Source: Moritella sp. JT01 | GTDB taxonomy: Bacteria; Pseudomonadota; Gammaproteobacteria; Enterobacterales; Moritellaceae | Assembly: GCF_001574435.1 (NCBI RefSeq) | Contig: NZ_LOCN01000011.1 | Span: forward strand, 62,001 to 126,000 | Reading direction: 5' to 3' | DNA length: 64,000 nucleotides | Part shown: piece after piece, positions 1 to 64,000 of the stretch | Layout: the number at the start of each line of letters is the position of its first letter | Numbering within the stretch: position 1 is the first letter of the stretch | Notes under the pieces: model-generated | What the model saw: the letters and a program-made list of their open reading frames with translations, nothing else | Told to the model about the DNA's origin: nothing | Databases searched by the model: none | Translations under genes and position numbers: made by a program

Positions 1-180
1 CGTATTGATCGTAAATCAGGCTTGTTAACGTATAAGTCTGATTATACTTCGCGTTTTGAATACTTTATTCAAGGTACGGAACCAACAGAATATGTTAACA
101 ATCAAGATGCTGACTCTTCATTTGATCGCGTCGGTGAAAACAGTGATGAAGCAGACGAATCACTGGATGACTTGTTTTAA
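1..180 (+). CDS. mrcA: Penicillin-binding protein 1A, C-terminal fragment
   Basis: This is the 3' end of a gene that enters from outside the window. It is open in frame 1 from base 1 and stops with TAA at 178-180, leaving 59 residues. The fragment contains RIDRKSGLLT, FEYFIQGTEPTEY and then an acidic tail ending DESLDDLF. In gammaproteobacterial PBP1A the C-terminus has the same arrangement (a V/RID-R-G-L motif, then EYF-x-GTEPT). PBP1A is the bifunctional, membrane-anchored glycosyltransferase/transpeptidase of peptidoglycan synthesis. None of its catalytic domains lie in the window. Vibrio chromosomes also have mrcA directly beside oxyR, which supports the call. The identification rests on a short tail and on context. 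Confidence 0.72.
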   Translation, partial: RIDRKSGLLTYKSDYTSRFEYFIQGTEPTEYVNNQDADSSFDRVGENSDEADESLDDLF

Positions 181-205
181 TACCGATTGCATTAAATAAA
201 TAACT

Positions 206-245
206 AAAAATGGCGCTGCTTTATTTTAAAAGTAGCGCCATTTTT
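206..245. terminator. Bidirectional intrinsic terminator, mrcA/oxyR
   Basis: A 15-bp stem (206-220 with 231-245, one G-T pair) encloses a 10-nt loop. A-run and T-run flanks let it work on both strands. It sits between the convergent ends of mrcA and oxyR. Confidence 0.85.
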
Positions 246-289
246 ATATCAAAATTCTAGCCACAGCTCACTAATAAGCAGGGTTTATA

Positions 290-1186
290 TTAAACGATGG
301 TTGCAGTCACTTGTTTATTAATCACTTGCGCAATATCGTTAAAACAAGGGCGTCTTACCGAGCCCTTACGGTATAATAAAACAATAGGTCGAATAGGCTC
401 AGGTTCAGTCAATTTTATATATTCAACACCTTCGGTAAAGCGGTTGCGAGGTATCGCAAGATGCGGTAATAAAGTAATCCCAGCTTCTGCTGCAATCATG
501 TGACGCAGCGTTTCCAAACTTGTCGCTTTAAAACTCGGATCTTCTTTTGCGCCTGCGGTAAAGCAATAGTCCATAGCCTGATCACGTAAACAATGGCCAT
601 CTTCCAACATTAAAATATGCTCGCCACGTAACTCCGATAAATCAACACGGTCACGACCCTTAAAGCGATGTGAACTTGGAACAATAAGCTCTAATGGTTC
701 TTTATATAACTCAATATGACCGTACTTTTCCATACCCGGTAAATAAGCCAATAGCAAACAATCCAACTCACCTTCATCAAGTTGTTTTAATAATTCATTC
801 GTTTTATTTTCATGTAAAAACATATCCAGATCTGGAAATTTTTTCTTCATCGACGGTACGATTAACGGTAATAAATACGGTGCAACGGTTGGGATTAAGC
901 CTATATGAATGGCCCCTGCGGTCGGGCTTGCGTAGCTCTTCGCTATTTCTTTAATGGCTTTCGATTCTAATAATACCGTACGAGCTTGATCCGCAATTTG
1001 ATCTCCAGCAGGCGTAAACAATACCTTTCTTGATGTACGCTCAATTAAAATAACATCCAGCTCATCTTCTAACTTTCGGATCTGGCCACTGAGTGTAGGT
1101 TGACTAACAAAGCATTTTTCAGCGGCTTTTCTAAAGTGCTTTAACTCTTGTAACGCGACAAGGTATTCTAAATCTCTTAAGTTCAT
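290..1186 (-). CDS. oxyR: Hydrogen-peroxide sensing LysR-type regulator OxyR
   Basis: OxyR senses H2O2 through a reversible disulfide and then activates antioxidant genes such as catalase, alkyl hydroperoxide reductase and Dps. The 298-residue length is typical. Residues 1-60 form the LysR winged helix-turn-helix (MNLRDLEYLVAL, FVSQPTLSGQIRKLE), followed by a LysR substrate domain. The motif MLEDGHCLRDQAMDYC places the redox cysteines at Cys199 and Cys208, the same numbering as E. coli OxyR, so peroxide sensing should be intact. The gene is convergent with mrcA and shares its terminator. The 298-bp region upstream separates it from a divergent lipoprotein gene. Confidence 0.95.
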   Translation of the reverse strand: MNLRDLEYLVALQELKHFRKAAEKCFVSQPTLSGQIRKLEDELDVILIERTSRKVLFTPAGDQIADQARTVLLESKAIKEIAKSYASPTAGAIHIGLIPTVAPYLLPLIVPSMKKKFPDLDMFLHENKTNELLKQLDEGELDCLLLAYLPGMEKYGHIELYKEPLELIVPSSHRFKGRDRVDLSELRGEHILMLEDGHCLRDQAMDYCFTAGAKEDPSFKATSLETLRHMIAAEAGITLLPHLAIPRNRFTEGVEYIKLTEPEPIRPIVLLYRKGSVRRPCFNDIAQVINKQVTATIV

Positions 1187-1334
1187 ATCGATCCAACTTG
1201 AACGGTAATAACAATTAAATAACTAAAAACGATTTGTATATACTATCAATAAAATATTAATTACCACACCCTTTATCACCAAAAACACACAGTAAATTGA
1301 TCATAAATAAAAATATTATAACCATTTGTGACAA

Positions 1335-1363
1335 TTGACACTTCTCAGGCGTTAAAATTATAG
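1335..1363 (+). promoter_or_regulatory. Sigma-70 promoter of the DUF1566 gene pair
   Basis: TTGACA (1335-1340), a 17-bp spacer and TTATAG (1358-1363) predict a start near 1370 and a leader of about 115 nt. The leader carries a small hairpin, CAGTAA-cgga-TTACTG (1445-1460). The rest of the 1187-1484 interval is AT-rich, with no other feature I can support; the oxyR promoter must also lie in it. Confidence 0.6.
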
Positions 1364-1484
1364 GTATTATCATAAACTTACTTTTAATTAACACAATGGC
1401 AACATTCAACTTAGTGTTAATTTAGAGAATAAAGCACACTTATTCAGTAACGGATTACTGTTGTAGCAATAATAAGGATTTTAT

Positions 1485-3113
1485 ATGCACTTAAAAAAGT
1501 TAAGTTTCTTAACTATTTTACTGCTATCTCTCGGCTTAGCAGGCTGTGGTAGTGATAACTTAGACGCAGTTACAAGTGGCTCTGGTGATTCAAGCTCTGG
1601 TACTGATACAACTGATACAGACTCTGGTGATAATGGTGACTCCGGTGGCGATACTGATAACGGTAGTAACGAAGATAGTGTTTACACTGCCAGTGGTAAT
1701 TTCACACCAAAAATTATCCAACGCGGGCAAACATTTACTTTCAACTATTACTTAGATAAAACACCTGATGCTGCCATTATTTACGATATTGACATTGTCG
1801 GCACCGCTATCCAAGGTACAAACCAAGATTACACCATCAGTAATGCTTCAACCCTTACCTTTGCTAAAGGCTCAACTACAACAAGCCTCACTATCACCAC
1901 CTATCAAAAAGATGATATATACGATGCGCGAACCCTGTCATTAACGCTTACTGGTAATACCGGTGAACCCGCAACAATTAATCTCCTCATCTCAGGTAAT
2001 GTTTATCTTAATGATACTGGTATTACAACTTACTCTGACGGCAGCTCTTTCGATATACAGACTCAAGCTAATGATAAATATAAGCAACAAGATGCAGCTT
2101 ATGGTCTTGATATCATCATTAATTCAGCCGCAACAGAACCTGATACAGGTGATAAGAAAGATGATCAAAAACAACTTTATAAAAACGCATTTGACGTAAA
2201 TCCAAGTGATTCAGAATATAAAGGCAAAGCTGGGTTCCGCTTCGTTAAAATAACAAATAATGGTACGCCTGTTGTTGCAGATAGCACGAGTTATGAATGT
2301 GTGACAGATGAAGTAACAGGATTAACTTGGCAGGTAAAAGGCCCTCAGAACATTATTACCCATGAATCAAAATCTGCTCCTGATGATCCAGACGTTTATA
2401 CAATGGCCGATGTTCAAAATTATAAAGCATCTAACTTTCAATATCCTTGGCAAGCATCAAAATTAGGTACTGAAGGACTAGGGTGGTATTTGGGCCTAAA
2501 TAAAGCAGCATTAGATGAAGGCGCCGAAGAAGGGGCGCATTATGCAAACCAAGCATGTGGTTATCCAAATGAGGGGCGTAATGGTTCAGATGTCGAGGGG
2601 CTTACCTTAACTTGCTCAACAGGCAGCTATGCAGACGAAGTTAATCGACTCGGCGTTTGTGGTAAAACAAATTGGGTTATACCGAGTGTCGAACAATTAC
2701 GCAGTATCCTCAATTATAATGACGTAGTTGATTACTCAGCAATTACTGGCATACAAAATCATGCACTTGATAATGCTTTCTTTGATTGTAAAAGCACGAA
2801 TAATTGCGTTATAGAAAAAAACTATATTACCGAATGCTTTTTTGTTATTGATGAAAATGACGATGTTGTTTTAGATATAAATGGCAATCCAACTTCTCAT
2901 TGTGTGCCACTAATAAGTGATAATCCAGACCCAGTTTATTGGACATCAAATCAAGTCAAAAGCTCAGAGCAGCTAGCATGGTGTGTGAACCTACAGACAG
3001 GTAGCGTGAACAAGTGTCATAAACGTGAATATCATCGAGTATTAGTAGTCAGTAGCAATGTTCCAACCGAGTTCTTTACCTCTATAACGACCACTAATGA
3101 TTCAGCAGAATAG
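1485..3113 (+). CDS. DUF1566 (Lcl C-terminal-like) surface lipoprotein
   Basis: This is a probable outer-membrane lipoprotein of unknown function. The signal peptide ends in the lipobox LAGC with Cys21, followed by Gly at +2, so there is no inner-membrane retention signal. Residues 22-66 are a low-complexity Ser/Gly/Asp/Thr linker. Residues 70-180 look like a Calx-beta-type immunoglobulin-like domain (tandem beta strands, IDIVGTAIQGTNQDYTI). Residues 270-530 match the DUF1566 pattern: a GLTWQVKG start, cysteines, NWVIPSVEQLRSIL, YWTSNQV, and a C-terminal YHRVLVVSS. Members of this family are secreted or surface proteins, and one relative is the C-terminal part of a Legionella collagen-like adhesin. 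The RBS AAGG lies 7 nt upstream. The next gene, 11 nt downstream, carries the same domain. The cysteine content (at least 10 after Cys21) suggests disulfides. Adhesion is only a guess. Confidence 0.72.
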   Translation: MHLKKLSFLTILLLSLGLAGCGSDNLDAVTSGSGDSSSGTDTTDTDSGDNGDSGGDTDNGSNEDSVYTASGNFTPKIIQRGQTFTFNYYLDKTPDAAIIYDIDIVGTAIQGTNQDYTISNASTLTFAKGSTTTSLTITTYQKDDIYDARTLSLTLTGNTGEPATINLLISGNVYLNDTGITTYSDGSSFDIQTQANDKYKQQDAAYGLDIIINSAATEPDTGDKKDDQKQLYKNAFDVNPSDSEYKGKAGFRFVKITNNGTPVVADSTSYECVTDEVTGLTWQVKGPQNIITHESKSAPDDPDVYTMADVQNYKASNFQYPWQASKLGTEGLGWYLGLNKAALDEGAEEGAHYANQACGYPNEGRNGSDVEGLTLTCSTGSYADEVNRLGVCGKTNWVIPSVEQLRSILNYNDVVDYSAITGIQNHALDNAFFDCKSTNNCVIEKNYITECFFVIDENDDVVLDINGNPTSHCVPLISDNPDPVYWTSNQVKSSEQLAWCVNLQTGSVNKCHKREYHRVLVVSSNVPTEFFTSITTTNDSAE

Positions 3114-3124
3114 GAGCAAATAAT

Positions 3125-3700
3125 ATGAAGAAGTCAAAATTATTACTTATTAGTACCACTTTATTTGCTGCAAGTACTTTTGCTGCATCGGATCCCGTTA
3201 ACTTAAACTGTGACCCTCTATTAGATCAGGAATATTCAACATTCGAATTCATTGATAATCTTAATGGTACAGTGACAGATTTACGGACCAGCCTTATCTG
3301 GGCCAAATGTACCCTTGGTCAAACTTATATTTTAAGCACAAACTCTTGCTCAAGTGCGGGTGCTGAAAATTATCTAGACTGGGGAGATGCGCTATCAGCC
3401 GCGGCATCTTATGAAGTAAATAATATTTCGGACTGGCGTATGCCCAATATTAAAGAGTTAGGTTCCTTGGTTGATCGCAGTTGCGCTGCACCAACAATTA
3501 ACTTAACGCTGTTTCCGAATACTGTATCCAGTATTTATTACTCAAGTACACCATTCAAAGGCAGTAGTGTTGATGCAAATTATGCCCATCTTGTATCGCG
3601 AGTCATTAATTTTTCTGATGGTACAGAAATGCCGCTAACGACACCAGAAAGTTCGAACACCAGCTATGTAGTGCGTGCTGTAAAGGGCGGTTATAACTAA
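3125..3700 (+). CDS. Secreted DUF1566 protein, partner of the upstream lipoprotein
   Basis: A 191-residue exported protein with a Sec signal peptide (MKKSKLLLISTTLFAASTFA, probably cleaved before ASDP). The mature part is a compact DUF1566 domain: FIDNLNGTVTDLRTSLIWAKC, a WGDALSAA helix, DWRMPNIKELGSLVDRSC, YYSSTPFKG and a terminal SYVVRAVKGG. It shares the W-R-(I/M)-P-N/S-(I/V)-x-(E/Q)-L signature with the C-terminal half of the gene 11 nt upstream, so the two are probably co-transcribed and related by duplication of the domain. It has no lipobox, so it should be periplasmic or released. Four mature cysteines could form two disulfides. Function unknown. Confidence 0.7.
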   Translation: MKKSKLLLISTTLFAASTFAASDPVNLNCDPLLDQEYSTFEFIDNLNGTVTDLRTSLIWAKCTLGQTYILSTNSCSSAGAENYLDWGDALSAAASYEVNNISDWRMPNIKELGSLVDRSCAAPTINLTLFPNTVSSIYYSSTPFKGSSVDANYAHLVSRVINFSDGTEMPLTTPESSNTSYVVRAVKGGYN

Positions 3701-3720
3701 ACTTTAAATTATTTAAGATC

Positions 3721-3748
3721 AAAAACGGCGAGCTTAGCTCGCCGTTTT
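3721..3748. terminator. Bidirectional intrinsic terminator
   Basis: AAAACGGCGAGC pairs with GCTCGCCGTTTT around TTA, a GC-rich 12-bp stem with A and T flanks. It lies between the convergent DUF1566 pair and dapA and can serve both. Confidence 0.85.
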
Positions 3749-3778
3749 CATTTAATACTAACAGTGATGTCTACAAAG

Positions 3779-4696
3779 TTAAATAAGCGCTAATTCGACC
3801 ATGGCGGCACGAATTTCATCTTTGGTACCTTGGGTCAGTTCAATCACAGGTAAACGGCACTCAGGTTCACACAAGCCTAATAATGACACGGCATACTTAA
3901 CACCTGCTGGGCTTGTTTCTTTAAACATTAAGTTATGTAGCGTAATCAAACGATCTTGCAGTTCTCTCGCTTCTACATATTTACCCGCAAACGTTAATTC
4001 CTGCACTTCTGCATACAGTTTTGGCGCCACATTAGCAGACACCGAAATTAAGCCATTACCACCAGACACATTATAAGCGACCGTTGTGCAATCATCGCCA
4101 GATAGGAAAGAGAAGTCACCTTTAATCAATTGACGCTCTAACCAAGGGCGCGACAGATCCCCCGTTGCATCTTTAATACCGACAACATTTTCCAATTCCG
4201 CCATACGTGCTAACGTTTCTGGTTGGATATCAACAATTGCACGGCCTGGAATGTTATAAACAATAATAGGTAAGTCATTGTTATCATTAATTGCTTTAAA
4301 ATGTTGATATAAACCTTCCTGGCAAGGTCGGTTGTAATAACCCGCAACATGCAAAGTTGCAATAGCACCAGCAGCTTGTGCATGATTAGATAACATGATC
4401 GCGTCGGTTGGATTATTTGAACCCGCGCCGGCAATAACCGGTAAACGACCAGCCGCTTGGCTCACCACGATATCCAGGATCTGGCAATGCTCTTCTAATG
4501 ACAGCGTTGGGCATTCACCCGTTGTGCCTACTGCAACAATACCATGCGTACCCTGCTCGACATGCCAGTCAACGAGGTTACGTAATGCTGGTTCATCAAT
4601 TTTATTATTTTTAAACGGGGTAACCAAAGCAACAATTGAGCCTTTAAGTAATTTTTTCATTGCTGATTTATCGGTGACCGTTGAGTTAACACTCAT
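3779..4696 (-). CDS. dapA: 4-hydroxy-tetrahydrodipicolinate synthase
   Basis: DapA condenses pyruvate with aspartate semialdehyde, the first committed step to diaminopimelate and lysine. The 305-residue protein has the aldolase-type TIM-barrel motifs: GTTGE with Thr58/Thr59, Tyr121 in YYNRP, Tyr147 and Arg152 in VYNIPGR, and the Schiff-base Lys175 in VGIKDATGD. A GGAG RBS 5 nt before 4696 supports this start, which adds about 14 residues to the E. coli N-terminus. The body (IPGRAIVDI, DLSRPWLERQ, SPAGVKYA) resembles the alphaproteobacterial form as I remember it more than E. coli DapA. The E. coli VTPYYN is VAGYYN here. Upstream, on the same strand, lie a promoter, a Lys-rich short reading frame and a terminator that suggest attenuation. 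A related aldolase of the family cannot be excluded, but all catalytic residues are present. Confidence 0.88.
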   Translation of the reverse strand: MSVNSTVTDKSAMKKLLKGSIVALVTPFKNNKIDEPALRNLVDWHVEQGTHGIVAVGTTGECPTLSLEEHCQILDIVVSQAAGRLPVIAGAGSNNPTDAIMLSNHAQAAGAIATLHVAGYYNRPCQEGLYQHFKAINDNNDLPIIVYNIPGRAIVDIQPETLARMAELENVVGIKDATGDLSRPWLERQLIKGDFSFLSGDDCTTVAYNVSGGNGLISVSANVAPKLYAEVQELTFAGKYVEARELQDRLITLHNLMFKETSPAGVKYAVSLLGLCEPECRLPVIELTQGTKDEIRAAMVELALI

Positions 4697-4716
4697 AGAA
4701 GCTCCATTTCGGTTAT

Positions 4717-4753
4717 AAAAAAACCTCGATTACATAAATTGCGGTCGAGGTTT
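4717..4753 (-). terminator. Intrinsic terminator inside the dapA leader (attenuator candidate)
   Basis: On the minus strand AAACCTCGA (4753-4745) pairs perfectly with TCGAGGTTT (4729-4721) across a 15-nt loop. The stem runs into seven T (4723-4717). It lies downstream of the dapA promoter and only about 20 nt before the dapA start codon, so it must be bypassed for dapA expression. TCGAG at 4777-4773 can pair with CTCGA (4749-4745) of the 5' arm, a possible 5-bp antiterminator. Confidence 0.72.
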
Positions 4754-4785
4754 CTATAGGGATTTATATGTTCTCGAATCACATG

Positions 4786-4839
4786 CTACGTGGGCTTTAA
4801 TTTGCCTTGTTTATCTTGTTTTCGTTTTAAATTAAGCAT
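4786..4839 (-). CDS. Putative Lys-rich dapA leader peptide
   Basis: ATG at 4839 opens a 17-codon frame, MLNLKRKQDKQGKLKPT, ended by TAG, with five Lys codons. It begins about 50 nt after the predicted dapA transcription start and ends 32 nt before the intrinsic terminator, the usual geometry of ribosome-mediated attenuators. A small hairpin CACGT-AGC-ATGTG (4792-4780) covers its stop codon. The RBS is weak (GAG 8 nt upstream). An overlapping frame, MRIPHA, starts at 4852 and ends inside this one. The leader is A-rich, so the lysines could be chance; translation is not demonstrated. Confidence 0.42.
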   Translation of the reverse strand: MLNLKRKQDKQGKLKPT

Positions 4840-4894
4840 GTGGTATTCTCATTTTGATGAAAAAAACATTCAAACGTTTATTATTTATCGTTTA

Positions 4895-4923
4895 ATAATT
4901 CTTCATTCACCGCAAAATGTCAA
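4895..4923 (-). promoter_or_regulatory. Sigma-70 promoter of dapA
   Basis: On the minus strand, a perfect TTGACA (4923-4918), a 17-bp spacer and AATTAT (4900-4895) predict a start near 4888 and a leader of about 190 nt. That leader contains the Lys-rich frame and the terminator. Confidence 0.6.
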
Positions 4924-5092
4924 GCAGGATAATGCATAAGAAAAATCAAACCTGACTAGCCTTCGAAGTAAAGCGATACCCAGCAACGTCTGGATGGACA
5001 ATCAGCACACCGAAAGGAGAGGATATTGAAGTAGTTTGGGTATATACTCTCCGGCCAAATCTTCGACCAAATTAAGTAAAGAGTCCAGACCC
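4924..5092 (+). other. rsmC upstream region with a leader hairpin
   Basis: This is the rsmC side of the divergent dapA/rsmC interval. It has an imperfect inverted repeat: GGAGAGGATAT (5016-5026) and ATATACTCTCC (5042-5052), 10 of 11 positions paired around a 15-nt loop. I see no confident plus-strand promoter. A TTG at 5036 is in frame with rsmC, but it would add 19 residues not found in E. coli RsmC. Confidence 0.4.
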
Positions 5093-6127
5093 ATGATCAG
5101 CAATAGCTATACCCCAGCAAGTCAATTACTCGAACGTAATACAGCACATTTTGAAGATAAAGACCTGTTGATTGCGGGTTACATTGAAGATACATACCCT
5201 ACTGAATTAGCTAAAATAGCGAAAAAAGTAACGTTATTCAGCTACGATTACTCTGCTAAACTACATTATGACAATGTCAGCAATATTGATAATCATTGCT
5301 CTACAGAATATCAAGCAGTTAAAAAACACCAAGTCGCTTTGATTTATATGTCAAAATCAAAAGCTGAGGTAGCATACCTATTAGCCAACATTACAGAGCA
5401 TCTTGAAGATGACGCTATGATCTTCATGGTTGGTGAAAATAATGCAGGTATTCGCAGTGCCAATAAATTCTTTGCCCCGTATGGCGATATTTGTAACAAA
5501 CTCGATGCAGCACGTCGTAGCTCACTGTTTGTAACTCAATTAAATAAACCTGTCGCTAAATTTGTGCAAGATGATTGGATCACGACATTCCCAATGACAG
5601 TGAAAGGGATCGAGCTAACCGTATGTACATTACCGGGGGTATTTAGCCACGGTAAACTAGATACAGGCAGTAATATTCTACTTAATAACCTACATAAAAA
5701 ACCATCAGGTCGTGTGCTTGATCTGGGTTGTGGTGCGGGTATTATCGGTAGTTATATCGCGAAACGTTTCCCTGCAAGTAACGTTGAAATGACAGATGTT
5801 AGCGCGCTTGCTGTTAAATCAAGTCAATTAACATTAGCGGCGAATGAATTAGCGGGTAAAGCTTACCTTTCTGATGTGTATTCTGATATTAGTGGTAAGT
5901 TTGATTATATTATTTCAAACCCACCGTTCCATGCTGGTTTAAAAACGCACTACGCAAGCACTGAAACATTCTTAAAAGAAGCCAATAGTTACATCAACCC
6001 ACGCGGCCATTTAGTCTTAGTGGCAAATAGCTTCCTTAAATACCCAGAAATTATCGAAGCAAGTTTTGGGCATTGCTTACTACAAATAAAATCATCTAAA
6101 TTCGCTGTGTATTACGCTAATAAATAA
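5093..6127 (+). CDS. rsmC: 16S rRNA m2G1207 methyltransferase RsmC
   Basis: RsmC methylates N2 of G1207 of 16S rRNA in the 30S subunit using S-adenosylmethionine. The 344 residues match the family length (E. coli 343). An N-terminal degenerate methyltransferase-like half (MISNSYTPASQLLERNTAHF to about residue 180) is followed by the catalytic half. That half has the SAM-binding motif LDLGCGAGIIG near residue 209 and the catalytic ISNPPFH near residue 275. I chose ATG 5093 over the in-frame TTG 5036 because MISNSYTPAS aligns with the E. coli start MSAFTPAS. The gene is divergent from dapA and monocistronic, ending at a strong terminator. Confidence 0.93.
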   Translation: MISNSYTPASQLLERNTAHFEDKDLLIAGYIEDTYPTELAKIAKKVTLFSYDYSAKLHYDNVSNIDNHCSTEYQAVKKHQVALIYMSKSKAEVAYLLANITEHLEDDAMIFMVGENNAGIRSANKFFAPYGDICNKLDAARRSSLFVTQLNKPVAKFVQDDWITTFPMTVKGIELTVCTLPGVFSHGKLDTGSNILLNNLHKKPSGRVLDLGCGAGIIGSYIAKRFPASNVEMTDVSALAVKSSQLTLAANELAGKAYLSDVYSDISGKFDYIISNPPFHAGLKTHYASTETFLKEANSYINPRGHLVLVANSFLKYPEIIEASFGHCLLQIKSSKFAVYYANK

Positions 6128-6182
6128 GTCCGCGAATAAATAGTTACGCTAATAACGCATTGCGTTCATAAATAGCATAAAT

Positions 6183-6221
6183 AAAAACGCCCATCACAAT
6201 GCGATTGTGATGGGCGTTTTT
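6183..6221. terminator. Bidirectional intrinsic terminator, rsmC/plsC
   Basis: A perfect 18-bp stem (6183-6200 with 6204-6221) with a 3-nt loop has A and T runs built into its ends. It separates the convergent rsmC and plsC. Confidence 0.92.
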
Positions 6222-6256
6222 ATTATGAACCTTCAATTCAGCTAAGGTATCTTTAA

Positions 6257-6976
6257 TTAAGCGTCTCTTGCTTCTGCAGATAGCTCGTCAATACGTTTTT
6301 TCATAATCGCGTGTACGTCCGTTGATAATTTTCTTACCGAACGACGTTCTAATCCCACCGTTGGAATCGGTGCCATGATCTCAATAATCACTTCGCCATT
6401 ATCCCAGCGGTTTAATTTGATTTTGTTATGCGTATTTGAGCAACACACTGGCACAATCGGTACTTCCGCTTGAATTGCAGTGTGGAATGCGCCAGTTTTA
6501 AACGGTAATAAACCACGGCCACGGCTACGCGTACCTTCGGCAAACATCCAAATACTCAAGTGACCTTTACGAATACGATCCGCTACCGCAGAAATAGTAC
6601 CGACCGCTTTACTTTTGTTATTACGGTCAATCAAAATATTACCCGATAACCAATACACAAAACCAAAAATAGGCACCCAAACTAAGCTTTTCTTACCGAC
6701 TGATACTGTCCCAGGTTGTACTGCAGCAGTCATGGTCATCAAATCAAAATTATTTTGATGGTTGCCAACAAATACATACGGACCACCATCATTCAAATCT
6801 GCAGGTTTCCGTACAATCAGCTTAACGCCCATAAGTCGTGCCAAACGAGAGAAGTTTCGCGCCACACATGCCACGTGTTTTGGATTTCTAGGTTGTAAGC
6901 TAAAGCGCAATACACTCATGATCAATAAATAGATCATAAATAGCATGACCAAGACTAAACGACTAATGAATAACAT
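6257..6976 (-). CDS. plsC: 1-acyl-sn-glycerol-3-phosphate acyltransferase
   Basis: PlsC adds the second acyl chain to lysophosphatidic acid, giving phosphatidic acid at the inner membrane. The 239-residue protein starts with a hydrophobic segment (residues 1-25). It has the acyltransferase HX4D motif NHQNNFD (His73, Asp78), the block DRNNKSKA, the substrate motif FAEGTRSRGRGLLPFKTGAF (Glu147, Gly148) and a late VPIVPV strand. It is collinear with E. coli PlsC almost throughout. It lies downstream of parC on the same strand, as in E. coli, and ends at a strong terminator. Confidence 0.95.
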   Translation of the reverse strand: MLFISRLVLVMLFMIYLLIMSVLRFSLQPRNPKHVACVARNFSRLARLMGVKLIVRKPADLNDGGPYVFVGNHQNNFDLMTMTAAVQPGTVSVGKKSLVWVPIFGFVYWLSGNILIDRNNKSKAVGTISAVADRIRKGHLSIWMFAEGTRSRGRGLLPFKTGAFHTAIQAEVPIVPVCCSNTHNKIKLNRWDNGEVIIEIMAPIPTVGLERRSVRKLSTDVHAIMKKRIDELSAEARDA

Positions 6977-7044
6977 TTGTAACCCTCTTATAACATGGCA
7001 CTGAGTATACCGAGCCGATACTCAGTGTACAAGCGTTAGCTGAA

Positions 7045-9303
7045 TCATTCATCCACGATGTCTAACGTATCAACACGCTGTAATCCACGTGGTAACTTAA
7101 ACCCACGACGTCCACGTTCACCTTTATAGTGTTCTAAATCAGCGGGTTTTAACGTTAATTTACGCTTACCAGCATAAAGCGTTACCGATTGCCCATCGGG
7201 AACTATCGTCAACATTTGTACAAATTCTTCACGACTTTTTACGCGTGCTGACGGAATATTCATTAACTTATTCCCTTTACCTTTCGATAATAGCGGTAAT
7301 GATGATAGAGGGAAAATCAACATCCGCCCTTCGTTAGAAATAATTAAACATTGATCCGTCGTTATATCTGTCACTGCTTGTGGTTCAATCACCAAACCGC
7401 CAATAGGCAAGGTTAATAACGCTTTACCGTTTTTATTACGACTCACCATGTCACTAAACTTACCAATGAAACCATAACCTGCATCAGAACTCAGTAAGAA
7501 CTGTTGGTTATCTTCAGCCATGATAGCGTGGGCAAAGGTTTTCCCGGCTGCTAACGTAAAGCGGGTCGTTAATGGTTCTCCCTGACTACGCGCAGATGGT
7601 AATGTGTGTGCATCAAGTGCAAACGAACGACCACTTGAATCAATAAATACCGCAGGACAGTTACTGCGTCCTTCTGCGGCATCTTTATAACCATCACTGG
7701 CTTTATAGCTGAGTCCTTTAGCATCCACATCATGACCCTTGGCACAACGTGCCCAACCTTGTTGTGATAACACCACCGTCACGGCTTCATTTGGCATTAA
7801 TTCTTTTTCGGTTAACGCTTTCGCTTCTTTACGCTCGATGATCGGTGAACGACGTTCATCACCAAATTTCTCTGCATCTGCGATTAACTCTTTTTTCACT
7901 AATGTCGCTAAACGGCGATCTGAACTTAATAGTTGTTCAAGCTTGTGACGTTCGGTATTTAACTCACCTTGTTCGCCACGAATACGCATTTCTTCTAGTT
8001 TCGCTAAGTGGCGTAATTTTAGTTCTAATACCGCTTCTGCTTGTTTAACCGATAAATCAAAGCGACTAATTAATTCCGTTTTTGGATCATCATAATTACG
8101 AATAATATCAATTACTTCATCGATATTTAAGAATGCAATCAATAAACCATCAAGCATGTGCAAACGTGAAAGTACTTTATCCAAGCGGAATTGCAGACGG
8201 CGACGCACCGTGCTGTGGCGGAATACCAACCATTCAGATAATATTTTCTTTAAGCCTTTAACTTGTGGTTTCTCATTCAAACCGATCATATTTAAGTTAA
8301 CGCGGAAGTTTTTCTCAAGATCAGTACTGGCAAATAAATGCGCCATTAACTGCTCGATATCAATACGGTTAGAGCGAGGAATAATGACGAGACGTGTTGG
8401 GTTTTCATGATCCGATTCATCACGTAAGTCTGCCACCATCGGCAACTTCTTAGCCTGCATTTGCGCCGCGATTTGTTCTAAAATTTTACCACCAGACACT
8501 TGATGAGGCAGCGCGCTAATCACGATATCGCCACTTTCAATGCTGAATACCGCACGCATTTTAATGCTACCCTTACCAGTTTCGTAGATCTTAGCGATAT
8601 CTTTTTCTGGGGTGATAATTTCTGCTTCAGTCGGGTAATCGGGACCTTTCACATACGCCATCAATTCTGACAGTTCAGCTTTTGGATTATCAATCAAATG
8701 CAAGCATGCATTCGTCACTTCACGCACGTTATGTGGTGGAATATCAGTTGCCATACCAACCGCAATACCCGTTACTCCATTGAGTAAGATATGCGGTAAA
8801 CGTGCCGGTAATAATTGAGGCTCTTTCATCGTGCCATCAAAGTTAGGTGACCAGTCAACGGTACCTAACCCGACTTCACCGAGTAATACTTCCGCAAACT
8901 TAGATAATTTAGCTTCGGTATAACGCATTGCCGCAAATGATTTCGGATCATCCGGTGCACCCCAGTTCCCCTGACCATCGACTAATGGATAACGATAAGA
9001 GAAAGGTTGCGCCATAAGCACCATGGCTTCATAACAAGCACTATCGCCATGCGGATGGTACTTACCGAGTACGTCACCAACAGTACGTGCTGATTTCTTA
9101 TATTTAGCCCCTGCGTGTAACCCCAGTTCTGACATGGCGTAAGTAATACGTCGTTGTACTGGCTTTAACCCGTCACCAATATGAGGCAAGGCACGATCCA
9201 TAATCACATACATGGAATAATTCAAATATGCTTGCTCAGTAAATTCCCTTAGCGGTTGCTCTTCGACACCCTCTAAGCTCATATCAATAACGTCAGTCAT
9301 CAA
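7045..9303 (-). CDS. parC: DNA topoisomerase IV subunit A
   Basis: ParC cuts and rejoins DNA to decatenate daughter chromosomes, together with ParE, which is not in this window. At 752 residues it has normal length. The winged-helix region holds the active-site Tyr128 in [11 protein letters not shown]. The quinolone-resistance region reads [12 protein letters not shown], so the positions equivalent to E. coli Ser80 and Glu84 are wild type (Ser88, Glu92 here). A coiled-coil/tower region and a C-terminal beta-pinwheel follow. AGGA lies 6 nt before ATG 9303, supporting the first Met. plsC follows in the same direction and is probably co-transcribed. Confidence 0.96.
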
Positions 9304-9443
9304 GATTCCTGTTATTTAGAATAAAGTAAAAATTTCACATTCAAAGGCGAAAACAACATATGCTATTTTTCAGCATTTATACTATGATAAAACGCGCAAT
9401 AAAATTATCTTAGATAATAACAAAAAATTGTATTGTTTAGTGC

Positions 9444-9472
9444 CGTTATAGATAGTTATTTCAACTATAACG
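9444..9472. repeat. Inverted repeat in the parC/oapA divergent region
   Basis: CGTTATAG (9444-9451) and CTATAACG (9465-9472) form an 8-bp palindrome with a 13-nt centre. They lie about 80 bp upstream of the OapA-like gene. It could be an operator. I found nothing else in 9304-9549 apart from AT-rich sequence. Confidence 0.3.
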
Positions 9473-9549
9473 CGCCAATATTGTGATTATCTAAAGTGAT
9501 TTAATTAGCTCAAAATCCGATTAAAAACAAAAATGACAGGAAATTAATC

Positions 9550-10149
9550 ATGGGGAGCAGTGCATTATATTCTCTTATCGAAAAAACTAAATTATTATTT
9601 CCATCATTGACAACACGCGTGAATGCGTTACGTAGTACATATCAGACCCTACCCAGAGTTCACCGAAAATTACTGCCCATCTTATCACTGGCAGTAATCG
9701 TGTTACTCATTATTCCAATATCAGATGACGCGACGAATAGTGAAGATACGAGCAACGAACGCAAGTCAATCGAACTAACGATCACAGCGACACAAAATGT
9801 AGCAAATAAAGCGGGCCTAGGACAGAGTCAAACCTCTGATTCCCCGCCACCAGTACAAATTAAAGTGCTCGATCCTGAAAATATCGACGGAGAATGGCGC
9901 GCGCATGTCATTCGCAAAGGCGATTCTGTTTACCGGATTTTTCGTCAGTATGATATTCCCTCTGCTGTACTCCATGATTTGATCGCATTGCGCACACCAG
10001 CGCGATACATTACGCAAGTGAAACCGGGACAGATCATGTCATTTTATATCTCGACGGCTGGCAAGCTAATACAGCTTCGCATTAGTGATGTAGATAGTGA
10101 GGCTGTGCTATTTTCGTTACGCGAAGATGGCAGTTATATTTATCAGTAA
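9550..10149 (+). CDS. OapA/YtfB-like cell division protein with LysM-like domain
   Basis: A 199-residue bitopic inner-membrane protein. Residues 1-50 are cytoplasmic and contain the OapA N-terminal motif LPRVHRKLLP, just before one transmembrane segment (about 53-67, LSLAVIVLLIIPI). A polar linker follows. The C-terminal 85 residues are the OapA domain: WRAHVIRKGDSVYRIFRQYDIPSAVLHDLI, VKPGQIMSFYI, a LysM-related fold that can bind peptidoglycan glycan. Size and layout match E. coli YtfB, which localises to the division site, rather than the longer OapA-M23 fusions. AGGA lies 8 nt before the ATG. The gene is convergent with ftsX. A role in septal wall binding is inferred from the family. Confidence 0.8.
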   Translation: MGSSALYSLIEKTKLLFPSLTTRVNALRSTYQTLPRVHRKLLPILSLAVIVLLIIPISDDATNSEDTSNERKSIELTITATQNVANKAGLGQSQTSDSPPPVQIKVLDPENIDGEWRAHVIRKGDSVYRIFRQYDIPSAVLHDLIALRTPARYITQVKPGQIMSFYISTAGKLIQLRISDVDSEAVLFSLREDGSYIYQ

Positions 10150-10258
10150 CATCCTATATAGATAATAAAAGAACAGGGTAACTCAAGCACACACTTGATT
10201 ACGCCTGATTCTTCTACACTTTCCTCTTAATCCTCTGGCACTCGCGCTGAATTCAGTC

Positions 10259-11218
10259 TTAGCTCGGTTCAATTTTAGCAATATAATAATTAACAGAAAT
10301 AGCGGCTGAGATTAACCCCATGCCAATAGCAGTCATGAACAACAACATTACCTCGCTAAAAACTAATCCTTCAATCGTAAATTCAGTGTTATATAACTGA
10401 GCAAGATTAAGGACAGTATCTTCCATCCAATACACCATAAATATAGTCACTAACCAAGCTAGAATCCCTCCGATAGCACCATACCAAAATCCGGTATATA
10501 AAAATGGCCGTTGCACAAATGCATTCGTGGCACCCACCAATTTTAATACTTCAATTTCGGCTCGATTAGATAAGATGTTTAACCGTATGGTATTACCGGT
10601 AATTAATAACACTGAACTTAATAATAGTACTGATACCACTAATACCGCGTCACTGAAGATCGAGATAATACCTTCTAGGCGTGCTAACCACATAATATCC
10701 AACTTGCCTTGTTGAACTTCGGGTTCGCGCTCTAACTTCGCTAATAGCTCTTGAGCGGCAATTGAGGTGCGGTAATAAGGTTTAGGAGTCACCACTACAA
10801 CAGCAGGTAATGGGTTATGATCTAATAGTGTCAATGCCGAAACTAACCCAGAAGAACGCTTAAATTCTTCCATGCCTTGTTCTTTGGAAATGTACTCAAA
10901 AGTATCGACTTCTTTGTAAGTTTTTAACCGATGCAATAAATTTTTATAACGCGATTCAGGTAAATTTTTCTTCAAAAATAGATTTATATCGGTCGGGCTC
11001 GTCCAGCCTTCACTGACTGTTTGACTATTTTTTAATACGACGTACAAGGTGCTCGGCAAGGCTAAACTGACGCCAAGTACCAGCATCGTCATTAAGGATG
11101 CGATGGGCGTGCGCCACACATCAGTCAAACTCGATATGGCTTGGTGAATATGCTGTTGGCAACGAATTTGGATACGTTTAATAAATGATGCATCAGGTCG
11201 GTTGGATTGCTTATTCAT
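10259..11218 (-). CDS. ftsX: Cell division ABC transporter permease FtsX
   Basis: FtsX is the membrane subunit of FtsEX, which couples the divisome to amidase activation at the septum. From ATG 11218 the protein has 319 residues. It has a cytoplasmic N-terminus, TM1 at about 41-61 (SLMTMLVLGVSLALPSTLYVV), a periplasmic domain with NPLPAVVVV, and three further TM helices. The GATNAFVQRPFLYTGFW signature of the family lies between the second and third. A start at 11293 would overlap ftsE by 74 nt and add residues absent from homologues. ATG 11218 begins one base after the ftsE stop codon, so the two are probably translationally coupled. No rpoH follows; the next gene is convergent. Confidence 0.92.
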   Translation of the reverse strand: MNKQSNRPDASFIKRIQIRCQQHIHQAISSLTDVWRTPIASLMTMLVLGVSLALPSTLYVVLKNSQTVSEGWTSPTDINLFLKKNLPESRYKNLLHRLKTYKEVDTFEYISKEQGMEEFKRSSGLVSALTLLDHNPLPAVVVVTPKPYYRTSIAAQELLAKLEREPEVQQGKLDIMWLARLEGIISIFSDAVLVVSVLLLSSVLLITGNTIRLNILSNRAEIEVLKLVGATNAFVQRPFLYTGFWYGAIGGILAWLVTIFMVYWMEDTVLNLAQLYNTEFTIEGLVFSEVMLLFMTAIGMGLISAAISVNYYIAKIEPS

Positions 11219-11219
11219 G

Positions 11220-11891
11220 TTAGATCCCTTGTAACTCGTCATTACACATCTCACCACGCCTAATACGTAAGGTGCGATAGCGCATTTTAGCAATCAAGCC
11301 CAAATCATGAGTCGCTATCAATACCGAAGTGCCAGTGCGATTGAACTCTTCAAACAGCTTGATAATTTCCATTGATAATTGCGGATCCAAATTACCAGTA
11401 GGTTCATCGGCTAACAACAATTTAGGACGAGAAATAATAGCACGGGCAATACCCACACGTTGTTGCTCACCACCAGAAAGCATGGGCGGATAACATTTAG
11501 CTTTATTGTATAGACCTACTTTATCTAATGCCGCCAACACTCTATTTTTAACTTGTTTGGCAGTATAACCTTTGATAATCAGGGGCAATGCAACATTGTC
11601 AAACACGGTTCGATCGACTAATAAGCGATGTTCTTGAAAAATAATACCAATATCTCGGCGTAAAAAGGGGATCTCAGATTTGCTAATTTTAGTGACATTA
11701 CGACCATTTAAGGTGATCTCACCAGCGGTTGGCCGTTCTAACATGCTGATTAGTTTTAATAAGGTACTTTTACCGGCACCCGATGGACCCGTTAAAAAAG
11801 CCATTTCACCTTTTTCAAGATGAAAATTTACCTTTTGTAGTGCACTAAGGCTGCCTGGATAAACTTTAGATACATTATCAAACCGAATCAT
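11220..11891 (-). CDS. ftsE: Cell division ATP-binding protein FtsE
   Basis: FtsE is the cytoplasmic ATPase of FtsEX. The 223-residue product from ATG 11891 ([13 protein letters not shown]) aligns end to end with E. coli FtsE. It has Walker [10 protein letters not shown] (residues 35-43), a Q-loop in [10 protein letters not shown], the signature [14 protein letters not shown], Walker [13 protein letters not shown] and the switch His in ATHDLG. AAGGA lies 10 nt upstream. An earlier in-frame ATG at 11951 would read through a long hairpin (11938-11975) and is rejected. The order is ftsY-ftsE-ftsX as in other gammaproteobacteria. Confidence 0.95.
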
Positions 11892-11937
11892 GATGACCGT
11901 GTCCTTGGTATGTTTTGTATGAACATTAGAATAATGA

Positions 11938-11975
11938 AACCAAATACTCATCGTATGAACGATGAGTATTTGGTT
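11938..11975. repeat. Perfect 16-bp hairpin between ftsY and ftsE
   Basis: AACCAAATACTCATCG (11938-11953) and CGATGAGTATTTGGTT (11960-11975) are perfectly complementary around a 6-nt loop. No T-run follows on either strand, so it is not a classical terminator. It lies in the ftsY-ftsE mRNA and could be an RNase III-type processing site or a partial transcription block. Confidence 0.7.
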
Positions 11976-12009
11976 AGCATATGATTAACTACACCTGCTA
12001 TAAACCTTA

Positions 12010-13479
12010 TTATTTTTGTCCTTCAGTACTAAAGAGTGCATCAATAAACTCTTCAGAATTAAAGGTACGTAAATCATCAATACCTTCACCAATACCGATA
12101 AAGCGAATTGGGATCTGGAATTTATCTGCTACCGCAAAGATAACACCACCTTTCGCAGTACCATCTAACTTAGTTAAAGTAATGCCAGTAAGACCTACGG
12201 CTTCTTTAAATAGTTCCGCTTGGCTTAAGGCATTTTGACCAGTACCAGCATCAATCGTTAACATAATCTCGTGCGGCGCAGTCGCGTCGTGTTTTTTCAT
12301 AACCCGCACAACTTTCTTCAGCTCTTCCATTAGATGCGCTTTGTTTTGCAAACGACCAGCGGTATCCGCGATCAGTACATCTACGTCTTTTGCAGTTGCC
12401 GATTGCATGGCATCAAATAGTACCGAAGCACTATCCGCACCAGTATGTTGTGCAACAACAGGGATGCCGTTACGATCACCCCATACTTGTAATTGCTCAA
12501 CCGCTGCGGCACGGAATGTATCACCTGCCGCTAGCATCACAGATTTACCTTCGCCTTGGAATTTCTTCGCCATTTTACCGATAGTCGTGGTTTTACCCAC
12601 ACCATTAACACCGACCATTAAGATCACGTGTGGTTTGTTGTTACTGTCGATTTCTAACGGCTGCTCAACTTTTTGCAACATTTCCGCCATATCTTTTTTC
12701 AAGATATCGTACAAGGCTTCAGCATTTTTTAATTCTTTACGCGAGGCTTGCTGCGTTAAGTTATCAATGATGCGAGTCGTTGTCGCGACACCAAGATCGG
12801 CAATCAATAGCAGCTCTTCAAGTTCTTCGAATAACTCATCATCGATATGCTTACCGCGGAAGAAGTTTTTAAAACCACTACCGATATTACCTTTAGTACG
12901 TGATAAACCACGTTTTAAGCGGGTAAAGAATTTATCTTTTGGTTCTTCATCAACCACATCATCTGCGCGATCATCAATAACACCGGGAACTTCAGTTACA
13001 GGCGCACTTTCAGTGTCGACAACAGGAGCTGTCTCGATAACCGTTGCCGTTGTTTGAACCTCATCTGTAATCTCAATAGCCGCTGGCGTAGCGACAATGT
13101 CTGTTACTTGTTCATCGATTTCGTCTATCGTTTGTTGCGGTTGCGCCTCGGCTTGTTCAGTGTCCTGTTTTAATTGTTTCTTTTTACCAAACTGGTACCA
13201 CTTTGGAGCGTCAACATCCACACTGTCAGTCTCTGTCGTTTCAGCGCTAGCCGCGTCAATAACACGTTCTTCAGCGTTATCAATAGTCGCAGTTTCTACC
13301 ACCTCAACCTCTGTTTCAGTTATCGCAGTATTGTTAACTTGAGCGCTGTCAGTTTGAATACTGTCAATTACGTTATCCTGTTGAATATCGTCATTATTTA
13401 CTAACACTTCATTTTCATGTGTGTCTTCTGCTTCTTTTTTACCGAAGCCAAACCAATTTTTCATGCCTTTCTTTGCCAT
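12010..13479 (-). CDS. ftsY: Signal recognition particle receptor FtsY
   Basis: FtsY docks SRP-ribosome complexes at the inner membrane for co-translational insertion. The 489-residue protein starts with a basic membrane-binding patch (MAKKGMKNWFGFGKK). Residues 17-180 are an acidic, low-complexity A domain, then the NG GTPase from about 190. GTPase motifs: GVNGVGKTTTIGKMA (G1, near 295), DTFRAAAVEQLQVW, DTAGRLQNKAHLMEEL (G3), TKLDGTAKGG (G4). It is the first gene of ftsY-ftsE-ftsX and is divergent from rsmD, as in E. coli. The A domain is the variable part of the family; the NG domain is ordinary. Confidence 0.96.
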   Translation of the reverse strand: MAKKGMKNWFGFGKKEAEDTHENEVLVNNDDIQQDNVIDSIQTDSAQVNNTAITETEVEVVETATIDNAEERVIDAASAETTETDSVDVDAPKWYQFGKKKQLKQDTEQAEAQPQQTIDEIDEQVTDIVATPAAIEITDEVQTTATVIETAPVVDTESAPVTEVPGVIDDRADDVVDEEPKDKFFTRLKRGLSRTKGNIGSGFKNFFRGKHIDDELFEELEELLLIADLGVATTTRIIDNLTQQASRKELKNAEALYDILKKDMAEMLQKVEQPLEIDSNNKPHVILMVGVNGVGKTTTIGKMAKKFQGEGKSVMLAAGDTFRAAAVEQLQVWGDRNGIPVVAQHTGADSASVLFDAMQSATAKDVDVLIADTAGRLQNKAHLMEELKKVVRVMKKHDATAPHEIMLTIDAGTGQNALSQAELFKEAVGLTGITLTKLDGTAKGGVIFAVADKFQIPIRFIGIGEGIDDLRTFNSEEFIDALFSTEGQK

Positions 13480-13594
13480 TTTCGGAAAACCTTACTTTCA
13501 GCAGCATTGACCTGCTACAATGACTCAATATCGATATAATTAAACTTCACCTACAAGTGACAGTGTGATCCGGTATCAGCCCGAGCACTGAAAC

Positions 13595-13622
13595 TTGCAT
13601 TTCTAAGTTGCTTGAGTATATT
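13595..13622 (+). promoter_or_regulatory. Sigma-70 promoter of rsmD
   Basis: TTGCAT (13595-13600), a 16-bp spacer and TATATT (13617-13622) predict a start near 13629. This lies downstream of the possible TTG start at 13608 and upstream of ATG 13653, so it also supports the later rsmD start. Confidence 0.5.
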
Positions 13623-13652
13623 ACCATTATTCTGTCCAGACAAAGAATTACT

Positions 13653-14246
13653 ATGGCAAAATCTAGCAGCAAACAACAAAATCAACGTCCTTCTGGACAA
13701 ATTCGGATCATCAGTGGCCAATGGCGCGGTCGAAAACTCCCCGTTAAAGATGTTATTGGTCTACGGCCCACCACAGACAGGGTGAAAGAAACCGTGTTTA
13801 ACTGGTTATCACCTTATGTCCGTGACAGCCATTGCTTGGATCTTTTTGCTGGAAGTGGTGGATTAATCTTTGAAGCCTTATCCCGCTATGCTGAAACGGG
13901 TCTACTGTTTGAAAAAGACGCTGACGCGGCGGCACAGTTACAACAAAACATTAATTTGTTAAAAGCAGAGAATGCCCAGTTAGTACGTGGTGATACACTG
14001 CAGTTATTAACCAAGGTACCAGCACAGCGCTACGACCTCGTGTTTATTGACCCGCCTTTTCGTCAAGCTTTGTTGGAAGAGTGTTGTGCTAAGCTGGAAG
14101 AAAACAATTGGTTAAGTGCCGATGCAGTGATTTATATCGAGCGCGAAAAAGAACTTAATCAAGTTAAGCTACCAGCTAATTGGACAATATTAAAAGAAAA
14201 ACAAGCGGGACAAGTTTGTTTTGAATTGTATCAGCGTCAACAATAA
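13653..14246 (+). CDS. rsmD: 16S rRNA m2G966 methyltransferase RsmD
   Basis: RsmD methylates N2 of G966 of 16S rRNA. From ATG 13653 (MAKSSSKQQNQRPSGQIRIISGQWRG) the protein has 197 residues, close to E. coli RsmD. It has the N-terminal RPTTDRVKETVFNWL block, the SAM-binding CLDLFAGSGGL near residue 63, and the catalytic IDPPF near 132. The family usually reads FAGSGALG-EALSR; here it is FAGSGGLIFEALSR. It is divergent from ftsY, the conserved arrangement. The in-frame TTG at 13608 is less likely because a promoter overlaps it. Confidence 0.93.
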   Translation: MAKSSSKQQNQRPSGQIRIISGQWRGRKLPVKDVIGLRPTTDRVKETVFNWLSPYVRDSHCLDLFAGSGGLIFEALSRYAETGLLFEKDADAAAQLQQNINLLKAENAQLVRGDTLQLLTKVPAQRYDLVFIDPPFRQALLEECCAKLEENNWLSADAVIYIEREKELNQVKLPANWTILKEKQAGQVCFELYQRQQ

Positions 14247-14280
14247 CGACCAGTAACCGTGAATAAATATTAACTCGCGG

Positions 14281-15195
14281 TTAACCTACCGTTAGCTGTC
14301 GATACTGGCGTGGTGATATACCCACCAGCTTTTTAAAGTAGCGCCCCATGTGGCTTTGGTTAGCAAAGCCACACTGCAACGCAATATCAGCCATACTAGC
14401 CTGCCCAGTACGTATACTTAACTTCGCTTGCTCTATCCGAATAGCTAACAAATACGCTTGGGGTGTTTGCGCCATGCTTTGTTTAAACATCCGGCAAAAA
14501 TGATATTCACTCAGTTGTGCAAGTTCAGCTAACTCAGCAAGATAGATCTGACGATTAAAATTAGCCTGCATGTAATCACATACTAAGACTGCAACCTTTG
14601 GCGACAAGCCCCCTTTTACCGGTGCGGTAAGTTTAGTGATGCCCATATTCTGCAACATTGACACTAAAATTGTGTTCGTCACTTGTTCCATAGCAAGGTG
14701 ATTATCACCATTAAACCAATCGCTGGTTGCCATACAATGACGAAACAAAGCTTCGGTTGCCGCATCATCGGTAAAGGTTAATTCCGGCAGTTGTAACATA
14801 CGCGGATCAATATCAAACACTTTCAAGGCTAATTGCTTAAGATAATCATCACTGAAATATAAGTGCATGAATTGCTGCGTTTGCCCCAGTTGCCAATGGC
14901 TTTCAGAATCTTTCGGCATTAAACAAAATTTACCAGGCGCACCAAATCCCGAGTCAACATCGGTACGATGGGTTTCATAACCACCAGACATGTACAGACT
15001 CAAAGTATGCTGCTTATTATTCACATAATATAAGCGGTCATGTTCATTTTGATAATGCGCCCACGACAGTGCATCCGTTAATGACGTTTGTCGTAAACAG
15101 ATCTTACTGGGCGATTGTTCAAAGCTAGTTGCACTGGCCTCAAGTTGAGGTAAGACAATATCCAGCTGGTCCATTGTTGGCTTTATTAAAGGCAT
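14281..15195 (-). CDS. AraC-family transcriptional regulator
   Basis: A 304-residue regulator. Residues 1-190 form a cupin-like sensor domain of unknown ligand. Residues 205-302 hold the double helix-turn-helix of AraC/XylS proteins: IYLAELAELAQLSEYHFCRMFKQSMAQTPQAYL, then MADIALQCGFANQSHMGRYFKKLVGISPRQYR. The gene is divergent from a DMT-family exporter across 167 bp. AraC regulators often control such neighbours, so it may regulate that transporter and itself. I found no convincing operator repeats in the shared region. Which ligand it senses cannot be told from the sequence. Confidence 0.87.
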   Translation of the reverse strand: MPLIKPTMDQLDIVLPQLEASATSFEQSPSKICLRQTSLTDALSWAHYQNEHDRLYYVNNKQHTLSLYMSGGYETHRTDVDSGFGAPGKFCLMPKDSESHWQLGQTQQFMHLYFSDDYLKQLALKVFDIDPRMLQLPELTFTDDAATEALFRHCMATSDWFNGDNHLAMEQVTNTILVSMLQNMGITKLTAPVKGGLSPKVAVLVCDYMQANFNRQIYLAELAELAQLSEYHFCRMFKQSMAQTPQAYLLAIRIEQAKLSIRTGQASMADIALQCGFANQSHMGRYFKKLVGISPRQYRQLTVG

Positions 15196-15362
15196 AACAA
15201 AATACTACCATTAATGTCAGATTGCTCAACTGATACCGTGATCATGCTAATAATTAAACCGCAATATTGTGTTAGTTTTACCGACATCGTGATATTTCCA
15301 ACATCAGAATACTTTCATAATGCAGACTAATTAATTGTGGGCGTAATAAAGAAGGATCCGCT

Positions 15363-16271
15363 ATGTCAGCACTACTCTATGTTTCAATGATATTTATTTG
15401 GGGTTTTTCGTGGATATCAATCAAGTGGCAACACGGTGATGTGCCAATGGAAGTCTCAATCTTTTACCGCTTTGCAATTGCGGCAGCGGTCATGTTTGTT
15501 GTCGGTAAACTTTGGGGCAAACTACAACCCGTAAAACGTAAAGACCATGCTTTTTTGGCATTGCAAGGCGTGTGTTTATTCTGTTGTAATTTCCTCGCCT
15601 TTTACAGTGCGACTTTGTATATTCCCAGTGGCTTAGTTGCGGTATTTATGGCTAGCGCCCCGGTATTCAATGCCTTTCACAGTAAGCTGTTTTACAAAAC
15701 CCAAACCAATGCTAATTTCTGGTTAGGTGCCATACTTGGGCTTGCTGGTATTAGCTTGTTGTTTGCAGGTGATTTACTGCAAACAGATTGGTCACAAGAT
15801 ACTTTGTACGGTCTGTTATTTGCCCTACTTGGCACTTGGTGTTTCTCGATTGGCAATATGCTGAGTATACGTAATACCAAGAATAATGTGCAGCCCTTCA
15901 CCGCCACCAGCTATGCCATGGTTTATGGCTGCGTTGCCTTATTATTGATTATTTTAGTCCGTGGAATCTCGTTTGAATTTACGATGTCGACACAATATAT
16001 CGGCAGCTTATTGTATCTGGCCATTCCGGCATCGGTACTTGGTTTTACGTTTTACCTTATCTTGGTAGATCGTTTAGGTGCCAGTAACGCCGCGTATATT
16101 TTAGTTATCACTCCGGTTGTAGCCTTGAGTGTTTCTGCGGTATTTGAAGATTATCATTGGACGCTGTATTCAACGCTGGGACTGGTATTTGTGATATTAG
16201 GCAATGTATTGACCCAATGTAAGACTCCCTTGCTGGCACGCACTAAAGTGCAGCTATTACAGGTGCGTTAA
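15363..16271 (+). CDS. EamA/DMT-family transporter
   Basis: A 302-residue inner-membrane protein with about ten hydrophobic helices in two EamA repeats. The first repeat begins ALLYVSMIFIWGFSWISIKW, with the usual WG near the N-terminus and a YIPSGLVAVFMASAPVF block. The second has ALLGTWCFSIGNMLS and ASNAAYILVITPVVAL. DMT transporters move metabolites, amino acids or drugs, most often outward; the substrate here is unknown. AAGGA lies 7 nt before the ATG. Divergent from an AraC-type regulator, it probably forms a regulator/exporter unit with it. It ends at a strong terminator shared with metH. Confidence 0.88.
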   Translation: MSALLYVSMIFIWGFSWISIKWQHGDVPMEVSIFYRFAIAAAVMFVVGKLWGKLQPVKRKDHAFLALQGVCLFCCNFLAFYSATLYIPSGLVAVFMASAPVFNAFHSKLFYKTQTNANFWLGAILGLAGISLLFAGDLLQTDWSQDTLYGLLFALLGTWCFSIGNMLSIRNTKNNVQPFTATSYAMVYGCVALLLIILVRGISFEFTMSTQYIGSLLYLAIPASVLGFTFYLILVDRLGASNAAYILVITPVVALSVSAVFEDYHWTLYSTLGLVFVILGNVLTQCKTPLLARTKVQLLQVR

Positions 16272-16307
16272 TAAGTATAGCTACGTGTATGATTGATAAT
16301 GAGATAT

Positions 16308-16348
16308 AAAAATGCCCGTATAGTTAATTAACTATACGGGCATTTTTT
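16308..16348. terminator. Bidirectional intrinsic terminator, DMT transporter/metH
   Basis: An 18-bp perfect stem, AAAAATGCCCGTATAGTT with its complement, meets at a palindromic AATT centre. A and T runs at the ends serve the convergent DMT gene and metH. Confidence 0.92.
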
Positions 16349-16363
16349 AATCAATACGTAACG

Positions 16364-19300
16364 TTAGTCAGGCGCATACCCTAAGTTAGGCCCTAACCAA
16401 CGTTCGGCTTCTTCAAGCGTCATGTTTTTACGTTCCGCATAATCTTTCACTTGGTCTTCTTGAATAGAGGCAACCGCAAAATAACGTGATTCAGGATGGG
16501 AGAATATCAACCCTGATACCGCGGCACCCGGCCACATAGCATAAGAAGAGGTTAGCTTCATACCAATACTGTCTGGATCTAGCAATTCCCAAATAGTACC
16601 TTTCTCAGTATGCTCAGGACATGCCGCATAACCCGGCGCTGGACGAATTCCTTGGTATTTCTCACGGATCAAATCATCGTTGTTCCACTCTTCGGTCGGC
16701 GTGAAGCCCCATTCTTCTTTACGCACTAGTTCATGTAAACGCTCGGCCATGGCTTCCGCCAAACGGTCACACACAGACTGGATAAGAATGGCGTTGTAAT
16801 CATCTTCAATACCTTTGAAGTAATTCGCTACGTCATCTTCACCAATACCACCAGTAACGGCAAATGCGCCAATATAATCAAACTTACCTGAATCTTTCGG
16901 CGCAACAAAATCAGCAAGGCTATGATTGTACTGTCCTGGTTTTTTCTTGGTTTGCTGACGTAAGTGCTCAAGTCGGGTTAATACCTGTGACCGCGTTTCA
17001 TCGGTATACACTTCGATGGTGTCGTCGTTCACTGTGTTTGCAGGGAATAAACCAATCACGCCATTTACAGATATTTTATAATCGTCAGGCACGCCTTCAA
17101 GCCCAGCGCCACCTTCTTCTAAACGGTCAAGCATGTCGTTTGCATCATTGAATAAGTTCGTCGCTTCTACACCAACAACTTCATCGGTGAGGATACGCGG
17201 GTATTTACCCGCCAAAGTCCAGGTCATGAAAAATGGTGTCCAATCGATGTATTTACGCAATTCCGCAATCGAGTAGCTAATGTATTTCTGCACACCTAAT
17301 GTTTTCGGTACTGGCGGCGTATAGTTAACCCAATCAATTGGCGCTTTATTGGCACGTGCGACGTCAAGTGTTACCGGTGCGCTGCGAGGTCGTTTACGGG
17401 CATGTTGCTCACGCGCCACCTCGTATTCTTTCGCCATTCTAGCGACAAGTTCAGGTTTCTTGGTTTCTGACAATAATGCAGCAACCACACCCACTGCACG
17501 TGATGCATTGGAAACATAGATAACCGGTTCGTCATAGTTTTGCTCAATCTTAACCGCGGTATGCGCTTTAGATGTCGTTGCACCACCAATCAGAATCGGC
17601 AGTTTAAAACCTTTACGCTGACATTCTTTCGCCACATGCACCATTTCATCGAGTGACGGGGTGATCAAACCGGATAGACCGATAATGTCACAGTTTTCTT
17701 CCACTGCTTTTTTGAGAATATCATCACAAGAGACCATCACGCCCATATCAACGATCTCATAGTTATTACACTGCAGCACTACACCGACGATATTCTTACC
17801 AATATCGTGGACATCACCTTTTACGGTGGCTAATAATATTCTACCGTTTGACGAACTTTTTTGTTTTGATGCTTCAATGTAAGGATTTAAGTAAGATACC
17901 GCGCGTTTCATTACCCGCGCAGATTTAACCACCTGGGGTAAGAACATTTTACCGGCACCAAATAAATCACCAACCGCATTCATGCCATCCATCAATGGAC
18001 CTTCAATCACTTCTAATGGCAAGGTTGCTTGTTGGCGTGCTTCTTCGGTATCTTCTTCGATAAATTCTGTAATACCTTTAATTAAGGCGTACTCTAAACG
18101 TTTATTCACCTCAAAGCTGCGCCACTCTTGGGTTTCAGCTTCGACTTCAACACCTGAATCGCGGTACTTCTCGGCAAGAACGAGCAACGCTTCCGTGGCA
18201 TTATCATTGCGATTAAGGATCACATCTTCCACACCATCCAACAGTTCTTTCGGCAGATCATCATAAATAGCCAACTGCCCCGCATTCACAATACCCATAT
18301 CCATGCCTTCACGGATACAGTAGTACAAGAACACGGCATGGATCGCTTCACGTAACGGATTGTTACCACGGAACGAGAAGGATACGTTAGAAACACCACC
18401 CGAGATCATGGCATGGGGCAATTCACGTTTAATGTCTTTCACTGCTTCAATGAAATCAACGGCATAATTATTATGCTCATCAATACCCGTCGCAACGGCA
18501 AAAATATTTGGATCGAAAATAATATCTTCAGGCGGGAAATTAATTTCATTCACTAGGATGTCGTAAGAACGCTTACAAATTTGAAATTTACGTTCTTGGG
18601 TATCCGCTTGGCCATCTTCATCGAAGGCCATAACAATCATAGCTGCACCGTAACGACGGATTAATTTAGCTTGATGGCGGAAGTTATCTTCACCCTCTTT
18701 AAGCGAGATTGAGTTAACAATCGCTTTGCCCTGTACGCATTTCAGGCCCGCTTCAAGAATTTCCCATTTCGACGAATCGATCATGATTGGCACTTTCGAA
18801 ATGTCGGGTTCTGACGCAACTAGATTTAAAAACCGCTGCATACAATGCAACGAATCCAGCATTCCTTCATCCATATTGATATCGATGATCTGCGCACCGG
18901 ATTCAACTTGCTGTTGGGCAACATGCAGGGCTTCGTCGTAGTTTTCTTCTTTAATCAGACGTTTGAACCGTGCCGAACCGGTAACGTTGGTACGTTCACC
19001 AACGTTAATAAACAAGCTGTCTTTATTTATCGTTAATGGCTCAAGTCCACTTAAACGACAGGCGATTTCGATTTCAGGTAATTGACGCGGTTTAACACCT
19101 TCAACGGCATCAGCCATAGCCTTAATATGTTCTGGCGTGGTACCACAACAACCACCAACCATATTTAAGAAACCGGCTTCAGCCCATTCCTTAATATGCA
19201 CAGCCATGTCTTCCGGGCTTAAATCATATTCACCGAACGCATTAGGTAAACCCGCATTTGGATGCGCAGTGACATAGCTTTCTGAGATACGTGACAGTTC

Positions 19301-20083
19301 ATCAACATATTGACGTAATTCATCAGGCCCTAATGCACAGTTAAGACCGAAGGTGATCGGCTCTGCATGGCGTAATGAATTATAAAATGCTTCAGTGGTT
19401 TGCCCTGTCAATGTACGACCTGAGGCATCGGTAATGGTACCTGAGATCATAATCGGTAATTCGTAACCGAGTTCTTCGTATACCGTCTTCACCGCAAATA
19501 CCGCCGCTTTGGCGTTCAAGGTATCAAAGATAGTTTCGATAAGAATAATATCTGAACCGCCTTCGATTAACGCTTTGGTTGATTCGATATAGGCTTCAAC
19601 CATAAGGTCAAATGAAGTATTACGGAAAGCGGGATCGTTTACGTCAGGAGAAATAGAACAAGTACGGTTGGTTGGTCCTAATACACCAGCAACAAAACGT
19701 GGGCGGTCAGGGTTTTCTGCGGTTTTTTCATCGGCAACTTGACGTGCAATGCGTGCAGCTTCGCGGTTAATCTCTGCCGATAATGATTCCATATCATAAT
19801 CAGCCATCGCGATAGTAGTCGCATTGAACGTATTGGTTTCAAGAATATCGGCACCCGCGTCGAGGTACTCTTTATGAATATCAGCAATGAGCTGTGGCTT
19901 ACTTAATACCAATAAATCATTGTTACCTTTAACATCGCAATGCCAGTCAGCAAAGCGTTCACCACGGTAATCAGCTTCTTCTAATTTATAGTCTTGGATC
20001 ATCGTACCCATGCCGCCATCGATAAGCATGATACGTTTTTTTAATTGCTGTTCCAGTTGCTGTTTATTTTTTATAGTAGCCAC
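16364..20083 (-). CDS. metH: Cobalamin-dependent methionine synthase
   Basis: MetH transfers a methyl group from methyltetrahydrofolate through cob(I)alamin to homocysteine. The 1239-residue protein has the four standard modules. First is the homocysteine domain (about 1-330), with zinc ligands in FGLNCALG and [11 protein letters not shown] (Cys312, Cys313). The folate domain follows (345-620, [13 protein letters not shown]). The B12 cap and Rossmann domain come next (645-890), with the lower axial ligand His759 in [12 protein letters not shown]. Last is the SAM-dependent reactivation domain (900-1239, [16 protein letters not shown]). The start codon is GTG at 20083, with GAGG 6 nt upstream. 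metA lies 95 bp upstream on the same strand, so the two may share a transcript. The protein depends on cobalamin from synthesis or uptake elsewhere. Confidence 0.97.
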
Positions 20084-20107
20084 AAGATCCCTCGTTTAAT
20101 TTACTGC

Positions 20108-20164
20108 AGACTCAATCCTGAGTCTTATTATTTTGATACGTATCTACACGTGTTAGCTACGTCT
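20108..20164. promoter_or_regulatory. Palindrome cluster between metA and metH
   Basis: The short metA-metH gap holds AGACTCA-atcc-TGAGTCT (20108-20125), GATACGTATC (20135-20144) and ACACGTGT (20146-20153). It ends with CTACGTCT (20157-20164). ATACGTAT, ACACGTGT and CTACGTCT each match the MetJ octamer AGACGTCT at 6 of 8 positions but are spaced 10-11 bp, not 8. This may be a weak MetJ or another regulator site for metH; uncertain. Confidence 0.3.
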
Positions 20165-20178
20165 ATAGATCATTGCAT

Positions 20179-21090
20179 TTATAGATCGTTTAAGTCATAT
20201 GGCGTTTGTTGATAAACATAATAGTTTAACCAATTGCTATAAAGCAGATTACCATGACTTCGCCAAGTAACACGAGGGGCATTTTCAGCATCATTACCTT
20301 TATAATAATTAGCTGGTACTTCAGCCTTAACACCATCAGCGATATCACGCATATATTCTTGGTGTAAAGTATCTGCACTGTACTCCGGATGACCGGTAAC
20401 AAATACCTGACGGAAGTCCTTAGAGGCGGCTAAATACACCCCCGTTTCATCATTGGCGGCTAAAATATTTAGCTCTGTACCAGCAAAAATTTCTTCAGAG
20501 AAATTTGCATAACGCGACATCGGCACGGAAAATTCATCATCAAATCCGCGTACTAATGGGTTATGACGGTGGAACGTTTGCTGTGGATAGACACCGGAAA
20601 ATTTCTTCTCATGGACTTTTTTATCAATGCCATGCAAGACTTTTAATGCCGCTTGTGCAGCCCAGCATAAGAACAGAGTGGATACCACGTGGGTTTTAGA
20701 CCAGTTAATAATCTCTTCGATTTGTGGCCAATACACCACTTCATCATGACCGACTAAACCTAATGGTGCACCCGTGATGATCAAACCATCGTAATTATTA
20801 TGACGAATACGTTCAAAGTCGTGATAGAACTCATCAATATGTTCTTGGGGGGTATTTTTAGAGGCACGATAATCAATCCGCAATAACTCTACATTTACTT
20901 GCAGTGGCGTATTTGATAATAGCCGTAAAATTTGATTTTCAGTCTCAATTTTCTTCGGCATAAGGTTAAGAACAACAACCTGCAGTGGTCTAATTTCTTG
21001 CTTGGTTGCGCGTGACTCTAGCATCACAAAAATATTTTCATTACCTAATATTTCTGCAGCCGGTAGCCCGTCTTTAATTCTAATTGGCAT
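20179..21090 (-). CDS. metA: Homoserine O-succinyltransferase
   Basis: MetA activates homoserine with an acyl-CoA, the first step of methionine synthesis. From ATG 21090 ([11 protein letters not shown]) the protein has 303 residues. The nucleophile is Cys142 in [12 protein letters not shown], and the His/Glu pair is in [10 protein letters not shown] (His234, Glu236). Position 111 is Gly (GAPLG), as in succinyl-CoA-using E. coli MetA rather than the Glu of acetyl-CoA users such as Bacillus cereus. The C-terminus [25 protein letters not shown] is family-typical. AAGGA lies 8 nt before ATG 21090; an ATG at 21114 is rejected because it lacks homology. A MetJ-type operator sits 26 nt upstream. Confidence 0.95.
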
Positions 21091-21115
21091 TATTCCCATC
21101 CTTAAGTAATACATT

Positions 21116-21131
21116 AGCCGTCCAGAAGTCT
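21116..21131 (-). promoter_or_regulatory. MetJ operator (two met boxes) upstream of metA
   Basis: On the minus strand AGACTTCT and GGACGGCT are adjacent 8-mers matching the MetJ consensus AGACGTCT at 7 and 6 of 8 positions. Tandem octamers are how the MetJ-SAM repressor binds. The position, 26 nt before the metA ATG, fits methionine repression. Confidence 0.6.
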
Positions 21132-21423
21132 ACCTTAATTATCTAGCCTTTGTAAGTGTTCAAACTCATTTAATCTCATATAAAACTATTTACAACGTTT
21201 TCCTCACGCACTTCCTGACCTCAGGGTTAATTTATATTGACCCTATCTTCCTATTCAGTTTCTGTTGAAAAAAATAGTGTTTATGTATAGTATCGCCTGC
21301 TTGCAGGGAGCGAGGCGTATTTTAAATGGATTGATGCCCAAGTTACTTCAAGATTCTATGTCAGCATCTTAAAGTAGATTGCGTATATAACTTACCTACT
21401 CTTAATTTAAAGGTTTGCAAACA
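21132..21423 (+). promoter_or_regulatory. metA/TRIC intergenic region with promoter at 21265-21293
   Basis: TTGAAA (21265-21270), 17 bp and TAGTAT (21288-21293) make a good plus-strand promoter, with a start near 21300 and a leader of about 124 nt. Upstream, AGGGTTAAT-ttat-ATTGACCCT (21223-21244) is a 9-bp hairpin with one G-T pair. The leader contains TGATGC (21332-21337) and a later GCATCT enclosing CAAGTTACTTCAAGATTC, which looks like part of a dispersed repeat. The metA promoter must lie in this interval too, but I could not place it. Confidence 0.5.
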
Positions 21424-22041
21424 ATGCTCACTTATATCTATTTAATTGCGATCACTGCCGAAGCTATGTCGGGTGCATTGATGGCGGGTCGCCGTAATAT
21501 GGACATCTTCGGTGTAGCTGTTATCGCATTTGTTACCGCGCTTGGTGGTGGAACAGTGCGTGATCTATTATTAGGTAATTTCCCAATCTCTTGGACCCAA
21601 CATCCCCACTATGTCTATATCACCATATGTGCAGGTTTGTTTACTATTCTGATCGCTAAGCACATGAATCATTTACGCCGTTTATTCTTGGTGCTAGATG
21701 CGCTTGGCTTAATTGCATTTACCATCATTGGTTGTAATGTAGCGATGACACTCGGTTACCACCCAACCGTGATTATTATGGCAGGTATGATAACGGGCAT
21801 TTGTGGCGGGGTAATACGTGATCTACTCTGCAATCGTACCCCGGTGGTATTCTGTAAAGAGATCTACGCGGGTATTTCATTATTAGTCGCGGTACTTTAT
21901 CTGGGCTTGGAAACGCTGGGGATTGACCACAATATCAATCTTATTGTGGCCTTCTGTGTTGGTGTTTCACTGCGCCTGTGTGCTATTTATTGGAAATGGT
22001 CATTACCAACATTTAACTACACCTCGGAAGAATGGGATTAA
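21424..22041 (+). CDS. UPF0126/TRIC-family membrane protein
   Basis: A 205-residue inner-membrane protein with about seven hydrophobic helices. It has the two family repeats, marked by GGGTVRDLLLG and CGGVIRDLLCN (residues about 40-50 and 124-134). The family (YadS/YicG, PF03458) is related to trimeric intracellular cation channels, and some members transport glycine; the substrate here is unknown. ATG 21424 is preferred over the in-frame TTG 21415 because AAAGG (21409-21413) is 10 nt upstream of the ATG but only 1 nt from the TTG. Its stop codon overlaps the convergent yacL stop by a few bases. Confidence 0.9.
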   Translation: MLTYIYLIAITAEAMSGALMAGRRNMDIFGVAVIAFVTALGGGTVRDLLLGNFPISWTQHPHYVYITICAGLFTILIAKHMNHLRRLFLVLDALGLIAFTIIGCNVAMTLGYHPTVIIMAGMITGICGGVIRDLLCNRTPVVFCKEIYAGISLLVAVLYLGLETLGIDHNINLIVAFCVGVSLRLCAIYWKWSLPTFNYTSEEWD

Positions 22042-22409
22042 CGCTGACTAAAAAATGCTAACCAGGCTTGGAGTATGATCTCAAAATCTTCCAAGCCACA
22101 AACGGCAACGGTTTCCGCATCATAAAAATTCATATCGTCATCTAACTCTTCACCAAAATCAATCAACTCTGAATTCGCACAGGCACACACATCTTCCTGT
22201 GTCAGGGTTAATGTCATTTCATCACCAATTAAACGATATTCTTGTTTTTTACGTGCTTTTAATAAGTCGATCTCTGCTTGAATCAATGCGATGGTGGCTT
22301 TATCCGTGCCTAAAGTGCCTTGGATCCAATTACCTAGCGCTGTCTGTTCCATTGATATTATCACGCGGTAGGTATCAGTAAGGGTATCTTTTCGAAATTC
22401 AAAATCCAC
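22038..22409 (-). CDS. yacL: UPF0231 family protein YacL
   Basis: A 123-residue acidic cytoplasmic protein of unknown function. It matches E. coli YacL in order of motifs: MDFEF at the start, a central helix (ALIQAEIDLLKARKKQEYRL), LTLTQEDVCACANSE, then an acidic GEELDDDMNFYDAE and CGLEDFEIILQAWLAF. In E. coli yacL lies next to acnB; here a MORN-like gene separates them on the same strand. The 3' end overlaps that of the convergent TRIC-type gene by 4 bp, with no terminator between them. Confidence 0.87.
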   Translation of the reverse strand: MDFEFRKDTLTDTYRVIISMEQTALGNWIQGTLGTDKATIALIQAEIDLLKARKKQEYRLIGDEMTLTLTQEDVCACANSELIDFGEELDDDMNFYDAETVAVCGLEDFEIILQAWLAFFSQR

Positions 22410-22577
22410 TAATGGCTCACTTTATCAAATTATATTTTAAAATATTGAACGAGCATTATAACAAGTTATCCACCACCATAATATCAAGATATTATTCCGG
22501 TTTGAAAACAACACCGACACTTACCCATTAAAGAGAAGCGCCTGTGTTCTACATTAAAATTATTTCAATAATGTGTA

Positions 22578-23186
22578 TTAGTTAAACCACTCTGTACGAG
22601 CGACGAGATTGCCATTTTTGTAAGTGGTAGAGAGATATTTATGACCGGTTTCAGACCATTCAGTTAAGTCGCCCACTTTTTTACCCTCTTTAAAATTCGC
22701 GGCATATGATTTTTGTCCATTATCATACCACATCGTTGATTGACCATTGCGGACGTCATTGGTGAATGCTGTCTTTTCAGAGACTTGTCCATTGCTGTAC
22801 CATTCAGTTAGATTACCGTCTACAGAGCCTTCTTTGTATGTAACTTCACTCGATTTTTGACCATTAGGGTACCAAGTAGTCACTTGGCCAGCTTTAACAC
22901 CATCGGCATAATTAACGACCTTTTCTTTTTGACCGCTAGGATACCAACGTGTAGAGACTCCGACGGGCTGACCCTTAGTAAATTTAACCGTTAATTTATT
23001 CTGTCCATTTGAATATTTAGATAAGAAAGTTCCAGTATATGCATCTGTGTGATTAACCTGGTAAACAACACCATTTCTAAATTGTAAGTAATCAACCGTT
23101 TTGTCCTTTTCTACCGTAGAGGCATACGCAATAGAAGTAAAAGAAGAAGCAACAAGTAATACAGCAATTGAAAGATTATTTTTCAT
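22578..23186 (-). CDS. Exported MORN/YwqK-like repeat protein
   Basis: From ATG 23186 (MKNNLSIAVLLVASSFTSIAYA) this is a 202-residue secreted or periplasmic protein. After the signal peptide, residues 50-200 are about six tandem repeats of roughly 23 residues. The core is W-Y-x-N-G-Q-K followed by a short beta strand and KxG (WYPSGQKEK, WYPNGQKSS, WYSNGQVSE, WYDNGQKSY, WSETGHKYL). Such MORN-related repeats occur in YwqK-type proteins, some annotated as antitoxins. The export signal argues against a cytoplasmic antitoxin role here, and no toxin gene is adjacent. It sits between acnB and yacL, which are neighbours in E. coli, and so looks like a local insertion. Function unknown. Confidence 0.75.
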   Translation of the reverse strand: MKNNLSIAVLLVASSFTSIAYASTVEKDKTVDYLQFRNGVVYQVNHTDAYTGTFLSKYSNGQNKLTVKFTKGQPVGVSTRWYPSGQKEKVVNYADGVKAGQVTTWYPNGQKSSEVTYKEGSVDGNLTEWYSNGQVSEKTAFTNDVRNGQSTMWYDNGQKSYAANFKEGKKVGDLTEWSETGHKYLSTTYKNGNLVARTEWFN

Positions 23187-23364
23187 ATGAAACCTCATTA
23201 TTTTTCAAAATAAATATGACTGTAAGACGGTATATAGACGATTGAGTTCCAACTTAATAACTATCTTTACAATACTATGAATATATTTACATTGCTTTAA
23301 TGTTCAACGAGTAAAGGGGATATAGGCGTTAACAGAATGGGGGATAAGTGAAGGACTAAACAAG

Positions 23365-23400
23365 AACAAGAACAAACACAAGTAAATGTTTGCTCTTGTT
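23365..23400 (-). terminator. Hairpin downstream of acnB, possible terminator
   Basis: AACAAGAACAAAC (23365-23377) pairs with GTTTGCTCTTGTT (23388-23400) with one mismatch around a 10-nt loop. On the minus strand it lies just after the acnB stop. The 3' arm is T-rich, but there is no clean T-run, so termination is only likely. Confidence 0.45.
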
Positions 23401-23408
23401 TATGAAGG

Positions 23409-25988
23409 TTAAACTGCTTCTTGTACGATAACTTCGTTCGCTTTCTCAATGTAAGACGCGATTTGATCGAAGTTTAAGTAACGGTAGGTATCCGCCGCCG
23501 TTGCATCAATCTCAGACGCGAGTTCCATGTACTCAGCAACCGTAGGGATCTTACCTTTAATCGCCGCTACTGCAGCAACTTCAGCAGAACTGAGGTAAAC
23601 GTTAGCACCATTACCTAAACGGTTCGGGAAATTACGCGTTGAAGTAGAAACAACAGTGGTATTATCACCAACACGTGCTTGGTTACCCATACACAGTGAA
23701 CAACCTGGCATTTCGGTACGAGCCCCCGCTTTGCCGAAGATTGAATAATAACCCTCGTCACTTAATTGTGCAGCGTCCATACGCGTTGGTGGTACTACCC
23801 ACATACGTGTTGGTAGCGTACCATTGAATTTCTCAAGTAGTTTACCCGCTGCACGGAAGTGACCGATATTAGTCATACATGAACCAACGAATACTTCGTC
23901 AATTTTAACACCCGCAACATCAGATAATAGTTTCACATCATCAGGATCGTTTGGACAAGCTAGGATAGGTTCTTTCACGTCAGCTAAATCGATTTCGATA
24001 ATTTCAGCGTATTCTGCATCCGCGTCAGCTTCAAGTAATTGTGGATCTGCAATCCACGCTTTCATTTCAGCAACACGACGAGCAATCGTCTTCGAATCGC
24101 CATAACCTTCAGCAATCATCCAGTTTAACATCACGATGTTAGACTCTAGATATTCAATGATTGGGGCTTCGTTAAGCTTGATTGAACAACCTGCCGCAGA
24201 ACGTTCTGCTGATGCATCAGATAATTCGAATGCTTGCTCAACTTTAAGATCTGGTAGGCCTTCAATTTCCAGTACACGACCAGAGAATGCATTGATTTTA
24301 CCTGCTTTCTCAACAGTCAGTAGACCTTTTTTAATCGCATAGTAAGGAATAGCATTAACGAGGTCACGTAGTGTGATACCCGGTTGTAATTCACCTTTAA
24401 AGCGAATCAGGATAGATTCTGGCATATCCAGTGGCATAACACCGGTTGCTGCTGCGAATGCAACTAAACCAGAACCCGCAGGGAAAGAAATACCTAATGG
24501 GAAACGGGTATGTGAATCACCACCAGTACCGACTGTATCTGGTAATAACATACGGTTTAACCAAGAGTGAATAACACCATCACCTGGACGTAAAGAAACA
24601 CCCGCACGGTTACGGATAAAATCAGGTAGTGTGTGGTGAGTTTCAACATCCACTGGTTTTGGATAAGCCGCAGTATGGCAGAAAGACTGCATCACTAAGT
24701 CAGCAGAGAAACCAAGACAAGCTAAATCTTTCAGCTCATCACGTGTCATTGGGCCCGTGGTATCTTGAGAACCAACAGTGGTCATTTTTGGTTCGCAATA
24801 TTGGTTAGGACGAACGCCTGCTACACCACATGCTTTACCAACCATCTTCTGCGCTAAGGTATAACCTTTGCTTGAAGCAGCAACATCTGCAGGTAGACGG
24901 AATACCGTTGAATCTTCAAGACCTAATGCTGTACGCGCACGCGTCGTTAAACCACGACCGATAATAAGTGGGATACGACCACCAGCACGCACTTCATCAA
25001 GAATCACATCAGTTTTTATCTTGAACTCAGTGATCACTGCACCAGTTTCGTGAGTTTTAACAACACCTTCATATGGGAAGATATCGATAACGTCGCCAGT
25101 GCTTAAGCTAGTTACATCAAATTCGAGTGGTAGTGCACCTGAATCTTCCATTGTATTGAAGAAAATAGGGGCGATTTTAGAACCAATACAAATACCACCA
25201 CCACGTTTGTTCGGTACGAATGGGATATCATCACCCATGCACCATAACACAGAGTTAGTTGCTGATTTACGCGAAGAACCCGTACCAACAACATCACCAA
25301 CGTAAGCAACTTGATGACCTTTTTGTTTTAAATCTTCAATCGTTTGTAGTGGGTTTGCAGAAACACCTTCACGCTCATTTTTAAGCATTGCAAGTGCATG
25401 CAGTGGAATATCTGGACGAGACCATGCATCGGGTGCAGGAGATAAATCATCGGTATTGGTTTCGCCAGGTACTTTAAATACAGTAACAGTCAGTTTCTCA
25501 GCAACTTCTGGTTTGCTTAAGAACCATTCTGCATCTGCCCAAGACTGCAATACTTGTTGTGCGAATTTATTACCCGCTTTTGCTTTTTCTTCAACAGTAT
25601 AGAAAGCATCGAACATTAATAATGTGTGAGATAAGGCTTTTGCAGCAATTGGAGCAAGTGCATCAACATCCAGTAATTCAACCAATGTTTCGATGTTGTA
25701 ACCACCTTGCATCGTGCCAAGTAGTTCAGTAGCACGTTCTGCAGATAAGATAGGTGATGTCGCTTCGCCTTTAACAATCGCAGTTAAAAAGCCTGCTTTT
25801 ACATAAGCAGCTTCATCCACACCTGGTGGCACGCGATTAGTTAAAAGATCTAAAATAACTTCTTCTTCGCCAGCAATTGGGCTTTTCACCAATTCAACTA
25901 GACCTGCAACTTGTTCAGCATCAAGAGGTTTAGGTACAACCCCATCAGCGGCACGTTCTTCGACATGTTTACGATAAGCTTCTAACAC
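23409..25988 (-). CDS. acnB: Bifunctional aconitate hydratase 2 / 2-methylisocitrate dehydratase
   Basis: AcnB interconverts citrate and isocitrate in the TCA cycle and can dehydrate 2-methylcitrate products. The 859-residue protein has the AcnB order: an N-terminal HEAT-like domain (about 1-160), a swivel domain ([32 protein letters not shown]), then the Fe-S core. The 4Fe-4S ligands are Cys704 ([11 protein letters not shown]), Cys763 and Cys766 ([10 protein letters not shown]). It is near-identical in layout to the 865-residue E. coli protein. The start codon is GTG (25988), with GAGG 8 nt upstream. Two 11-bp direct repeats 75-106 bp upstream may be regulator sites. Confidence 0.97.
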
Positions 25989-26062
25989 GACTCATTCCTC
26001 TTAGTTTATGCCACCCATGGTGGACATCCTTGTTATATGTAACCCTAACCTACTCATTTGTT

Positions 26063-26094
26063 ATGTGAATTCAACGGTTATTGATGTGAATTCA
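26063..26094. repeat. Paired 11-bp direct repeats upstream of acnB
   Basis: ATGTGAATTCA occurs at 26063-26073 and again at 26084-26094. The copies are exactly 21 bp apart, two helical turns, and each contains the palindrome TGAATTCA. The position 75-106 bp upstream of acnB suggests a dimeric activator site. Nothing else was recognised in 25989-26265 except AT-rich sequence. Confidence 0.5.
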
Positions 26095-26265
26095 GCAATA
26101 TAAAAGTTAAGGCCTCTTGCAGAGTGTTCACAAATATAACATTTTTAACCTAAAATTAAAATTAAAGCAGCAAGTGCAGAAGGCTTTTTACATCAATACT
26201 CAACATTCATCAAACTTATGATGTAAAAAGAAGAGTTAATTCATATGAATAGTTCTAACGCGTAT

Positions 26266-28572
26266 TTAGAAATTATTACCAATAAAGAGATAACCAGAAG
26301 CATGTCCACCTTCAGCATAACCGTAAGACAACATCACAGGACCTATGCCAGTATCTAAGGCGATAAATACACTACCCGCAGAAATGGTTGAATCAAAGCT
26401 GATGTCATCTTTATCATTCCAAACATTCCCTCGTTCGATGGACGCGCCCAGATAAAGCGGGAATGAGAATGCGCCAAAATTGTTATCCAATAAACGATGT
26501 CGATAAATGAGAGCAACCAAAGCTTTATAATTACCGGTGATCTCGTTAATGCCATAACCCGAGAGGTTTTGGAAACCACCGAGCCCCACTTCAAATGTTG
26601 GTGAAATAGGAGGGCCATCATAACTCGCCATCGATGCCTTAAATTCAAAGGTCGAGCGATTAAATGACATTGCATTACGCCAATCTAAGCTGAAGAACAC
26701 ATTGTTTTCACTACTATCAAAGTAGTCACTTGTATCTATGTATATATCAGCGTCGAGCTTAAAGCCCTTAGTTGGAAAAGATATATTATCGAATGAATCT
26801 AAGCGCGTCTGTAAATACCAGCCCTGACTATCAAATTTGGTATTGATACTCGAACCCTCGATGTCTGCATTACCAGTTTGATAATAACTACCAATCGCAA
26901 TTTGCGCCCAATCAAAAGGAATAACACCGAGCTCTGCATAAACATTGATTTGTTCTGTGGTCACAACAAAATATTCAAAATTAGAATTAACAGGCTTGAG
27001 TTCAGGATCATTTATTGAGCTTAGGTATAACTTACTTTCATAGTCTTCTAGTCTTATCCCCGCTTTAAAAAAGAAGTTTTGGTTATAATCAATCGGTGAA
27101 TAAAATTCGGTACTGATATTAGAATCCGTGCCATACACTAACTCAGAACGCCATTCCGCACCCAATCGGTTTAAATCCGTTAGTATGTATTGCAAGCCAA
27201 TTTGCTGACGATCATCACTGGTAGTTGACTCTTGAATATTGAATTTAAAATCAACATAGCCTGGCCCCCAACTTTTCTCTACTACGTTGATATGTAGGTC
27301 ATGGACACCCTCTTTTTCAGTAATGCTGTAATCGACTTTTTGAAATAAATTTAAGGCATAAAGCACATCAATTTGCGTCTCTAATTCAGCAACAGTAATC
27401 TTATCTCCACGCTTTAAGTTTAATTTATTTTCAATCACCTTGGGACTTAAACGGGTATCAGTGGTGATGTCGATATCATTGATTTGAATAACATCAATTT
27501 GTGCCAACTGTTGTTTTTTATATAATTTTTGTTGTTGGTATAATGCATAGTCGTCATCAGACAATGACAGAGCCTTTAATTTAGTACTCGCACTCTGCGC
27601 AGACTTTTCACCACGGTCCACTGCATCTAACATCAAATCAAAATCTGCAGTGCCAATACCGTCAATTTCAGGACTGAGCAAAATATCTTGCTCGGATAGT
27701 TTCAATATCTGTTCATTGGCACTCGTACGTGTCATCGAACTCGATAGCTGATCAAAGATAAGGAAAGCACTGGTGATCTCCTCTTCGCGATAAAGCTGAG
27801 AGCCAATATCAACCGCAATAATAATATCCGCACCCATATCTTGTAATACCGATATAGGTAAATTGTTCACCATGCCGCCATCAACAAGATACTGACCTTC
27901 AATAAAAACAGGGGTTAACGCACCCGGGATAGACATACTAGCCTGCATCACTTTGGACAAATCACCACGTTCTAATACCACTTCGCTCATGGTTTCAATA
28001 TTCGTAGCGACCGCACGATAAGGGATCGGTAATAAGTCAAAATGACGTACATAAGGTAAACTATTCGTTGATAAACGTAATAACTTTGCCATGCCTTGCC
28101 CTTGGACAAAACCAGATGGGTATTCCACACTGGTGCCATCAAAGCCAATATTGGTTTGTAATTGAAAGGAATCTTGACGCTGCTTTTCTCTTACCGAGAG
28201 TGCATCACGTGGTACGTCATCATTGTAACCTTGGCTCCAGTCATACTCCGATAATATGGTTTCGATTTGTTCCGTTGAACGTCCCATCGCATACATGCCA
28301 CCTATAAACGAACCCATACTGGTACCCGCTATATAATCGACAGGGATATTATTTTTTTCTAAATATTTGATGACCCCTAAATGCGCAGCACCTTTAGCCC
28401 CACCGCCACTCAAGGCAAGACCAATTTTAGGCCGTTGCTGTTCATTGTTATTGCCACTATCTGAAGCTGTTTCTGCGGCAATAGCAGTATGTAAATGCAG
28501 GCTAATGAAAGCGAGTAATAACCCATTCAGCATGTTAAATAAAGAACCAAAAATCCGTTTAATCTGTACCAT
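26266..28572 (-). CDS. Patatin-like phospholipase with POTRA and Omp85-type barrel (type Vd-like)
   Basis: A 768-residue predicted outer-membrane protein with a patatin passenger. A hydrophobic export signal (about residues 8-33) is followed by the patatin domain: oxyanion GGGAKGAAHLG (57-66), nucleophile Ser85 in GTSMG and Asp231 in VDGGMVNN, an intact Ser-Asp dyad. A POTRA-like region (about 350-430, IQINDIDITTDTRLSPKVIENKL) leads into a C-terminal 16-strand-type surface-antigen barrel ending YLFIGNNF. The architecture matches PlpD of Pseudomonas aeruginosa, a type Vd autotransporter. Some homologues stay cell-bound, and no linker cleavage site is evident. It is on the same strand upstream of acnB, separated by 277 bp, and is probably its own unit. 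Confidence 0.87.
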   Translation of the reverse strand: MVQIKRIFGSLFNMLNGLLLAFISLHLHTAIAAETASDSGNNNEQQRPKIGLALSGGGAKGAAHLGVIKYLEKNNIPVDYIAGTSMGSFIGGMYAMGRSTEQIETILSEYDWSQGYNDDVPRDALSVREKQRQDSFQLQTNIGFDGTSVEYPSGFVQGQGMAKLLRLSTNSLPYVRHFDLLPIPYRAVATNIETMSEVVLERGDLSKVMQASMSIPGALTPVFIEGQYLVDGGMVNNLPISVLQDMGADIIIAVDIGSQLYREEEITSAFLIFDQLSSSMTRTSANEQILKLSEQDILLSPEIDGIGTADFDLMLDAVDRGEKSAQSASTKLKALSLSDDDYALYQQQKLYKKQQLAQIDVIQINDIDITTDTRLSPKVIENKLNLKRGDKITVAELETQIDVLYALNLFQKVDYSITEKEGVHDLHINVVEKSWGPGYVDFKFNIQESTTSDDRQQIGLQYILTDLNRLGAEWRSELVYGTDSNISTEFYSPIDYNQNFFFKAGIRLEDYESKLYLSSINDPELKPVNSNFEYFVVTTEQINVYAELGVIPFDWAQIAIGSYYQTGNADIEGSSINTKFDSQGWYLQTRLDSFDNISFPTKGFKLDADIYIDTSDYFDSSENNVFFSLDWRNAMSFNRSTFEFKASMASYDGPPISPTFEVGLGGFQNLSGYGINEITGNYKALVALIYRHRLLDNNFGAFSFPLYLGASIERGNVWNDKDDISFDSTISAGSVFIALDTGIGPVMLSYGYAEGGHASGYLFIGNNF

Positions 28573-28686
28573 ATCTTGACTATGATCCTAAAAACCAATC
28601 CATCCCATCCAGTGGAACACTGGTTATATTGCATATAACTTAACTATATTAGCAGCACCTGTTTTAAAAAACCTAATTTCAGGTAT

Positions 28687-28710
28687 AAAAAAAGCGACCC
28701 TAAGGTCGCT
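28687..28710 (-). terminator. Intrinsic terminator of the pdh operon (after lpdA)
   Basis: On the minus strand AGCGACC-TTAG-GGTCGCT (28710-28693) runs into seven or more T. It lies 28 bp after the lpdA stop. Confidence 0.9.
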
Positions 28711-28738
28711 CTCTAATATTAACGATTAACGCGTTAAA

Positions 28739-30169
28739 TTATTTTTTCTTTATCGCTTTAGCATTAGGAAGGTCAGTAATAGAACCTTCATAAATTTCTG
28801 CAGCCATACCAACTGATTCGTGTAACGTTGGGTGCGCATGAATTGTTAATGCGATATCTTCTGCATCACAACCCATTTCAATTGCTAGACAAACTTCACC
28901 TAGTAATTCACCAGCGTTAGTACCAACCATAGCACCACCGATAATACGGTTAGTGTCTTTGTTGAATAATAACTTAGTCATACCGTTAGATGCGTCAGAA
29001 GCGATCGCACGACCTGATGCAGCCCAAGGGAATACAGCAGCTTCGTAGTTTACGCCTTGCTCTTTCGCTTCTTTTTCAGTTAGACCAGCCCACGCCATTT
29101 CTGGCTCAGTGTAAGCAATTGAAGGAATAACTTTAGGGTCGAAGAAGTGTTTCTTGCCAGCAATATTTTCTGCAGCAACGTGACCTTCATGCACACCTTT
29201 ATGCGCCAACATAGGTTGACCAACGATATCGCCGATTGCATAGATGTGTGGAACGTTCGTGCTCATGGTTTTATTTGTTTCAATAAAACCACGTTCAGTT
29301 ACAGTAATACCTGCTTTTTCAGCATTTAAGCCTAGACCGTTTGGTACTCGACCAACAGCAACAAGAACAGCGTCATAACGTACTGGTTCAGCAGGCGCTT
29401 TTTTGCCTTCAAACGTAACATATAGGCCGTCTTCTTTTGCGTCAACAGCGGTTACTTTTGTGCTTAGCATTACGTTAAATTTGTTTTTAACTGCTTTAGC
29501 ATAAATTTTAACGATGTCTTTATCCGCTGCAGGTACTAATTGATCTGCAAACTCAACAACGTCAATATCAGAACCTAGTGCAGAGTACACAGTACCCATT
29601 TCTAGACCGATGATACCACCACCAAGTACAAGTAATTTACCAGGAACTTCTTTCAGCTCTAGTGCATCAGTTGAATCCCAAACGCGTGGATCTTCATGCG
29701 GGATGAATGGTAGTTTAACTGGACGTGAACCCGCTGCAATGATTGCATTATCAAATGTAACAGTTGTAACGTTACCGTCACTGTCTGTTGCTTCAATAGT
29801 GTTAGCGCCAGTAAATTGTGCTAAACCTTCAACCACTTTAACTTTACGCATCTTAGCCATACCGCCAAGACCACCAGTTAATTGACCAACCACTTTTTCT
29901 TTCCATGCACGGATTTTAGTGATGTCAGTTTGTGGTTCGCCGAACACGATACCGTGATCTGCTAATGATTTTGCTTCTTCAATTACTTTAGCTACATGTA
30001 GTAAAGCTTTTGAAGGGATACAACCAACGTTAAGACAAACACCACCTAGGGTGTTGTAACGTTCGATGATTACAGTTTCTAAACCTAGATCTGCCGCACG
30101 GAATGCAGCAGAATAACCTGCAGGACCAGCACCTAGTACTACTACCTGAGCTTTAACTTCATTACTCAT
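28739..30169 (-). CDS. lpdA: Dihydrolipoyl dehydrogenase (E3)
   Basis: LpdA reoxidises dihydrolipoamide of the pyruvate and 2-oxoglutarate dehydrogenase complexes, passing electrons through FAD to NAD+. The 476 residues are typical. FAD binding is at VVVLGAGPAGYSAAFRAADLG. The redox disulfide is Cys45/Cys50 in GGVCLNVGCIPSK. The NAD motif is VLGGGIIGLEMG, and the catalytic His-Glu pair is in HAHPTLHE near the C-terminus. It is the last gene of pdhR-aceE-aceF-lpdA. The 233-bp gap to aceF contains a weak terminator and an elaborate leader structure, suggesting that lpdA is also expressed or regulated separately. Confidence 0.97.
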   Translation of the reverse strand: MSNEVKAQVVVLGAGPAGYSAAFRAADLGLETVIIERYNTLGGVCLNVGCIPSKALLHVAKVIEEAKSLADHGIVFGEPQTDITKIRAWKEKVVGQLTGGLGGMAKMRKVKVVEGLAQFTGANTIEATDSDGNVTTVTFDNAIIAAGSRPVKLPFIPHEDPRVWDSTDALELKEVPGKLLVLGGGIIGLEMGTVYSALGSDIDVVEFADQLVPAADKDIVKIYAKAVKNKFNVMLSTKVTAVDAKEDGLYVTFEGKKAPAEPVRYDAVLVAVGRVPNGLGLNAEKAGITVTERGFIETNKTMSTNVPHIYAIGDIVGQPMLAHKGVHEGHVAAENIAGKKHFFDPKVIPSIAYTEPEMAWAGLTEKEAKEQGVNYEAAVFPWAASGRAIASDASNGMTKLLFNKDTNRIIGGAMVGTNAGELLGEVCLAIEMGCDAEDIALTIHAHPTLHESVGMAAEIYEGSITDLPNAKAIKKK

Positions 30170-30188
30170 TATGACCTCGTTGTCATTT

Positions 30189-30269
30189 AATTATCTGGAA
30201 TGGCGGGTTACCTCACTCAGAGGCTCTATTTTAACGCTTCTGAGTAATGATGTTCGATTCCAGATAATT
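30189..30269 (-). other. Two-helix structured element in the lpdA leader
   Basis: On the minus strand AATTATCTGGAAT (30269-30257) pairs perfectly with ATTCCAGATAATT (30201-30189). Inside it, ACTCAGAAGC (30245-30236) pairs with GCCTCTGAGT (30224-30215) with one mismatch. The result is a 13-bp outer helix, an internal loop of 11 and about 13 nt, a 10-bp inner helix and an 11-nt apical loop. It ends about 20 nt before the lpdA ATG. It could be a cis-regulatory RNA, a processing site or a REP-like palindrome. Confidence 0.6.
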
Positions 30270-30306
30270 TTACATATATGTTAAATAAATGAGAAGTAAA
30301 AAGAGT

Positions 30307-30342
30307 AAAAAGAGTTAAAACATTGCAAAAATGCGATAACTC
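30307..30342 (-). terminator. Weak intrinsic terminator between aceF and lpdA
   Basis: GAGTTA (30342-30337) and TAACTC (30317-30312) on the minus strand enclose a smaller GCA/TGC helix, and TTTTT follows. The stem is short, so it probably only reduces read-through into lpdA. Confidence 0.4.
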
Positions 30343-30402
30343 TACTTAATAAATACTCAAACTTCTCTTTAACTAAATACTAAAACTATTACTTAATTAA
30401 AA

Positions 30403-31983
30403 TTAAAGTACTAGTTTACGAAGATCTGAAAGATATCCGTTTAATGCTGTAACAAAACGAGCACCGTCAGCACCATCGATCACGCGGTGATCATATGAAA
30501 GTGCCATTGGTAACATAAGACGAGGAGCAAAGTCTTTGCCATCCCACTTAGGTTTAATTTCAGAGCGTGACACGCCTAAAATTGCAACTTCTGGCGCATT
30601 AACGATTGGTGTAAATTGAGTACCACCGATACCGCCAAGGCTAGAAATTGTGAAACAACCGCCTTGCATGTCAGAAGATGTTAGCTTACCAGAACGTGCT
30701 TTCTTAGAAATAACAGCAAGATCTTGGCTAAGCTCGTAAATACCTTTCTGGTCAACGTTACGGATAACCGGAACAACTAGACCGTTTGGCGTATCAACAG
30801 CAACACCAATGTTGATGTATTTCTTCTGAATGATAGTTGCGCCATCTTCGCCGATTGAAGTATTGAACTTCGGATAATCAGCTAACGCTTTAGCTACTGC
30901 TTTCACGATGAAGATAAGTGGAGAGATCTTGAAGCCTTTATCTTGCTTAACAAGTTTGTTGTTCTCAACTTTACGGAACGCTTCTAGTTCAGTGATGTCT
31001 GCTTCGTCGAACTGTGTAACGTGTGGGATTTTAACCCAGTTACGGTGCAGATTCGGACCAGAGATTTTCTGGATGCGAGTCATCTTAACTACTTCGATTT
31101 CACCGAATTTAGCAAAATCAACTTTCGGCCATGCAAGTACGTCCATACCAGAACCATTGCCGCCAGTCGCGCCAGATTCTAAACGTTTAACTGCATTTTT
31201 AACGTAAGTTTGTACGTCTTCTTTTGCAATGCGACCTTTACGACCCGTTGCGCCAACTTTATCTAAGTTAACACCGAATTCGCGTGCTAGACGACGAACT
31301 ACTGGTGATGCATGGTGGTAAGCATCGTTTTCAACAAAGCCAGTTACTTCAGGTGCTTTTGCAGCAGCTGGAGCAGCTTTCGGTGCTTCAACTTTTGCAG
31401 CAGCCACAGGAGCAGCGACAGCAACAACAGCAGGTGCTGCGCCAGCGCCAGCAACTTCAAATGTCATGATGAAAGAACCAGTTTTAACATTGTCGCCAAC
31501 ATTTACTTTAATTTCTTTCACTACACCAGCAAACGGTGCAGGTACTTCCATTGAAGCTTTATCGCCTTCAACAGTCATTAACGTGTCTTCTTCTGCAACA
31601 GTGTCGCCAACGTTAACTGAAATTTCAGTTACTTCAACTTCATCATCGCCGATATCAGGGATGTTAACGTCTAGTACTTGTGCAGCAGCGGCAGCAACAG
31701 GAGCAGCTTCAACAACTACTTCTGCTTCCGCAACAGGTGCTGCAGCACTCGCTTCAGCAGCAAAGATAAATACTAATGAGCCAGTTTTAACCGTATCACC
31801 AATGTTTACACGAATTTCTTGTACTACACCTGCTTGTGGTGCAGGTACTTCCATAGACGCTTTGTCACCCTCAACAGTAAGCAAAGTATCTTCTTCTGCA
31901 ACTGTATCGCCGATTTGAACGGAAATCTCAGTTACTTCTACTTCATCATCACCAATGTCTGGAACGAAAATTTCAATACTCAT
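30403..31983 (-). CDS. aceF: Pyruvate dehydrogenase E2, dihydrolipoyl acetyltransferase
   Basis: AceF forms the core of the pyruvate dehydrogenase complex and transfers acetyl groups from lipoamide to CoA. The 526-residue protein has two N-terminal lipoyl domains (about 1-75 and 105-180), each with the lipoylation motif [13 protein letters not shown]; the first lysine is Lys41. Ala/Pro-rich linkers surround an E3-binding domain ([17 protein letters not shown], about 235-270). The catalytic domain has the His motif [16 protein letters not shown]. coli AceF has three lipoyl domains; two is common in other gammaproteobacteria. It starts 10 bp after the aceE stop codon. Confidence 0.97.
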
Positions 31984-31993
31984 TATTTATGCC

Positions 31994-34654
31994 TTATGCG
32001 TATAGAGGGTTTAATTTATCAGCGTCGATGTCATATTTTGCAATTGCATCAACAACAACTTGATTTTCAAGTTCGCCTTTCTTCACTAATTCAGATAATG
32101 CTGCAACAACTACGTATTGCGCGTTAACTTCGAAATGACGACGTAAGTTTGCACGGCTGTCTGAACGACCAAAACCGTCAGTACCAAGTACTTTGTATGA
32201 CGTTGGAACATAAGCACGTACTTGATCAGAATAACTCTTCATGTAGTCAGTCGCAGCAATCGCTGGAGCATCACCCATTAAGCTAGTGATATAAGGTACT
32301 TTTTTCTCAGCTTCCGGATGTAACATGTTGAAACGTTCAACATCTTGACCATCACGAGCAAGTTCATTAAATGAAGTTACAGCGAAAACATCAGAACCAA
32401 TACCATAGTCTTCACTTAAGATACGAGCCGCTTCGCGAACTTGTATCATGATAGTACCTGAACTTAATAATTGTACTTTTGCTTTATCGCCAGTATAAGT
32501 TTCTAGCTTATACATACCTTTACGGATACCGTCTTCGGCACCTTCAGGCATAGCAGGATGCGCATAGTTTTCGTTCATTAGCGTTACATAGTAGAAGATG
32601 TTTTCTTGATCTTTACCATACATACGACGGATACCGTCTTGTAAGATAATAGCTACTTCGTAAGCGAATGTTGGGTCATATGCCACACAGTTAGGTACTA
32701 GACCTGCTTGAATTAAGCTGTGACCATCTTCATGTTGAAGACCTTCACCATTCAATGTTGTACGACCAGCTGTAGCACCTAATAGGAAACCACGAGACTG
32801 TTGATCACCTGCCATCCATGCTGTGTCACCGATACGTTGGAAACCAAACATTGAATAATAGATGTAGAATGGGATCATCGGTAGATCATTGGTACTGTAT
32901 GATGTTGCAGCCGCAACCCAAGAAGACATTGCACCAAGTTCGTTGATACCTTCTTGTAGTACTTGACCACTCGTTGATTCTTTATAATAAGAAACAAGGT
33001 CTCTGTCTTGAGGTGTATATATCTGGCCTTTCGGATTATAGATACCCACTTGACGGAATAGACCTTCCATACCAAATGTACGCGCTTCATCAGCAATAAT
33101 AGGTACTACATTTTTGCCAATACCTTTATGCTTAAGTAACACGTTCAATGCACGAACATAAGCCATCGTTGTAGAAATTTCACGCTTTTGAGCACCGAGT
33201 AGTGCTGCAAAATCATCAACTTCAGGAATTACTAGTTCACCAGAGAAAGTTGGCTTACGCTGTGGTAAATAACCATTCAGTTCTTTACGACGAGCATGCA
33301 GATACTCATGCTCAGGCGTACCTTCTTCTATCGTCACATATGGAAGATTTAATAAGTCTTCATCTGCAACTGGTACATCGAAACGATCACGGAACTGCTT
33401 AAGTACATCCGATTTCATTTTTTTCACGCCGTGCGCGATATTTTTACCTTCTGCAGCTTCACCCATACCATAACCTTTTACAGTTTTAGCTAGGATCACA
33501 GTAGGCTTACCAACTGTCGCTTGTGCTTGTGCATATGCAGCGTAAAGTTTACTGGTAGAATGACCACCACGCTTAAGTGCGTAGATCTCATCATCAGTCA
33601 TGTCTTTAACTAATTCAGCAGTTTCAGGGTAACGACCAAAGAATTGCTCACGTACATAAGCGCCACCTTTAGCTTTCAGCGTTTGGTAATCACCATCCAC
33701 AGTTTCATTCATTAACTGTAGAAGTTTACCAGACGTGTCTTTAGCAAGAAGTTCATCCCACTCTTCACCCCAGATAACTTTAATCACATTCCAGCCTGCG
33801 CCTTTAAACACGCCTTCAAGCTCTTGAATGATCTTACCGTTACCCATAACAGGACCGTCTAGGCGCTGTAGGTTACAGTTAATAACGAATACTAAGTTGT
33901 CTAAACCTTCACGAGCAGCAAATGATAATGCGCCGCGTGACTCAGGTTCATCCATCTCGCCATCACCTAGGAAAGCGTATACAGTTTGATCTTCAGTTTG
34001 TTTTAGACCACGGCCATCTAGGTATTTCAAGAAACGTGCTTGATAGATAGCAGAAAATGGACCAAGACCCATAGATACTGTAGGGAACTGCCAGTATTCA
34101 GGCATCAACTTAGGATGTGGGTATGACGGGATACCTTTACCATCCACTTCTTGACGGAAATTATCTAGCTGTTCTGCAGTTAGACGACCTTCAACAAATG
34201 AACGCGCGTAAATACCAGGAGAAATATGACCTTGGTAATAAATTAAATCACCACCATCTTTTTCAGTAGGTGCACGGAAAAAGTGATTGAAACATACATC
34301 ATAAAGTGCAGCAGATGATTGGAATGACGCCATATGGCCACCCAAATCTAATTCTTTTTTCGACGCACGCAGTACGATCATTAACGCATTCCAGCGGATA
34401 ATCGAACGGATACGACGTTCTAGTTTTTCGTCACCTGGATATGCAGGCTGGTCTTCAGTACGGATGCTATTGATATAATCGGTAGTGATACCACCTTGAC
34501 CTATTTCAATACCTTCTTGATGTGCTTTTGCAATTACTTTTTCTAACAAATACTGTGCGCGCTCAAGACCTTCTTCACGGATAACTGATTCAATTGACTC
34601 AAACCATTCATTCGTTTCGATAGGATCTATATCATGCTTTAAGATGTCGGACAT
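31994..34654 (-). CDS. aceE: Pyruvate dehydrogenase E1 component (homodimeric)
   Basis: AceE decarboxylates pyruvate with thiamine diphosphate and acetylates the lipoyl group of AceF. The 886 residues match the homodimeric E1 of E. coli (887). The thiamine-diphosphate motif is GDGEMDEPESRGALSFAAREGLDN-L. Other recognisable blocks are NEWFESIESVIREEG at the N-terminus, ILAKTVKGYGMGEAAEGKNIAH, RTTLNGEGLQHEDGHS and the C-terminal VLGTDGFGRSDSRANLRRHFEV. It is the second gene of the pdhR operon. The 85-bp gap to pdhR holds an AT-rich hairpin. Confidence 0.98.
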   Translation of the reverse strand: MSDILKHDIDPIETNEWFESIESVIREEGLERAQYLLEKVIAKAHQEGIEIGQGGITTDYINSIRTEDQPAYPGDEKLERRIRSIIRWNALMIVLRASKKELDLGGHMASFQSSAALYDVCFNHFFRAPTEKDGGDLIYYQGHISPGIYARSFVEGRLTAEQLDNFRQEVDGKGIPSYPHPKLMPEYWQFPTVSMGLGPFSAIYQARFLKYLDGRGLKQTEDQTVYAFLGDGEMDEPESRGALSFAAREGLDNLVFVINCNLQRLDGPVMGNGKIIQELEGVFKGAGWNVIKVIWGEEWDELLAKDTSGKLLQLMNETVDGDYQTLKAKGGAYVREQFFGRYPETAELVKDMTDDEIYALKRGGHSTSKLYAAYAQAQATVGKPTVILAKTVKGYGMGEAAEGKNIAHGVKKMKSDVLKQFRDRFDVPVADEDLLNLPYVTIEEGTPEHEYLHARRKELNGYLPQRKPTFSGELVIPEVDDFAALLGAQKREISTTMAYVRALNVLLKHKGIGKNVVPIIADEARTFGMEGLFRQVGIYNPKGQIYTPQDRDLVSYYKESTSGQVLQEGINELGAMSSWVAAATSYSTNDLPMIPFYIYYSMFGFQRIGDTAWMAGDQQSRGFLLGATAGRTTLNGEGLQHEDGHSLIQAGLVPNCVAYDPTFAYEVAIILQDGIRRMYGKDQENIFYYVTLMNENYAHPAMPEGAEDGIRKGMYKLETYTGDKAKVQLLSSGTIMIQVREAARILSEDYGIGSDVFAVTSFNELARDGQDVERFNMLHPEAEKKVPYITSLMGDAPAIAATDYMKSYSDQVRAYVPTSYKVLGTDGFGRSDSRANLRRHFEVNAQYVVVAALSELVKKGELENQVVVDAIAKYDIDADKLNPLYA

Positions 34655-34699
34655 TTGAGATTCCTTACTATTAGATCTCTACAACATTAAAGAAATATT

Positions 34700-34722
34700 C
34701 TTAAACATATTTTATGTTTAAG
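34700..34722. repeat. AT-rich hairpin between pdhR and aceE
   Basis: CTTAAACATA (34700-34709) and TATGTTTAAG (34713-34722) form a perfect 10-bp stem with a 3-nt loop. On the minus strand a T-rich stretch follows, so it might partly terminate pdhR transcripts before aceE. It could also be a regulator site. Confidence 0.4.
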
Positions 34723-34739
34723 CATATTCATTATTAATA

Positions 34740-35501
34740 CTATTTAGCCTGTTTTATGCGGCGTGTCGCTCGGCTGATACGACTATCCTCACGCCCAATA
34801 TCGAGCAATGCTTGCTCGATATAAGCCAGATGGGCATGACATGCTTCTCTGGCGGTTTCTGGTTGTCGGTTAAGAATTGCAGTGAGCATATCACCACGGT
34901 GTTGGCTAATTTGTTCAACTACACCTTGACGCTTTTCCAACAACCTAAAATTTTGGCAGATGTTATCTTCTAATAATGGATTCAACCCACGCAGAAGATG
35001 TAACAACACTATATTGTGTGATGCAGCGGTGACCGCAATATTAAACGCACTGACTGCTTGCGCCTGTAGCTGCGGGTCATGTGCTAATTCAGACGCTGTC
35101 ACTGCATCAAGCGCAACGCGTAATTGTTGAAAGTCGGTTTCAGTACCACGCAACGCCGCGTAATACGCTGAAATACCTTCCAACGCATGACGAAATTCTA
35201 ATAGGTCTAATTGCGCTTCTGGGTGTGTCGTCAATAATTGAAACAGTGGTTCCATCAGCGTTTGGTCCATGACCTTTTTCACCCATGTACCACGTCCTTG
35301 ACGACGCTCCAATAAACCTTTGCTTTCTAACCGTAAAATTGCATCGCGTACAGTCGGGCGAGATACCCCTAGCTGTAGGGCTAAATCACGCTCTGAAGAT
35401 AAGCGCTGGCCGGATTCTAAACTACCTTCCAAAATCATTTGCTCTAGTTGCTCTGCAATCGCATCGGACAACTTCGGCGGCTGAATTTTTCGATAGACCA
35501 T
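34740..35501 (-). CDS. pdhR: Pyruvate-responsive GntR-family repressor PdhR
   Basis: PdhR represses the pdh operon, and pyruvate releases it from DNA. From ATG 35501 (MVYRKIQPPKLSDAIAEQLE) the protein has 253 residues, as in E. coli. It has an N-terminal winged helix (SSERDLALQLGVSRPTVRDAILRLESKGLLERRQGRGTWV, about 30-70). A FadR-type helical effector domain follows, with LLEFRHALEGISAYYAALR and HNIVLLHLLRGLNPLL. The longer frame to 35576 is rejected because it would cover the operator and promoter. A perfect PdhR palindrome lies 26 bp upstream, so autorepression is expected. The aceE-aceF-lpdA genes follow on the same strand. Confidence 0.95.
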   Translation of the reverse strand: MVYRKIQPPKLSDAIAEQLEQMILEGSLESGQRLSSERDLALQLGVSRPTVRDAILRLESKGLLERRQGRGTWVKKVMDQTLMEPLFQLLTTHPEAQLDLLEFRHALEGISAYYAALRGTETDFQQLRVALDAVTASELAHDPQLQAQAVSAFNIAVTAASHNIVLLHLLRGLNPLLEDNICQNFRLLEKRQGVVEQISQHRGDMLTAILNRQPETAREACHAHLAYIEQALLDIGREDSRISRATRRIKQAK

Positions 35502-35526
35502 GTGAACCTCAAAATGACCAGTGGTA

Positions 35527-35543
35527 AATTGGTCTGACCAATT
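35527..35543. promoter_or_regulatory. PdhR operator, perfect palindrome
   Basis: AATTGGTCTGACCAATT is a perfect inverted repeat fitting the known PdhR site (ATTGGTnnnACCAAT). It lies directly downstream of the -10 box and over the predicted start site, a classic repressing position. Confidence 0.92.
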
Positions 35544-35570
35544 TAATATTAAGTCATGACAATTTACCAA
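35543..35570 (-). promoter_or_regulatory. Sigma-70 promoter of pdhR-aceEF
   Basis: On the minus strand TTGGTA (35570-35565), a 16-bp spacer and TATTAA (35548-35543) place the start inside the PdhR palindrome. The -10 choice is supported by its fit to the operator. Confidence 0.55.
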
Positions 35571-36042
35571 AACCACGTTCGATTGTCATTAAAAATAGAC
35601 AGTTTTGTTCGTATTTATAGAGTTTAAATCAAAATAGGCAGTATAAATCCATCTGAGTAACCGGATAAACAAAGCATAAAGACATGGGAATACGTATTCA
35701 AGGCAGTTTAAATAACTACCAGCTCAATATTAGCAGGTAATTCAGTACCCCAAAAGTAATACAGATGACACATTGGTCTTACCACATAATACGGCTCTTT
35801 AGCTCTTAAATAGCCGGTCTAAAAAAGCCCAAGGATAAAATGAAAAATAAAGATATAACAAGGATTAAACGAGATAAGAGCATCTTGGTAAACAGTTAAA
35901 TACTGATACGCCGCCGATACATATGCCATGAAAAATAATGTGAAGGAAAGAAGAAAACAAACGACATAGTGTAATCAAAGTCATTAACGTATCTGTCAAA
36001 ACTAAGACTCGTTAATAACTTTGCTTAAGTACCATGCCTCAG
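35571..36042. other. Gene-free interval between pdhR promoter and ampE
   Basis: About 470 bp with no credible gene on either strand. E. coli has aroP between ampE and pdhR; no trace is visible here. The one recognisable element is ATTGGTCTTACCACAT (35772-35787), a second PdhR-like site with 10 of 12 half-site bases and the same 3-bp spacer. No terminator with a T-run was found after ampE. Confidence 0.5.
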
Positions 36043-36891
36043 CTAGTAAAGCGTACCGTTAATGGTAAGGAGAGAAATGATGGTCAAAAAAAAGATAATG
36101 TTACGTTTGGCCAGTTGCACTAAATAACAGGTATAGTCATAACACTTATCTGTTGTCACGTTCGCTTTACTCGCTAGGCAAACGACTTTCCCTAGCAAAT
36201 CAAACTCCGGTGTTGATAAATCACGCCAACTACGTAAGCTCTGAGGTAAAGCAGCCTGCTCTTCTGCGACCACTGCATAACCAAACATGGTTAAGCGTGC
36301 TGGTAACCAATCAACGACACGCATAACGCGGTGAATACCACTACGGTTTAATTGCTTACTATGATGCTGAATAATATATTTATGATAACTACGAGCCACT
36401 ACATACATAGTTAAACCTACGGGACCTGCCACCACAAAATAAAAGATCACGGCAAAATAAAAACGATAATTAATCCAGACTAGTTGTTGGGCAACCGCTT
36501 CTGTCAGTAATTTTGCGCAAAAACGTTCGCTATTTACATCCAAACATCCGGCATACATACCTTTCGCTTCTAAATCATTACGACTTAATGCTTTTAAGTA
36601 CTGACGATAATCACGGCGATAGTCACTGCCACCAAAGCTCATTAATAACAGTATAAGCCAAGCGAGTACCGTAAAAGCACCATAATATAAACCTGAAATA
36701 GCATCTAATAAGCTATACATAACCGCTGTCGGCAACGTAATAATAACTAAGGTTCCAAACAGACCTTGGTTAATAAATGAGGGTAATAAAGGATAAAGGT
36801 AGCGCTGCAAGACATTATCCAATTGTAACTTAGCACTCAAATGCACCACACGTTCAATGAGTAATGCGAGCAGCAAAGATATTAAAGCCAT
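36043..36891 (-). CDS. ampE: AmpE family inner-membrane protein
   Basis: AmpE is a polytopic inner-membrane protein of poorly defined function, historically linked to beta-lactamase regulation. The 282 residues match E. coli AmpE (284). It has the N-terminal SLLLALLIERVVHLSAKLQLD, a hydrophobic stretch at about 45-85 (LFGTLVIITLPTAVMYSLLD, YGAFTVLAWLILLLMSFG), further hydrophobic segments near 145-165 and a C-terminal anchor (IIFFLTIISLLTI). It begins 1 bp after the ampD stop, so the two are translationally coupled as in E. coli. Confidence 0.9.
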   Translation of the reverse strand: MALISLLLALLIERVVHLSAKLQLDNVLQRYLYPLLPSFINQGLFGTLVIITLPTAVMYSLLDAISGLYYGAFTVLAWLILLLMSFGGSDYRRDYRQYLKALSRNDLEAKGMYAGCLDVNSERFCAKLLTEAVAQQLVWINYRFYFAVIFYFVVAGPVGLTMYVVARSYHKYIIQHHSKQLNRSGIHRVMRVVDWLPARLTMFGYAVVAEEQAALPQSLRSWRDLSTPEFDLLGKVVCLASKANVTTDKCYDYTCYLVQLAKRNIIFFLTIISLLTINGTLY

Positions 36892-36892
36892 A

Positions 36893-37465
36893 TTAATTAT
36901 CCTTCGAATTTAAACATGCAAAATAATGCTGCCAGTCAAAATTCGGACCGGGATCATCTTTACGCACAGGGGCTATATCGCTATGACCAGTAATGCGGTC
37001 CAAGGTAATTAAAGGGTAACGTTGCTGGATGTCCGCTGTGACGGTCGCTAAACACTGATACTGCGCAGGTGTATAAAGATGATTAACATCCCCTTCCAGT
37101 TCAATACCAATAGAGAAATCATTACACCGCGATTTACCTGCAAACTCAGATAATCCAGCGTGCCAAGCGCGTTTATCCAAAGGCACAAACTGAATCAATT
37201 GGCCATCACGCTTAATATATACATGCGCCGATACCTGCACTGATTCTAACTGTTGAAAATAAGGGTGTAAGCTACAATCGAGTTTACCAAGAAAAAAATC
37301 TTCGACATACTCTGCACCGTATTGTTCCGGTGGTAAACTGATACAATGAATAACCAGTAAATCAATATCAGCCTTCGGCGGACGATCATCAAAATGCGGT
37401 GATGACAAAAAATGTGCACTTGCCAATAACCCTGAGCTTGATTGCCTGTTTGTCACGCTGTTCAT
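36893..37465 (-). CDS. ampD: 1,6-anhydro-N-acetylmuramyl-L-alanine amidase AmpD
   Basis: AmpD cleaves the stem peptide from cytosolic anhydro-muropeptides during wall recycling, lowering the signal that induces AmpC-type beta-lactamases. The 190 residues form one amidase-2 domain with zinc ligands His40 (LLVIHCISLPP), His161 and Asp171 (GHSDIAPVRKDDPGP), at the spacing seen in E. coli. There is no signal peptide, consistent with a cytoplasmic enzyme. The gene is first in ampD-ampE and divergent from a retropepsin-like gene; nadC lies just beyond, the usual order. Confidence 0.95.
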   Translation of the reverse strand: MNSVTNRQSSSGLLASAHFLSSPHFDDRPPKADIDLLVIHCISLPPEQYGAEYVEDFFLGKLDCSLHPYFQQLESVQVSAHVYIKRDGQLIQFVPLDKRAWHAGLSEFAGKSRCNDFSIGIELEGDVNHLYTPAQYQCLATVTADIQQRYPLITLDRITGHSDIAPVRKDDPGPNFDWQHYFACLNSKDN

Positions 37466-37609
37466 ACCTTCTGACTATAATCGAGTGACTGCTATTCAAG
37501 ACGACTCTTCACAATTGCTCCACTTTACAATGATATCGTTAGCAATAACATAGCAGAGCCAGTAAAATACAAAACGAATAAATTAACACACTCATCACGG
37601 AGAAAGACA

Positions 37610-38116
37610 ATGGATGGAAATCAAAAAATCGCCAAAACCATGACTTACATCGCCTGGATCAGTGGGTTAATCATTATGACTCTATTTTTTAATAATTATT
37701 TAGCCAAGCAAGAAAATCCCAATACCCGACCAGAAAGCTATAAAAAAAATGGCAATGCAGTCGTCATGCTGCAACAAAATCGTGCTGGCCACTATGTTAC
37801 TAATGGTTATATAAATGGTTATCAGGTAAAATTTTTACTCGATACGGGCGCCACACAGGTTTCGATACCAGCAGCAATCGCGAAACAGATCGGGCTTACC
37901 GCGGGTTATAGTCAATCAGTGAATACTGCTAATGGCGTGATTGAAGTATTTTCGACACGTCTCGACAGCTTATCTGTGGGTGAACTTACGCTCTATGACC
38001 TCAGTGCGAATATCAATCCCTACATGCAAGGTGATACTATTCTGCTTGGTATGAATGCATTAAAACAAGTTAAATTAGTCCAGCAAGGCAAAACCCTCAC
38101 CTTAAGTGAGTATTAG
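37610..38116 (+). CDS. Membrane-anchored retropepsin-like aspartic protease (TIGR02281 type)
   Basis: A 168-residue protein with an N-terminal transmembrane anchor (about 13-30, YIAWISGLIIMTLFFNNYLA) and a periplasmic clan AA aspartic protease domain (about 60-165). The catalytic motif is LLDTGATQVSIP with Asp78, followed by ANGVIEV and the LLGMNALKQVKLVQQG segment that completes the fold. It is one lobe, so it would act as a dimer. Its substrate is unknown. It lies 24 bp upstream of nadC on the same strand and is divergent from ampD. Confidence 0.85.
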   Translation: MDGNQKIAKTMTYIAWISGLIIMTLFFNNYLAKQENPNTRPESYKKNGNAVVMLQQNRAGHYVTNGYINGYQVKFLLDTGATQVSIPAAIAKQIGLTAGYSQSVNTANGVIEVFSTRLDSLSVGELTLYDLSANINPYMQGDTILLGMNALKQVKLVQQGKTLTLSEY

Positions 38117-38983
<867 letters not shown>

Positions 38984-39045
38984 CCGTTACTACATAATAA
39001 TCACTAAATAATAGAATTAATGACAAAGTCCCAATTAAGCCTCTA

Positions 39046-39076
39046 AGCACTATCTCATTAGGGTAGTGCTTTTTTA
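39046..39076 (+). terminator. Intrinsic terminator after nadC
   Basis: AGCACTATCT pairs with GGGTAGTGCT (G-T pairs near the loop) and is followed by six T. It lies about 60 bp after the nadC stop. Confidence 0.85.
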
Positions 39077-39374
39077 TTTTCTAGTAGAGCCAAGTAGAAT
39101 AAAATTAACCACTGCATAATAACCCTCATTTTAGTTATTCATCTATAAATAGCTTTTAAATTACTTAATTCCAACTACAAAACCCTTAGTACAAGATAAT
39201 TATATATCAATAAATCAATAGGTTATTTTGACGTGTTGTCTTATAACTTGATCTCGATCGTTAAATACTTGTATACAAAATGTTAAATAGAGGTTTAAAT
39301 AAATCAACTCATCGGGTATCTCATACCATTTGATGACTAAAGGACTATTAGCTAATTTTATAAGGATATAAAAA
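39077..39374 (+). other. pilA upstream region
   Basis: About 300 bp of AT-rich sequence. I saw no TGGC-N9-TGC pattern expected for a sigma-54 pilin promoter and no clear sigma-70 pair. A 10-bp palindrome TTGTATACAA lies near 39270-39280. An AAGG RBS precedes pilA. Confidence 0.4.
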
Positions 39375-39824
39375 ATGAGAGTACAACAGAAAGCACAACA
39401 ACAAGGTTTTACGTTAATTGAATTGATGATCGTAGTCGCGATTGTGGCTATTTTAGCTGGCGTAGGCATACCCTCTTACCAAAAATATATGGCTAAAGCG
39501 CAATTTGTAGAAGTTGTTAGTACAACAGGACTACCAAAAGATCAAGTGGTCGAATGCTTCCAAACAACAAATCGAACAGCTGAAGTCTGTGCAAGCCAAG
39601 CCGATGCCATTCTACTCAATTCATTTGATACAGCTATAATCGATAAAGTTGAAACTACCTTTACTGAAACACCACTGAAAACAGTAACAGTTACCACAAC
39701 CACAACTGTGGGTTCTGTTTTCAAAGGAGTAACGCATGCTATGGTTGGAACAGAACTTAGCACCGGACTTGTCACTTGGAAGTTAGATGAAAGCTCTACA
39801 TGTGTAGCAGCTGCATTATGTTAA
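39375..39824 (+). CDS. pilA: Type IV major pilin PilA
   Basis: A type IVa prepilin of 149 residues. The short basic leader [11 protein letters not shown] is cut by the prepilin peptidase before Phe12, giving [27 protein letters not shown], with the essential Glu5 and the hydrophobic assembly helix. The C-terminal head is small and Thr-rich ([12 protein letters not shown]). It ends with a Cys pair (STCVAAALC) that could form the usual terminal disulfide loop; two more cysteines lie near residues 57 and 68. It opens pilA-pilB-pilC-pilD. The next gene begins only 4 bp after its stop. Confidence 0.93.
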
Positions 39825-39828
39825 TTTA

Positions 39829-41532
39829 ATGCCACACAAGCATAACGCTAGCGGCCTGGCTCACAGCCTGGTCGCACATTCATACCTCGCCACAGAAGAG
39901 ATTCAACAACTTCTGCAAAGCGCCAAACAGGAAGGTAAAGCCTTCACTACCTATCTCGTCGACAATAACATCATCGACAGCCAAACCTTAGCGCAATTAC
40001 TAGAGCGCGAATACGGCGTTCCCCTACTCGATTTAGATACCTTTAAACTGGAAGAAATTCCCGATAACCTGCTGAATGGCAAATTAATCGAGAAACACCA
40101 TGCGTTACCTATCTACGTGCAGGGACAAACTTTATATCTGGCGATGTCAGATCCAACCAATGTCACCGCATTAGAGGAGTTCTCTTTTAGCTTCAGTCTG
40201 CATACCGAAGTACTCTTAGTTGATGAAGTGCAATTACAAAAAGCCTTAGAGATTGTACTCGAAAGTGATATTGATGCCCTTGGTGATCTGAATGATGCCA
40301 GCATTGATGATTTAGAAGTTGATAACAACGAATCACGCCTAGAACAAGAAAATAACAACGGTGCTGACGACGCCCCGATTGTTAAATTCGTCAATAAGAT
40401 CTTACTCGATGCAATTAAAAAAGGCGCATCGGATATTCATTTCGAACCGTATGAATTCAAATACCGAGTGCGTTTTCGTATCGACGGTATCTTACATGAG
40501 ATGGTATCGCCACCTGTTAACTTAGCCATGCGTTTTTCTGCGCGCTTAAAAGTCATGGCGCAATTAGATATTGCCGAGCGTAGAGTGCCACAAGATGGCC
40601 GTATCAAATTAAAATTATCCAAAAACAAGTCCATTGATCTACGTGTTAGCACCCTGCCCACCATGTGGGGTGAAAAGGTGGTGATGCGGATCTTAGATTC
40701 TAACCAAGCGAGTCTTAACATTGATATTCTCGGTTATGATGATAAACAAAAAGAACTTTACCTTAAAGCCTTACAAAAACCACAGGGCATGATCTTGATC
40801 ACTGGCCCAACAGGCAGTGGTAAAACAGTGTCTTTATACAGTGGCCTCAATATTCTCAATACCGTGGAACGCAACATCTCCACAGCCGAAGATCCTATCG
40901 AGATCAATTTAACTGGTATCAATCAAGTCCAGATCAATCTGAAAGCAGGACTGACTTTCCCCACTGCACTGCGATCATTCTTACGCCAAGACCCGGATGT
41001 GGTCATGGTTGGTGAGATCCGCGATATAGAAACAGCCGAAATTTCGATCAAGGCAGCCCAAACGGGTCATTTAGTATTATCAACACTGCATACCAACTCC
41101 GCGGCAGAGACCCTCACACGGTTATCCAACATGGGAGTTCCCGCTTATAATATTGCCTCATCCGTCAGCTTGATCATCGCCCAACGGCTTGGTCGTCGCC
41201 TTTGCAGTGAGTGTAAGCAGCCCGAAGACATACCCGCTATCGAATTAGCCAAACTCGGTTTTAGCCAGCAACAAATCAATGATGGGATCACTTCATTTAA
41301 AGCCATCGGTTGTAACCAATGTACTAAAGGTTATAAAGGGCGTGTGGGGATCTACGAAGTCATGCCAATGTCAGATAAGATCGCACGTATGATATTAACT
41401 GGCAGTAACTCGCTTGAACTCAGCGAACAAGCGCAGCAAGAAGGCATGAATACATTACGCCAATCGGCCTTGAAAAAAGTGATCGACGGCGTGACCAGTT
41501 TACTTGAGGTTGAACGTATCACTAATCATTAG
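39829..41532 (+). CDS. pilB: Type IV pilus extension ATPase PilB
   Basis: PilB is the hexameric ATPase that powers pilus assembly from the cytoplasm. The 567 residues contain the N-terminal GSPII/MshEN domain (about 1-160), then the ATPase: Walker A GPTGSGKT (about 326-333), the Asp box ISTAEDPIE, Walker [13 protein letters not shown], and the His box THTNSA-type [13 protein letters not shown] zinc tetracysteine follows (CSEC from 459, CNQC near 494). The ATG is 4 bp after the pilA stop with no good RBS of its own, suggesting coupling to pilA translation. Confidence 0.96.
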
Positions 41533-41617
41533 AGCTCAATGACTCACGATCAGTAATAAAAAATAGTCCTCTGTATAAAAAGGATCGTATCTCACACCAT
41601 CAGCTAAGGATAGCATC

Positions 41618-42868
41618 ATGGTCGCAGTAACTAAAAAAGCCAATCGCAGCACATCGACAGTCAAAAAACGCTATCCCTATAACTGGCAAGGCGTTAACCG
41701 CAAAGGTAAAAAAGTCCGCGGTGAAATGCAAGCAGAAAGCATCAGTAACTTAAAAGTTGAGTTACGCCGCCAAGGCATTAATGTATTAAAAGCCAATCGC
41801 AAATCAACGGGCTTATTTTCCAAAGCCACGGCTAAAATAAAACCGATGGACATTGCGGTTATTTCACGACAAATTTCAACCATGCTTAGCGCTGGCGTAC
41901 CGCTCGTACAGAGTTTAGAGATTATAGCTCGCAGTAATGATAACGCTTCCATGCGCGCGTTAATTGGTGAGGTTGCAGCGGAAGTAGCGACGGGTACTCC
42001 GCTTTCTGATGCATTACGTAAACACCCTCTTTATTTTGATGACTTATATTGTGATCTTATTAGCGCCGGTGAGCAATCTGGTTCATTAGACAGTATTTAT
42101 GATCGTATCGCGACTTATAAAGAAAAATCCGAAGCTCTCAAATCTAAGATTAAAAAAGCCATGTTATATCCAACTATGGTACTCGCCGTGGCAGCTGTCG
42201 TGACACTTATTTTATTACTCTATGTGATCCCGCAATTTAAAAGTATTTTCGCTGGTTTTGGAGCAGAGCTTCCCCCTTTCACACTGTTCGTCTTGTCTAT
42301 TTCTGACTTTGTTAGCCAATTTTGGTATTTGGTGATCGGGATATTATTTGGATTACCGTTTATTTACCTTAGAGCCAATAAACGCTCAATCAAAGTTAAG
42401 CACATGACTGAACGTAGTATTCTCAACATACCAGCCATTGGGCCAATTATACACAAAGGGGCGATGGCGCGTTTTGCTAGAACCCTTTCAACAACCTTTG
42501 CCGCCGGTATTCCACTTGTCGATTCATTAACGTCAGCAGCTGGTGCATCGGGTAATATTGTGTATAAAAATGCGGTGATGAATATGCGTAATGAAGTGAT
42601 CGCCGGATTACAAATGCATATCGCCATGCGCTCAACCAATTTATTTCCTGATATGGTTACGCAAATGGTGATGATCGGTGAAGAGTCAGGCTCGCTTGAT
42701 GATATGTTGGCGAAAGTCGCCCATATTTATGAACAACAAGTCGATGATGCGGTCGATGGCTTAACCAGTTTAATCGAACCCATGATAATGGTGGTATTAG
42801 GTGTAGTCATCGGCGGCCTCGTTATTGCCATGTATTTACCTATCTTTGAAATGGGCAGTATTATGTAG
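41618..42868 (+). CDS. pilC: Type IV pilus platform protein PilC
   Basis: PilC is the inner-membrane platform that links PilB to pilin polymerisation. The 416-residue protein has two GspF domains (about 70-190 and 270-395) with a basic cytoplasmic N-terminus. Typical motifs are FSRQISTMLSAGVPLVQSLEI-like IAVISRQISTMLSAGVPL, the repeat ARFARTLSTTFAAGIPLVDSL, GEQSGSLD/GEESGSLDDML, and TM helices at about 182-205, 225-245 and 385-408. It follows pilB by 85 bp, with its own AGG-type RBS, and precedes pilD. Confidence 0.96.
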   Translation: MVAVTKKANRSTSTVKKRYPYNWQGVNRKGKKVRGEMQAESISNLKVELRRQGINVLKANRKSTGLFSKATAKIKPMDIAVISRQISTMLSAGVPLVQSLEIIARSNDNASMRALIGEVAAEVATGTPLSDALRKHPLYFDDLYCDLISAGEQSGSLDSIYDRIATYKEKSEALKSKIKKAMLYPTMVLAVAAVVTLILLLYVIPQFKSIFAGFGAELPPFTLFVLSISDFVSQFWYLVIGILFGLPFIYLRANKRSIKVKHMTERSILNIPAIGPIIHKGAMARFARTLSTTFAAGIPLVDSLTSAAGASGNIVYKNAVMNMRNEVIAGLQMHIAMRSTNLFPDMVTQMVMIGEESGSLDDMLAKVAHIYEQQVDDAVDGLTSLIEPMIMVVLGVVIGGLVIAMYLPIFEMGSIM

Positions 42869-42987
42869 TAAATATCGACCCGTGTTATTTTGATAGCAAG
42901 CTTTAACAGCTTTTCTGTGGTGGGTTTGTTATCATCTTATTTCAATTAATATTTATCTATCAATTTGATTCGGTACAGGTAATTTAC

Positions 42988-43875
42988 ATGCAAGACTTAG
43001 CGCTTCTCTTTCAACTCTATCCTTGGCTATTATGGTTATTCGCTACCTTACTTGGCCTACTCGTTGGTAGTTTCTTAAATGTGGTCATTTACCGTTTACC
43101 TATCATGATGGAGCGTGAATGGAAGCAAGAATGCACAGTTTACTTTGATGAAGAATGCAAGACAGCAAAACCAGAGCCTGAAACAACTAAATTCAATTTA
43201 TTATTACCCCGCTCTGCTTGTCCTAAATGTGATCATCAAATAACCGCATTAGAAAACATTCCCGTGATCAGCTGGTTAGTATTGCGCGGAAAGTGCAGCA
43301 GTTGTGCGAACCCCATTTCGGCGCGTTATCCCAGTATTGAACTACTAACCGGTTTGCTATCTCTTGTTGTGGCCTTATACATTCCCTACGGTATCCAATT
43401 AGCGGGAGCATTATTACTGACTTGGTGTTTAGTCGCGCTAACTTTTATCGATATCGATAAAATGTTACTACCCGATCAAATGACATTACCCTTGTTATGG
43501 TTAGGCTTACTGCTCAACGTCAACTACGCTTGGGTCACCCCTTCTGATGCGATCATCGGTGCTATCGTTGGTTATCTATCTCTCTGGACTGTTTATTGGG
43601 GATTTAAATTACTGACCGGTAAAGAAGGTATGGGTTATGGTGACTTCAAACTATTAGCCGCTTTTGGCGCATGGTTCGGCTGGCAGTCAATTTTAGCGAT
43701 TGTATTACTCTCATCATTTGCTGGCGCTATCATAGGTATTAGTCAAATCCTGTTAAAAAAACATACCCAAGGTAACCCTATTCCATTTGGTCCTTATCTG
43801 GCGATTGCAGGTTGGCTGTATCTTATTTGGGGTGATCAACTCGTTGATTTCTATCTATCCAATTTTATTTATTAA
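42988..43875 (+). CDS. pilD: Prepilin leader peptidase/N-methyltransferase PilD
   Basis: PilD cleaves prepilin leaders and methylates the new N-terminal Phe, for type IV pilins and for type II secretion pseudopilins. The 295-residue polytopic membrane protein has a cytoplasmic zinc loop with two CxxC motifs (Cys78/81, Cys103/106). The aspartyl protease residues are in FIDIDKMLLPDQ (Asp155/157) and GMGYGDFKLL (Asp219). The N-methyltransferase segment has GSFLNVVIYRLP. It is followed by coaE after 11 bp, the usual gammaproteobacterial arrangement. Confidence 0.97.
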   Translation: MQDLALLFQLYPWLLWLFATLLGLLVGSFLNVVIYRLPIMMEREWKQECTVYFDEECKTAKPEPETTKFNLLLPRSACPKCDHQITALENIPVISWLVLRGKCSSCANPISARYPSIELLTGLLSLVVALYIPYGIQLAGALLLTWCLVALTFIDIDKMLLPDQMTLPLLWLGLLLNVNYAWVTPSDAIIGAIVGYLSLWTVYWGFKLLTGKEGMGYGDFKLLAAFGAWFGWQSILAIVLLSSFAGAIIGISQILLKKHTQGNPIPFGPYLAIAGWLYLIWGDQLVDFYLSNFIY

Positions 43876-43886
43876 GGTAGAGATTC

Positions 43887-44492
43887 ATGTATGTAGTTGG
43901 ATTAACAGGCGGTATCGCATCAGGTAAAACAACCGTTGCCGATCTAATCGAGAGCGAAGGGATTAATTTAGTCGATGCAGATATCGTTGCCAGGGAAGTG
44001 GTGGCAATTGGCAGTAATGGATTAAAACAGATTAGCGCTCATTTTGGTGAACAGATATTACTGGATGATGGCAGTTTAAATCGCGCCTTATTACGTGAAA
44101 AAATATTTTCTGATAACGCCAATAAGCAATGGTTAAATAACTTATTACATCCCATGATCCGCGCTGAATTATTAGCGCAGCTAGCCGCCAGTAAATCACC
44201 TTATACTTTGTTAGTGGTGCCATTATTAATTGAAAACAACCTCACCACGTTATGCAATCACGTTCTGGTTGTTGATGTGGAAGAACAAGTGCAAATCGAC
44301 CGTACGATGGCGAGGGATAAGGTATCACTACAACAAGCGCATGCGATATTAAAATCACAGGCTACTCGTGAGCAGCGCCTAGCAGCAGCAGATTCGGTGG
44401 TAGTGAATAACGATCGCCAACAGCTTGTGCAGGATGTTGGCGTCTTACATCAGAAATTTCTTGAGTTAGCCACTGCAGCCATGGCAGACTAA
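43887..44492 (+). CDS. coaE: Dephospho-CoA kinase
   Basis: CoaE phosphorylates dephospho-CoA, the last step of coenzyme A synthesis. The 201-residue protein starts with the P-loop GLTGGIASGKTTV (residues 5-17). It continues with the substrate-binding VDADIVAREVV, HPMIR and the lid region QIDRTMARDKVSLQQAHAIL. It lies 11 bp after pilD. In many relatives zapD sits between coaE and yacG; here yacG follows directly. Confidence 0.96.
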   Translation: MYVVGLTGGIASGKTTVADLIESEGINLVDADIVAREVVAIGSNGLKQISAHFGEQILLDDGSLNRALLREKIFSDNANKQWLNNLLHPMIRAELLAQLAASKSPYTLLVVPLLIENNLTTLCNHVLVVDVEEQVQIDRTMARDKVSLQQAHAILKSQATREQRLAAADSVVVNNDRQQLVQDVGVLHQKFLELATAAMAD

Positions 44493-44524
44493 AGCCTTAA
44501 GCTCTGTATATTTAGGAAATCACT

Positions 44525-44710
44525 ATGCAAGTAAATTGCCCAACCTGTCAAAAGCCTGTTGAATGGGTTGCCACTAGCGAATTTCGCCCGTTTTGTTGTG
44601 AACGCTGCAAACTGATTGATCTTGGCGAATGGGCAAATCAAGAACGCGCCATTCCAGGTGACGATGTAGCGCCACAAGAATTACAGCCTAAAGGTTACGA
44701 ATTCGATTAA
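44525..44710 (+). CDS. yacG: DNA gyrase inhibitor YacG
   Basis: A 61-residue zinc protein that binds GyrB and inhibits gyrase in E. coli. It has the four zinc cysteines in CPTCQKPV and [14 protein letters not shown], and then an acidic C-terminal tail ([18 protein letters not shown]). Length, motif order and place after coaE match the family. It is convergent with mutT, with 22 bp between them and no terminator. Confidence 0.94.
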
Positions 44711-44732
44711 GTCGTGACCTTACCGTAATGGC

Positions 44733-45125
44733 TCAGGCAAACTGAGTCATTAACATTTCAACTATCACTTGATTCGCCGCGGGGAAATTATAATCCGCTA
44801 ACTCACTCATATTTACCCAAGCCGTTTGTTGCCCTTCAAGTCCTTTACCTACACCCTCAAACTTATCGACAAGATAGAAATCTAATTGCACGATTTTATC
44901 ACCATAATCAAATTCTAACTGGTGAAATGCCTGCGCATTAATCACATCAAGGTTAACTTCTTCTTTCAGCTCTCTGGTTAACGCCTCAAGCACAGATTCA
45001 CCAGACTCTACCTTACCACCCGGAAATTCCCACTTATCACCTTGGTGCTGCGCTGAGCTACGCTTACTGATAAATACTTGTTGGCCACGAACGATAATAC
45101 CGGCGGCGACATGAACGACTTTCAT
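44733..45125 (-). CDS. mutT: 8-oxo-dGTP diphosphatase MutT
   Basis: MutT hydrolyses 8-oxo-dGTP, preventing AT-to-CG transversions. The 130 residues match E. coli MutT (129). The Nudix box GGKVESGESVLEALTRELKEEV fits GX5EX7REUXEEXGU except at its last positions (EEVNLD), which is usual in MutT. MKVVHVAAGII at the start and FPGGKVE are family-typical. It is downstream of secA on the same strand beyond a terminator, as in E. coli. Confidence 0.94.
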   Translation of the reverse strand: MKVVHVAAGIIVRGQQVFISKRSSAQHQGDKWEFPGGKVESGESVLEALTRELKEEVNLDVINAQAFHQLEFDYGDKIVQLDFYLVDKFEGVGKGLEGQQTAWVNMSELADYNFPAANQVIVEMLMTQFA

Positions 45126-45181
45126 TGATGTTTTCTCTTCTTTCTAGCGAACTTAAAAAATAGTAATTAATCGCACTTAAC

Positions 45182-45215
45182 AAAAAGCGCTAAAACATTA
45201 CTGCTCTAGCGCTTT
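45182..45215 (-). terminator. Intrinsic terminator after secA
   Basis: On the minus strand AAAGCGCTA (45215-45207) pairs with TAGCGCTTT (45192-45184) around 14 nt and ends in five T. It lies 53 bp after the secA stop and before mutT. Confidence 0.82.
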
Positions 45216-45267
45216 CAATCTTAATTAATAACCAGTGTTAACAATAGCTAATCGTAATATATCGCTA

Positions 45268-47985
45268 TTAAGTTAATTTACCATGACACTGTTTGAACTT
45301 AGCGCCTGAGCCACAAGGACAAGGATCATTACGGCCTACTTTTTGGCCTTGACGCACAAATGTTTCAGCATCTGGCGTTGCCGATGCACCAGCAAGCTGG
45401 TTTTCAGCGGTTGCATGACTCATATTGTGTGGTAATGATTCACTACGACGACGCTGTGCTTCAACGGCTTCAACGTCTTCTGGTGCTTGTACCTGCACTT
45501 TAGAAATAACGCCCACCACATCTGATTTTAGATTTTCTAACATTTCCGTAAACAGTTCAAACGATTCACGCTTGTATTCTTGTTTCGGATTTTTCTGTGC
45601 ATAACCACGTAAGTGAATACCTTGACGTAAATGGTCCATCGCCGCTAAATGCTCTTTCCATAAGCTATCCAACGTTTGTAGCATCACTGCTTTTTCAAAC
45701 TGACGGATCACTTGCGCGCCAACTGCATCTTCTTTCGCTGTGTAAGCTTCTTTAGCTGCAGTCATGATACGTTCACGAATCTTCTCTTCGTATAACTTAG
45801 TATCATCATCTAACCATTGCTGGATTGGCAGTTCAAGCATGAAATCAGCACGTAAACGCTGCTCTAAACCTGAAATATCCCACATTTCATGTAATGATTG
45901 TGGTGGAATATAAGCATCCATTACCGCGTTGATCACGTCCTCACGGATCACAACCATCGTTTCGCTGATATCTTCCGCTTCCATTAATTCATTACGTTGC
46001 TCATAAACCACTTTACGCTGGTCATTAGCGACGTCATCGAATTCAAGTAACGATTTACGAATATCGAAGTTACGGCCTTCAACTTTACGTTGTGCGTTTT
46101 CGATCGCGCGTGTTACCCACTTATGCTCAATCGCTTCGCCTTCTTCCATACCCAGTTTTTTCATCATCCCCGTAATACGGTCTGATGTAAAAATACGCAT
46201 TAGCGGATCGGTCATTGACAGATAGAAACGTGTAGAACCCGCATCACCTTGACGACCAGAACGACCACGTAATTGATTATCAATACGACGTGATTCATGA
46301 CGTTCTGTACCAATAATATGTAAACCACCCGCAGTCAATACCGCATCATGGCGACCTTGCCATTCCGATTTGATATGTGCAATTTGCGCTTCAGTTGGGT
46401 TTTTCAGCTTATCAATGTCTGTCTGCCAGTTACCACCTAACACGATATCGGTACCACGACCGGCCATATTCGTTGCAATAGTAACGGCACCTGAACGGCC
46501 TGCATCTGCAACAATTTCAGCTTCACGTTCATGGAACTTAGCATTCAATACGTTATGTTTAATTTTGTCTTTTTTCAATAATTTAGAAAGTAGTTCAGAG
46601 CTCTCGATGGATACAGTACCCACTAGCACGGGTTGCTGTCTTTCAACACAATCTTTGATATCTTCAATGATCGCAACATGCTTCTCACCAGCCGTCAGAT
46701 AAACCAGATCACCAAAGTCTTTACGAGTCATTGGTTTATTGGTTGGCACTACCACTGTTTCGAGGCTATAGATAGATTGGAATTCAAATGCTTCAGTATC
46801 AGCCGTACCAGTCATACCCGATAGTTTTTCATACATACGGAAGTAATTCTGGAACGTAATAGAGGCTAATGTTTGGTTTTCATTTTGAATTTTAACACCT
46901 TCGCGCGCTTCTACCGCTTGATGTAAACCTTCAGACCAGCGACGTCCAGGCATAGTACGGCCCGTATGTTCGTCAACAATAACAATCTCGCCTTCATCAC
47001 TCACAATATAATCAACGTCTTTTTCAAATAACGTATGTGCACGTAATGCCGCATTAATGTGATGTAGTAATGAAATATTTGCCGCAGAGAATAAATTGTC
47101 CTCTTCGCTTAATAAGCCACGCTCTTTAAGCATTTCTTCAACTTTAATCTGACCATTTTCAGTCAGTAATACTTGTTTGTTTTTTTCATCGACTGTGAAA
47201 TGACCATCACCGGTATATTCTTCGGTATCTTCTTGTTCTTGCTGCTCTAGCAGTGGAATGATGGTGTTGATCTTAGTATATAGCTCTGAACTATCGTCTG
47301 CAGGACCAGAAATGATAAGCGGGGTACGCGCTTCATCAATTAAGATTGAATCCACTTCATCGATTACTGCGTAATATAACGGACGCATAACACGCTGTTG
47401 CGGTTCAAACGCCATGTTGTCACGCAGATAATCAAACCCAAATTCATTATTGGTGCCGTAAGTAACATCTGCAGCATACGCGTCACGTTTAGCCATGTTA
47501 TCCATGCCTGAAACGTTAAGGCCAACGGTTAGACCTAAAAATTCAAACAGTTCACGATTCCATTCCGCATCACGTGCAGCAAGGTAATCATTCACCGTAA
47601 TAATATGTACACCTTTACCTGTTAATGCATTTAAATAGGCTGGTAATGTAGCGGTTAGAGTTTTACCTTCACCCGTACGCATTTCGGCAATCTGATTATT
47701 ATTTAAAACCATACCACCAAGTAACTGCACATCGAAATGGCGCATGCCAAATACACGTTTAGAACCTTCACGAACAACCGCGAATGCTTCAGCTAAAATG
47801 CTATCAAGTGATTCACCGGCAGCTACACGCTGTTGAAAATCAACTGTTTTTGCTTTTAATTCTGCATCTGATAATACTTCAAAATCAGCTTCTAATTGAT
47901 TGACCTGTTTTACAACTTTATGCAATTTTTTTAAAATGCGGTCATTGCGGCTACCGACTATTTTTGTAATTATATTAGTTAACAT
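45268..47985 (-). CDS. secA: Preprotein translocase ATPase SecA
   Basis: SecA drives post-translational export of proteins through SecYEG. The 905 residues match E. coli SecA (901). Walker A is [21 protein letters not shown]-type Walker [21 protein letters not shown], and motif [12 protein letters not shown] scaffold and wing region leads to a C-terminal zinc tail, [16 protein letters not shown], which binds SecB. No secM-like arrest gene is present upstream; instead an M23-type gene lies 46 bp away on the same strand. How secA is regulated here is therefore unclear. Confidence 0.98.
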
Positions 47986-48031
47986 TTTATGACCAAAAGT
48001 TATTGTGAATCTATTTGAAATTTAAAGCATT

Positions 48032-48946
48032 TTAGCGATAAACATAGCGTTTAGGATCGACTTGTCGTCCCGATTTTAGCACTTCGTAGTGCACATGAGG
48101 TCCAGTAGAGCGCCCTGAACTCCCCATAATAGCAATAGTTTGCCCCTTGCCAACAACATCGCCTTCTTTTGCGATGAGCTCTTTAGCATGGGCATAACGT
48201 GACGACAGACCATTTCCGTGGTTAATTTCGATTAATAGCCCATAACCCGAACGTCTTCCAGACCAGGTTACCACTCCAGCACCCGTTGCAATAATATGCA
48301 TGCCATTATTGCCTGCAAAATCAATCCCCTTATGCATAGTCGCTCGCCCTGTAAAAGGGTCTTTACGCACGCCGTAATTGGACGATAACCAAGAACCACG
48401 TTGAATAACTGGACGTCCAGATAAAACAGCCTCATCAGTTATATTGTGATTCAATAGCATAGTTTCAAGTAGCGATAGTTGTTGGGAGCGATTATTTACT
48501 TCAAACGACAATAAATCCATCTCTTCGAGCAAGGCTTGTAAATCAACAGCATAACTTGAATCTGTATCAATCGGACCGCCGATTGCAGGTTTTAGGTTAA
48601 AATCAAATTCACCACGCGTTAAACTGGCATTTTTAGCCAATTCATCACCTAATAAACTCAAACGGTTAACCTCGGCTTGCATCATGCCAACTTTACTCGC
48701 AAATACGGCGATTTTCAAATCAGTTTCTTGACGTAGCGCAAGAACTTCATCTGCTTGTTGCTGATATTTCTGTTGCGTTTTCGCAATCTTAAGTTGTATA
48801 GCTTGGGAAGAGAAATTTGAATAGAGAAACCAAGAAGACGTGATCGAGATGGCAATAACAGCTATTAATGCAAATATTAAAAAGTAGATGTTAAATAATT
48901 TAGAATGGTTATGTTTACCATTCGAGTAAGTCACTGTAACGCTCAT
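48032..48946 (-). CDS. M23 (LytM) family membrane-anchored peptidase
   Basis: A 304-residue protein with a short cytoplasmic start, one transmembrane segment (about 20-43, IYFLIFALIAVIAISITSSWFLY), and a periplasmic coiled coil (about 50-150). A C-terminal LytM domain follows (185-304). The metal-site residues look intact: MHKGIDFAG and HVHYE, with GSSGRSTGPHVHYEVL typical of active enzymes, unlike degenerate EnvC/NlpD. It may be a cell-wall endopeptidase such as those in MepM or DipM-type roles. It occupies the lpxC-secA interval where E. coli has secM. Confidence 0.85.
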   Translation of the reverse strand: MSVTVTYSNGKHNHSKLFNIYFLIFALIAVIAISITSSWFLYSNFSSQAIQLKIAKTQQKYQQQADEVLALRQETDLKIAVFASKVGMMQAEVNRLSLLGDELAKNASLTRGEFDFNLKPAIGGPIDTDSSYAVDLQALLEEMDLLSFEVNNRSQQLSLLETMLLNHNITDEAVLSGRPVIQRGSWLSSNYGVRKDPFTGRATMHKGIDFAGNNGMHIIATGAGVVTWSGRRSGYGLLIEINHGNGLSSRYAHAKELIAKEGDVVGKGQTIAIMGSSGRSTGPHVHYEVLKSGRQVDPKRYVYR

Positions 48947-49072
48947 AATCTTTTATTAACTGATGAATTTGTGACACTAAATATAAACAATTTGATGCCA
49001 AAATTCTATCTGTATTTATCTCAGAGCGAACTAACTCACTCAGTTCCGAGATACCAAACCGATTTGATTAGA

Positions 49073-49996
49073 TTATAACGCCAGTTCTAAACTTGGTTCT
49101 AACCAACGAATTGGCGCATCTTGGGCTTCAGCTACAGTGGTGAATTCCCATGCTTCTTGATTAGCAAGTAATGCTCTTAGCAATAAATTATTCATGCCGT
49201 GGCCAGTTTTAAATGCTCTAAACTCACCTAGGATTGAATGACCTGATAAGTACAGGTCACCGACAGCATCAAGTACTTTATGTTTCACGAATTCATCTTC
49301 ATAACGTAAACCGTCATCATTTAAAATACGGAACTCATCGATCACAATGGCGTTCTCTAGGCTACCGCCCAGTGCAAGGTTTTGTGATTGAAGATATTCA
49401 ATGTCTTTCATAAAGCCAAAAGTACGTGCTCGGCTGATTTCTTGATGGAACCAATCACCCGAAAAATCTGCTCGAATATGTTGGTTTTGACCTTCAAATA
49501 CAGGATGATCAAATTCAATACGTAAATCCATAATAAAACCATGGTTCGACGGTAAAAATTCAGCCCATTTATCACCATCTTCAACACGTATAGCTTGTTT
49601 GATCTTAATAAATTTCTTAGCGCAGTTTAGCTCTTCGATTCCCGCACTTTGCAGTAAGAAAATAAAAGGACTTGCACTGCCATCCATAATTGGAATTTCA
49701 GCCGCATCGACTTCAATAATAATATTATCAATGCCGAGACCTGCTAAGGCCGCATTTAGATGCTCTACGGTCGAAATACGGTGACCATCTTCGTTGATTA
49801 GACAAGTACATAACATCGTGTCTTTCACCATGTCTGCAGATGCTTTGAAATCAACAACTGGATCAAGATCGATACGACGATAAATAATACCGGTATTCGC
49901 TGCCGCTGGACGAAGATTAAGGGTAACCTTGTTGCCAGAATGCAGACCGATGCCGGTACCACGTACTGCTTGTTTTAATGTTCTTTGCTTAATCAT
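49073..49996 (-). CDS. lpxC: UDP-3-O-acyl-N-acetylglucosamine deacetylase LpxC
   Basis: LpxC catalyses the committed step of lipid A synthesis. From ATG 49996 ([21 protein letters not shown]) the protein has 307 residues, near E. coli's 305. Zinc ligands are His79 ([10 protein letters not shown]), His239 and Asp243 ([11 protein letters not shown]). The catalytic His266 is in [12 protein letters not shown] lies 8 nt upstream, and a longer frame to 50023 is not supported by homology. It follows ftsZ as in other dcw clusters. The C-terminus, which in E. coli is a degradation signal, reads LEPSLELAL here, so FtsH-type turnover cannot be judged. Confidence 0.97.
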
Positions 49997-50098
49997 TAAT
50001 GTTACCCTATTTAAATCCCACACTCCAACGCGAGGCCGGGTAATTTACCACAGCCCTACTGGAAATGCAAAATCACCAGTCCAAACACTTCTTATATA

Positions 50099-50135
50099 AT
50101 TCAGTCTTTACGCTAAAAAAACCGTAAGACTGAAT
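50099..50135. repeat. Hairpin between ftsZ and lpxC
   Basis: ATTCAGTCTTTACG (50099-50112) pairs with CGTAAGACTGAAT (50123-50135), 13 bp with one bulged T. On the minus (coding) strand the seven-T run is in the loop, not after the stem, so this is not a standard terminator. It may modulate read-through or mRNA processing between ftsZ and lpxC. Confidence 0.5.
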
Positions 50136-50163
50136 CATATTCTAGCTATAATACAATAAAGTA

Positions 50164-51345
50164 TTAGTCAGCTTGGCGACGTAAGAACGCTGGAATATCT
50201 AAATAATCCGGTTCACTTTTCATTGCGGTTGTCGTATTACTTTCACCAACAGCAACTTTCTGCACATCTACTTGGTTATCGGCAGACATCACTGTCGCTT
50301 TAACGGTTTCTTCAACGCGTATCGATTCAGCTTTCGCTTCTTCTGCTTTTTTAGCTGGTGTTGGAACTAAAGTAATATCGGGTTTGTTTTCAGCGCCGAT
50401 ACCCGTAACAACTACAGTTACACGCAATTCATCCGTCATTTCAGGGTCAATTACCGCACCCACAACAACCGTTGCATTATCAGAAGCAAACGCTTTAATT
50501 GAATTACCCACTGTTTCGAATTCTTCGATGTTGATATCGAGGCCAGCAGTAATATTAACCAGAATACCCCGAGCACCCGCTAAATCGACATCATCAAGTA
50601 ACGGGCTTGAGATAGCAGCTTCTGCGGCTTCTGCAGCTCGATCTTCACCAGAAGCAACACCGGTACCCATCATTGCAGTACCCATTTCACTCATGACTGT
50701 GCGAACATCGGCGAAATCCACGTTGATTAGACCCGGACGCGTAATGAGTTCCGCAATACCTTGTACAGCACCAAGTAATACGTTATTGGCCGCTTTAAAT
50801 GCATCTAATAAACTGACACCACGACCCAATACTTTCAATAATTTGTCGTTAGGTATTGTAATCAAAGAATCAACTTGTTCACTTAATGCATCGATACCAG
50901 CTTGTGCATAATTCAAGCGACGCTTACCTTCAAACGAAAAAGGTTTAGTGACTACAGCTACCGTTAAAATCCCCAATTCTTTAGCAATTTCAGCAACAAC
51001 CGGAGCTGCACCTGTACCTGTACCACCGCCCATACCCGCAGCAATAAAGATCATATCAGAACCTTGCAGGTGTTCACGAATAGTATCGCGATCTTCCATT
51101 GCAGCTTCACGACCTACCGTTGGGTTTGCGCCCGCGCCTAAGCCTTTAGTGATAGTGTTACCGATTTGAATAACAGATCCAGCGGCTGAATTACGTAATG
51201 CTTGTGCATCCGTATTGACGACTATGAATTCAACACCTTCAATTGTTTCACTGACCATGTGATCAACAGCGTTACCGCCGCCACCACCAACACCAATGAC
51301 TTTAATGACAGCTTCATCGTGACTATCATCTAGTAGTTCAAACAT
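50164..51345 (-). CDS. ftsZ: Cell division protein FtsZ
   Basis: FtsZ is the tubulin-like GTPase that forms the Z-ring. The 393 residues include the GTP-binding GVGGGGGNAVDHM, the tubulin signature GGGTGTGAAPV, and the T7 synergy loop NVDFADVRTVM. A variable linker (about 320-375) leads to the conserved C-terminal peptide DYLDIPAFLRRQAD, which binds FtsA and ZipA. It lies downstream of ftsA by 30 bp, and a hairpin separates it from lpxC. Confidence 0.98.
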   Translation of the reverse strand: MFELLDDSHDEAVIKVIGVGGGGGNAVDHMVSETIEGVEFIVVNTDAQALRNSAAGSVIQIGNTITKGLGAGANPTVGREAAMEDRDTIREHLQGSDMIFIAAGMGGGTGTGAAPVVAEIAKELGILTVAVVTKPFSFEGKRRLNYAQAGIDALSEQVDSLITIPNDKLLKVLGRGVSLLDAFKAANNVLLGAVQGIAELITRPGLINVDFADVRTVMSEMGTAMMGTGVASGEDRAAEAAEAAISSPLLDDVDLAGARGILVNITAGLDINIEEFETVGNSIKAFASDNATVVVGAVIDPEMTDELRVTVVVTGIGAENKPDITLVPTPAKKAEEAKAESIRVEETVKATVMSADNQVDVQKVAVGESNTTTAMKSEPDYLDIPAFLRRQAD

Positions 51346-51374
51346 GGTAATTTCTCCAAAAATCTTATAGGGTT

Positions 51375-52628
51375 TTAAAACCCGCCTTTGAACCAGCTCA
51401 TTATTTTTTTAAGTAACTGATTACAATTGTTCCGTTCTACGACTACGTCTGTTGTTGGTTCGAACTGCTGTTCTTTACCAAACTGAAGTAAGCCAACCGC
51501 TGTTGAATACACTGGTGTATTTACATATTCAGTTAATCCATTTATATTTAATGGGATACCTATTCTAACTTGTGAGTTAAATACGCTTTCTGCACATTCA
51601 ACTAAACCTTCAATTTGTGCCGCGCCACCAGTAAGAACAATGCCCGCCGCCAATTTTTCCAGTTTTAATGTCTCTAAAATAGTTTTTAATTCAGCTTCAA
51701 CCATCCCGAATAGTTCAGAATATCGAGGTTCGATCACTTCTGCAAGTGTTTGTCGCTGTAAAGTACGCGATGGTCGTCCACCGACACTTGCAACTTCGAT
51801 GGTATCATCACGTTGTAACAACTTAGCATGCGCACAACCAAAGTTAACTTTAATCTCTTCTGCGTCTGCAGGAGGGGTACCAAATGCATACGCAATATCA
51901 CTAGTAACTGCATTACCTGCATACGAAAATACCGATGTATGACGTAATGAACCATCATAAAATACGGCGATATCAATCGTGCCACCGCCAATATCGACAA
52001 CACATACACCGAGTTCTTTTTCATCATCGGTAACAACGGCATAACTTGATGCTAGAGCAGAAAAAATTAATTTATCCACTTGCAGTTCACAACGCTCAGC
52101 ACATTTTACAATATTTTTTGCCATATCATTGTGACAGGTGATCAAATGTACCTTTGCTTTCATCCTAACACCGGATAAACCAACAGGATTTTTAATGCGT
52201 TCTTGATAATCAATAGCATATTCTTGCGGAATTACATGTAGAATTCGATGTTCATCACGAATTCGCACAGACCTTGCGGTGTAGATCACATTATCTACAT
52301 CATCTTGTGTGACTTCATCTTCAGAGATTGCCACCATGCCAATTTCATCTTGGCTGCTAATATGTTTACCTGAAATACTCAGGTAGACAGAAGATATTTT
52401 CATATCCGCCATCATTTCGGCTTCTTGTTTTGCACGTTGAACGGCTTTAACAACAGACTCTAGGTCGTTTACACCCCCTTTATCCATTCCTCTCGATGCA
52501 CTTGTTCCTAAACCGATAATGTTCAGTTCACCGTCAGGTAATAACTCACCAACAACAACGGCAATTTTTGATGTGCCGACATCTAAACCTACAATTAATC
52601 TTCGTTCCATCGACTTAGTCATTATCAT
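51375..52628 (-). CDS. ftsA: Cell division protein FtsA
   Basis: FtsA is an actin-like ATPase that tethers FtsZ to the membrane. The 417-residue protein has the phosphate-binding LIVGLDVGTSKIAV, the SHS2-type 1C insertion (about 85-165, EEV-rich), DIGGGTIDIAVF, TGGAAQIEG and a C-terminal amphipathic helix, NQLLKKIMSWFKGGF. Its ATG overlaps the ftsQ stop codon in TAATG, a termination-reinitiation junction. A nearby in-frame ATG (MTKSMERRL) is possible. It is nearly collinear with E. coli FtsA over the first 330 residues. Confidence 0.97.
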   Translation of the reverse strand: MIMTKSMERRLIVGLDVGTSKIAVVVGELLPDGELNIIGLGTSASRGMDKGGVNDLESVVKAVQRAKQEAEMMADMKISSVYLSISGKHISSQDEIGMVAISEDEVTQDDVDNVIYTARSVRIRDEHRILHVIPQEYAIDYQERIKNPVGLSGVRMKAKVHLITCHNDMAKNIVKCAERCELQVDKLIFSALASSYAVVTDDEKELGVCVVDIGGGTIDIAVFYDGSLRHTSVFSYAGNAVTSDIAYAFGTPPADAEEIKVNFGCAHAKLLQRDDTIEVASVGGRPSRTLQRQTLAEVIEPRYSELFGMVEAELKTILETLKLEKLAAGIVLTGGAAQIEGLVECAESVFNSQVRIGIPLNINGLTEYVNTPVYSTAVGLLQFGKEQQFEPTTDVVVERNNCNQLLKKIMSWFKGGF

Positions 52629-53446
52629 TACTCTTTCTTGTCATTTTTCCAGCCAACTGAGAAACCTGTATCGTAACGTAAATCTATATAGGCTATTTTT
52701 TCTTTGTCTAATACTGCAACGTAATCGATATAGCGCTGAATCCGTGATATCGCATTTTCTCGTCCTAAACGCAGCATTATACCATTACTTAATACAACCG
52801 TTATTGCATTACGTAAATTCAGCGTCATCGCATCTATTTGATAATTATTAAGCTGCAGCAATCCATTGAATTCGTTATATTTAGCCAATGCTTGTTTGAT
52901 TCTATCACTCGGGCTATAAAGTTTCACTAATGATTTTGGTGCACGATTGATATCTGCATCAAACACTATCCCATCTTCGTTCAATAACTGCGTATCATTC
53001 CACACTGCAACGACGGGTTGTTCTTGAATATACACACGTAATAAATCCGGCCAACTTTTACGTATCGACGCATGATAAACCCAAGGTAAAGATTCAATTT
53101 TCTTTTGAATATCATCAACATTCACCGAAAAATAATTTTCTATTGCCGGTTTTTGTAACAATACAACGCGAATATCATCATCACTGACATAATCACGTTC
53201 ACCTTGAATAATAAGTGCTGACATTGGCATTTTACTAGCATCGGTCAGGTATGCTTCCATACTGCTAAACATCCAACTAAAAAATACTACCACCATAAAA
53301 AAGAAAAATAGACCTAAACCTCGTTTTAAGTGTGACGGGTCTAATTCTTCGGCGCAGGATTCATCCGCTTGAATCTCAAGTTCGGTAAGCGCGTAGATAC
53401 TATCCTCTACGGCGTCATGTTTCGGTGTTGGAATAACAGCAGTCAT
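52628..53446 (-). CDS. ftsQ: Cell division protein FtsQ
   Basis: FtsQ links early and late divisome proteins through FtsB and FtsL. The 272 residues have a cytoplasmic tail of about 45, one TM helix (about 47-65, LGLFFFFMVVVFFSWMF), and the POTRA domain (about 75-150; MSALIIQGERDYVSDDDIRVVL, SLPWVYHASIRKSWPDLLRVYIQEQPVVAVWND). A beta domain ends in AYIDLRYDTGFSVGWK. The N-terminal tail is acidic and variable. Position between ddl and ftsA is conserved. Confidence 0.96.
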   Translation of the reverse strand: MTAVIPTPKHDAVEDSIYALTELEIQADESCAEELDPSHLKRGLGLFFFFMVVVFFSWMFSSMEAYLTDASKMPMSALIIQGERDYVSDDDIRVVLLQKPAIENYFSVNVDDIQKKIESLPWVYHASIRKSWPDLLRVYIQEQPVVAVWNDTQLLNEDGIVFDADINRAPKSLVKLYSPSDRIKQALAKYNEFNGLLQLNNYQIDAMTLNLRNAITVVLSNGIMLRLGRENAISRIQRYIDYVAVLDKEKIAYIDLRYDTGFSVGWKNDKKE

Positions 53447-53461
53447 ATCAAGATACGTTTA

Positions 53462-54385
53462 TTAATGCGCGAGCGCTAATACTTTAGAAACTAAACTCTC
53501 GAAGTTATACCCAGCAGCGTTGGCTGCCATTGGCACTAAACTTTTTTCAGTCATGCCCGGTACTGTATTAACTTCCAATAATTGAAACTGGCCCTGTGCA
53601 TCCAACATTGCATCAACACGACCCCACCCCTCTGCGGATACTGCACGAAATGCTTTTAATGCATAAGCTTGGAGTTGCTGGCGTTGTTCATCTGTAATGG
53701 GGGCTGGACACAAGTATTCAGTGGTATTTGATTGGTACTTCGCTTGGTAATCATAAAACGTATTTGGCGTTTTAAGCTGAATAACTGGCAACACTTCATC
53801 ACCTAAGATCGCAACGGTGAATTCAGCTCCTTCAATCCATTGCTCAATTAAGATCTCATTATCATACTCAAACGCAGCCATGACTGCCGTTTCTAATTCC
53901 GCTACGTTATGCACTTTTGCCATCCCGATACTAGAGCCTTCTTTCGCTGGTTTAATCATTACCGGAGAACCAAGATCCGCAATAATATCGCTTGCTATCG
54001 CATTATCAAAATGATTTGGTGTAACAATGCGATAAAGCGCCGTCGGTAAACCTTGAGACTGCCAAATTTGTTTAGTACGGATCTTATCCATCGCTAATGC
54101 CGCGCCTAAAACCCGGCTACCGGTATAAGGAATGGCAAGCTGCTCTAACGCACCTTGCATCACACCGTCTTCGCCACCGCGGCCATGTAGTGCAATAAAC
54201 GCATGGGTGAAACCATCACCTCTCAGTTGACTAACATCGTATTCAGCGGTATCTAAAGCATGCGCATCAACACCTGCACGTTGTAAACCTGCTGTGACTG
54301 CGATACCCGATCTTAGTGAAACTTCACGTTCGGCAGAATGTCCACCAAATAATACCGCTACTTTTTTAGTACTTGTTACGCTCAT
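53462..54385 (-). CDS. ddl: D-alanine-D-alanine ligase
   Basis: Ddl makes D-Ala-D-Ala for the MurF reaction. From ATG 54385 (MSVTSTKKVAVLFGGHSAEREVSLRSG) the protein has 307 residues, like E. coli DdlB. It has ATP-grasp motifs MIKPAKEGSSIGMAKV and EFTVAIL, the catalytic Glu/Ser region REVSLRSG, and EVNTVPGMTEKSLVPMAA at the end. Its ATG lies 2 bp after the murC stop. A longer start at 54400 would overlap murC by 13 bp and lacks homology. Confidence 0.96.
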   Translation of the reverse strand: MSVTSTKKVAVLFGGHSAEREVSLRSGIAVTAGLQRAGVDAHALDTAEYDVSQLRGDGFTHAFIALHGRGGEDGVMQGALEQLAIPYTGSRVLGAALAMDKIRTKQIWQSQGLPTALYRIVTPNHFDNAIASDIIADLGSPVMIKPAKEGSSIGMAKVHNVAELETAVMAAFEYDNEILIEQWIEGAEFTVAILGDEVLPVIQLKTPNTFYDYQAKYQSNTTEYLCPAPITDEQRQQLQAYALKAFRAVSAEGWGRVDAMLDAQGQFQLLEVNTVPGMTEKSLVPMAANAAGYNFESLVSKVLALAH

Positions 54386-54387
54386 GA

Positions 54388-55845
54388 TTACTTCTTCCAT
54401 TTTTTCATCGTACTAATATTCATTTCCATTGCCGCCAGTTCCTTAGCAAGCGTACCCACATTACCAGCACCTTGGGTTAATACCAAGTCACCGTCTTGTA
54501 AATGCTCAGCTAAAATGGCTGGAATTTCATCAGGACTAGAAACAAAAATTGGTTCAATATTGCCACGTTGTCTAATACTACGACATAATGAGCGACTATC
54601 AGCACCAGGAATGGGTTCTTCACCTGCCGGATATACTTCTAATAAAAATAACAGATCAACCTTTGATAACACGTTTGCAAAATCTTCATACAAATCACGG
54701 GTACGGGTATAACGATGTGGTTGGAATACCGAAACCAAACGTTTTTCAGGCCAACCTGCACGTGCGGCAGTAATAGTAACATCAACCTCGGTCGGGTGAT
54801 GACCATAATCATCAACCAACATCACATTACCTGCACCTGAATCAAATTCACCAAGATGATCAAAACGTCGACCAGTACCCGCAAAGTTAGCGAGCGCGGT
54901 AATAATAGCGCTATCATCAATGCCATCTTCAGTTGCGACGGCTACTGCAGCTGTCGCATTTAAGGCATTATGCTGACCCGGAGAATTCAAGCTAACACGT
55001 AAATCATTGCGATCTTTACGACAAATAGTAAAGTGACTTTTATGGCCTTTCTGCACATAATCAATAATACGTACATCGGCATTTTCAGAGAAACCATAAG
55101 TCACGACCTGACGACCTATGTCTGGGATCAACTTTTCAATAACAGCATCATCGGCGCACATCACAGCTAAACCGTAAAATGGCAAATTATGCAGAAAATC
55201 CATAAAGGTTTTTTCTAATCTAGCAAAGTCACCACCATACGTATCCATATGGTCAGCTTCGATGTTCGTCACGACGGCAACCATCGGCTGCAGTAATAAG
55301 AATGATGCATCACTTTCATCTGCTTCAGCAATCAGATAGCGACTTTTTCCTAAACCCGCATTAGTGCCAGTGCTCTTCACTAATCCACCATTAACAAATG
55401 TAGGATCTAAGCCTGCTTGATGATAAATACCTGTCACTAACGCTGTAGTCGATGTTTTACCATGCGTACCAGAAATCGCAATACCATGACGAAAACGCAT
55501 TAATTCAGCTAGCATTTCAGCACGTTTAATCACAGGAATACGATTTTCATGTGCAGCCATAATTTCAGGATTAGAGAGGTCGATAGCCGTTGAGACCACC
55601 ACTACGCTAGCATTAAGTACATTTTCCGCTTTATGCTCAAAATTAATTTTTGCACCTAATTTTACTAAACGTTCAGTCACTGGATTAGGCGCGAGGTCAG
55701 AACCCGTGATCTGGTAACCTTCGTTCGCTAATACTTCGGCGATCCCACCCATGCCAGCACCACCGATGCCAACAAAATGAATAGTTTTCACTCGACGCAT
55801 CTCTGGCACTATCGTTCTTAGTTGTGCGATCTTTTGTTCAGGCAT
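54388..55845 (-). CDS. murC: UDP-N-acetylmuramate-L-alanine ligase
   Basis: MurC adds L-alanine, the first stem-peptide residue, to UDP-MurNAc. The 485-residue protein has the N-terminal [18 protein letters not shown] nucleotide fold, the ATP motif [14 protein letters not shown], the ATP/Mg block EADESDASF, and [11 protein letters not shown] in the C-terminal domain. It starts 12 bp after the murG stop. The protein matches the family throughout. Confidence 0.97.
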
Positions 55846-55857
55846 TATCTATCTCTC

Positions 55858-56931
55858 TTAACTTAACGCTGAACAGGCATTTGCGACCTGCTCAGTTGCA
55901 TCTAGAATGGCAGTACTTTTGGCTGCATTTGACATAGCAACAAGTTGTACTTCATCGTCAATCCATTGCTGTAATAATTTGGCTAAATCCACGGCATTTA
56001 ATTGGCTTTGTGGTATCAATACCGCGCCACCTGCTTGTACCAATGATTGGGCATTTTTAGTCTGATGATCATCCACTGCATGTGGTAATGGAATAAAAAT
56101 AGCGGGTAGCCCTGCAACTGCCACCTCTGACACCGTCAACGCGCCAGCACGACACACTACCACATCAGCTTGATGATAAGCTTGCGCCATGTCATCAATA
56201 AAATCAGTGACTTTAATGTCAGCTGTAACACCTACGGACTGATAAGCAACATTCACCGCAGTACTATTATTTTTACCCACCTGATGGCGGATACTAATTT
56301 TATCTTGGGGTAATAGCGCCAGTGCTGCCGGTAACGTTTCATTTAATACTTTTGCACCTAAGCTACCACCAACAACCAATACCGTCAGCTTATCTGTGCT
56401 CACGTGTGGTTGTGCATGTAAAGCCAGCACATCTTCACGTACTGGATTGCCAACCAACAGACCCTGAGCAAACGCACCAGGAAAGGCCATTAGTACACGT
56501 TTAGCAATTTTAGCTAATAGGCGGTTAGTGAGACCTGCCGCCGCATTTTGCTCATGCAATACAACAGGAATACCTTGTAACCAAGCCGCTACGCCACCCG
56601 GCCCACTAGCAAAACCACCCATCCCTAAAACAACATCAGGTTTGAAGTTTTTCATCACTTTACGTGCCTGTAACACGGATTTTAAAATTCGAAATGGAGC
56701 AAGGCATAAACGCTTAAACCCGTTACCACGCACCCCTGAAATATCAATGAATGAAATATCAAAACCATGTTGTGGGACTAAATCGGCTTCCATACGATCC
56801 GCAGTACCAATCCAATGAATCGCCCAGCCCTGCTGTTCTAAATATTTTGCTACCGCAATACCAGGAAATACGTGACCGCCAGTACCACCAGCCATCACTA
56901 ATAAACGTTTTGTCATAATATTATCTTTCAT
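55858..56931 (-). CDS. murG: Undecaprenyl-diphospho-MurNAc-pentapeptide GlcNAc transferase
   Basis: MurG converts lipid I to lipid II on the cytoplasmic face of the inner membrane. The 357 residues have the G-loop [16 protein letters not shown], the [11 protein letters not shown] loop, [23 protein letters not shown], and the UDP-GlcNAc-binding [36 protein letters not shown] second in-frame ATG at 56916 ([11 protein letters not shown]) has a weak AAAGA RBS and is nearly as plausible as the first. Downstream of ftsW, as usual. Confidence 0.96.
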
Positions 56932-56984
56932 TGTAATAAGATTTAATCAGTTATTAAGGCGTAATTTGCTTATACATATGATAA

Positions 56985-58166
56985 CTAACTGGGGGTTGTA
57001 TTATTTGACATCGACACTTTTTGTGCACGATATTCATAATCGATCCGCAGTAACACCGCCACGGCACAACTCATAATTAATAAGCTCGACCCACCATAAC
57101 TCACGAGGGGCAATGTTAACCCTTTCGTTGGTAATAATCCGGAGGCTGCACCAACGTTAACCAAGGTTTGAAAACAAAACCAAACACCAATGCTAATTGC
57201 TAAGAATCCAGCAAACGACGCATCTATTTCCAGACTACGACGACCAATTTGTAGCGCTTTAAATACCAATAACATCTGTAGCATCAAGACGATGAACACG
57301 CCAATAAAACCTAATTCTTCAGCAAGAATTGCAAATACAAAATCGGTATGAGCTTCTGGTAAATACTCTAATTTTTGAATCGAGTTACCAAGCCCTTCGC
57401 CGCTAAAACTACCACGGCCAAATGCCATTAAGGATTGGGTAAGTTGATAACCACTACCAAATGGATCATCCCAAGGGTCAAGAAAAGAGGTTATCCGTCG
57501 CATTCGATACGGCGATAATATCACCGCTAATACACCCAGTAAAATAGCCACAACACATAGTGCCATGAAGTGCACCAACTTTGCACCACCGATAAATAAC
57601 AGTGCTACACTGGTGGTTAAAATAACCATCACAGAGCCGAAATCAGGTTGAAAAAGAAGCAATATAGAGATAACCGCGATCACCAGTAAGCCATTCACAA
57701 AACCTTTATAGCTTTCTTGTAATAAGCTTTTTTGACGGACTAAATAACCTGAAAAATAAATAAAGAGGGCAAATTTAGCAAACTCGGCGGGCTGCATATT
57801 CAAGGGGCCAAACGAGAGCCAACGGGTACTGCCATTAACCGTACGACCAATGACTAATACCACGATCAATAAAGTAATAGCGACAAATAAAAACCGCACG
57901 CTATTACGCTCAAAAAAAGCAATCGGTACATTCAACACACAAATTGCGGCACACAAGGACACGATCAGAAAGACTAAATGCTTTTTCACAAACATGAAGG
58001 GATCATCACCCAGCGCAATACCTTCAGGTAAGGATGCCGATGCCACCATCACCAAACCAACCATCATTAAGATAATCGCTAATAATAATAACTGGCGATC
58101 ATAAACCGCAGCGCGCTGCTCTTCAGCACCTAATAAATAGGCTTTCGTCCGTGTTAGAAATTCCAT
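56985..58166 (-). CDS. ftsW: Lipid II polymerase / division protein FtsW
   Basis: FtsW is the SEDS glycosyltransferase that polymerises septal peptidoglycan with FtsI. The 393-residue protein has about ten TM helices. Recognisable blocks are STRWLSFGPLNMQPAEFAKFALFIY, LLFQPDFGSVMVI with the essential Asp, SGYQLTQSLMAFGRGSFSGEGLGNSIQKLEYLPEAHTDFVFAILAEELG, and the C-terminal LLPTKGLTLPLVSYGGSSLL. Its ATG overlaps the murD stop as TAATG. Present in the standard place before murG. Confidence 0.97.
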   Translation of the reverse strand: MEFLTRTKAYLLGAEEQRAAVYDRQLLLLAIILMMVGLVMVASASLPEGIALGDDPFMFVKKHLVFLIVSLCAAICVLNVPIAFFERNSVRFLFVAITLLIVVLVIGRTVNGSTRWLSFGPLNMQPAEFAKFALFIYFSGYLVRQKSLLQESYKGFVNGLLVIAVISILLLFQPDFGSVMVILTTSVALLFIGGAKLVHFMALCVVAILLGVLAVILSPYRMRRITSFLDPWDDPFGSGYQLTQSLMAFGRGSFSGEGLGNSIQKLEYLPEAHTDFVFAILAEELGFIGVFIVLMLQMLLVFKALQIGRRSLEIDASFAGFLAISIGVWFCFQTLVNVGAASGLLPTKGLTLPLVSYGGSSLLIMSCAVAVLLRIDYEYRAQKVSMSNNTTPS

Positions 58167-59506
58167 TATAATGCCTTCACTAACGCTCTAAAGTGGTCAC
58201 CTCGTGCCATAAAATTAGCGTACATATCGATACTCGCACATGCAGGTGACAACAAAACCCAGTCGCCCGGTTGTACAATCTCACTAATTTCAGCAATCGC
58301 AACGGCCAGGTCAGGGACCAGTTTCGTATTCTCCGTTAACGCAAAAAAACGTTCGCCATCTTTACCAAAGCAATACGTCAACGCAATGTCATCACGTAAT
58401 GCGGAGACTAAAGGACTAAAATCAGCGCCTTTGCCATCACCGCCAGCAATCAGGTATAGACGTCCTTTAACACTGCTTTTCAACCCCGCCAGCGCCGCTA
58501 GCGTGGCGCCGACATTCGTGGCCTTCGTATCATTAATCCACATTACTCCATTGAGCTCACGAATAAACTCACAGCGATGCGCTAACCCCGGAAATTGGCG
58601 CAAGCCCGGTAACGTTTTCGCTCTATCCACACCAGCTGCATCAAGCAGGGCAATGGCAGATAATGCATTCATTAAATTATGTACACCGGTGATCTGTAAA
58701 TCATCGGCGCTGATAATGCCCTCACCTTGATGAGCAAGCCAAGTACTACCTTGTTGTTGGATCAAGCCATAATCAGCATCATCTTCACCAAAGCTACACT
58801 TAACCGCATTGAGCGTATTATCTTGTGCAGGACAAGCCGTTAATACATCATCACGATTTGTTACCACAGTTTGCGCATGCTGATAAATTGATAATTTGGC
58901 TTGACGATAGGCTTCAAAATCAGGATAACGATCAAGATGGTCATCAGTTACATTCAATACGGTCGCAGCGATAGCCTTAAGACTGTAGGTAGTTTCTAAT
59001 TGAAAACTTGAAAGTTCGAGCACATATAGCTGATAAGAATCGGCTACATCCAGCAGGTCTAATGCTGGGATGCCAATATTGCCACCGATTGCCGTTTTAA
59101 CGCCTGCCGCATTCGCCATTTCACCAACCAGTGTGGTCACGGTTGATTTACCGTTTGAGCCAGTGATAGCAATAATTGGTGCTTTTGCAGCTCTAACAAA
59201 CAATTCAATATCGCCAATCACTTCAACACCATTTTGTTGCGCAGCGGCGATCGCAGGCGTTGCAATGGCAATACCAGGACTGACAATTAATTGTTGAGCT
59301 TGTAATAAGATCTCAGGGTGTAAGCCACCCTTATATAAGGTTACCTGAGCTGGCAACTCATCTTGTCCCGGCGGTGCATCACGACTATCAACAACAACAG
59401 GAACTATACCTTGTTTTAGAAAATAACGAACACAAGACAGACCGGTTTGGCCTAAACCAACAATAACGATAGGCGAAGCCATATTTTGCTCAGATAATTG
59501 TGTCAT
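58166..59506 (-). CDS. murD: UDP-N-acetylmuramoyl-L-alanine-D-glutamate ligase
   Basis: MurD adds D-glutamate to UDP-MurNAc-L-Ala. From ATG 59506 ([24 protein letters not shown]) the protein has 446 residues. It has the N-terminal Rossmann-like VGLGQTGLSCVRYF, the ATP motif ITGSNGKSTVTTLVGEM, LELSSFQLETT, WINDTKATNVGAT, and the C-terminal LLSPACASIDMYANFMARGDHF. ATG 59506 overlaps the mraY stop as TAATG. A longer frame to 59563 would extend into mraY and is not supported. Confidence 0.97.
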   Translation of the reverse strand: MTQLSEQNMASPIVIVGLGQTGLSCVRYFLKQGIVPVVVDSRDAPPGQDELPAQVTLYKGGLHPEILLQAQQLIVSPGIAIATPAIAAAQQNGVEVIGDIELFVRAAKAPIIAITGSNGKSTVTTLVGEMANAAGVKTAIGGNIGIPALDLLDVADSYQLYVLELSSFQLETTYSLKAIAATVLNVTDDHLDRYPDFEAYRQAKLSIYQHAQTVVTNRDDVLTACPAQDNTLNAVKCSFGEDDADYGLIQQQGSTWLAHQGEGIISADDLQITGVHNLMNALSAIALLDAAGVDRAKTLPGLRQFPGLAHRCEFIRELNGVMWINDTKATNVGATLAALAGLKSSVKGRLYLIAGGDGKGADFSPLVSALRDDIALTYCFGKDGERFFALTENTKLVPDLAVAIAEISEIVQPGDWVLLSPACASIDMYANFMARGDHFRALVKAL

Positions 59507-60588
59507 TAGCGTACCTTCAACGTTGCTAAGCCAATAAGCACTAAAATAATAGTAATGATCCAAAAGCGCACAATCACACGGGGTTCAGGCCAACCTTTTA
59601 GTTCATAATGGTGATGAATCGGCGCCATTCTGAAGATGCGTTGACCACGTAACTTATAAGAGCCAACTTGTAAGATAACCGATACTGTTTCCATAACAAA
59701 AACACCGCCCATGATCACCAACATGAACTCTTGGCGAACTAATACCGCTAGCGTACCTAAACCCGCACCTAACGCTAATGAACCAACATCGCCCATAAAT
59801 ACTTGTGCTGGATACGTGTTAAACCATAAGAAACCAAGTCCGGCACCAACCATCGCGGCACACACAATCACTAATTCACTGGCTTGTGGGATGTAAGGAA
59901 TAAACAGATATTCAGCAAATTTAACATTACCTGTTAAGTAAGCCACGAGCATAAATGCACCCGCCACTAATACCGTTGGTAAGATAGCTAAACCATCCAA
60001 ACCATCGGTTAAGTTAACCGCATTACTACTCCCCACAATCACAAAATAAGTTAATACAATGAATAATAATCCAAGTTCTGGCATGTACTCTTTAAAGAAA
60101 GGCACAACTAATGTCGTTTCTGCCGCCGAACCTGCCGTTGCATAGAGATACACAGCGATACCAATTGCGACCGCTGACTGCCAGAAATATTTCCAACGCG
60201 CAATCAGGCCATCGGTATCTTTACGGATCACTTTGCGATAGTCATCCACAAAACCAATCGCACCAAATGCGACAAACACAAACATCATGATCCAAACATA
60301 GGCATTATCTAATCTTGCCCATAATAGCGTTGATACTAAAATTGCAACGAGGATCATCACGCCACCCATTGTTGGTGTACCACGTTTACTGAAATGCGAT
60401 TCAGGGCCATCATCACGAACCACTTGACCAATCTGCATATCTTGCAAATAGCGGATAAGTTTAGGCCCCATCCATAATGTCAGTAATAGCGACGTAATTA
60501 TCGTGATAATTGCACGAAAAGTGAGATATGAAAAAACTCTAAATAGCGAGAAATGCTCACTTAAAGATTCGAACAACCAAACTAACAT
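59506..60588 (-). CDS. mraY: Phospho-MurNAc-pentapeptide translocase MraY
   Basis: MraY transfers phospho-MurNAc-pentapeptide to undecaprenyl phosphate, forming lipid I. The 360 residues form ten TM helices. Motifs: [18 protein letters not shown], the catalytic [13 protein letters not shown] (Asp pair), [40 protein letters not shown] and the His motif [12 protein letters not shown]. It overlaps the 3' end of murF by 7 bp and is followed by murD with a TAATG junction. Confidence 0.98.
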
Positions 60589-62000
60589 TTTATTTCCTTT
60601 ACTGTATTTCCAACTAAAAATTTAGTGTTCTCAGCGAGCTTTGTGGTTAACAAACTGATTGCCTGCTCCATTTTAGCACTACGAGAACCTTTAAATAATA
60701 AAGTAAACATCTGCTCTTTAGGAGCAGTTGTGATTAAGTCAACTAACGCATCAACCAGTGCTGGCTGAGCTAAAAAGGCACGACCAATAACACCAGCTGT
60801 TAATGCAGCTTCACGACTAACGACACCACAAGTATAAACATGATCAACCTGTTGCTGCTGAGCATAATGCCCAACTTGTTGATGCATATCAGCAGTACTA
60901 ACGCCCAGTTCACCCATATCGCCCATGACTAATACATTTGTTGATTTGAAATGGGTTAATACGTCAATGGCCGCCTTTACTGAGGCAATATTGGCATTAT
61001 AGCTATCATCAATAATTCGAATACGTGGGACTAATTGTGATATTTTCAATCGACCCTGTACATTAACCATAGATTCAAGGCCTAACTTAATGGTTTTAAT
61101 ATCAATACCAAAACAACTTGCCATTGCAGCGGCAGCTAATGCATTAGCGACATTATGACGACCTGCAACACCTAAGTTAATCGTACAGTCACTATCTGGC
61201 GTACATAATCTAAACGTCGGGTTACCCGAACCATCAAATTCAATATTAGCTGCAAAATAATCAGCTCTCTCATCAACAACCGAAAAGTTAACATGTCGCT
61301 GTGAATCAACTTTACGTAACCAGTATGGATAAAACTTATCATCGCGGTTTAGTACCGCCATGCCTTGTTGCTTAACCCCTGATAATATCTCACTTTTAGC
61401 CAATGCGATGCCCTGTAGATCACCAAAGCCTTCTAAGTGTGCCGCATCAACATTATTAATTAACACCACATCTGGCAATACCAATCCCGTGGTATAAGCA
61501 ATTTCTTTTTTGTGATTAGCACCAAGCTCCATCACCGCAAATTGGTCTTCTTGCTGTAAGCGTAATAATGTCAGTGGGACACCAATATCGTTATTAAAAT
61601 TGCCTGCCGTTGCTAATGTTGGGGCGACTTGCTTTAAAATCGCTGCCAACATTTCTTTCGTCGTGGTTTTACCATTACTGCCTGTAAGCGCTGCAACTTT
61701 AGGATTAACTTGTTCACGCACCATTTTACCTAACAAACCTAACGCAATACGGCTATCTTTTACCAGAATTTGCGGGATATCCACCGCTTGCTTTTTTGTA
61801 ACGATAGCCGCGATAGCACCTTGCTCTGCCGCTTTGGCAACAAAACGATTGGCATCAAAATTATCACCACTTAACGCGACGAACAAATCACCGGCTTTAA
61901 TCGTGCGTGTATCTGTTGAAACCTGAGTAATGACGACATCATCACCTTGGTACTTGCCATTGAGTTGTGTCGCAATTGCACTTAACGCTAAACTAATCAT
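60582..62000 (-). CDS. murF: UDP-MurNAc-tripeptide-D-alanyl-D-alanine ligase
   Basis: MurF attaches D-Ala-D-Ala to the UDP-MurNAc-tripeptide, completing the pentapeptide. The 472 residues have an N-terminal binding domain ([18 protein letters not shown]), the ATP motif [28 protein letters not shown], the [14 protein letters not shown] block, and [20 protein letters not shown] in the C-terminal domain. Its ATG overlaps the murE stop as TAATG, and its end overlaps the mraY start. Confidence 0.97.
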
Positions 62001-63508
62001 TATTTGTTACCCAACATCTCTGTGATCGTCTCTCGATCACTATAATGGTGTTTATCTACACCGATAATTTGATAATCTTCATGGCCTTTACCTGCCACTA
62101 AAATAATATCATCAGCACGACTTTGTTCCATCGCCCAATGAATAGCACGACGGCGATCGTGAATAACTTGCATCGCATCGGGGTTAGCAAGACCTTTTAG
62201 CATATCAGCTACAATCGAAGAGGCAGACTCTGTGCGCGGGTTATCATCAGTAATGACAGCCATATCTGAAAATTGTTCAGCGACTTGTGCCATTAATGGT
62301 CTTTTACCTGTATCTCGGTCACCACCACAGCCATAAATGCACCAAAGTTTGCCTTCACAATGCACACGTAATGCTTGTAATGCTTTTTCTAATGCGTCAG
62401 GTGTATGTGCATAATCGACAACGCAAGCAGCTTGCCCTGCTTGTTTGAATAATTCCATACGGCCACATACAGCGGTTAATTTTGGTGCTACCTGTAATAA
62501 ATCATCCAAATCATAACCGAGTGCTAACAAGCTCGCGCAAGCGGCCACCACATTAGACGCGTTAAACTCGCCAATTAAACCACATCGCAGTGTACCTTCA
62601 CCCCAGCTGGTTTTTAACTCGCAGCTAAAACCACCGGTATCAAAGTTCAAATCACGACAACATAAAAAGGCGCCAGAATAGGCTGATAAATCTTGCTGAA
62701 CTGAAAATTGAATAGCATCAGGCCATTGCTGTGACCACGCTTTACCATAAGCATCATCAACGTTAAGGATCTTATGTTTCACAGCACCTTGAAATAAGAT
62801 TTTTTTGGCATTGGCATAAGTATCCATATCGCCATGATAATCAAGATGATCACGGGTTAGATTGGTAAATAATGCCACATCAAAATCGAGAGAATTCACA
62901 CGTCCTTGGATCAAGCCGTGTGAGGATACTTCCATAGCACACAATTCTGCACCTTGTTGCACTTGGTTCGCTATTTCAGCTTGTACATCTAAGCCGCTAC
63001 CTGTGGTATTTTCTGTTTGCACTAATTGATCGAATAAGCCATTACCGATAGTCCCCATCACGCCAGCTTTACCGTTTAATAAAGTAACCCAATTGGCAAT
63101 AATCTGCGTGATCGTGCTTTTACCATTAGTGCCTGTAACACCGACAAGTTTTAATTGCTGCGAAGGGAATTGATAAAAACTATCGGCTAATGCGGATAAG
63201 GCCTGATTAAGACCAAAAAAAGCGACAATAGGGATGCCATCAACATATTCAATATGACCATGTTCAGCCTGAATATCAGCATCTTTCAATACCAATATCG
63301 CACCACATTGTAATGCATTACCAATAAATCGACGACCATCAAGGGCATGACCATTTATCGCGACAAAACAGTCGCCCACTTGTACTTTCCGACTATCAAT
63401 GATCAACGCGTTAACCGCTAATTCAAGATCAATATTCCACGTTTGTAGAGATAAGACTCGACATGACGAATTCATTTCCAAACCCTTAATATTTAAAGCC
63501 CGTAGCAT
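62000..63508 (-). CDS. murE: UDP-MurNAc-L-Ala-D-Glu:meso-diaminopimelate ligase
   Basis: MurE adds meso-diaminopimelate, the product of the pathway DapA begins, to UDP-MurNAc-dipeptide. The 502-residue protein has the ATP motif GVTGTNGKSTITQII, ENTTGSGLDVQ, AMEVSSHGL, LFTNLTRDHLDYHGDM and the carbamylated-Lys region. The diaminopimelate-specificity motif is DDNPR (ITDDNPRTESASS). Two starts are credible: ATG 63508 (AAGGA 7 nt upstream) and ATG 63475 (MNSSCRVLSL, AAGGG 7 nt upstream). The second aligns exactly with the E. coli N-terminus. I kept the longer one. Confidence 0.96.
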   Translation of the reverse strand: MLRALNIKGLEMNSSCRVLSLQTWNIDLELAVNALIIDSRKVQVGDCFVAINGHALDGRRFIGNALQCGAILVLKDADIQAEHGHIEYVDGIPIVAFFGLNQALSALADSFYQFPSQQLKLVGVTGTNGKSTITQIIANWVTLLNGKAGVMGTIGNGLFDQLVQTENTTGSGLDVQAEIANQVQQGAELCAMEVSSHGLIQGRVNSLDFDVALFTNLTRDHLDYHGDMDTYANAKKILFQGAVKHKILNVDDAYGKAWSQQWPDAIQFSVQQDLSAYSGAFLCCRDLNFDTGGFSCELKTSWGEGTLRCGLIGEFNASNVVAACASLLALGYDLDDLLQVAPKLTAVCGRMELFKQAGQAACVVDYAHTPDALEKALQALRVHCEGKLWCIYGCGGDRDTGKRPLMAQVAEQFSDMAVITDDNPRTESASSIVADMLKGLANPDAMQVIHDRRRAIHWAMEQSRADDIILVAGKGHEDYQIIGVDKHHYSDRETITEMLGNK

Positions 63509-63562
63509 TTAACAATCCTTAGCATCAAACAATCCTTAAACGCCTGAGCGCCGTTTAACTTC

Positions 63563-64000
63563 TTAAGAGTCTTTTGCTGTTATCGTTAATGATTGTTTTT
63601 TATCTGGTGTTACATTCAACATTTGCAATGTTCTTTCCATTACTTCCGCAAATACTGGCGCCGCGATCACACCGCCGTAATAACGATCACCACTTGGAGA
63701 GTCAATCACCACCGCTAATGCAAAGCGCGGATTAGACACAGGTGCGACACCAGCAAATAGTGCAACATAATCGTCGCCATAACCACCCGCAATCGCCTTA
63801 CGAGAAGTACCAGTTTTACCTGCAACACGATAACCATCAATGCTAGCTCTCTGACCCGTACCGCCTTTTGTTACCACGCTTTCCATCATGAGTAATAGCT
63901 CTTGCGCGTGATGTTCAGATAACACCCGTTCTGACAATGGCATGGTTTCTTGTTTTCTGATCGTCAGTGGACGATATAAGCCGCCAGAAGCAATCGTGGC
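63563..64000 (-). CDS. ftsI: Septal transpeptidase FtsI (PBP3), C-terminal part
   Basis: The 3' end of ftsI, entering from the right edge and stopping at 63563. It has about 145 residues, reading in from ATIASGGLYRPLTIRKQETM. The transpeptidase KTG motif is present in RVAGKTGTSRKA, followed by YVALFAGVAPVSNPRFALAVVIDSPSGDRYYGGVIAAPVF and ending ITAKDS. The Ser-x-x-Lys and SxN motifs lie outside the window. FtsI cross-links septal peptidoglycan with FtsW. It lies 54 bp upstream of murE as in other dcw clusters. Confidence 0.95.
   Translation of the reverse strand, partial: ATIASGGLYRPLTIRKQETMPLSERVLSEHHAQELLLMMESVVTKGGTGQRASIDGYRVAGKTGTSRKAIAGGYGDDYVALFAGVAPVSNPRFALAVVIDSPSGDRYYGGVIAAPVFAEVMERTLQMLNVTPDKKQSLTITAKDS

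Follow-up and report, generated by a model that had tools for sequence, protein, structure and literature searches.

A putative lysine-codon attenuator upstream of dapA in Moritella and other gammaproteobacteria

Leader-peptide attenuators are textbook regulators for tryptophan, histidine, threonine, leucine, isoleucine/valine and phenylalanine, whereas the control of lysine has been ascribed to riboswitches, T-boxes and regulator proteins. A list of known leader-peptide attenuators comprises trp, his, leu, thr, ilvGMEDA, ilvBN and pheA, with no lysine case among them (PMC1183508), and where RNA-level control by lysine is named it is the L-box and not an attenuator (PMC1262725). In Sinorhizobium meliloti, an aspartate-related gene has within its 5' UTR the short frame SEP5, which contains Thr and Lys codons and is suggested to encode a leader peptide (PMC10117765). 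The main text of a survey of Shewanella RNAs does not mention dapA (PMC2659441). No earlier report of a Lys-codon leader or attenuator for dapA was found in the open full-text literature that was searched, and as far as found in the same literature lysine has not been reported as the regulatory amino acid of a leader-peptide attenuator.

The window (the whole stretch of 64,000 nucleotides of Moritella sp. JT01 that was analysed) carries dapA on the minus strand, preceded by a promoter, a 17-codon frame, a spacer and a terminator, with rsmC (identified by its profile match to NF007023) divergent on the other side. A sequence-only reading of this DNA had proposed an attenuator of the trp/his/ilv type here, composed of a promoter with a perfect TTGACA, a 17-codon frame with five Lys codons and a strong intrinsic terminator between this leader and dapA, and each of these elements was found at the minus-strand position that it had given:

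4895 to 4923, minus strand: promoter, with TTGACA at 4923-4918, a 17-nt spacer and AATTAT at 4900-4895 (10 of 12 matches)
4786 to 4839, minus strand: leader peptide frame of 17 codons, ATG at 4839 to TAG at 4786, MLNLKRKQDKQGKLKPT, with five Lys at codons 5, 7, 10, 13 and 15
4836 to 4842, minus strand: region 1, CACAUGC at the start codon, pairing with 4786-4780; putative protector (anti-antiterminator)
4773 to 4786, minus strand: region 2, GCAUGUGAUUCGAG, directly 3' of the leader; its partner is region 1 or region 3
4740 to 4753, minus strand: region 3, the 5' arm of the terminator, in which CUCGA (4749-4745) and CGCA (4743-4740) pair with region 2
4717 to 4753, minus strand: regions 3 and 4, the intrinsic terminator, with its stem at 4753-4721 and a T-run of seven T at 4723-4717
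3779 to 4696, minus strand: dapA, encoding 4-hydroxy-tetrahydrodipicolinate synthase (305 aa, TIGR00674 equivalog), the proposed controlled gene

The T-run lies about 20 nt upstream of the dapA start, and the hairpin segment of the terminator is predicted to fold with -15.2 kcal/mol. Folding of the leader RNA beats 198 of 200 shuffles (z -2.85). The Shine-Dalgarno sequence of the Moritella leader consists of GAG only, in agreement with the weak ribosome-binding site that had been entered as a caveat. The window DapA scores 311.8 bits against TIGR00674 (cut-off 206), and the closest named record is the DapA of Moritella sp. DT_65, which is 97% identical; outside the genus, the nearest proteins are those of Aeromonadaceae, at up to 69%. 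Moritella encodes a second DapA protein, 43% identical, and inspection of the region upstream of its gene (beside a bamC-like gene) revealed no comparable leader. On the plus strand, two adjoining genes for secreted-protein-like products (1485-3113 and 3125-3700), partly alike, end convergent with dapA.

The antiterminator had been put forward as a 5-bp pairing of TCGAG (4777-4773) with CTCGA (4749-4745). This pairing is present, but it is longer than suggested, with UGUG (4783-4780) and CGCA (4743-4740) extending it to nine pairs in total. The small hairpin described over the leader stop is superseded, the conserved pairing being a long-range 7-bp stem between 4842-4836 and 4786-4780. Since UGUG 4783-4780 is shared by the antiterminator and the 7-bp stem, the predicted pairings 1:2, 2:3 and 3:4 are mutually exclusive. 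In the mechanism that we propose, RNA polymerase would start at about 4888 and a ribosome would begin the 17-codon leader. With lysyl-tRNA in ample supply, this ribosome would reach the UAG and cover region 2, which after ribosome release could pair with the start-codon region (region 1); region 3 would then be free for region 4, and transcription would stop at the T-run, short of dapA. Under a shortage of lysyl-tRNA, the ribosome would stall on the Lys codons, with region 1 covered or held apart from region 2, allowing the 2:3 pairing to form in place of the terminator and dapA to be transcribed. From the sequences and the modelled folds, we consider it very probable that the dapA 5' leader works by ribosome-mediated attenuation of transcription, with charged tRNA-Lys as the signal sensed, and we infer that the leader is translated, that ribosomes stall on it and that read-through responds to lysine.

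The strength of the antiterminator was calculated, for different positions of the ribosome, as how firmly the terminator's 5' arm is held by RNA transcribed ahead of region 4; the footprint assigned to the ribosome and the use of equilibrium folding are simplifications. In the terminator-bearing lineages, group-mean predicted strength drops from 7-11 kcal/mol for a ribosome on the Lys codons to 0.2-5 kcal/mol for one at the stop. The antiterminator of the window reaches 8.3 kcal/mol versus 1.9+-1.3 in shuffles, none of 100 being as strong, and placing the ribosome on the last Lys codon gives z of 3.7-5.2 against shuffled leaders for the five that were tested from Moritella. Over 28 sequences the median z is 3.0, the antiterminators of four of them (L058, L165, L169 and L180) being no stronger than shuffles. 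In the Aeromonadaceae antiterminator, GGUUACGC, from the arm and loop of the terminator, pairs with GCGUAACC. The stop codon is part of GCGUAACC, and a ribosome at the stop would directly cover region 2. In this family, 85% of cells are paired in the 2:3 antiterminator versus 27-38% when it is slid, and the terminator pairs in 96.5% of cells; compensatory changes are few.

Within the genus, all 11 Moritella genomes keep the promoter hexamers, the ATG, an indel-free frame, the TAG, the TCGAG and the terminator, whose sequence is nearly invariant. Lys residues K5, K7 and K15 of the leader are invariant and K10 and K13 nearly so, the number per leader ranging from three (as in G003) to six, and the 7-bp 1:2 stem is retained through G-U wobble in L004 and L005. 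Lys enrichment in the genus is modest (p = 0.017 in the window and 0.147 in the relative L012), synonymous changes taken within the genus only are hardly in excess (6 versus 4.6 expected), and in 1.6 Mb of G003 that were scanned chance Lys-rich frames before terminators outrank the three-Lys dapA leader. A claim built on Moritella alone would be weak, because of this modest enrichment and the chance Lys-rich frames before other terminators. It is the comparison with relatives that makes the case for more than chance convincing, the single sequence being only modestly unusual.

Absence of the Lys codons or of the terminator among relatives had been named as an observation that would count against the proposal. 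Both are kept in Moritella, in Aeromonadaceae and in further lineages. The orthologous dapA has a Lys-rich leader and an intrinsic terminator ahead of it in Aeromonas, Oceanimonas/Oceanisphaera, Tolumonas, Celerinatantimonas, a family designated f9, Marinobacterium and two Thiofilum-like lineages, and the leader-bearing genes always belong to the same DapA subfamily. Leaders upstream of dapA in these groups read as follows, each up to its stop codon:

Aeromonas: ...LKRKHKKSLKSGPADVRA
Oceanimonas group: ...VKRKSTKPLKRKAACFFA
Tolumonas: MSKWFIVRKPYKRASKPGAYVFA
Celerinatantimonas: ...STEKKTLPKKALKLL (five Lys, no Arg)
Marinobacterium: ...HLKRKSDKPGVSPAARWCVVA
Thiofilum-like lineage: MFCNVPVKVKVKKRFLCGMARWFVAE

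The leaders outside Moritella are mostly 40-53% G+C and show no sequence alignment with those of Moritella. In the terminator-bearing lineages a GC-rich hairpin is followed by a T-run, the distance from the stop to the T-run being 42-68 nt, and the other families have different but equivalent terminators in place of that of Moritella. Upstream of the Aeromonadaceae leaders, TTGACA-N17-AANNAT matches the layout of the Moritella promoter. A covariance model of the Aeromonadaceae element (R1) has one strong match (E < 1e-10) per genome in 30 of the 31 genomes of this family, and wherever the position of dapA is known the match lies immediately before it; the match in G452 lies near the end of a contig stretch in which no dapA was called, and the sole negative genome has no dapA of the leader-bearing subfamily. 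Searched against Moritella and the other families, R1 gives weak matches only and does not recognise the Moritella element. As it recognises Aeromonadaceae alone clearly, the model is family-specific, and because it misses the Moritella element, the case for homology among the families is made from position, design and the DapA tree and not from RNA sequence.

When 76 DapA proteins are placed in a maximum-likelihood tree, the 32 rows with a leader all group within one clade of 44 rows (support 100/96), and leader presence requires five label changes on the tree versus about 25 in shuffles. Succinivibrionaceae and Woeseiaceae lie inside this clade yet have no Lys leader. The pattern suggests an apparent single origin of the leader design, with apparent losses, along one DapA clade. 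In the Woeseiaceae MAG L040, a GC-rich terminator precedes dapA and the short frame before it is nearly without Lys codons, possibly as a result of decay or because it serves another signal. In Marinomonas (L048, L050, L053, L054, L057 and L061), a Lys-rich leader (KRNGDKRKAKK) stands before dapA without a T-run terminator, and a conserved CCGGCAGC...GCTGACGG hairpin lies upstream of dapA, its GCTGACG occurring also within the leader. There is an even chance, in our judgement, that these leaders represent an old lysine-attenuator class which was inherited with one DapA subfamily over several gammaproteobacterial orders, was repeatedly lost and has at least two outputs, i.e. intrinsic termination in most lineages and, in Marinomonas, a terminator-free (Rho- or translation-based) one. 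At the positions which we take to be lysine feedback residues (A49, S48 and H53 in E. coli numbering; window DapA 58-70 aligned with E. coli DapA 44-56), A49 is replaced by P in most of the clade, and S48 by C and H53 by L in Moritella. Part of the role of feedback inhibition of DapA may be taken by control of transcription.

The identity of the sensed amino acid can be approached through the coding properties of the leaders. In 21 distinct leaders of the Oceanimonas group, the proposed frame has 47 synonymous changes versus 35 expected, the other two frames being as expected, and each of the five Lys columns is conserved in 18-21 of the 21 leaders where many other columns drift. Over the last 18 leader codons Lys accounts for 22.9%, and against dinucleotide shuffles with free frame choice built in, most of the lineages tested show it enriched, with p at about 0.001-0.02. 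An improbable alternative is that the frame is a regulatory uORF which works through the same RNA switch and responds to a signal other than lysyl-tRNA, such as nascent-peptide arrest by the basic KRK motif, Arg, or the general speed of translation. The Arg of this motif is indeed conserved across Moritella, Aeromonas and Oceanimonas, and Arg ranks third among the residues in frequency (9.3%). However, Arg reaches enrichment at p < 0.05 in only one of 19 tested, and the Celerinatantimonas leader manages without it. Moreover, Arg codons can be kept for the RNA, because the first Lys-Arg-Lys codons in Oceanimonas (an AAACGnAAA stretch) pair with region 2 and the stop region, and in Tolumonas CGAAAAC pairs with GUUUUCG there. 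The controlled enzyme, in addition, produces a lysine precursor. Arg as the sensed amino acid was rejected, as it is not enriched versus shuffles; with Lys enriched beyond shuffles and Arg not, lysine is most likely the amino acid that would be sensed.

It is very unlikely that the frame is meaningless, i.e. that the 5' UTR is simply A-rich and the terminator constitutive or otherwise regulated, the short transcript perhaps being an sRNA. The A-rich leaders of Moritella and the chance Lys-rich frames before other terminators would fit such an explanation, but the same design recurs at 40-53% G+C, the frame and its Lys columns are conserved over drifting residues, and the antiterminator is reproducible and tied to the stop codon. 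Control could also be exerted on translation of dapA instead of on termination, through leader translation opening the ribosome-binding site or through re-initiation. Marinomonas, with its Lys-rich leader and no T-run terminator, gives this idea some footing, and another output probably exists there for that reason. For Moritella and nearly all other leader groups, in which a strong hairpin and T-run stand between leader and dapA, we regard it as extremely unlikely. The attenuator of the trp/his/ilv type that had been proposed is thus supported by the conserved design, the Lys columns, the Lys enrichment and the predicted dependence of the alternative pairings on ribosome position. What the analysis shows is the set of elements and how they are conserved, the enrichment of Lys and, as predicted, the mutual exclusion of the pairings.

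Other forms of lysine control were searched for at the locus and elsewhere in the genome. The L-box family (RF00168) has no match at gathering score in the window and none up to E=5 in 4600-5000, and with the same two thresholds neither the T-box nor any other Rfam family matched at the locus. On the Aeromonas leaders, Rfam families give weak matches far below the cut-offs, including Trp_leader at 17 bits. The only L-box of the genome (L193, G000:C11:144791-144976) lies upstream of an NhaC-type antiporter gene, and not of lysC or dapA; this gene probably encodes a lysine transporter. The regions upstream of the monofunctional aspartokinase gene and of lysA of Moritella were inspected and no Lys leader was seen. 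The bifunctional aspartokinase gene of this genome (G000:C7:53584-54957) is preceded by an ordinary thr leader (L286), in which an intrinsic terminator stands behind the Thr/Ile-rich MTYCLAFITTTIINTVITTVG; the organism therefore appears to make use of leader-peptide attenuation.

If dapA is indeed controlled by a conserved attenuator with Lys codons, lysine would join the amino acids served by leader peptides, and a further way would be known of controlling an enzyme that supplies peptidoglycan synthesis as well. It would moreover offer a simple genetic read-out of lysyl-tRNA charging, and the leader design is also present in tractable genera, e.g. Aeromonas.

Among the described systems, the L-box resembles the dapA leader in providing RNA-level control of lysine genes by lysine, but the dapA locus has no RF00168 match. 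SEP5 differs in being mainly a Thr frame (six Thr with three Lys), in preceding another gene and, in the passages devoted to it, in having no terminator/antiterminator model (PMC10117765). The thr leader of the same genome shares the short frame and the terminator and differs in its Thr/Ile codons and its gene for bifunctional aspartokinase. The closest likeness is to the trp, his, thr, leu, ilv and pheA attenuators of proteobacteria, which have a frame with codons for the pathway amino acid, exclusive 1:2, 2:3 and 3:4 pairings and a terminator before the first structural gene. The dapA leader likewise has a conserved short frame in which Lys codons are enriched and conserved, an intrinsic terminator between leader and structural gene (Marinomonas, without a T-run, being the exception) and, as predicted by folding in all but four of the sequences tested, an antiterminator stronger than in shuffles that would be governed by the ribosome and exclude the terminator. 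It differs from these attenuators in its Lys codons and in its gene, dapA, and whereas the his leader has long codon runs the dapA leaders are mixed, with about 23% Lys. It would nevertheless work like leader-peptide attenuators and, by all features testable here, appears to belong to them.
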